A stretch of 27,956 nucleotides of DNA from a virus: positions 1 to 27,956 of the IMG/VR virus record IMGVR_UViG_3300046660_000797. One strand, given 5' to 3'. The translations under genes and the position numbers were made by a program. Position 1 is the stretch's first letter. Every line of letters starts with the position of its first letter. Under the pieces are notes generated by a model that was not told the origin of the DNA, searched no databases, and saw only the letters and a list, made by a program, of their open reading frames with translations. This document shows positions 1 to 27,956 of the stretch, piece after piece.

Positions 1-657
1 GTAGCTTTTGGGCTTGGCCTTGGCTCCTTTGAGTGTCGTACCCACCGGACGGAGATCACCGACCGCCAACACGCCGCACTTTACGGTTCCTCCGCCCGTC
101 CGGGTCAAGGTCACGGTCAGCTCGGCGTTGTTGTACTGGTCAATGTCCATCGCCAGGAAATCGGTCTTGGGCTTGTACCGTCCCCAGAAATGCTCCGCGT
201 AGTCGTCGGGCGCCGAGTCCTCCAGCTCCTCTTCGACTTCGTAAATGACGTTGCCACCAGGGGCATCGCGTACCGTCACATGGATGAAGTCCGCATCCAG
301 CTTGCAGGCGTACAGGGCGTTGAAACCGCCAGGCCGCAGCACGACGGTCATTGGCGAGGCGCCCACGGTTTGCGTGCTTGCCTCGCCATCGAACATCGCC
401 CACTTACTGGTAGGGTCCACATCCAACCACCGCACCACCGCCCCGAACTGGTTGGCCAGCACCGTCGGGTCGAACCCCTGATTGCCCGCGATCTGGCTCT
501 CATAGATCCGATGGGTGACCGGGCTGATGCACCGGTCACCGATTCCGAAGGTCGCGCCAACAGTCCACGCCGGATAGTCGTTTTCGGCGACCGTGCTGGA
601 GACCAGGAGCGAGTCCACGATGGGCACCGGCTCGATTACATACAAGCTGGTTGTCAT
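1..657 (-). CDS. Phage tail protein after the tape measure (partial, N-terminal 219 residues)
   Basis: The frame is open from an ATG at 657 to the left edge of the window, so the C-terminus is missing. The ATG overlaps the tape-measure stop as TGATG, and GGGAGG lies just upstream, so translation is probably coupled. The N-terminal part (about residues 28-75) has the W-x-G-x-x-Y/F-x-x-G-D-x-V/C pattern and a later Y-E-S seen in small carbohydrate-binding or fibre-like modules. The rest resembles conserved tail proteins that follow the tape measure in other long-tailed phages of Pseudomonas and Burkholderiales, with motifs such as STQTVGASP and KPKTDFLAMD. By position it would act in the tail tip or in assembly around the tape measure. 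The family resemblance is from memory, and the exact role is not known to me. Confidence 0.75.
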   Translation of the reverse strand, partial: MTTSLYVIEPVPIVDSLLVSSTVAENDYPAWTVGATFGIGDRCISPVTHRIYESQIAGNQGFDPTVLANQFGAVVRWLDVDPTSKWAMFDGEASTQTVGASPMTVVLRPGGFNALYACKLDADFIHVTVRDAPGGNVIYEVEEELEDSAPDDYAEHFWGRYKPKTDFLAMDIDQYNNAELTVTLTRTGGGTVKCGVLAVGDLRPVGTTLKGAKAKPKSY

Positions 658-3600
658 CAGTTGCCTCCCTCATTGGTCACCAGCAGCGGACCGCCGCCGG
701 CAGAGATCGAGTCGATCAAGTCCGCCGTCTTCTGCGAGCTTTGTGCAGTACGCTCGCCAGCGCGGCGCAGGCCAGCCAGCTCGGTACGCAGGGCGCGAAC
801 TTCCTCCACCAGCACTTCGCTATTCGCTTCAGGGCTGGACAGGCGCCGCATCAGTTCACGGTTGTCGGCGCGCGGAATGATCCGCTCGCCTTCGTGAACG
901 TAGGCCGGCATGTCCTCGGGGATGAAGTTCGTGCCCACTGCAAAGTGGTGCAGGTTTTTGTACTCTTCGCTCTCTTTGAAGCCCGCTGTAATCTCTTCCA
1001 GCGAATGCCCCGTGTTGTAAGCGTTGACCCACCAAGCGAGGCCCTCGGCATCGCTTTGGCGCCCCAGCAGGTTGGAGTACAGAGACTCGATGATCTGAGT
1101 CGGTGAACTCGGGCCGGTAACACCGCCTGCCGCACCGCCTGCACTCGGAGCCGGCGCAGCCTTCAAGCCGGCCAGCGCCGCTGCCACTGCCTGCAGCGCG
1201 TCGGACACGCTCAAGACTCCGGTCTTGACGCCATTGAGCACATCGAGCTGCGACTGCGCATTGGTGACCAGGGCGTCGAGCTTCGTGATCGCTTCCAGTC
1301 GGCGCTTCTCCAGGGCCGCCAGTTGCTCGGCCCCGGACTGCTGAATCGCGGTGATCGCGTCCTCGATTCGGCTCACCGTCAGCTGCGCGTAGTTGATCTC
1401 CTTCCCAGCACTGTCCTTCAGCTGAGAGATCAGGTTCCCGGTGCGGGCCTGGTCACGCGCGTAGTCCACGAACGAGGAGAACAGCTGCTCGGAAGGCTTC
1501 GAGACCGTGGACAGGGCATCATCCAGGCCATCGAATCCGACCAGGCTGCCGCCCTTCGCCGCGAACGCCTGCGCACGCTGCAGCAGCGCTTGTGCCGCAG
1601 AGCGCTGCGCAGCATCGAACTTGGCCGACTGCACCGCGGTCGATTCCAGCGCGCGATCCAGGCTGCTGAACACCGCCTTGATCGCGTTGACGTGATCCTG
1701 CGCCGCCTGAAGTTGCCCACGGGCCGCTTCGACCGCTTCGTCGGTCGCCTTCTTGATCGCATCCGCCTGCGCCTGGTAAGACGCGTTGATGGCTGCCTTC
1801 TCGGCGTCCACCGCCTTCGACAATTCGCCCAGGGCGTTGCTCGCTGCCGCAGCTGCCGCCTCGTGAGCAGCAGCTTCATTCTGTAACGCGGTGATCCGGT
1901 CGAACAGGGCCAGGTTGCTCGCGTCGATCGACGCACGTTCCTGGGCGCGCAGCTGGGCCGACGTCAAAGTCAGCTGATCCAGCTGCGCCTGCAGGTCTTT
2001 GCGCTGGCTGAGAATGTCGGCAGCCGACATCGCCGCCGATTTCGTCTGCTCGATCTCCGGGTAGACTTGGGCGAAGGCGTCGGCCAGACCCAGGAGCTGG
2101 GCGTACTGCTTGGCGCCCGCTTCCGTGGTCACGTCCATGCCCAGCACCAGATCCTTGAACTGCTGACGGGTCGTGATGCTGGACAAGCCCATCGACGCCA
2201 GTTGCTCGGTGACGTATTTCTGCACCGGCGCCAGGCGCTCCGCTTCGCTCAGGAAGTTGTCCGAAATGTTCTTGGTCTGCTCAGCAAGCTTGTCCACACC
2301 ACCAACCAGGGTGATCAGGCGCTCCCTGGCCTCGATGCTGGCCAGCCCCACCGAACCGAACGTGCGGCCGATCGACGCCATGATGGAATCGACGTTCGCG
2401 TAGTCCGATGCGATGCGGGTCAGCGTCTCGAAGTAGCCTTCGCCGACCTTCTGGAACTGCTGCAGGCCGTCCACAGCAAAGCGGGCCATGTCATCGCCCA
2501 CTTTGGAGAACACAGCTTCCAGCGCCTTCTGTACCTCCTCACCCTTCAGGTCCTTGAGCGACACCTTGCCGATCTCAACGACGAACGAGTTCAGGTGCTG
2601 CGTGAACTCGTCGCCGCCGATGCCCAGCAAGCCGCCGGCCTGCTTCACCGTGTCGGCCAGGCCGACGATGATCTTGGTGAACTGGTCGTCCGCCTCACGT
2701 CCAAGGGCCGTCAGCGAGGTGTTGTATTTGTCGCTACTGAACCAACCACCAGATTTTTTAGTGTCAGCGTACTGGCTGGAGTGAATACCACCAGCCAGCA
2801 CCTGCGCCAGCGACGCCCGGTCAGCAGTCAGGCCAGTGTCCAAGGTCGTCACCTTGCCGCCGAAGACGCTGCCCAGCACCTTGCCCAAGATCTTGCCGGT
2901 CAAACCGCCAGTGATCTTGTCCAGCGCTACGCCGAGGCCCCCCCCGGCGATGAAGTTGCCCACCGTCGAGCGACCGAAGTTCTCGGCCGCACCGGCTTTG
3001 TCCGGCGCCACCGCCGTGGCCAGGCCGCTTGTCCGCACCAGCAGGCTGCCCAGCCCAGCGATTGAGTTCTCGATGCTGCGCAGTGAGGCCAGCATGCCGG
3101 CCGTGTGCGACAGCTCGATGCCCGAATTCTGCTCGATCGCTTCCAGCGACTTGGCAATCGAGTCAGACTTTGCCGACGAATCCCCCAGCACCGAACCGGT
3201 ACCCTGGGCTGCTTGGCGGTCCTTCGCGAGATTGGCGCCCCCACCACCGCCCAGGCTGCCGGTAAGCTTGGCGCCCACCGCCACAACGGCTGCGAGGGTC
3301 GCCGCACCGGCCACCAGGTTGAGCGGGAACGGCATCGAGGCAATCGCCTTGACGACCGCAGTCACGCCCCAGGCGCTTGCCTCGGTCGCGGCCAGGCCAG
3401 TCGACGCAGCAGTGGTCGCCGCCTCGCCGCTCAGCTTGGTCGCGTTGAGCGCGGTATTCGCTGCAACCTCGCCCTCCTTGAAGAAGATCTTCCTTGCCAT
3501 GGATTCCAAGGCCATCGCCATTTCCGCAGCGCGGTACGCCTTCTCCACGGCTTCCAGCGTCTTGTAGCCGGTAGAACTCTCCTTGAAGAAGCCCTTCGCC

Positions 3601-6524
3601 GCACTTGCCATATCGCCATAGCTCTTGAGCTGAGCCTGCGCCGATGCAGCTGCGGCGTCCGCGTTGGCCTTGGTGATCTTGGTGCGATCACCGCCGGCAT
3701 CCTTGGTCGCCGCCGCCAACTGCGCGGCAATAGCAGCCTGGGTACGCGAATAGCCGGTGAGCGCCGTGGTCAACCCGCCGATCGCCTTGCCAACTCGGCC
3801 AAACGAGGCCTCCATGCCACCGGCGGCGGACCGCGCGGCGTCATCCAGGCTTTCGAAGATCTTCAGCACTTCCGTCGCACGGGTCACATCGACGTCCAGC
3901 ACGACCTTGCGGCTCTGGTTGGCATACCAGGTGTTGTACTCGGCCTGCAGGCGCTTCTGCGCCTCGGTGCCGTCACCGGCCAGACGGATACGCTCCTGCC
4001 AGATATCGGCGTCGATCTGCAGCAACGCAGCGGCGCGGGCGCGCGGATCGGCCAGCGATTCGGCCGCAGCGCGCTTGTTTTCCTCCGCAAGTTGCGCGGC
4101 ATAGCCAAGCGCGCGGCTTTGAGCCAGTGTTGCCTGCTCCACCTTCACGCGCTCGGCGGACTCGGTGCGCAGCTGGCCGATCATTTCTTCGGTCAACGGG
4201 CGGCCAGCCTTACGCTGCTCCAGCAGGTACTTCTCCAGATCCGCTTCGGAACGCGTGGCAATCGCGGCGATCGCACGGGCGTCCGCGCTCTTGCCGTACA
4301 GGGCGTACTCTTCCTGCAGGGCCGCAGCGGACGCCTTCCGCTCGATCGTGCTTTTGCCGATCCACTCGGCTACTTCACGCTCCGACTTCTGCAAGGCCAG
4401 GCGCTTCTCCGATGCCGCCTGCTCATCGAGCAGCGACTGGATGGAAGCCTTGCGGGCGCCAGACAGCTTCAAAGTGCCCGCCGCCAGCTCCTGGGCAACC
4501 TTGATGCCGATCTTCTGGCTTTCGGTTGCATTGACACTGGTTTGCGCTTCCAGATCGTTCTCGGCGGTCTTGGCCTTGATGGCCGCCACCAGCTGCTCAT
4601 ACGCCGAAACCTCCTTCTTGGCGCCCTGGTCCACCGCTTCGAAGTGCTTACGGATGCGGGCTTCGTCCGCGCTGGTGAAGCTGTCGCCCAGCGAGGCCTT
4701 CCACTTCTTAATCTCCGCTTCCGCCTTTTCTGCCTTGGTCCCGTATTCCTTCAGGAAGTCCAGGTGCGTCTTCGCGTTCTTGCGGCCCGCTTCGTCGGCC
4801 GTGGCTTTGTTGAAGCGCTCCACGATGACCGTCAGGTCGTTGTACTGGCCGCCCAGCTTTTGCAGCAAGTCAGCACGGGCTCCAACGGTCAGATTGCCCA
4901 GCTCGGCACCAGCCGCATACTCGCCTTCGCGCTTGATCAAGCGCTGGATCTGCGCATCGACCTCGACCAGGCGTGCCGCCGCCGGCGTCTCGGTTTTCGT
5001 GGTCGGCACACCGCGCGCGGCGGCCGCGTTGCGGGCCTCGATGCGCTCGATTTGCTTGTTCATGTCAGCGATGATCTCTGCGGTGCTGATGCGCACCTCT
5101 TCGGTCGCCTGGTCAGTGGCCTGCTTACTGGTGTCACGCCAGACAGCCCACGCGGTCGCGGCCAGGCCCAGCACCGTCACCACGGCGCCAATCGGTCCGC
5201 CAAGGAGGCCGAGAGCGCCGCGCAGCAGGCCTGCACCGGCAGCAGCACCTGTGGAAGCCGCATTGAGTGCCGTGGTCGCCGCTGCCTGTGCTGCCGTAGC
5301 GGCGGTCGCCTGCGCGCTCACACGCGCCTGCTGCTGACCCAGGATGGCCAGCTCGGCGACCATTGCCACCCGCAACGCCTCGGCTTCGGCCAGATCTGCG
5401 GTTGCCAGACGCAGCGTGCGCAGCGCAAAGCTCTGGGCGCCGGCCGCAGTCGCCGCTTCAATTGACGCGGTCGCGGAGGCGATATTCGCTTGCGCCTGCG
5501 CCAATCGCGCCAGCACCTCTTCGCGTGCGACCACGATGCCGGCCTGCGTGGCAGCTGCCTGCGCACTGGAGGCAGTGGCACGCGCCAGGTCCGCCTCCAT
5601 GGCTGCCAGCGACGATGCACGGGCGGCCTGGTCTGCGGCAATCTTGGTATGGATTTCGGTCACCCAGGCGCCAACCCACGCCGCCACTTTGGCAGCGGTC
5701 AGGGTCTGCACCAGGCCGAGCAGCAGGGTCAGGTTGTTCGCCAGGAAGCTGACGCCGCCGGCGAGCAGTGCGACGGTGCCGTTTGCCTCGGCCTGCTGGC
5801 CGACGAATTCCATCACGTTGTTCTTCAGCACCGTGAAGGCACCGGCGATGGTGGTCACTTGCGATGCCTCGGTGCGCAGCTGCTGCAGCGCACCTGGCAG
5901 CACTTCGGCCATCACCTGCGAGGTAATCTCGCCTTCGGATGCCATCTTCTTCAGCGCACCCACCGGCACACCCAGACCATCGGCCAGAGCCAGCATCAGG
6001 CGCGGTGCCGCTTCGTTGACGGCGTTGAATTCTTCGCCACGCAGTGCGCCAGCCGCGAATGCCTGGGACAGTTGGAGCTGGGCCGATGCCGACTCGGCAG
6101 CCGTGGCGCCGGAGACTTTCAGGCCCAAGTTGACTACTTCGGTAATATCGGCCACGCGTTGCTGCGAGATCCCCAGCTCCCGCGTGCCGTTGGCGATCCG
6201 GGCGTACAGCGTACCAGTGCCCGACAAACTCGCCTGGGCATCTTTGGCAATCCGGCGCACGTCCACGTAGGACTGGCCGTATTCGCGCTGCGACTGGGTC
6301 GCGAGGCGCAGCTGGGCGGTGAACTTGGTGTATTCGTCCGACAGCTGGGCTACCTGTGCGATACCCACGCCGATACCGATGGAGGCCAGTGCCTCCTTCG
6401 CCAGATCCACCGCACGGGTGATTCCCGACATCGATTCGGACACAAGCTGCCGCGCCTGCGTCATGTCCCGTTGAATGCGTGCGAGATCCGCACGCAGGAG
6501 GACTTCCATATCCCCTACAACCAT
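657..6524 (-). CDS. Tail tape measure protein
   Basis: This 1955-residue protein is the ruler that sets tail length and is threaded through the tail tube. Residues about 60-260 match the conserved tape-measure N-terminal domain (GRT-like, containing LRGEEFNAVNEAAPRL and SEGEITSQVM). Long alanine/glutamine-rich helical or coiled stretches follow, with a hydrophobic Gly/Ala segment near residues 425-460 that may be membrane-active. Near residues 1808-1855 is a DUF4214-like module (SLYSNLLGRQSDAEGLAWW), then the AYVHEGERIIP motif common at tape-measure C-termini. GAGGAA lies four bases before the first ATG; an internal ATG at codon 6 is an alternative start. It sits directly after the G/T chaperone genes, as in lambda. 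The protein is more than twice the length of lambda gpH (853 residues), so the tail should be long. Confidence 0.95.
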   Translation of the reverse strand: MVVGDMEVLLRADLARIQRDMTQARQLVSESMSGITRAVDLAKEALASIGIGVGIAQVAQLSDEYTKFTAQLRLATQSQREYGQSYVDVRRIAKDAQASLSGTGTLYARIANGTRELGISQQRVADITEVVNLGLKVSGATAAESASAQLQLSQAFAAGALRGEEFNAVNEAAPRLMLALADGLGVPVGALKKMASEGEITSQVMAEVLPGALQQLRTEASQVTTIAGAFTVLKNNVMEFVGQQAEANGTVALLAGGVSFLANNLTLLLGLVQTLTAAKVAAWVGAWVTEIHTKIAADQAARASSLAAMEADLARATASSAQAAATQAGIVVAREEVLARLAQAQANIASATASIEAATAAGAQSFALRTLRLATADLAEAEALRVAMVAELAILGQQQARVSAQATAATAAQAAATTALNAASTGAAAGAGLLRGALGLLGGPIGAVVTVLGLAATAWAVWRDTSKQATDQATEEVRISTAEIIADMNKQIERIEARNAAAARGVPTTKTETPAAARLVEVDAQIQRLIKREGEYAAGAELGNLTVGARADLLQKLGGQYNDLTVIVERFNKATADEAGRKNAKTHLDFLKEYGTKAEKAEAEIKKWKASLGDSFTSADEARIRKHFEAVDQGAKKEVSAYEQLVAAIKAKTAENDLEAQTSVNATESQKIGIKVAQELAAGTLKLSGARKASIQSLLDEQAASEKRLALQKSEREVAEWIGKSTIERKASAAALQEEYALYGKSADARAIAAIATRSEADLEKYLLEQRKAGRPLTEEMIGQLRTESAERVKVEQATLAQSRALGYAAQLAEENKRAAAESLADPRARAAALLQIDADIWQERIRLAGDGTEAQKRLQAEYNTWYANQSRKVVLDVDVTRATEVLKIFESLDDAARSAAGGMEASFGRVGKAIGGLTTALTGYSRTQAAIAAQLAAATKDAGGDRTKITKANADAAAASAQAQLKSYGDMASAAKGFFKESSTGYKTLEAVEKAYRAAEMAMALESMARKIFFKEGEVAANTALNATKLSGEAATTAASTGLAATEASAWGVTAVVKAIASMPFPLNLVAGAATLAAVVAVGAKLTGSLGGGGGANLAKDRQAAQGTGSVLGDSSAKSDSIAKSLEAIEQNSGIELSHTAGMLASLRSIENSIAGLGSLLVRTSGLATAVAPDKAGAAENFGRSTVGNFIAGGGLGVALDKITGGLTGKILGKVLGSVFGGKVTTLDTGLTADRASLAQVLAGGIHSSQYADTKKSGGWFSSDKYNTSLTALGREADDQFTKIIVGLADTVKQAGGLLGIGGDEFTQHLNSFVVEIGKVSLKDLKGEEVQKALEAVFSKVGDDMARFAVDGLQQFQKVGEGYFETLTRIASDYANVDSIMASIGRTFGSVGLASIEARERLITLVGGVDKLAEQTKNISDNFLSEAERLAPVQKYVTEQLASMGLSSITTRQQFKDLVLGMDVTTEAGAKQYAQLLGLADAFAQVYPEIEQTKSAAMSAADILSQRKDLQAQLDQLTLTSAQLRAQERASIDASNLALFDRITALQNEAAAHEAAAAAASNALGELSKAVDAEKAAINASYQAQADAIKKATDEAVEAARGQLQAAQDHVNAIKAVFSSLDRALESTAVQSAKFDAAQRSAAQALLQRAQAFAAKGGSLVGFDGLDDALSTVSKPSEQLFSSFVDYARDQARTGNLISQLKDSAGKEINYAQLTVSRIEDAITAIQQSGAEQLAALEKRRLEAITKLDALVTNAQSQLDVLNGVKTGVLSVSDALQAVAAALAGLKAAPAPSAGGAAGGVTGPSSPTQIIESLYSNLLGRQSDAEGLAWWVNAYNTGHSLEEITAGFKESEEYKNLHHFAVGTNFIPEDMPAYVHEGERIIPRADNRELMRRLSSPEANSEVLVEEVRALRTELAGLRRAGERTAQSSQKTADLIDSISAGGGPLLVTNEGGN

Positions 6525-6582
6525 GTATTCCTCGTATGGATGCGGCCCAGGACTGGGCCGGTTGCGCTGCGGCGGCGCTGGA

Positions 6583-7026
6583 TCAATCCAGTGCCGCGTC
6601 GATCAGCTTGCTCAGGTTCGGATTGCGATACAGCTGACCGAACGGAGGCTTGCAGTACGGGTCTTCGGCCTCACGGCTTTGCGTCAGGTAGTCCTGCGAC
6701 AACCGACGCAGCAGCCCGACCTCCCAGGCGTGCAGCTCAATGCCCAGGTTGGACTGCCAGGCGGCGATCTCCTGGTGCGAAATCACACCGTCGCCCAGGC
6801 CCGAGGCCTGCGTGGGCCCGATCTCCCACAGGTACTCGGCGATATAACTTGCGGCGCCCACGGGCGGCATCAACGGGGTGATGCCGTCCTTCTTGTACTG
6901 CGCCCGACGCGAAATCGGCTTGGGCGCATTCTTCGGCGCCGGCTTGTCACGGTCCGGCACGGGCACAGCATCGAGCCATGCGCAGTACCGGACGAACAGG
7001 CTTACTTGGTCGCCGAGTTCTGCGAG
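6583..7026 (-). CDS. Tail assembly chaperone, gpT-like frameshift extension (C-terminal half of a gpG-T fusion)
   Basis: This frame is in -1 relation to the upstream gpG-like gene and is open back past that gene's stop codon to the slippery heptamer at 7026-7032. Slipping there joins residues 1-135 of the G protein to 147 residues of this frame, predicting a 282-residue G-T fusion; base 7026 is read twice. A GTG at 6966 would give a 127-residue stand-alone protein, but I see no strong ribosome-binding site for it. Lambda gpG and gpG-T are chaperones that bind the tape measure and recruit tail tube subunits. The extension includes PKPISRRAQYKKDGITPL and an acidic, Trp-containing centre (AYLWEIG-like). 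Order (tube, G, T, tape measure) matches lambda exactly. Confidence 0.8.
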   Translation of the reverse strand, partial: LAELGDQVSLFVRYCAWLDAVPVPDRDKPAPKNAPKPISRRAQYKKDGITPLMPPVGAASYIAEYLWEIGPTQASGLGDGVISHQEIAAWQSNLGIELHAWEVGLLRRLSQDYLTQSREAEDPYCKPPFGQLYRNPNLSKLIDAALD

Positions 7027-7430
7027 AAATTTGCCCAGTCGTTGATGTGCTTGTTGATCTGCTCAGGGATGAAGCCGATCTCAGGCGTGGTGTAGACGGC
7101 CTTGTGCAGCGCCTCGCCCTGCAGCTGGTCGAATTCGACGTTCTGCAGCTCGACGGTGCAGGCAGTCAGGAATTCGGCGTTTTCGCGCGCCTGGTCTTCT
7201 GCGGACTGGTCGGTCTTGCCCTTCTTCTTCAGACGCTCGATGGTGCGGTTGGACGCGGCAGCCTGAGCTTTCTTGAACGGCTTGGAGCCAGGACCGTACA
7301 GGACCGCGATCATTGGGCGGTTAGGGTCTGGCTGGCCGTCAGAACCATCGGCGTACATCAGCTCGTCGTTGGAGTCGCGCAGGTGCAGGGTGGAGGTCGG
7401 GGTAACGGAGAATTTGCGGATATCGGACAT
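7002..7430 (-). CDS. Tail assembly chaperone, gpG-like
   Basis: This 142-residue protein lies between the tail tube and tape-measure genes. That is where long-tailed phages encode the abundant G chaperone, which coats the tape measure and brings in tail tube subunits. It begins MSDIRKFSVTPTSTLHLRD and has a basic middle (KKKGKTDQ) and a helical, acidic C-terminal half. AGGAAAACACC precedes the ATG. Its C-terminal codons contain a slippery heptamer that leads into the gpT-like frame, a hallmark of this gene pair. It was assigned by position, size and frameshift architecture; I did not recognise a specific sequence family. Confidence 0.8.
   Translation of the reverse strand: MSDIRKFSVTPTSTLHLRDSNDELMYADGSDGQPDPNRPMIAVLYGPGSKPFKKAQAAASNRTIERLKKKGKTDQSAEDQARENAEFLTACTVELQNVEFDQLQGEALHKAVYTTPEIGFIPEQINKHINDWANFSQNSATK
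7026..7032 (-). promoter_or_regulatory. Programmed -1 ribosomal frameshift slippery heptamer (A AAT TTC)
   Basis: On the minus strand the zero frame reads GCA AAT TTC, which contains the canonical X-XXY-YYZ heptamer AAATTTC. Slipping back one base gives AAA TTT and then continues into the open gpT-like frame. The site lies eight codons before the G stop (codons 133-135 of 142). The position matches the G/G-T frameshift of lambda, where the heptamer is GGGAAAG. The heptamer and open frames are seen directly; frameshift use is inferred. Confidence 0.8.
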
Positions 7431-7459
7431 GGTGTTTTCCTATTTCTGAGGTATGAAGT

Positions 7460-7486
7460 AAAAAGCGGCCAGCAAGAGCCGGCCGC
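7460..7486 (-). terminator. Intrinsic terminator between tail tube and tail chaperone genes
   Basis: On the minus strand a nine-base-pair stem (GCGGCCGGC / GCTGGCCGC, one G-T wobble, TCTT loop, 7465-7486) is followed by five T's. It lies after the tail tube stop and before the gpG-like gene. It would lower expression of the chaperone and tape measure relative to the tube unless read through by an antitermination complex. Confidence 0.75.
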
Positions 7487-7525
7487 ATGGGTACTGCTGT
7501 TACTGTTTGCCTTTCGGCGTGCCGA

Positions 7526-7996
7526 TTAAGGGCCTGGCGCCGGCGCCGCTACGCGGATGGTGTCGGTCTGGCGCAGCAGGGTCATGGAGCCCATGACGGT
7601 GTTGTCAACCGAGCCCATGTCTTCCACGAACTTGGAAACCTGCGCAGTGAAGTAGCGCAGAGCATTGTTCTGCTTCACCACTTTGAAGGCCGGAACGCTG
7701 TAGTTCTCCGACGCCGCGAAGACGATCTGCTGGCCTTCGTCGTCGTCATCCCAGCCGCATTTGAACTCGGTTGCGCCGAGCTTGTAGCTGCCCTTCTTTT
7801 CGATCTGCTGCGCGGAGTCCACCGGGCCGTAGGTGCTGGTGTTGTACTCACGGCCCAGGACAGGGCCCATGTCCGTGATCTCACCAACCTTCACCCAGTC
7901 GCAGGCTTCGAAGCCCGCCTTGGTGTTGGTCGCCGGGCCAGTTGCGGATACCCACAGCTCACTGCCGGCGACAGTCGTGACGTTTTCACCACTCAT
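7526..7996 (-). CDS. Major tail tube protein (lambda gpV-like)
   Basis: This 156-residue protein would polymerise in hexameric rings around the tape measure to form the tail tube. Motifs such as GSELWVSATG, WVKVGEITDMGP, STYGPVDSA and the KKGSYKLGATEF stretch fit the tail tube family found just upstream of the chaperone and tape-measure genes. AAGGAAGACAT gives a strong ribosome-binding site for the ATG at 7996. It is flanked on both sides by intrinsic terminators, so it could be a partly independent expression unit within the late operon, in keeping with the high copy number of tube protein. The functional call rests on position, size and family resemblance. Confidence 0.85.
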   Translation of the reverse strand: MSGENVTTVAGSELWVSATGPATNTKAGFEACDWVKVGEITDMGPVLGREYNTSTYGPVDSAQQIEKKGSYKLGATEFKCGWDDDDEGQQIVFAASENYSVPAFKVVKQNNALRYFTAQVSKFVEDMGSVDNTVMGSMTLLRQTDTIRVAAPAPGP

Positions 7997-8010
7997 ATGT
8001 CTTCCTTCTC

Positions 8011-8038
8011 AAAAAAAAACCCGTGCATTTGGCACGGG
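8011..8038 (-). terminator. Strong intrinsic terminator upstream of the tail tube gene
   Basis: On the minus strand a perfect seven-base-pair stem (CCCGTGC / GCACGGG, five-base loop, 8020-8038) is followed by nine T's (8019-8011). It lies in the late operon after the gpU-like gene. The tail tube ribosome-binding site follows directly after the T-run. Confidence 0.85.
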
Positions 8039-8081
8039 CGGTTGTGAAATTTGCCCACCTGGCGGCAGGCTTGCGGTGCGA

Positions 8082-8492
8082 CTAAGTGCCCAGCGTGGCG
8101 GGCCCCGTCTTGTACTGGATGACGTAGTGCGCCGTGATCAAGCACACCTTGCCGTCCGCGAACTTCGGCTCATCGGTGCCCAGCTCACTGACCGCAAACG
8201 TGCCCTCGGACTTGAAGGCCATCAGGATCGGGTGAGCGACCGCCAGGACGGCATCCGAAGCGCCTTCAGGATCGTCGCCGCGCGTGACGGTGCTGAGCCG
8301 CAGCTCGCAGTCGCGCTTGGCGCTGCCGCCGATGTTGGCGGTCGGTCGCTCCCGGCCGCGATGCACGACCAGCACAACGCCTTCCTCGCGCGAGAACGCG
8401 CTTTCGACCGAGCGTTCAATTGCTGCGGGAACGGCCGCCGCTTGAAGCGCTGCAATCAGCTCATCGATGTAACGTTGGCGCCGTGTAGTCAT
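8082..8492 (-). CDS. Tail terminator / completion protein (gpU-like)
   Basis: This 136-residue protein starts with TTRRQRYIDELIAAL and carries a central CELRLSTVTRG strand, typical of small tail-terminator or tail-completion proteins of the gpU type, which cap the finished tail tube and form the junction with the head. The ATG overlaps the stop of the preceding head-tail joining gene as ATGA. It is followed by a strong terminator and then the tail tube gene. The order joiner, gpU-like, tube is that of lambda, except that no gpZ gene lies between the first two. The family match is by position and general features and is not certain. Confidence 0.7.
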   Translation of the reverse strand: MTTRRQRYIDELIAALQAAAVPAAIERSVESAFSREEGVVLVVHRGRERPTANIGGSAKRDCELRLSTVTRGDDPEGASDAVLAVAHPILMAFKSEGTFAVSELGTDEPKFADGKVCLITAHYVIQYKTGPATLGT

Positions 8493-8797
8493 GGACCCAC
8501 CTTATCCAGAAGTGCGATGAAGAATTCGCCGGTCCCACGCGCGCGCGGCGGCTCCGCGACCTTGAAGGTCATGCCGTCAACACGGACAACGGAGTGACGC
8601 GCCAGGGTGACGTCAGCTGCCTGGTATTCGATCGTGTAGTCGGTCGTGTGCGCTGCACCGTCTAACACGATCTGGTCCGGCCGCGTGTAGCCGACGTCGA
8701 AGGGAACCGGCGGACCGGCCGGCGGTACGTACTCAGCCTCGAATAGCATGCCCGCCGCCTTGAACGCCTGCCAGAAGATGCCTTCACCGAACGACAT
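8489..8797 (-). CDS. Head-tail joining protein (gpFII / Gifsy-2-like)
   Basis: This 102-residue protein lies between the DUF2190 decoration gene and the gpU-like gene, the slot for the FII-type head-tail connector that creates the tail attachment surface on the filled head. The C-terminal half is rich in beta strand (VTLARHSVVRVDGMTFKV), as expected for this small beta-barrel fold, and FGEGIFWQAFKAAGM is a plausible N-terminal helix. Its stop codon overlaps the gpU-like start by four bases. Its start lies two bases after the upstream stop codon, so the three genes are tightly coupled. Confidence 0.7.
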   Translation of the reverse strand: MSFGEGIFWQAFKAAGMLFEAEYVPPAGPPVPFDVGYTRPDQIVLDGAAHTTDYTIEYQAADVTLARHSVVRVDGMTFKVAEPPRARGTGEFFIALLDKVGP

Positions 8798-8799
8798 CG

Positions 8800-9132
8800 T
8801 TATGCGATGACTGCATCGATCTTCAGCAACGCGATCGCGCCGCCAGCCGCCTTCGCTTCCGTCGCAACACCGACGCGGGTATTGCCGGCTGCCGTGGTCG
8901 TCAGGCGCTTATTGCCCGCGTCCCAGTACAGGATGGCGCCCTGGGCAATAACGTCGGTCGCCAGAACTGGCAGCTCGAACACGCCTTCGGTTTCGAAGTC
9001 ACCGGACTGGTTGGCGGCCACGTCGGCCACGGCAACACCGAAAATCTTGCCCACCAGGACGGCCTCACCAGCGAGGACAGCGGCGGCAACCAGCAGGGTC
9101 AGCGTGGAGCCCTTTTGAACGTAGTTTTTCAT
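8800..9132 (-). CDS. DUF2190 family capsid decoration/cement protein
   Basis: This 110-residue protein begins MKNYVQKGSTLTL and contains VLVGKIFGVAVAD, EGVFELPVLATD and ILYWDAGNKRLTT, the characteristic blocks of the DUF2190 family. Members sit next to major capsid genes and are thought to be head decoration or cement proteins, in the position of lambda gpD. It follows the capsid gene by 63 bases, and that gap holds two copies of the CAGACGTCTG palindrome. The family assignment is firm; the structural role is from family knowledge. Confidence 0.9.
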   Translation of the reverse strand: MKNYVQKGSTLTLLVAAAVLAGEAVLVGKIFGVAVADVAANQSGDFETEGVFELPVLATDVIAQGAILYWDAGNKRLTTTAAGNTRVGVATEAKAAGGAIALLKIDAVIA

Positions 9133-9156
9133 GCGATTCCTTTATTGACGGATGGT

Positions 9157-9182
9157 TGTGCAGACGTCTGCACAGACGTCTG
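9157..9182. repeat. 18-bp perfect palindrome TGTGCAGACGTCTGCACA plus a second overlapping core
   Basis: A perfect 18-bp palindrome occupies 9157-9174, and a second CAGACGTCTG core follows at 9173-9182. It lies between the capsid stop and the DUF2190 start, about 25 bases upstream of that ATG. The same 16-bp core recurs at 13092, 23148 and 25124, and with one mismatch at 16577. Confidence 0.9.
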
Positions 9183-9195
9183 CGGGGAGCTGCGC

Positions 9196-11250
9196 TTACG
9201 CGCCAGGGGTGCGGTACAGACCGCGGAAGTCGATCGCTTTGGCCGCGAACGCGTGGCGGGCCTTGATCTGCAGGCCGTCCACTTCGAAGCCAACACGCTG
9301 CTCGGTGTACAGGCCTTCCTCGCCTTCCAGGTAGGCGTACTCGACCGTGTCGATCAGGCCAGGCGCTGCGGACATGAACCAGTCCTTGCTGTCGATGCGG
9401 CCTTCGACCACGACTTCCAGCGAGGTGTTGAAGTTCGGGTTCACATCGCCGGCCTTGGCCGCCACGAAGGAGGCCGAGGTGTACTTGTTCGCCACAGTCT
9501 CGTTGTCAGGACCCACGATCAGGAAGGAAGGCGTCAGGTTCAGAACGCGGCCCTGAGCGCCTTTCTGCTTGCGCATCGCTGCGCGCGCCGCGCCCAGCGC
9601 AACGTCATCGATCGCGGCGCCGGCGGCGGCCAGATTGCCGTGATCAGCATGGAACAGGTTTTTGTTATCCGACATCTTGTGCGCGCCGGTCAGGATGCCG
9701 TACACGATGTCGCCTTCCAGCGCTGCAGCCTCGGCAGCCAGCGCAGTCGGGATGCGATCGAAGGCGCCCAGGTCGTCATTGACCAGCGATTCCCAGGTCA
9801 GGGCGATAATGCCGCCGGACTTCGCCAGCGCATACTTCTCAGCGCCGTCGCCGAAATGCAGCGCCTTGTACTCGCCACCTTCCTTGACGCTCTTGAAGGC
9901 CGACGATTCGGACAGCTGCACGCGTGCCACTTGGCGGAAGTCAGGCGCGGTGCTGCGGCGAGCCCAGCCGACGAAGGTGCGAGGCTGGATCTCGTAAGCA
10001 GCGCGCAGGGTGCGGTTCACGGTCGAGCCCAGGATCTGCGGCAAGTCGGAAGTAGACTGCATGCCGGCACGACCGCGCATGTCGTGATCCAGGTTCAGGG
10101 CCAGCACCGCGATCTCACGACGGCTCAAGCCGCGCGTATTACCGCCCGCTGCTTCGATGCAGGAGCGCGCCAGGTCGATCAGGTTATGACCGCGGTACTG
10201 GCGCGCAGCATCCACGCGGCCGGCGTCGGTGCGGATCGATGCGTTCGGGTTCGCGCGCAAGGTAATGGCATCAGCCATCGCCGCGCGGCGCACGTCCGTT
10301 TCGTCGCTCACGGTACGGATGTCCGCCGCAGCACGGGTTGGATTGGCCGCGCTGCGCTTGGCCTGCTCGCGCAGGACCGCCATGCCGGCGTCAGCGACGG
10401 TCATTTCGCTACGGGCGATCAGGGTGTCGGCGAAGGCAGGCTCCAAGCCGCCGAGGGTGACGGCTTCGCGAATGCCAGCCTGGCGCTCGGATTCCAAGCG
10501 AGCGCCTTCAGCGCGTGCAGCTTCGAGCGCGCGGGCTTGGTCGCCGTTCGGGGCTGGAGTGCCAGCAGGGGCCGCCGATGGATTGATTGGATCTGGCATA
10601 GAGTTTTCCTTTCGGGTTGGATTGCCGGCGGCTGCCGGAGGGTTCAGTTCAGGATTGCTACGGGTAATGAAGGTGCACGGGAAGGTGCGGCCCTCTGGTT
10701 TCGCTGGCGGCGGTGCGCTCGGATCGCTCCGCACGCCGGCATCGGCGTCGGCCCCGATCGGGACCAGCGATACTTCGGTCGGCTCCCAGTCGATCGCGCG
10801 GTAAGTCCACAGCTCGCCTTCCTTCGTCGGCGGAATGCGCTCGATCTGGTGGGTCGTGTAACCCACCGACACGTTGCCGATGATCTTGTCCACCACGTCC
10901 TGGTAGTACGGCTCGACGTCCTGGCGCTTGGAGAATTCCGCCGTGGCCTGACCTTCGCCACCGACGATTTCCGCAGTGCGGATCACGCCCAGCACATCAC
11001 TCAGGTCATAGCGGCCGTGGGTGTTCAGCAGCGGGGCGCGGCCGGATTGCAGCCGTCCCATGCGCACGTGCGCCGGGTCCATACTCAGCTCTTCCCAGTA
11101 GTAGCGTTCGCCCCAGTAGTCGTATCGCATGACTCGGGTGCCCTTGCCCCACATCAGCTCGACGGTGCGCGACTCGGCGTTGACTTTCGTCACCGGCGCC
11201 AAGCGGCCCAACATCGGCATCTGCTGTACTTCTGTTGCAGGTTGCGGCAT
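9196..11250 (-). CDS. Prohead protease / major capsid protein fusion
   Basis: This 684-residue protein joins a prohead serine protease to the major capsid protein. The protease part (about residues 10-170) carries the HK97-type pattern APLLNTHGR with catalytic His78 and GNVSVGY with Ser128, then WEPTEVSLVP. A Pro/Ala-rich linker (about 172-260) leads to a scaffold-like helical region and the capsid domain (from about residue 330 to the end). Fused protease-capsid genes are known in several long-tailed phages. An internal in-frame ATG at 10599 (codon 218), preceded by AAAGGAAAACTCT, would give a separate 467-residue scaffold-capsid product. GAGGAAAGCAA precedes the first ATG. It lies between the portal and decoration genes as expected. 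Confidence 0.92.
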   Translation of the reverse strand: MPQPATEVQQMPMLGRLAPVTKVNAESRTVELMWGKGTRVMRYDYWGERYYWEELSMDPAHVRMGRLQSGRAPLLNTHGRYDLSDVLGVIRTAEIVGGEGQATAEFSKRQDVEPYYQDVVDKIIGNVSVGYTTHQIERIPPTKEGELWTYRAIDWEPTEVSLVPIGADADAGVRSDPSAPPPAKPEGRTFPCTFITRSNPELNPPAAAGNPTRKENSMPDPINPSAAPAGTPAPNGDQARALEAARAEGARLESERQAGIREAVTLGGLEPAFADTLIARSEMTVADAGMAVLREQAKRSAANPTRAAADIRTVSDETDVRRAAMADAITLRANPNASIRTDAGRVDAARQYRGHNLIDLARSCIEAAGGNTRGLSRREIAVLALNLDHDMRGRAGMQSTSDLPQILGSTVNRTLRAAYEIQPRTFVGWARRSTAPDFRQVARVQLSESSAFKSVKEGGEYKALHFGDGAEKYALAKSGGIIALTWESLVNDDLGAFDRIPTALAAEAAALEGDIVYGILTGAHKMSDNKNLFHADHGNLAAAGAAIDDVALGAARAAMRKQKGAQGRVLNLTPSFLIVGPDNETVANKYTSASFVAAKAGDVNPNFNTSLEVVVEGRIDSKDWFMSAAPGLIDTVEYAYLEGEEGLYTEQRVGFEVDGLQIKARHAFAAKAIDFRGLYRTPGA
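10599..10614 (-). promoter_or_regulatory. Internal ribosome-binding site and ATG inside the protease-capsid fusion
   Basis: On the minus strand AAAGGAAAACTCT lies directly before an in-frame ATG (codon 218 of the fusion), with about seven bases between AGGA and the start. It falls in the linker after the protease domain. Initiation here would yield a 467-residue scaffold-capsid protein without protease, comparable in principle to lambda Nu3 being made from inside gene C. Use of the start is inferred. Confidence 0.6.
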
Positions 11251-11266
11251 TTGCTTTCCTCAAATG

Positions 11267-11297
11267 AAAAGCCCCGCAGGCCGGAGCATGCGGGGCT
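11267..11297 (-). terminator. Intrinsic terminator between portal and protease-capsid genes
   Basis: On the minus strand the nine-base-pair stem AGCCCCGCA / TGCGGGGCT (11270-11297, ten-base loop) is followed by a short T-run that overlaps the end of the stem. It lies after the portal stop and 17 bases before the start of the protease-capsid fusion. The short T-run suggests partial efficiency. Confidence 0.65.
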
Positions 11298-11317
11298 GGT
11301 TGTTGAAGCGGTGCGCC

Positions 11318-12769
11318 TTAATCGGCGCCGATGATCTTGGCGGCCGTGGCGCCGTCGAGCAGCTTCTCACTGACCGACGAATCGGTATCGAGCAGCACGC
11401 CGTTCTTGCGCAACTGCTCGCGCTCCGCGGCGATTTCGGCAAACACCTTGTCCGGATCGTCGCCGCGCTCACGGATCGAAGCGGACAGCGACGTCAGGCC
11501 GCCACGGATGGCTTCCTTCTCTGCCATCACGTCCTTCAGCGGGTCTACCCACTGCAGCTTCGGCATGTTCCAGGTGAAAGGCACGATCGGACCGCGCGAT
11601 TTACCGGCCAGCCGTGCTACCTCCTGGAATCGGCGCGCGATCGGCGCCAGCACCATCGGCTTCAGGGCCAGCCACTGCTCCGCCTTGATCATCTGGCGCA
11701 CTTCGACCAGGCCGGCGCGCTGGCTGCTGTAATTCGCCTTCGAGTTGTCGCCCGTCATCTGCGAGTACATCAAGCCGGCGCCAGCAGCGATGGCGTGCAG
11801 CTGCGTCGTCGTGTATTCGCCGTAGCCGCCGCTGGACGACGGATTACCGAAGTCCACGCCCTCCGCACCGGAGATGTACTTGATCATGCCCGGCGCGACC
11901 TTCTCTTGCGTTGGGCCTTTGCCGCCGGCATTGGCCTCGCCCAAGCGTGCGGTCGTGTCGTCGGTCCGGACAAACGCCACAAAGCAGGACTCGATCTTCT
12001 TACGGACCAGCTCGGCCTGCTCATAGTCGGCCAGGTCACGCAGCCGCAGGAGCGATACGGCGAACTCGGGCATGCCGCGAACCTGCGTTGGCCTGCGCTT
12101 GCGGTAGTAATGCAGCACCTCGGACGCCGGCACGCGCTTGCTTTCCAGCGAGCGTAGCCGGTAAGTCGCCACCTCGCCGGGGTGGACCGGGTACAGCCAG
12201 TACGCAACCCTCTGGCCGATCTGGTTGAACTCGACGCCGGCGATCGCGAAGTTGCCGTTCGCCAGCTGGCCGGTTTTGGTCGCGTCCAGATGGTCCGGTT
12301 CTAGCACTTGGATCTGCAACGGCACGGGCAGTCCGTCTTCAGGCGCCCGCGCACGGAAGCGGAACAGCACCTCGCCGCTTTCACGGCGGGTCCGATGCCC
12401 CAGTTCAATCAGGCCAGCGAAGTCCAGCTGACCGTCCGCGTCGGCGTATTCGCACCAGTTGTTCCACAAGTTCTGGTCGGGGGCCTTAGCGGTGATGCCA
12501 TCGCCGATGGTGTTGGCCACCAGGCTATCGAGCGCGCGGGCGGCGTACTCGTTGTTGCGCACTACGTCACGGCAACGATTCCGGACAATCTCCAGGGATG
12601 GGGCGATCTCGGCGTTTGCGCTGCCGCTACCTGCGAACCAGTTTGCGGTGCGGCGGCCACGCTTGCCAGCGTCATAGCTGCGCGCCATATCGAGACCGAT
12701 GCGGGCATGGGCTCGCCTCGCGCCGGCGACCGGGTCGAGGAAGGCGATGAAGTGATCGATAAAGTTCAT
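11318..12769 (-). CDS. Portal protein, lambda family (gpB-like)
   Basis: This 483-residue protein would form the dodecameric ring at the capsid vertex through which DNA is packaged and to which the connector binds. Motifs NNEYAARALDSLVANTIG, GEVLFRFRAR, IQVLEPDHLD and MTGDNSKANYSSQRAGLVE are diagnostic of the lambda-type portal family. I start it at the ATG at 12769 (MNFIDHF), preceded by GGGA and two bases after the gpW stop. An in-frame upstream start at 12808 would overlap gpW by 38 bases and is less likely. It follows gpW and precedes the protease-capsid gene in lambda order. Confidence 0.93.
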   Translation of the reverse strand: MNFIDHFIAFLDPVAGARRAHARIGLDMARSYDAGKRGRRTANWFAGSGSANAEIAPSLEIVRNRCRDVVRNNEYAARALDSLVANTIGDGITAKAPDQNLWNNWCEYADADGQLDFAGLIELGHRTRRESGEVLFRFRARAPEDGLPVPLQIQVLEPDHLDATKTGQLANGNFAIAGVEFNQIGQRVAYWLYPVHPGEVATYRLRSLESKRVPASEVLHYYRKRRPTQVRGMPEFAVSLLRLRDLADYEQAELVRKKIESCFVAFVRTDDTTARLGEANAGGKGPTQEKVAPGMIKYISGAEGVDFGNPSSSGGYGEYTTTQLHAIAAGAGLMYSQMTGDNSKANYSSQRAGLVEVRQMIKAEQWLALKPMVLAPIARRFQEVARLAGKSRGPIVPFTWNMPKLQWVDPLKDVMAEKEAIRGGLTSLSASIRERGDDPDKVFAEIAAEREQLRKNGVLLDTDSSVSEKLLDGATAAKIIGAD

Positions 12770-12770
12770 A

Positions 12771-12995
12771 TCAATCCCGGCTGAACGCAGCGAGCGAAGC
12801 GGGACCACGGTTGGAAAGGCGGGGCGGCGACATCATGCCGGCGTCTACCAGCTGGCTGTACACGAAGCCACGCGCCTTCAGCAGCTCGCCCACGCTGCGG
12901 TATTCGACCTCCTTGCCGTCGTACTTGACCTTCAGCTGGCCGGATGCGATGGCAGCGTCGAGCGCCGCCAGTTGGTTGGTGGTAAAGGTTGTCAT
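12771..12995 (-). CDS. Head-tail connector gpW
   Basis: This 74-residue protein contains the gpW core GQLKVKYDGKEVEYRS followed by a helix (VGELLKARGFVY). gpW binds the portal after packaging and is needed for the FII-type joiner to attach. It lies between the large terminase and portal genes as in lambda, separated by one base from the terminase stop and one base from the portal start. The C-terminal tail (from about residue 55) is slightly longer and more basic than in lambda gpW. Confidence 0.9.
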   Translation of the reverse strand: MTTFTTNQLAALDAAIASGQLKVKYDGKEVEYRSVGELLKARGFVYSQLVDAGMMSPPRLSNRGPASLAAFSRD

Positions 12996-12996
12996 G

Positions 12997-15033
12997 TCAA
13001 TTCAGCCAATTATCAGTTTCGGATAGCCAGTCGCTCCCTTCCGGGTCACTAGCCGCGTGTAATGCCTCCTGCTGCGCTGCCGGTGCTGGCTGTGCAGACG
13101 TCTGCACGGCTTCCGCCGTGGGCTGAGTTTCTGGCGCCGGGTTGACGATCACCCGGGCGCTGAACAGATCGCCCATGCGCGGCTCGACCATCTGACGCAA
13201 GTGATCCCAGTCAGCTGCCTGCAGGCGGTTGATCCGCACCATCGGGTGGTTTGCTGCCGAATAGGCGTACACCCAGGTATCCAGATCTTCGTTTCGGGCA
13301 CGGATCTTCACCCATCGGCCCTGCCGCTCATCGAACACCTCTGACGTGATCTGATCCCAGAACTCGTCTGGCAGGCCGGCAGGGAAGCGCACCATCCGCT
13401 CTTCCGGCGGCGCCAGCTGCAGCACGCCGTCGATCTCGGGTTCGTCACCCGACAGGCGGGCGAAGAATGCCGCCTTCGCGGTATCTGTGCCGACCATCCA
13501 CAGCTGGACGCCGTTCTTCTGCAGAACACCTTTGTCGTTCTTCACGTCCTGCCTGGTCGGCTTGGTGAGGATCGGGCGGTTCTGCTGCTTCGCACCTTTG
13601 ATCGCCATCACAGCGTCGGTGCGGTGCTGGCGCACGTAGTTGTACACACGGTGCGTCGCGTAGCCAGTATCGATGGCGGTCATAGCGATCCGCACATCGA
13701 CACCGAAGCCGTTGCGAATCGGCCGCCGGCGGAACTCGGTCAGCTTGTCCCACACCTCTTGTTTTTCCGGGTCACCGTGCAGCTCGATCCGGTCGATCGT
13801 GGCGCACCGTTCGTTTTCGCCCCAGCCGACCACGTGCAAGTGCAGGCGGTCCTTCTGGACATCTACGCCCAGCGTCAGCACCAGGATGCCGACCGGGATG
13901 GTGCGCAGCGCCCAGCCCTCGGCGCGGCGCTTCAGGTCCGCGCCTTTGACGCGGTCACTGTGATCTTCGTATGGTTCGCCCTTCTGCAGGTTGACGAACG
14001 GCTGCAGCTTGGCCCGGTCGCGGCACGCCACCAGCCACTTTTCGGCGATCTGCGGCCAGGTAAGGCCCAGGCCGATCGGCGCATACAGCGCGTTGATGTG
14101 GTAGCCCAGGCGCGGGTTGTCCGGATAGCGGTGAACCCAGCCAGCGCGGCCAGGGCCTTCCTCTAGCATCCAGCTCTTGTGACGCTCCTCGATCGGGTCA
14201 CCACAGTGTTCACAGAGATAAACGGCCGTCTCTGGCTTGTGTACCTTGCGTCCCGCCTCGTCAAGTTCCTTCTGCCAGGCCAGCCGTTCAAACTTCAGCA
14301 CCTGCCGCTCTTTGCAATGCGGACACGGAACGTGGTACCGCGCCTGAGAGGACAGCGCATAGTCTTTCGCAATATGCGACGTGTCGGCGCGGCCAGGCGT
14401 GCTGGACTTGTAGCGTTTCGCCCGTGGGAACGTCACCGTGCGCTGTTCAGCCAGGGCGATCGGATCGCCTTCGTCGTCAACGTCGCCGGGGTATCGGTCC
14501 GTTTCGTCCAGCCCCAAGTTCTTAATCGGCATCGACGCCAGAGCGCTCGCCGCATTCGAGCCAGTCATCACCAGCATGCCGCCGGGGAAGTCCTTCATCA
14601 GCGTAGTGTTGCCGCTGTCGCGGGAACGCGCTGGCGGGATTTTTGCCGTCAAGCGCTCCGAGTTCTCGATCATCGGAGTGATACGCTGCTTACTGTACTT
14701 CTCGGCCATATCGACTGAGGGCTGTACGACAAGCATCGGCGCCGGCGCATGATCGACGATGTAACCGATCCAGTTCAGCAGCACCTCGGTCTTGCCAACC
14801 TGTGAGGCCGCCATGAAGCAAATGTCGGTTGCCGGGTGCTGGGGCGACAGTACGTCCATGATCTCGCGCAGATACGGCGTCCGCGATGTCCGCCATGGAC
14901 CAGGCTCCGCCGCACCTTTGGTGGGCAGGATGCGGTGCAGGTCTGCCCACTGGCTAACAGTCAGCTCCGCTGGCAACTCCCACGCCGCGTCCACTGCGTC
15001 CAGGATTGCTTGGAAGCCGTCAACCAGGTTCAT
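12997..15033 (-). CDS. Terminase large subunit (gpA family)
   Basis: This 678-residue protein is the ATP-driven packaging motor and cos-cutting nuclease. The ATPase domain has a variant Walker A (ASQVGKT, residues 76-82) and Walker B (LDETD, residues 175-179). A zinc-ribbon-like insertion has Cys237-x2-Cys240 and Cys274-x2-Cys277. The nuclease domain shows Asp391 (LGVDVQKD) and Asp455 (AIDTGY), as in the GpA family. The Pro/Ala/Gln-rich C-terminal tail after about residue 620 includes a stretch encoded by one copy of the 16-bp palindrome. The ATG overlaps the small-subunit stop by four bases (ATGA). The length is close to lambda gpA (641). Confidence 0.95.
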   Translation of the reverse strand: MNLVDGFQAILDAVDAAWELPAELTVSQWADLHRILPTKGAAEPGPWRTSRTPYLREIMDVLSPQHPATDICFMAASQVGKTEVLLNWIGYIVDHAPAPMLVVQPSVDMAEKYSKQRITPMIENSERLTAKIPPARSRDSGNTTLMKDFPGGMLVMTGSNAASALASMPIKNLGLDETDRYPGDVDDEGDPIALAEQRTVTFPRAKRYKSSTPGRADTSHIAKDYALSSQARYHVPCPHCKERQVLKFERLAWQKELDEAGRKVHKPETAVYLCEHCGDPIEERHKSWMLEEGPGRAGWVHRYPDNPRLGYHINALYAPIGLGLTWPQIAEKWLVACRDRAKLQPFVNLQKGEPYEDHSDRVKGADLKRRAEGWALRTIPVGILVLTLGVDVQKDRLHLHVVGWGENERCATIDRIELHGDPEKQEVWDKLTEFRRRPIRNGFGVDVRIAMTAIDTGYATHRVYNYVRQHRTDAVMAIKGAKQQNRPILTKPTRQDVKNDKGVLQKNGVQLWMVGTDTAKAAFFARLSGDEPEIDGVLQLAPPEERMVRFPAGLPDEFWDQITSEVFDERQGRWVKIRARNEDLDTWVYAYSAANHPMVRINRLQAADWDHLRQMVEPRMGDLFSARVIVNPAPETQPTAEAVQTSAQPAPAAQQEALHAASDPEGSDWLSETDNWLN
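13092..13107. repeat. 16-bp palindrome GTGCAGACGTCTGCAC (copy in terminase tail)
   Basis: This is an exact copy of the palindrome at 9158-9173, here inside the large terminase gene. It is read in the frame V-Q-T-S-A in the low-complexity C-terminal tail. Confidence 0.9.
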
Positions 15034-15647
15034 ACCGTCACCTCAGCGCGCTCGCGCAGCCTTTCAACTTCGCGCCGCATCACTTCACACACGCGCTCGC
15101 ATTCCAGCCGCAGCAGTTCGTGCACCTTGACCGGATCGGTCTCGGGTGCGATCAACTGGGCCAGCCGATCAGGCAGCTGCATGAGCGCCGTGCGCGCCGC
15201 TATATGCGTTGCCTGGACGGCTTGCACCATCGGCGCCACTTCCGCGATCGTGCCCTGCAGCTTGCGCAGTTCAATCATCTTGAGCTGGGCGTCGATCTGC
15301 TCCTTCTCGGTGCGGGCCTGGTGGTAGGCGCTCGGCGCCTTATCACCACCGCCGCGCGATCGCCCCGACGCCTGCTCGTCTTCCTGGTCGGCTACTTTTG
15401 CCGGCGCCGGCATGCTCGCCAGGTCATGGCCGTTGCGATACGCCTCCCAGCGCTCGCGCACGCCGGTCTTGCCGGGGTCACCGGTCGCTTCAATCAGCTT
15501 GAGCGAGGCCTCGACGTTCACAAGCTTGCCGTCTTCCGACAACACCAGGCGATTCAGCGCCTTGAGCTTGCTGACATAGCTGGGGGCGCAGCCGTACACC
15601 TGGGCGAAGGCGGACTTTGAAATGTATCCATCCATGCGCACCACCAT
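15030..15647 (-). CDS. Terminase small subunit
   Basis: This 205-residue protein has an N-terminal helix-turn-helix (SKSAFAQVYGCAPSYVSKLK, residues about 10-30), as in Nu1-type small terminases that bind cosB. A central basic/acidic linker follows, then a C-terminal helical region (from about residue 110) for oligomerisation and contact with the large subunit. It directly precedes and overlaps the large subunit gene. An ATG at codon 5 (15635) is an alternative start. Its 5' end lies against three AGTGAAAT repeats, which could be DNA-binding sites for this protein or part of cos. Confidence 0.85.
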   Translation of the reverse strand: MVVRMDGYISKSAFAQVYGCAPSYVSKLKALNRLVLSEDGKLVNVEASLKLIEATGDPGKTGVRERWEAYRNGHDLASMPAPAKVADQEDEQASGRSRGGGDKAPSAYHQARTEKEQIDAQLKMIELRKLQGTIAEVAPMVQAVQATHIAARTALMQLPDRLAQLIAPETDPVKVHELLRLECERVCEVMRREVERLRERAEVTV

Positions 15648-15690
15648 TTCACTTCACCATGGGATTTCACTTCACCATGCAGATTTCACT
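15646..15690. repeat. Tandem AGTGAAAT-type repeats upstream of terminase
   Basis: On the plus strand ATTTCACTTCACCATG occurs at 15646-15661 and again at 15664-15679, with a truncated third unit ATTTCACT at 15683-15690. Read on the minus strand these are three AGTGAAAT boxes spaced 19 and 18 bases, ending at the small-terminase ATG. They could be terminase binding sites (cosB-like) or an operator. Their function is unknown. Confidence 0.8.
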
Positions 15691-15750
15691 AACGTTGAAG
15701 GTCTATGACCGGCGATACGACGTGGCTCGAATTACCCGTGCGAGGGCATG

Positions 15751-15766
15751 CCAGGGAGGACCCTGG
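15751..15766. other. Hairpin CCAGGG-AGGA-CCCTGG in the gap before terminase (possible cos region)
   Basis: A perfect six-base-pair dyad with a four-base loop lies about 100 bases upstream of the small terminase start, in a non-coding gap. No T-run follows it on either strand, so it is not a terminator. The gap next to the small terminase is the usual position of cos in lambda-like phages. The cos assignment is a guess from position only. Confidence 0.25.
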
Positions 15767-15790
15767 AAAAATCTGGCACCCGACCAGCAT

Positions 15791-16549
15791 TCACTTGCTC
15801 CTGAAACCTCCACCTTGCAGGGCGAACTCCAGTGCCGACTTGAACTCACCACCGAACCGCGCGCGGGCCACGTTCTCAACGATCTTGTCGAGCGGAACCA
15901 GTACGCGATAGTGAGGCGCCGCCGCGGTGAACAGGAACACGGGCCGCACGCCCTCACCGGAGCCAAACATCTGGCGCTGCCACACACCCTCGACGCCGTC
16001 GATGGCGCCAACGAAGTACTGCGCGGCGGCCGCCTTGCGCTGGCTGCGCTTGCTGCCGGTGCGGTTTGCCACATAGCCCTGCTCGCCGAACGCACGCAGC
16101 GCCGACAGGATCTGGACGATCTGCGAGCGGCGCACGTTACCGTATTGGTCGAGCTGGGCACCGGCAGCGGGAACGGCAAACTTACCGCTCTTCATCAGGC
16201 CGCGCGCTATCAGCGCCCGCTCGAAGCGCTTCTGCGATCGCGGACCGCCATGCACTTCGGGGCTGAGATACCTGCTTGCCGGCGTGCCCTTGAACGCGTC
16301 ATCCTTGAAGTAGACCCGTGCCGATGGTTGCGCGTCCGACTTCTTCGCCGTGACAACACGCAAGCTATTGAGCGAGTATGGCGTAGGCCGGTCGAAGCGC
16401 CGACGCATCACATCCACCACACCCGTCGCGCCCAGTTGCGCGGTCTTGGTCAGCGCCATCGCTACGGCGAACGGAATGTGTTTGCGGCTGACATCATCCA
16501 GGTTCTTGAGCAGCTGGTTGACTTGCTCGGCCATCGTGATCGTCGCCAT
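15791..16549 (-). CDS. gpZ-like minor tail protein (conserved phage structural protein)
   Basis: This 252-residue protein starts after a strong GGAGG. Its N-terminal helical layout (QLLKNLDDVSRKHIPFAVAM) resembles lambda gpZ (short helix, NL..ISK..VP.A.A). The block RRFDRPTPYSLNSLRV, then YLSPEVHGG and KRFERALIARG, recurs in a conserved phage family of beta- and gammaproteobacteria. gpZ-type proteins act in tail completion and DNA ejection. It is encoded upstream of the terminase rather than between the joiner and gpU-like genes, where lambda has Z and this phage has nothing. The link to gpZ is by weak resemblance, so a generic structural protein is the safe reading. Confidence 0.55.
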   Translation of the reverse strand: MATITMAEQVNQLLKNLDDVSRKHIPFAVAMALTKTAQLGATGVVDVMRRRFDRPTPYSLNSLRVVTAKKSDAQPSARVYFKDDAFKGTPASRYLSPEVHGGPRSQKRFERALIARGLMKSGKFAVPAAGAQLDQYGNVRRSQIVQILSALRAFGEQGYVANRTGSKRSQRKAAAAQYFVGAIDGVEGVWQRQMFGSGEGVRPVFLFTAAAPHYRVLVPLDKIVENVARARFGGEFKSALEFALQGGGFRSK

Positions 16550-16576
16550 GCCAGCCTCCAGTCCGACTCAATGCTT

Positions 16577-16592
16577 GTGCAGGCGTCTGCAC
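16577..16592. repeat. 16-bp near-palindrome GTGCAGGCGTCTGCAC
   Basis: This differs by one base from the palindrome repeated elsewhere in the window. It lies 28 bases upstream of the gpZ-like start, a position similar to the copy upstream of the DUF2190 gene. Confidence 0.8.
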
Positions 16593-16595
16593 GGA

Positions 16596-16622
16596 ATAAA
16601 AAGCGCCCAGGGTACCCCAGGC
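16596..16622 (-). terminator. Intrinsic terminator before the gpZ-like gene
   Basis: On the minus strand GCCTGGG-GTAC-CCTGGGC forms a stem with two G-T wobbles around a central GGGTACCC and is followed by GC and TTTTTATT. It is the most downstream of three terminators between the Q-like gene and the late genes. Confidence 0.55.
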
Positions 16623-16753
16623 TAAAGACGACAGCACGCTTGTATCCCCCGCATTGCAGCGGATCGAGACAAGATCACCACCTTTCGCCGTTGAGAATTC
16701 GGGTGCGCTTATCGTTATCGCCCAACGCCGCCATGCTATGCAATGGCCGAAAC
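16623..16753 (-). other. Non-coding leader between tandem terminators (candidate late promoter / antitermination region)
   Basis: No convincing gene covers this stretch. It is bounded upstream by two terminators and downstream by one, all facing the late operon. A weak sigma70-like pair, TTGCAT (16743-16738) and GATAAC (16719-16714) with an 18-base spacer, could be a late promoter. A Q-dependent late leader with promoter and terminator would sit exactly here. The promoter call is weak. Confidence 0.3.
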
Positions 16754-16787
16754 AAAAAAGCCCCACTGCGGCAACGCCGAGCGGGGC
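16754..16787 (-). terminator. Intrinsic terminator 2 after the Q-like gene
   Basis: On the minus strand an eight-base-pair stem (GCCCCGCT / AGTGGGGC, one wobble) with a stacked inner CGGC / GCCG stem is followed by six T's (16759-16754). Confidence 0.85.
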
Positions 16788-16791
16788 AAAT

Positions 16792-16816
16792 AAAAAAGCC
16801 CCGCATGATGCGAGGC
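16792..16816 (-). terminator. Intrinsic terminator 1 after the Q-like gene
   Basis: On the minus strand the stem GCCTCGCA / TGCGGGGC (16798-16816, short loop, one wobble) is followed by six T's (16797-16792). It lies about 40 bases after the Q-like stop and ends the early leftward transcript. Confidence 0.85.
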
Positions 16817-16855
16817 CTGGGAATTGTATGGACGAGCGCCGTCCTGAGCGGGATT

Positions 16856-17311
16856 CTACGCAAAGAAAACGCGCGTCGCAAGGTTCTTTCGCAGCAGGGC
16901 CGTCAGCGCGCCCTCAGCCTCGGGCAGCACATCGGCGAACACCAGGGAAGGAAAGCGCCACACGGTCGCCAGTCGGCATCGCTGACGGATGGCCCAGTCG
17001 AGATGGCGCGGCAAACTAACGACCATCGCTTCGACCGCCTCAGCGACCCGGTCGTCCATGCTCCCATACAGCGCATCCGAGTCTGCCTCGTTTTCGCTCT
17101 CGATGATCGCGCAGCGCCCACGGAAGCCCAGGCGCAGATCATCACGGCGCTGCCAATCCGTCCACAGGTCCAGGCAGTAGTCCAGCGGCCCTACCTCCTG
17201 CTTCTCGGCCACTGGAATGACTCGCGCCGCTGGAGCCGCCACCACGCTCGCCACACGCCGCTCTTCCACAAAGACCACACCATCCACTTCGATTTTCGCC
17301 ACCGCTGTCAT
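16856..17311 (-). CDS. Putative late-gene transcription regulator (Q-like by position)
   Basis: This 151-residue protein is the last gene of the early leftward operon. It is followed directly by tandem terminators and then the late genes, as lambda Q is. The body (about residues 40-150) has a conserved-looking helical pattern: LDYCLDLWTDWQR, then DDRVAEAVEAMVVSLP, AIRQRC and RFPSLVFADVLPEAEGALTALL. That layout is typical of small antiterminator or ArpU/RinA-type late activators with a C-terminal sigma-region-4-like helix pair. GGGAAAG precedes the ATG. If it is an antiterminator it would explain the several terminators inside the late operon. The family was not recognised with confidence. Confidence 0.5.
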   Translation of the reverse strand: MTAVAKIEVDGVVFVEERRVASVVAAPAARVIPVAEKQEVGPLDYCLDLWTDWQRRDDLRLGFRGRCAIIESENEADSDALYGSMDDRVAEAVEAMVVSLPRHLDWAIRQRCRLATVWRFPSLVFADVLPEAEGALTALLRKNLATRVFFA

Positions 17312-17370
17312 CTGCTTTCCCTATCCTTTGCCGTTATCCCCGAAATCCCGCCCTTGCTGCCCTTTTCAAA

Positions 17371-17628
17371 CCCTGTTCACCCCACTTACAGCCATTGGCT
17401 CAACCCCGTTACGTTGAAACCCGCATGAATGCTTGCTTTAACAGGGTTAACAGGGTTAACAGGGTACGACTACACACACATACAGATTTCTTCTATCGCT
17501 TCTACTTCAAATACATGCCCGCGCGCAGGAGCGCAGCCCTGTAAACCCTGATAACCCTGTTAACACCGCATGAGTGCTTGCTCTGAGCGTAACGGGGTGC
17601 ATGCCAAGCCTGTTAATAACCCTGAAAA
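17371..17628. other. Probable replication origin: iterons and inverted repeats next to the primase gene
   Basis: This gene-free stretch is highly structured. Three tandem 9-bp units TTAACAGGG lie at 17438-17464. Three inverted units (CCCTGTAAA, CCCTGATAA, CCCTGTTAA) lie at 17537-17563. Degenerate units occur at 17371-17379, 17608-17616 and 17620-17628. A 17-bp direct repeat CCGCATGARTGCTTGCT flanks the cluster at 17421-17437 and 17566-17582. Outside that is the inverted pair CCCCGTTACG (17404-17413) and CGTAACGGGG (17588-17597). The centre (about 17465-17517) is relatively rich in A/T and CA steps. It begins 10 bases after the primase-helicase stop. Iteron arrays beside a primase-helicase gene are typical of phage and satellite origins such as P4. 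Confidence 0.75.
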
Positions 17629-17638
17629 TACTCACAGT

Positions 17639-20380
17639 TCAGGCCTCGCCCTTAATGCCGGCCAGGTCGCGGAAACGCTCGCAGCTCTTGCTCAGCGGCT
17701 CGTTAGCGTCGTCGCCCTCTTGTGGCGGCACGTGCAACACCGTCAGCAGCTTTTTCTTCTTCGCGCCAATGGCCACCCACTGGCGATCCTTAGCTAGCCT
17801 CGTACCCATCATCTCGGCAAACTTGGTAAGCGAGAGGCCACGCAGCCGATACTTGGCGCAATAACGGTCATAGACCAGGTACAAATCATTGGAGAGGCAG
17901 GAGCAGTACGGCGCGTCGATCTCGCCGGCAGCCCAGGCCAGGAAGAACGCCTCCCAGTCAGGCCGGCCGAAGCTGATCACCCGCTCCTTCGCAGAAGTCA
18001 TCAGCGGCCAGGTATGCGGATTGAAGTCGCCCAGCGGGTACTCCAGAAGGAAGGCGTAGAACGCTTCGATCAGCCCGTCGTTGAGGATGGCCTTGATGCT
18101 GGCGAGTAGCTTCGAGTCCAGCTCGGTGCGCACATCCACAACCAGGAAGCGGCGGTCATGCGGCTCCAGTGGCACTGCCTGGAACTCGTTCGACAGCATG
18201 ACCGTGTTCATGTGGTTCGCTTCGTCGCGATCGTCCTTGAACTTCTGGCTGATTGGCTGTGTGCGGCCGGTGATCATGTGCTTGATCAGGCCGATCGAGC
18301 TGTACTTGTCCTGCCGCGAAAGGATTTCCTCGAACAGCACGAACAGCTTCTGCGACCGCCACACGGTGTAGGTCGAGTCCAGCTGGTTCTGGCCGCCCGT
18401 GGCGCCATACTCGCCGTAGATCGGTTTGACGATGCCCTCGAAGAATAGGCTCTTGCCGGTGCCCTGCTTCTCGCCGAAGAACAGCAGCGCCGTTTGCATC
18501 TTGGCGCCAGGGTTTTGCAGCGGGTAGGCCAGCCAGCGCAACACCCACTGGAATAGCTCCTCACGGTTTGGCTCCGACGCGCACAAGCTGTATAGCAGTT
18601 CCAGTGCCAGCTGCGCCTTCTCCTCATCTTTCTTTGGTTTGAGCGGGAAGCCCTCGAACATATTGATATGGGTCTTCAGGTCCACCGTCTGCGTCGGGTC
18701 GAACACCAGATTCTCCAGGTCGATCTCGCGGCGCATCGGATGCTCCAGCCAGCGCTCAGCCAGGTTGGCGCCTCGGGACAATGCCATCGCGTCATAGCCA
18801 ACGATCTTGCGGCGATCCTGATCCCATACGGTCTTTGTTCCGTACAGCAGGGTGTAACGCTCCAGCATCGTCAGCAGAGCATCGTCCCCCGCCCCCCCGC
18901 CGGTCGCTGCAACGCCACGGACGGTAGCCGGGAGGTTGCGAGGGCTGATCGAGCGACGCTGCGGGCTGCTCTCCCACTGCTTCGCGCTTTCCTTGCCGAC
19001 CATGGTGACGAACGCTTTGCTCTTCATGCGCAGCTTATTCACCGCATCCCAAACGTCCGTGGTGCCCTGAATCAGCGCGCAATGCGAGAGCGCCCAGTCT
19101 AGCGGGACCAGGCCAACGGCTTCCCGCTGGGCATCCCCTTCGGAGGGGGCCGGGGGAGCGTCGTTCTCAGCGACCGCGGGCGCCGGAGGCGCGCATTCCA
19201 AGTGAGAGGGGGCGGGAGACGGCATCGCATCGACCACTCGGTTTTCGATGGCGGCGATCACCTGGTCACGTGCCGTATCGAGCGATTCCTGGACGTGCAA
19301 ATCATTGAAGTCCGTCCACTTGTTTTCGCCACGATCCGCGAAGGTGGGCCACACCACACGTGCATTGCCGACCTCGCGGGCAGCGGCGCGGGCGCTGGCT
19401 ATGCCGGCATTCTCAAATTTCCACACGTAGAACCGACGGCCGGAACGCACATCCGCTTCGATGTAGTCCGTGCCCGTGGCATCCTTGCGCCAGGTTGCGC
19501 GCACAGTCACGTCATGGCCAGCAGGGCTTTGCAGAACGTGATCCGCGCCATCAATGGCAGGCGCCACTACGTCGAACTCTTCCAAGACGTCGCGAGCGTA
19601 GCGCTGGACAAGCTGCCAGTCATCGTCCGCAAAGAAGATCAGCTCCGCTTCTGGAAAGTCTGCACGCAGTTGGCGGGCCACCGAGAGAATGTTCCCTGCC
19701 ATGAACGTGAGCATGACGGGCAACGTGGAGTTACTCGCCAGTCGTACCGATTGACCACTGGCATAGCCCTCAGCGATGCCGATCTGGTTCGTTTCCGGTG
19801 TGATCAGGCCCAACAGGCTAGCCGCGCCAATCATGTCGGCGCCGGTGTTGAACCGCTTCTCGCCATCCGGCGCAATTTTCTGCACGCAGACTAGCTCAGC
19901 GCCGGCACGCGTGTAACGCTTCGCAGGAACCAGCAATTCGCCGCTTTCACATACACGAGCATACTCGCCGCTGATCTGCTTGCGCACCAGGTAAGCGTGA
20001 TTTGCTACCAGCGCCGCGTCTTTCGCCTGACGCCATTGGCGGCGAGCACGCCCTGCAGCCAAGTCGGCAACGTGCTTGCGACGACCTTCTTCCTGCTTCT
20101 GCTTTTCTTCCTGCTTGCGTTTTATTGCCGCAAGGTCGGCATCACTCAAGGTGGCGCGCCCGATCTCGACTTTTACTGTACCCGGATCGCGGCCTTGGAA
20201 ACGGCCAAACGCACCGGCAATCACATATCGTCCGTCGTCCAGTTTGATTTCGGAGAGCTTGTACCAGGACTTCTTCCCCTTCCCGAATTTCTTGAACTTC
20301 GCATTGAGATCCAGTGGCGTTGGTGGCAGCGCGGGAAGGTGCGCGGCCATCTGTGCCAGTACGTCATTGACTGTCGCCAT
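17639..20380 (-). CDS. Primase-helicase: TOPRIM primase fused to superfamily-3 helicase (DUF5906-type)
   Basis: This 913-residue replication protein combines primer synthesis and origin unwinding. The N-terminal region (about residues 1-180) is followed by a TOPRIM core with Glu204 (IAEGYASG) and the acidic ADDD at 251-254. WTDFNDLH near 355-362 completes this primase half. The C-terminal half is an SF3-type ATPase: Walker A GEKQGTGKS (636-644), Walker B LFEEIL (682-687), a sensor-like VMLSN (727-731) and arginines at HDRRFLVVD (741-749). It starts immediately after the preceding stop (TAA-ATG). It resembles P4 alpha-type proteins in architecture. The adjacent iteron array is its probable binding site. 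Confidence 0.92.
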   Translation of the reverse strand: MATVNDVLAQMAAHLPALPPTPLDLNAKFKKFGKGKKSWYKLSEIKLDDGRYVIAGAFGRFQGRDPGTVKVEIGRATLSDADLAAIKRKQEEKQKQEEGRRKHVADLAAGRARRQWRQAKDAALVANHAYLVRKQISGEYARVCESGELLVPAKRYTRAGAELVCVQKIAPDGEKRFNTGADMIGAASLLGLITPETNQIGIAEGYASGQSVRLASNSTLPVMLTFMAGNILSVARQLRADFPEAELIFFADDDWQLVQRYARDVLEEFDVVAPAIDGADHVLQSPAGHDVTVRATWRKDATGTDYIEADVRSGRRFYVWKFENAGIASARAAAREVGNARVVWPTFADRGENKWTDFNDLHVQESLDTARDQVIAAIENRVVDAMPSPAPSHLECAPPAPAVAENDAPPAPSEGDAQREAVGLVPLDWALSHCALIQGTTDVWDAVNKLRMKSKAFVTMVGKESAKQWESSPQRRSISPRNLPATVRGVAATGGGAGDDALLTMLERYTLLYGTKTVWDQDRRKIVGYDAMALSRGANLAERWLEHPMRREIDLENLVFDPTQTVDLKTHINMFEGFPLKPKKDEEKAQLALELLYSLCASEPNREELFQWVLRWLAYPLQNPGAKMQTALLFFGEKQGTGKSLFFEGIVKPIYGEYGATGGQNQLDSTYTVWRSQKLFVLFEEILSRQDKYSSIGLIKHMITGRTQPISQKFKDDRDEANHMNTVMLSNEFQAVPLEPHDRRFLVVDVRTELDSKLLASIKAILNDGLIEAFYAFLLEYPLGDFNPHTWPLMTSAKERVISFGRPDWEAFFLAWAAGEIDAPYCSCLSNDLYLVYDRYCAKYRLRGLSLTKFAEMMGTRLAKDRQWVAIGAKKKKLLTVLHVPPQEGDDANEPLSKSCERFRDLAGIKGEA

Positions 20381-20803
20381 TTACTCGCTTTCCGCCCGCG
20401 CCGAAGACTTGTAAGGAACCTGCACGCCGCCCATCACCGAGGGGATATCGCGGTAGTCCAAGGCGCCTGCGCGAATCACCATGGGACTGCGGCTGCGTAG
20501 CGGGCGGTTCACAATAGCGGTACGCGGCGCCGCTGGTATTCCCACGTACGTCGTTTCCACCTCGTTGTCGCTCTCCACAAAGCGTTGCCCGTCCCTGGTG
20601 ATTTCAACACCATTGCGATCGATGCGAACCAAGCCAGCGCCGCACAACGAACCGATGACCTCCTCCTCGAACTGGACGCGACCACGAGTCCAACAAGTGC
20701 GCGCAGCTAGCGTAGAAGCCTGCAGCGGCTTGCCCGCTGCGTAGAGAGACACCAGGGCATTTGCAGCGGTGGTGCCGCGACGTGGAAGGTTATGCTTAGC
20801 CAT
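20381..20803 (-). CDS. Small conserved phage protein of unknown function, upstream of primase
   Basis: This 140-residue protein starts at the ATG at 20803, chosen because AAAGG lies six bases upstream; the longer frame would run into the CII-like gene. The first part (about residues 10-65) looks like a small winged-helix or replication accessory domain: TTAANALVSLYAAGKPLQ, then a second helix, then GAGLVRIDRNGVEITRDGQRF as a beta wing. The C-terminal part is basic and low in complexity. Its stop directly abuts the primase ATG, so the two are co-translated and probably act together in replication. I do not recognise the family. The upstream gap (20804-20903) shows no gene. Confidence 0.75.
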   Translation of the reverse strand: MAKHNLPRRGTTAANALVSLYAAGKPLQASTLAARTCWTRGRVQFEEEVIGSLCGAGLVRIDRNGVEITRDGQRFVESDNEVETTYVGIPAAPRTAIVNRPLRSRSPMVIRAGALDYRDIPSVMGGVQVPYKSSARAESE

Positions 20804-20903
20804 CAAAAGCCTTTGCTGCGCTGTTGCGCGAATAGATCGTTGTTGGGGGGGGAATGCAGATGAGGCACAGTCGGCACATTCACCGGCAAGATGAATGCTC
20901 GAT

Positions 20904-21347
20904 TTACTTTTCAGCCATTTCTTCAAGCCGGGCCGCCAGCTGCTGCATAGCTTGGTTGGTTCTATAAATCGCTGAACGGACCCGCTCGATTTCGTCACGA
21001 TCTACACGACCATCGGCGAGAGTGCGGTTAACCTCGGCGCCAACACATCCATTGCTCGTCCACACAAGCGTGACCAGTTCGAGAACTGCCAGGTCGGATG
21101 CCGCTGCCTCTGCGCTCACACGAACGCATACATGGCTGTGATTTGCGGCCAAGGCGTGAAGAACGCTCAGATCCCCAGTAAGGCCCATCACTCGGTCAAC
21201 GTCCTCCAGCGTAGGCTTATTCGTAACCGAGTTGACATTCGCCTTGTTGCGCAAGATTGCTGGCGACATCCCCATGCGAGGGGCTAGTGCTTCACATCCG
21301 CCTGGGGCTCCGTGAACTGTTTGGTAGAAAGCATCGAGAACGTTCAT
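20904..21347 (-). CDS. CII-like phage regulatory protein (CP76 family)
   Basis: This 147-residue protein begins MNVLDAFYQTVHGAPGGCEA and contains LAPRMGMSPAILRNKANVNS, the helix-turn-helix region of the phage regulatory protein CII/CP76 family, then LTLEDV-like and a VMGLTGD segment and a C-terminal helix (QAMQQLAARLEEMAEK). Such proteins follow the cro-like gene and are thought to act as lysogeny or copy-control activators. I use the ATG at 21347; an upstream in-frame start at 21395 lacks family support. It is the second gene of the leftward early operon. Confidence 0.8.
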   Translation of the reverse strand: MNVLDAFYQTVHGAPGGCEALAPRMGMSPAILRNKANVNSVTNKPTLEDVDRVMGLTGDLSVLHALAANHSHVCVRVSAEAAASDLAVLELVTLVWTSNGCVGAEVNRTLADGRVDRDEIERVRSAIYRTNQAMQQLAARLEEMAEK

Positions 21348-21434
21348 GCGTTGACCTAAAAATAAAATGATGTAAACAACAACCCAGTGATGCAAACTGC
21401 GTCCAACCTCTTCTGAACAACAGCTTTGCGAAAA

Positions 21435-21776
21435 TTAATGCTCACCATCTTCAAATTTGCCCACTACCACGCTCCGCTCAGGCACCGTGTCAAATGCTTG
21501 AGCCGGGGATGGCGGCTGACGACCGCCGCGATTACATGCGCCCGCCACCTGATCAGTGCTTCGCTTCAGGGTTTCCGGCGGCATCCAGATGTCAGGGCGA
21601 AGCTCATGCAGGGTGAGTTTTGGCTCCGCAGAGGCCAACGCCCTACACAATTTGGGGCCCGGGCGTCGGTGCCCTCCTCCAATTAGATAGAGGTAGCCCA
21701 CTGAAGATCCGACTGCAACTGCGAGCGCATTGCGCTCATCAGGTGTCGCTTGCTTGAGGAAGGTTTTCATGTCCAT
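21435..21776 (-). CDS. Cro-like repressor (YdaS family)
   Basis: This 113-residue protein contains MKTFLKQATPDERNALA, AVGSSVGYLYLIGGGHRR and LCRALASAEPKLTLHELRPD, the order of blocks in YdaS/Cro-type DNA-binding proteins. By position opposite the CI repressor it should bind the shared operators and turn down cI. The ATG at 21776 coincides with the predicted transcription start of pR (six bases after the -10), so the mRNA would be leaderless; an ATG at 21770 is an alternative. The C-terminal 45 residues beyond the HTH domain are Pro/Arg-rich and unusual in length. Confidence 0.82.
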   Translation of the reverse strand: MDMKTFLKQATPDERNALAVAVGSSVGYLYLIGGGHRRPGPKLCRALASAEPKLTLHELRPDIWMPPETLKRSTDQVAGACNRGGRQPPSPAQAFDTVPERSVVVGKFEDGEH

Positions 21777-21782
21777 GGGCAA

Positions 21783-21811
21783 ACTTTACCCAAAAGATAA
21801 ACTTGACGCAA
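21783..21811 (-). promoter_or_regulatory. Early leftward promoter pR (cro-like operon)
   Basis: On the minus strand TTGCGT (21811-21806) and TAAAGT (21788-21783) are separated by exactly 17 bases, and the spacer holds operator 1. The predicted transcription start is the A of the cro-like ATG at 21776. The other early promoter has the same -10, spacer length and operator placement. Confidence 0.6.
21785..21801. promoter_or_regulatory. Operator OR1 (TTTACC-N5-GATAAA)
   Basis: This is an imperfect 17-bp dyad fitting the consensus TTTAYC-N5-GRTAAA exactly. It overlaps the -10 of pR. Read on the minus strand, the 22-base block around it matches the block at pL with one difference. Confidence 0.75.
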
Positions 21812-21817
21812 GAATTG

Positions 21818-21834
21818 TTTATCTTTTTGGTCAT
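21818..21834. promoter_or_regulatory. Operator OR2 candidate (TTTATC-N5-GGTCAT)
   Basis: The left half-site is perfect and the right half-site is degenerate. It starts 33 bases from OR1 and overlaps OR3 by one base. Confidence 0.5.
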
Positions 21835-21850
21835 TTATCTTTTCGCTAAA
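21834..21850. promoter_or_regulatory. Operator OR3 candidate (TTTATC-N5-GCTAAA)
   Basis: It has one mismatch to TTTAYC-N5-GRTAAA. It lies next to the cI start, where it could control cI transcription as OR3 does in lambda. Confidence 0.6.
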
Positions 21851-21868
21851 AACCCCGATCATCCCTGC

Positions 21869-22612
21869 ATGACACCGATGAAAAGAGAAGACGTTCGGCG
21901 CGAGAACGCGCGCAGACTCGCAGCTGATGCAGGCGGGCTGACGGAATTCGCTCGCAAGACTGGGATGGAAAACTCTCAGGTGAGTCAGATCATTGGGAAA
22001 AACCCGACCAAGAACATTGGTAACATCGTTGCGGCGCGGATCGAGCAGGCTTTTGATTTGGTCGAGGGCACTTTAGATTTGCCTCCGTCATCTGAAGGGC
22101 TTGGTACTCAGAGCGCTGTAGTTGAATCAACAGCGGATACCTCTCCCTTTCCTGGCGCCCGCCCAGTGACCGTCGAGGATGAAGACTCACCGCATCATTA
22201 TCAAATACCGAAAGTGAAACTTACGCTTCAAGCAGGAGTAACGGGCATCCAGACTGAACCCGATCTGCGCGACGGCGGCTCGCTGGGAATTTCGCGTAGC
22301 TGGATCGAGCGCAAGGGATACAACCCCAAAGACTTGATTGCGATACAAGTACGAGGGGAAAGCATGGAGCCGACCTTTTATGAAGACGACACCGTGGTCA
22401 TCAATCTGGCCGACAAAAAGCCTATAGACAATGGGGTGTACGCAATCAATTACGAAGGCGAGGCAGTGGTAAAACGACTGTCGCGCGATGCCGGACAGTG
22501 GTGGCTGATGTCCGACAACCCCGATCAGCGCAAGTATTTCAGACGGGCATGCCAGGGTAATCGCTGCATCATCGTGGGGCGAGTAGTCCGGCGCGAGGGT
22601 GACAACTTCTGA
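21869..22612 (+). CDS. CI-type repressor, S24/LexA-like autocleaving
   Basis: This 247-residue repressor keeps the prophage silent. The N-terminal HTH (about residues 20-60) includes LTEFARKTGMENSQVSQIIG. The C-terminal S24 peptidase domain has the Ala122-Gly123 cleavage site (LQAGVTG), catalytic Ser165 (RGESMEPT) and Lys202 (VVKRL). These are all present, so RecA-stimulated self-cleavage and SOS induction are expected. No clear ribosome-binding site precedes ATG 21869 or the second ATG at 21878 (MKRED), and the choice between them is open. It is transcribed divergently from the cro-like gene and lies between two operator clusters. Confidence 0.92.
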   Translation: MTPMKREDVRRENARRLAADAGGLTEFARKTGMENSQVSQIIGKNPTKNIGNIVAARIEQAFDLVEGTLDLPPSSEGLGTQSAVVESTADTSPFPGARPVTVEDEDSPHHYQIPKVKLTLQAGVTGIQTEPDLRDGGSLGISRSWIERKGYNPKDLIAIQVRGESMEPTFYEDDTVVINLADKKPIDNGVYAINYEGEAVVKRLSRDAGQWWLMSDNPDQRKYFRRACQGNRCIIVGRVVRREGDNF

Positions 22613-22654
22613 AGCCATTCAAGCCGCCTCAAGCGGCCCAAAGCTCACAACCAC

Positions 22655-22671
22655 TTTACCATTTGAGCAAA
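22655..22671. promoter_or_regulatory. Operator OL3 candidate
   Basis: The left half-site TTTACC is perfect and the right half AGCAAA has two mismatches to GRTAAA. It is the weakest of the left-side operators. Confidence 0.35.
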
Positions 22672-22697
22672 ATACAACGATACATCAGATCGCAAAT

Positions 22698-22714
22698 TTA
22701 ACCTTTTTGATAAA
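22698..22714. promoter_or_regulatory. Operator OL2 (TTAACC-N5-GATAAA)
   Basis: It has one mismatch to the 17-bp consensus. It lies exactly 33 bases from OL1, the same spacing as OR1 to OR2. Confidence 0.6.
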
Positions 22715-22720
22715 AACAGC

Positions 22721-22749
22721 TTGCTACTGGTTTATCTTTTAGGTAAAGT
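22721..22749 (+). promoter_or_regulatory. Early rightward promoter pL (accessory operon)
   Basis: TTGCTA (22721-22726) and TAAAGT (22744-22749) are separated by 17 bases with OL1 in the spacer. Transcription should start near A22756, giving a 17-base leader with GAAGG before the ATG at 22773. Confidence 0.65.
22731..22747. promoter_or_regulatory. Operator OL1 (TTTATC-N5-GGTAAA)
   Basis: It matches the consensus TTTAYC-N5-GRTAAA fully and lies between the -35 and -10 of pL. The surrounding 22 bases are nearly identical to the OR1 region read on the other strand. Confidence 0.75.
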
Positions 22750-22772
22750 TTCCCCATCGAAGGTTAACTACG

Positions 22773-23201
22773 ATGGAGAAACAGTTGAACGTCTGGTCCC
22801 TCTCGGCTGCTGGTCCGGCCAAAACATCCCCCGCTGAAATAATAGACAGGCTCATCAAGGAGGCTTTTTCCCCTTGTTTGAGCCGACAGGCTCGCAGTCT
22901 CGAATATGTGACTGGCGTTCGCGCTTTACTACTTCAACAGCTTGTCGGCAAACCCTTGGCGTGCCAATACGCCGAGGGCACCGCAGCGGCTGATGCCTTT
23001 TTTTCAGGAGTAGAGGAAGGCCGGCACCTACACACGAGGCATCTCTCGTCCCTATCCCCCACACCGCCCACAACGGTTGACCCATTTGCAGGCCTCAAGG
23101 GCCATGACTACATCAAGGCGCGCAATCTTGCGCCCCCGGTAACGCGTGTGCAGACGTCTGCACATGATGCTATGCAGACGGCGCAAGAGGTGCGCAAATG
23201 A
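22773..23201 (+). CDS. Conserved phage protein of unknown function, first gene of the pL operon
   Basis: This 142-residue protein has a recognisable central block: SRQARSLEYVTGVRALLLQ, then KPLACQYAEGTAAADAFFSG and VEEGRHL. The pattern (S-x-EY-x-x-GVRA-LL ... C-x-Y-x-x-GTA-x-x-DAFF-x-GVEEG) is common in uncharacterised phage proteins of Burkholderiales. The C-terminal 50 residues look disordered (SPTPPTTVD), and part is encoded by a copy of the 16-bp palindrome. It starts 17 bases after the predicted pL start, with GAAGG upstream, and its stop overlaps the next start as ATGA. Function unknown. Confidence 0.75.
   Translation: MEKQLNVWSLSAAGPAKTSPAEIIDRLIKEAFSPCLSRQARSLEYVTGVRALLLQQLVGKPLACQYAEGTAAADAFFSGVEEGRHLHTRHLSSLSPTPPTTVDPFAGLKGHDYIKARNLAPPVTRVQTSAHDAMQTAQEVRK
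23147..23164. repeat. 18-bp perfect palindrome TGTGCAGACGTCTGCACA (copy in first pL gene)
   Basis: This is identical to the 18-bp palindrome at 9157-9174. Here it encodes V-Q-T-S-A near the C-terminus, the same frame as the copy in the terminase tail. Confidence 0.9.
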
Positions 23202-23704
23202 GCGCCCGCCCCCTCCCGACTGGCTCGCTGAGCGATCACGCAGTTGCCCTTCTAGCCAGCATGGCTAAGCTCCAGCTTGCTGCTACAAACGCGACTGAAC
23301 TGCTAGAGCAAGCCGGTTTCGCCGGCATGCGCGGGGACACTGCTGACGACTTGCGGCAGGCGCTCGCCATTCACGGCCACCTGGTGCATGAGTTCAACGT
23401 CAAAGTGCGCACCAGTTCCGGCGTATTGACCTTCAGCGCGAAGGCTGAAAGCGCCCTAGGCGCCGCACAGGACGCCGCAGCGCACCACGGCGACACGCCG
23501 TGCGGCATCACCGTCACGCCAGCGCAACCCGACCGCCAGTCGCTCGCAGCTGCACATCGCGTGATGCGCATCGCAGGCTCACTGGATGACGCACTGAAGC
23601 ACCCGGCACTCGGCCCAGCCGTGCGCACCTACGCTCGCAAACATCCTGTTCGCACCGCCTCATTCACCGACTTCAAATCCCTCGCGGCCAACGACCGCGA
23701 TTAA
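23198..23704 (+). CDS. Conserved phage protein of unknown function, second gene of the pL operon
   Basis: This 168-residue protein overlaps the first pL gene by four bases. The middle (VLTFSAKAESALGAAQDAAAHH followed by GDTPCGITVTP) resembles uncharacterised prophage proteins with a F-x-A-x-x-S-x-x-A ... PCGI/VTV pattern. A helical segment (SLDDALKHPALGPAVRTYA) follows. It ends TDFKSLAANDRD, closely like the end of the 24048-24278 protein (TDFKRPATNDRD). The function is not recognised. It may act with its neighbours early in infection, since it is under pL. Confidence 0.75.
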   Translation: MSARPLPTGSLSDHAVALLASMAKLQLAATNATELLEQAGFAGMRGDTADDLRQALAIHGHLVHEFNVKVRTSSGVLTFSAKAESALGAAQDAAAHHGDTPCGITVTPAQPDRQSLAAAHRVMRIAGSLDDALKHPALGPAVRTYARKHPVRTASFTDFKSLAANDRD

Positions 23705-23767
23705 ACGAAAGTCCAGACGTGTCTAAACCTGTCATCACCAGGGCAAATGCCCAATGGCGCGGTGCTT

Positions 23768-24049
23768 TTACTTGTCCTGCTTGTAGCTCTCATATCCGCA
23801 ACTCTTGCAGCTGTAGTAGTGCCGCTGCACGCCCATGCGGCCGAACATCGGGTCATCTTCGGACCTATCCAAACTGTAAGCGAGCCCATGGCATTTCGGG
23901 CACTCATCTGCGCCTGGAGTCCGGCGCCCGGACGCTTCCAACATCTCAACCCGACGCCGCAATGCCTCAATTTCTGCCGGCATGGCATTCAGCTTTTTCC
24001 AAACCGGTATTTGTTCTAACAGCTTAACTAAATCGGAGATCGAAAACAT
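23768..24049 (-). CDS. Zinc-ribbon protein with coiled-coil, encoded against the pL operon
   Basis: This 93-residue protein starts MFSISDLVKLLEQIPVW, has a heptad-like helix (about residues 22-40, PAEIEALRRRVEMLEA), and ends in a zinc ribbon with Cys-Pro-x-Cys and Cys-Lys-Ser-Cys pairs. GGGAAG lies about eight bases before the ATG, which overlaps the ATG of the plus-strand gene at 24048 by two bases. The stop is TAA. Its compact domain order and ribosome-binding site argue it is real even though it runs against the operon; a competing plus-strand frame at 23719-24027 has no plausible domain. It may be a moron expressed from its own promoter. Function unknown. Confidence 0.75.
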   Translation of the reverse strand: MFSISDLVKLLEQIPVWKKLNAMPAEIEALRRRVEMLEASGRRTPGADECPKCHGLAYSLDRSEDDPMFGRMGVQRHYYSCKSCGYESYKQDK

Positions 24050-24278
24050 GGAATCACTTCCCAAAATTGGACAGGTAGTGAGTATGCCCGATGGCGTTGC
24101 CGTCGCGCGAATTCATATGCAAAACATCGTGGTGAACCACGGCGAAAACGGCAGCAAATTTATCAACGTACAGGACGGCGACAACCTGGTTGTTTTCCTG
24201 CTCGACCGCAGCCAGTGCGATCACCTCGCTGATCTGCTGACCGACTTCAAACGTCCTGCAACCAACGATCGCGACTAA
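24048..24278 (+). CDS. Small conserved phage protein of unknown function
   Basis: This 76-residue protein begins MESLPKIGQVVSMPDG, with beta-strand-like segments (IHMQNIVVNH, NLVVFLLDRS) and a helical end (QCDHLADLLTDFK). CGGAGA lies nine bases upstream of the ATG. The C-terminus TDFKRPATNDRD matches the end of the 23198-23704 protein. The start codon overlaps the minus-strand zinc-ribbon gene's start codon by two bases, so each gene's ribosome-binding site is inside the other's coding region. It precedes the ParB-like gene by 16 bases. Confidence 0.7.
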   Translation: MESLPKIGQVVSMPDGVAVARIHMQNIVVNHGENGSKFINVQDGDNLVVFLLDRSQCDHLADLLTDFKRPATNDRD

Positions 24279-24294
24279 CTGAAAGGCCTGCGCC

Positions 24295-26403
24295 ATGAGC
24301 AAACTTGTTGTCCTTCCCCCGCCGGTTGTTCCCGTCCCCGCTGACCAGGTGATCGTTGTCGATGAACTTGTCACGGAGGGCTACCGCGACATTCCGCTGC
24401 ACCTGGTCCGTATTTCGTACACGAACCGCACCCGCTTCAACGCGGAGGCGCTGCAGCAGTTGGCGGATAACATCGCCGAGGTAGGCATCCTCCAGCCGAT
24501 CCTGATGCGTCCGGTCACACCCACAGCCGAAGCACCCCAGATCCTGGAAGTTGTCGCAGGCGAACGCCGCTTCCGCGCGGCCGTGATGGCCGGTCTGTTT
24601 AAGGCACCGTCCAGCATCAAGCATCTGTCCGACAAACAAGCGGCCGAAATCCAGCTGCTAGAGAACATCCAGCGCGAGAACCCGCACCCACTGGAGGAGG
24701 CCATCGGCTTTGAGCAGCTTATGCTCAAACACGGCTACAACGCCGACCAGCTGGCCGCCAAGGTCAAACAGAGCCGGTCCTACGTGTATGCGCGCCTGAA
24801 ACTGTGCGCACTGTCGCTGCGCGCCCGCGAACTGTTCCTGGACGACATTCAGCGCTTCTCCGCATCGACCGCACTGCTGATCGCACGCATCCCGACTCCC
24901 GGACTGCAGGACAAGGCGCTGAGCGAGATCATGGCCCCGCAATACAATGGCGAGCCAATGTCCGTTCGCTTGGCCGCCCAGCACATCGCCAATCGCTACA
25001 CGCTGAATCTGGAAGCAGCACCATTCGATACCAAGGATGCAAAGCTGCTGGCCGGTGCCGACAATTGCCTGAAGTGCCCCAAGCGCACCGGCAACCAGCC
25101 GGAGATTTACGCCGACGCGAAAAGTGCAGACGTCTGCACCGATCCCGATTGCTTCGCGGAGAAGAAGGCCGCGCACTATCAGCGCATCATCGTTATCGCC
25201 AACAAAAAGCGCATCCCGGTATTGGAAGGCGAGGAAGCCGACGACGCCACGCCGAACAACTGGAGCCGCGACGAAGAATTCGTAACCGAAGATCACCACC
25301 TAAGCGCCTTTGACCGCGTGGCACCAACAACCGGGATGTCAGGCCCGATCAAGAAGCACCTCGCGAGCGAACTCCTGCCAGCGCCTGTCAAATACCTCAA
25401 GAACGAGGACGGCAGCGTCGATGCGCTCTATCGCCGTGAGGATATCCAGGCTGCACTGGAGAAAGCCGGCGCCTGCGAGACGGAACAAGCACGTACCACG
25501 CGCCTGGGCGACGAAGCCGCCGACCCATCCAAGGCCGCAAAGCAGACCAAGCAGCAGGAGGCGGCGGCCAAACAGGCCCAAGAACGCGAGGAGCGTCAGC
25601 GCCGTTGCGAGGCTATTACGCAAGAGCGAGTTATCCGTTATCGCAAGCTGCGGGCTCGCGCCGCCGCCGGTCTTACCCTGCCAATGCTGCGCGAACTGAC
25701 CAAGGCACTGGTGCTGGATAGCCATGACCATAGTCTGCCCGACGACCTGATCGGTGATCTGTACCCATTCCAGGAACGCAGCGATGCCGCATTGTGCGCC
25801 CACATTGACCTGGCTGATATGGCGACCGTCCAGTTGCTGCTCATGGACCTGATCGTCGGCGAGAACCTCAGCATGTCCACCTGGGACCTCGATGACGATC
25901 CAAGCCCGACGGCGCTGGCAATGCTGGCAATGGCTAAGACAGAAGGCATCGATGTCACGCCTGCCGATCTAGCCATCGCTAACATCGATATTGAGACCCT
26001 GCAGTACCCGGACGACGTCCGCGAGACCATCTCCGCCAATATCGAACACCTGGCGGCCGTCTGCGCTCACATCATCGACAAGGCCCCATACCATCTGGGT
26101 AACGTTGAAGCTGCCGCTAACAGCCTGGGCTACGCCTATGGTAGTGGCGGCTGGTACAAACAGGCTGCCCAGGTCGAAGAGACTGCAGCGACAGCCGATG
26201 ATGCCGCTGCAACGCACATGGATCAGTCCGAACCGATGCCGGCTCCAACCCGCACGAAGCTCAGCCTGAAGAAAAAGAACGATGCGCAGCCTGATGCAGC
26301 GGCAGGCCCCGTCGTCCGAGTGAAGAAGGACCGCGCAGCCCAAGCGGCCGCCGCCCTGACGCCAGCGGCGGCCTGGCCGTTCCCAACCCAACACCGGTCT
26401 TGA
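24295..26403 (+). CDS. ParB/RepB/Spo0J-family protein, no ParA partner
   Basis: This 702-residue protein has the ParB N-terminal domain with GERRFRA (89-95, the CTP-binding box), ENIQREN (123-129) and an HTH (about 150-170, DQLAAKVKQSRSYVYARLKL). A Cys cluster (Cys258-x2-Cys261, then Cys281 and Cys286) could bind zinc. Long acidic and Lys/Ala-rich regions follow, with a charged coiled segment near 425-460 and a basic C-terminus (KLSLKKK). No ParA gene is in the window, so it may be a regulator or DNA-organising protein rather than a partition factor. AAAGG precedes the ATG by about eight bases. A copy of the 16-bp palindrome encodes residues 277-282 in the Cys cluster. Confidence 0.85.
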   Translation: MSKLVVLPPPVVPVPADQVIVVDELVTEGYRDIPLHLVRISYTNRTRFNAEALQQLADNIAEVGILQPILMRPVTPTAEAPQILEVVAGERRFRAAVMAGLFKAPSSIKHLSDKQAAEIQLLENIQRENPHPLEEAIGFEQLMLKHGYNADQLAAKVKQSRSYVYARLKLCALSLRARELFLDDIQRFSASTALLIARIPTPGLQDKALSEIMAPQYNGEPMSVRLAAQHIANRYTLNLEAAPFDTKDAKLLAGADNCLKCPKRTGNQPEIYADAKSADVCTDPDCFAEKKAAHYQRIIVIANKKRIPVLEGEEADDATPNNWSRDEEFVTEDHHLSAFDRVAPTTGMSGPIKKHLASELLPAPVKYLKNEDGSVDALYRREDIQAALEKAGACETEQARTTRLGDEAADPSKAAKQTKQQEAAAKQAQEREERQRRCEAITQERVIRYRKLRARAAAGLTLPMLRELTKALVLDSHDHSLPDDLIGDLYPFQERSDAALCAHIDLADMATVQLLLMDLIVGENLSMSTWDLDDDPSPTALAMLAMAKTEGIDVTPADLAIANIDIETLQYPDDVRETISANIEHLAAVCAHIIDKAPYHLGNVEAAANSLGYAYGSGGWYKQAAQVEETAATADDAAATHMDQSEPMPAPTRTKLSLKKKNDAQPDAAAGPVVRVKKDRAAQAAAALTPAAAWPFPTQHRS
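25124..25139. repeat. 16-bp palindrome GTGCAGACGTCTGCAC (copy in parB-like gene)
   Basis: This is an exact copy of the repeated palindrome. It is read in a different frame from the other coding copies (S-A-D-V-C-T). Confidence 0.9.
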
Positions 26404-26405
26404 CC

Positions 26406-26492
26406 ATGGACGAAGGCTTTCTCATTGACCTATTCATGGCAGCAATCCTTGCCGCCGGCAGCGCCTTTGTGGTGCTGCAGGTGACCACCTGA
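26406..26492 (+). CDS. Tiny single-helix membrane peptide
   Basis: This 28-residue open frame, MDEGFLIDLFMAAILAAGSA to VVLQVTT, starts two bases after the parB-like stop. It has an acidic N-terminus and a hydrophobic helix (about residues 5-25) long enough to span a membrane. No good ribosome-binding site is visible; translational coupling to the ParB-like gene is possible. Small membrane peptides occur in phage accessory operons, but this could also be chance. Confidence 0.4.
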   Translation: MDEGFLIDLFMAAILAAGSAFVVLQVTT

Positions 26493-26518
26493 CACGACCG
26501 ACCAGACCAGCTATTACT

Positions 26519-26971
26519 ATGAACGCATTTAACAACCACACGATGACCACGCCGCCGGCATCGCGCCTGCAGGCAAGCCAGATCATTGGCAGTCTGGCGG
26601 CCGAATTGCAGGTAGCAGGCGAGATCCTGACGACGCTGCGCTTTTACGGCACCCTGCCCCAGCTGCTCCACGCCAAAATCGACCTACAGCAGCGCGGCAT
26701 CATCGATGAGCACCTGCTGCGCGCCCCTGAACGTCAGGCAGTGCTCAGCCTGTCCGCGCAGTACCTCGCTCGGCACCGCAACACGATCGAGAATAGCCCT
26801 CGTGCTGGAGCATCTCGCGACCTGGTAAGGCGTCTGCGCACGGTCGCCGGACAGCACACCATCAAGCCTCCCGCCATCGACCTTGAGGCGGCCGACCACA
26901 TCGAAAAGCTTGAAGCAGAACTCACAACCCTCCGCACTGACCGGACGGCCACAATTAAACCGAACGCTTAA
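26519..26971 (+). CDS. Hypothetical phage protein, mainly helical
   Basis: This 150-residue protein has a helical middle (ASQIIGSLAAELQVAGEILT and LLRAPERQAVLSLSAQYLARH) and a C-terminal coiled-coil-like helix (EAADHIEKLEAELTTLRTDR). No strong ribosome-binding site precedes the ATG; an ATG at codon 9 (26543, MTTPPAS) is an alternative. It lies after the ParB-like gene and before the small winged-helix gene, all on the same strand. I do not recognise the family. Confidence 0.6.
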   Translation: MNAFNNHTMTTPPASRLQASQIIGSLAAELQVAGEILTTLRFYGTLPQLLHAKIDLQQRGIIDEHLLRAPERQAVLSLSAQYLARHRNTIENSPRAGASRDLVRRLRTVAGQHTIKPPAIDLEAADHIEKLEAELTTLRTDRTATIKPNA

Positions 26972-26986
26972 CGGGTAGGAAAGAGA

Positions 26987-27199
26987 ATGAAAGCTTCTAT
27001 GTTCCTAGCATTAAAATACGATCGCATGTTCCTGCGCTTGGACGAGATCTGCGCAGAGATTGACATCTCTGTTGGAACCGCACGCAACAAGATGAGCGCC
27101 GGCACGTTCCCCATTCCTACGCGCAAATCTGGCAAGCATGTTATCGCCGACGTCCGTGACGTCGGCAAATATCTCGACGACTGCCGCGCAACTCACTGA
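26987..27199 (+). CDS. Small winged-helix DNA-binding protein (PrtN/AlpA-excisionase-like)
   Basis: This 70-residue protein, with LDEICAEIDISVGTARNKMS as a likely helix-turn-helix and RKSGKHVIADVRDVGKYLDD as wing and last helix, resembles both the pyocin activator PrtN and AlpA/MerR-type small regulators or excisionases. AGGAAAGAGA precedes the ATG. It is the last gene of the pL operon and the one nearest the likely attachment end of the prophage, where excisionases usually sit; the integrase is not in the window. The choice between activator and excisionase is open. Confidence 0.65.
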   Translation: MKASMFLALKYDRMFLRLDEICAEIDISVGTARNKMSAGTFPIPTRKSGKHVIADVRDVGKYLDDCRATH

Positions 27200-27218
27200 A
27201 CCCGCCCAACTGCACTCC

Positions 27219-27245
27219 GCCCAGGCATTACACTACGACCTGGGC
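27219..27245. terminator. Possible bidirectional terminator hairpin between convergent genes
   Basis: The inverted repeat GCCCAGG (27219-27225) and CCTGGGC (27239-27245), with a 13-base loop, lies where the pL operon meets the minus-strand PLD-like gene and overlaps that gene's last codons. Neither side has a good T-run, so termination would be weak. Confidence 0.3.
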
Positions 27246-27956
27246 AGCTTTCCAGATGGGCTCATACGCCTGAACCTTCATTGCGGCAAGCTCATCATTG
27301 ACTCGAACAATGCTGGCGGGAGCGCGGGCGGCAAAAGCATTCAGCGACTGGGTCAAGCTCCACACCTCTTTCTGATCGATAATCAGCAATCGATCGTGGA
27401 GTGCTTTAGCAGGCGCCAATCGTACTTCTAAACGCCATGCTGCACCATACTGCTGCACCCATGCGGCGGCAGCGGGATTCAGCGTCGCCTTGTGATGCTT
27501 CGCGTCGGCAAGGATCTGCACGACTACCCCCTTCCGCGCCTGAAGGGCATACTGCGTTAGCACTTTCTCATCTGCATAGGGATCAACGATTAGAAGCGAG
27601 ACCTTGGCCGCGCCCATGACTTTACCAACCTGGGCAAAGGCATCAAAGGCGCCGCCAGCTGGGATGAATGCCCCAGCGCTGCTGGCAGGCGCTGCTAACT
27701 CAGCATGCGCGAAGTGACGGTGGAGAATCGAGACAATGGTCGACGCGTGAATGCGCCGAAGAGGCCTGGTGAAAAGGCTTTGAGCGGCCGTGTTCATCTG
27801 CGCGCCGTCCACCACACTCGGGCCTTGGGCAACAAGCGCACTGGCGCGGCCAAGCCATCGGTGAACATCATCGGATGGCTCGCAGTTTTCCAGGTCCGGC
27901 ATGCTTTCAATCAGTTGGCCAAGCTGGACGTACAGTGCTTCTGGAGTAATAGGCAT
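27228..27956 (-). CDS. Phospholipase D-fold protein (accessory gene)
   Basis: This 242-residue protein ends with a PLD-like domain (about residues 95-220): IVDPYADE (123-130) and one HxKx4D-type motif in variant form, His187-x-Arg189-x4-Asp194 (HDRLLIID), followed by WSLTQSLN. Arg in place of the usual Lys and only one copy of the motif mean activity would need dimerisation or may be lost. The N-terminal 80 residues are helical and not recognised. The ATG is at the extreme window edge, so a longer start outside cannot be excluded. It is convergent with the pL operon and outside the phage's core genes, so it may be a lysogenic-conversion or defence gene, or host DNA. That role is speculation. 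Confidence 0.7.
   Translation of the reverse strand: MPITPEALYVQLGQLIESMPDLENCEPSDDVHRWLGRASALVAQGPSVVDGAQMNTAAQSLFTRPLRRIHASTIVSILHRHFAHAELAAPASSAGAFIPAGGAFDAFAQVGKVMGAAKVSLLIVDPYADEKVLTQYALQARKGVVVQILADAKHHKATLNPAAAAWVQQYGAAWRLEVRLAPAKALHDRLLIIDQKEVWSLTQSLNAFAARAPASIVRVNDELAAMKVQAYEPIWKAAQVVV

Follow-up and report, generated by a model that had tools for sequence, protein, structure and literature searches.

The stretch of viral DNA analysed here (the window; 27,956 nucleotides, positions 1 to 27,956 of IMG/VR virus record IMGVR_UViG_3300046660_000797) has its closest ParB relatives, among genomes, in Massilia and Duganella. Between ORF168 and the gene for a ParB-like protein, both on the plus strand, lie two short genes arranged head-to-head: a zinc-ribbon gene (ZR) on the minus strand and a small partner gene on the plus strand. 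The features of the locus are as follows.

23198–23704, plus strand: ORF168, the upstream neighbour, given for context
23666–23714: left copy of a 49-bp direct repeat, at the 3′ end of ORF168 (encoded tail DFKSLAANDRD)
23705–24294: inserted cassette between ORF168 and ParB, missing from close relatives
23768–24049, minus strand: ZR gene, a 93 aa ORF with homologues 41–54% identical
24035–24038, plus strand: Shine-Dalgarno GGAG of the small gene, within ZR codons 4–5 (duplex −6.6 kcal/mol)
24047–24050, both strands: CATG with the start codons of both genes, which overlap by 2 bases (24048–24049)
24048–24278, plus strand: small partner gene, a 76 aa ORF and the best match to the profile of gammaproteobacterial small proteins
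24057–24062, minus strand: Shine-Dalgarno-like GGGAAG of ZR, within small-gene codons 4–5 (duplex −4.9 kcal/mol, moderate)
24240–24288: right copy of the 49-bp direct repeat, at the 3′ end of the small gene (encoded tail DFKRPATNDRD)
24295–26403, plus strand: ParB-like protein of 702 aa, the downstream neighbour (PF02195, E=7e-20)

As the initial annotation proposed, the CATG at 24047–24050 supplies the start codons of both genes, with the plus-strand ATG at 24048–24050 and the minus-strand ATG at 24049–24047; the coordinates agree and homologues back both starts. The two opposite-strand coding sequences overlap by 2 bp at their 5′ ends, the arrangement of a divergent overlapping gene pair, which is rare among annotated E. 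coli genes (two of 663 overlapping adjacent pairs; PMC4161906). A different start site in homologues of the zinc-ribbon gene had been named as evidence against the pair; instead, ZR relatives start at an aligned methionine (MGILSEL or MISVSDI, compared with MFSISDL in the window). For the same reason a minus-strand TTG at 24064 is an unlikely start for ZR, and a plus-strand ATG at 23982 is an unlikely one for the small gene, whose relatives likewise open at an aligned methionine. The two-way CATG is unremarkable by itself in this GC-rich window, where, of 104 CATG sites, 16 start an ORF of 60 codons or more on each strand. Because a pattern this common is weak evidence alone, the case for the pair is built on its conservation in homologous loci.

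Searches with the window proteins returned no relatives of either protein in phages or viral contigs, and none of ZR in plasmids or genome contigs. In 392 genomes of the Massilia eburnea family they turned up just two matches, both weak and both in the coiled-coil part of ZR. A phrog_8828 search of 294 genomes gave matches mostly at profile positions past the stretch that matches ZR, and phrog_1467 matches in related phages were rejected as ZR candidates, as they sit in long ORFs of ~700 aa that are probably terminase. Homologues were recovered with a DNA motif for the zinc ribbon (DPxFG..G.....YxCxxCG), run on IMG/VR viral contigs and later on E. coli genomes. In the viral contigs the motif led to two loci, one with a 94 aa ZR (L078) and one in which ZR is broken by a stop (L077), each with a divergent ORF of 65–67 aa opposite. 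Intact pairs were found in E. coli NZ_CP069682, NZ_CP034589, and NZ_LR134247, where no gene is annotated at the site; they lie between a holin and either DUF1133 or antitermination Q. Four further E. coli genomes have an L077-type copy; two of these copies were read, and both are degraded. An alignment search added L084–L097, and a search with the small family uncovered L112 and L113–L115, which carry the small gene without ZR. Across the gammaproteobacterial prophage pairs, a ZR of 91–94 aa faces a protein of 65–67 aa. The zinc-ribbon motif had no match in the 392 genomes of the Massilia eburnea family and a ZR profile had none in 398 genomes of the phylum, and given these empty scans the pair looks rare.

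The ZR of the window is 48–54% identical to the gammaproteobacterial types. Conservation of the CATG in homologous loci, the check suggested at the outset, bore out the overlap: it recurs with its 2-base geometry in four gammaproteobacterial lineages, and both ATGs lie within it in L077, L078/L084, L079–L083, and L085–L092, including the distinct L088. This geometry is retained while synonymous sites are mostly saturated (pairwise pS 0.73–0.97 and pN 0.21–0.44 for ZR). ZR is under constraint, with conserved Cys, Trp, and Pro positions and a pN/pS of 0.23–0.55 overall (0.34–0.49 for the window against homologues), and the small gene evolves faster (pN/pS 0.51–0.81). A profile of the gammaproteobacterial small proteins ranks the plus gene of the window first of 4,646 ORFs (E=6e-6), and the partner gene of L095 second (E=0.002). 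Judged by this conservation, both genes are real and form a conserved head-to-head pair in distant prophages.

Departures from the arrangement were also recovered. In the metagenomic locus L095, whose ZR is 41% identical, the pair overlaps by 20 bp in an unchanged phase, and the small-gene start has a strong Shine-Dalgarno. The frame opposite the small gene in L112 and L113–L115 reads MGILPS or MGIFSL and then stops, corresponding to ZR codons 1–6 only, and these retained codons are the leader and Shine-Dalgarno of the small gene (AAGGAG in L113–L115); the small gene itself persists after ZR loss (positions 3001–3198 in L112 and in L113–L115). L096/L097 carry a distant ZR-like gene with no partner detected. 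Intact ZR of the close family was seen only head-to-head with the small partner. On the evidence of L095, L112, L113–L115, and L096, neither the pairing nor the exact 2-base geometry is obligatory. In L094 (3990–4005) one T-to-G change converts CATG to CAGG, and both ATG starts are gone together. An in-frame TGA interrupts ZR at the conserved Trp17 position in L077 (9330–9610), L082, and L083; of these three, L077 still has an intact small gene, whereas those of L082 and L083 are broken.

Ribosome-binding sites were scored by their duplex energy with the 3′ end of 16S rRNA and compared with random 20-mers from the window. The CGGAG of the small gene reaches −6.6 kcal/mol, beyond the 5th percentile of the random 20-mers (−6.4), and the GGGAAG of ZR reaches −4.9 kcal/mol, compared with a random median of −2.6. 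The proposal of a good site for each gene therefore stands for the small gene, but the ZR site is only moderate. Each site does lie within the coding sequence of the other gene as proposed, the GGAG in ZR codons 4–5 and the GGGAAG in small-gene codons 4–5. In the gammaproteobacterial homologues the Shine-Dalgarno of ZR is GAGGT (−6.3 to −7.2 kcal/mol), and duplex energies across homologues range from −6.3 to −8.3 for ZR and from −3.1 to −8.5 for the small gene. Codon 4 is CTC (Leu) in ZR of all four gammaproteobacterial lineages and in the small gene of all six, and CTC is rare in those loci, at 7–14% of leucine codons. We attribute its retention at codon 4 of both genes to the opposite strand, on which CTC is the GAG of the partner's Shine-Dalgarno; each ribosome-binding site is therefore encoded in the codons of the other gene. 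The lineages are non-independent samples and no P-value is attached to the CTC or ribosome-binding-site pattern. The initial annotation further held that the transcripts must be complementary at their 5′ ends. This follows if both mRNAs carry their Shine-Dalgarno, in which case they overlap by at least ~28 nt (24035–24062), but not if either is leaderless. The mutual antisense control that it thought possible is plausible.

ZR consists of N-terminal helices or coiled coil and a C-terminal four-cysteine zinc ribbon (CPKC...CKSC). Its structure model (pLDDT 78) has one short and one long helix and a zinc ribbon of three strands. The protein probably binds nucleic acid. The model of the small protein (pLDDT 72) has five strands and one helix, and Foldseek gave no significant structural match for this protein; its last ~11 codons in the window derive from an ORF168-like tail, and homologous small proteins stop before this tail. 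Neither protein reaches a Pfam or NCBIfam family cut-off, and the cassette proteins have no PADLOC family match of note. The ribbon fold of ZR resembles that of NrdR (Foldseek probability 1.00 over 45–47 aligned columns at ~17% identity, with an E-value of 0.016 that is not significant). Unlike NrdR, in which the zinc ribbon is followed by an ATP-cone, ZR aligns by the ribbon only, has no room for an ATP-cone, and has a coiled coil instead, and with a model of helices plus ribbon it was not assigned to NrdR. ZR also matches positions 1–68 of PHROG 8828, which is labelled HNH endonuclease (E=4e-7 for the window and 8e-17 for the E. coli type). Of the 205 positions of this profile, the remaining two thirds have no counterpart in the 93 aa protein, which stops after its ribbon; the label is therefore not transferable, and ZR was rejected as an HNH endonuclease.

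In L002–L004 and L007 ParB directly follows ORF168, and 23705–24294 is therefore an insert. Relative to these loci the pair has the placement of a moron, an extra gene between phage genes that is absent from close relatives. The cassette is bracketed by the two 49-bp repeat copies, which are 76% identical. The DFKxxAANDRD tail and its stop form a boundary that takes different inserts, ZR and the small gene in the window and another gene in L006 (3380–4000), and a short remnant ending in HDRD lies at the same boundary in L005 (3800–3960). The plus strand of the window encodes a CI-like repressor (21803–22612), ORF142, ORF168, the small gene, ParB, and an excisionase-like gene, while the minus strand encodes Cro/CII-like genes and structural genes. 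As the repressor shares its strand with ORF142, ORF168, the small gene, and ParB, the lysogen may express this operon. An Rfam scan of 22600–24700 gave no match.

In the contexts examined, the small gene reads in the direction of the phage genes around it, and ZR reads against them. These contexts amount to about four independent ones, for which the agreement has a chance of about 1 in 8.

Window: ParB region
L095: early genes
L078, L079–L081, L085, and L088: between antiterminator-type genes and holin
L077: next to a terminase small-subunit-like gene

We infer from this layout that ZR and the small gene make up a mobile prophage accessory (moron) cassette whose two genes exclude each other in the manner of an excludon, a reading to which we give about an even chance of being correct. 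A promoter within the small gene would drive ZR as long as the operon is off. Transcription of the operon would produce an RNA antisense to the whole of ZR that is also the mRNA of the small gene, and ZR and the small product would thereby tend to exclude each other, like a miniature excludon. Promoter scans of the cassette gave no promoter-like site above expectation. The strand context of the window also argues against exclusion, as its operon, downstream of the CI-like repressor on the same strand, could itself be lysogenic. Just past the 3′ end of ZR, terminator-like hairpins, scored on the small-gene strand, were observed in L079 (4372–4400) and L088 (4327–4349); the one in L079 is also followed by a T run on the ZR strand. 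A more specific form of the idea places control in the start site itself, where complementary initiation regions would let the direction of transcription pick either a lysogen protein or its lytic-phase counterpart, giving a self-contained two-protein switch; we consider this rather unlikely.

The serious rival to antisense control is that Shine-Dalgarno packing alone freezes the geometry: the genes would be compactly packed without regulation, and any indel in the shared start region would harm the start codon or the Shine-Dalgarno of one of the two. This reciprocal constraint accounts for CTC at codon 4 and for the retained ZR stub with no need for regulation, and L095 demonstrates that the overlap length can change. 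However, transcripts led by their Shine-Dalgarno sequences would still overlap by ~28 nt, so that some interference is expected, and independent genes should sometimes separate or re-pair, whereas intact close-family ZR keeps to this one partner. We regard packing without regulation as possible, while leaning against it.

It is improbable, in our estimate, that the cassette encodes an effector and its antidote, with ZR an exclusion or toxic protein expressed in the lysogen and the small protein neutralising it when the operon is on. The small gene is kept where ZR is lost or interrupted (L112, L113–L115, and L077), and intact close-family ZR was never seen without it, an asymmetry expected of a toxin with its antidote; the faster evolution of the small gene also fits. 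Ordinary decay explains the loss of ZR as well, however, the distant ZR-like gene of L096 is without a partner, and neither a PADLOC match of note nor a known toxin fold was obtained. A strict pairing of the small protein as toxin with ZR as antitoxin is disfavoured, since the small gene persists without ZR. The likelihood that either ORF is merely a spurious open frame is extremely slight. Many CATG sites in the GC-rich window open two ORFs by chance, and phage, plasmid, and genome collections held no close ZR relative, but the homologues, the ZR pN/pS of 0.23–0.55 with its conserved Cys, Trp, and Pro positions, and the co-occurrence of both families in several lineages led us to rule it out.

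The pair is rare and, as far as literature searches show, undescribed. Divergent coding overlap is the rarest kind in bacteria, and here it is kept across proteobacterial prophages and appears as a unit in different phage contexts. The cassette offers a 0.5-kb system in which to test if two genes become mutually exclusive when their initiation regions overlap, and adds two small protein families missed by annotation pipelines, with intact pairs unannotated in three complete E. coli genomes.

In the excludon of Listeria monocytogenes, genes point away from each other and the RNA of one is antisense to the other; on/off exclusivity has been proposed for it (PMC4179725). ZR and the small gene are likewise divergently oriented neighbours, with a geometry, known here from sequence alone, that is compatible with a long antisense mRNA; unlike in the excludon, their coding sequences overlap at the starts, their ribosome-binding sites lie in the partner, and they travel in a mobile 0.5-kb prophage cassette. 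With the rare divergent overlapping pairs of E. coli (PMC4161906) they share coding sequences that overlap at the 5′ ends, and they differ in being kept between distant prophages, in reciprocal Shine-Dalgarno coding, and in having no annotation in RefSeq E. coli. Lysogens often express accessory genes that lie antisense to lytic genes, and STMMW_20121 of ST64B is a prophage moron with its own promoter and lysogenic expression (PMC7067206). By layout alone ZR can be likened to STMMW_20121, as an extra gene opposite phage genes whose presence varies among related phages, but unlike that moron it has a head-to-head partner.
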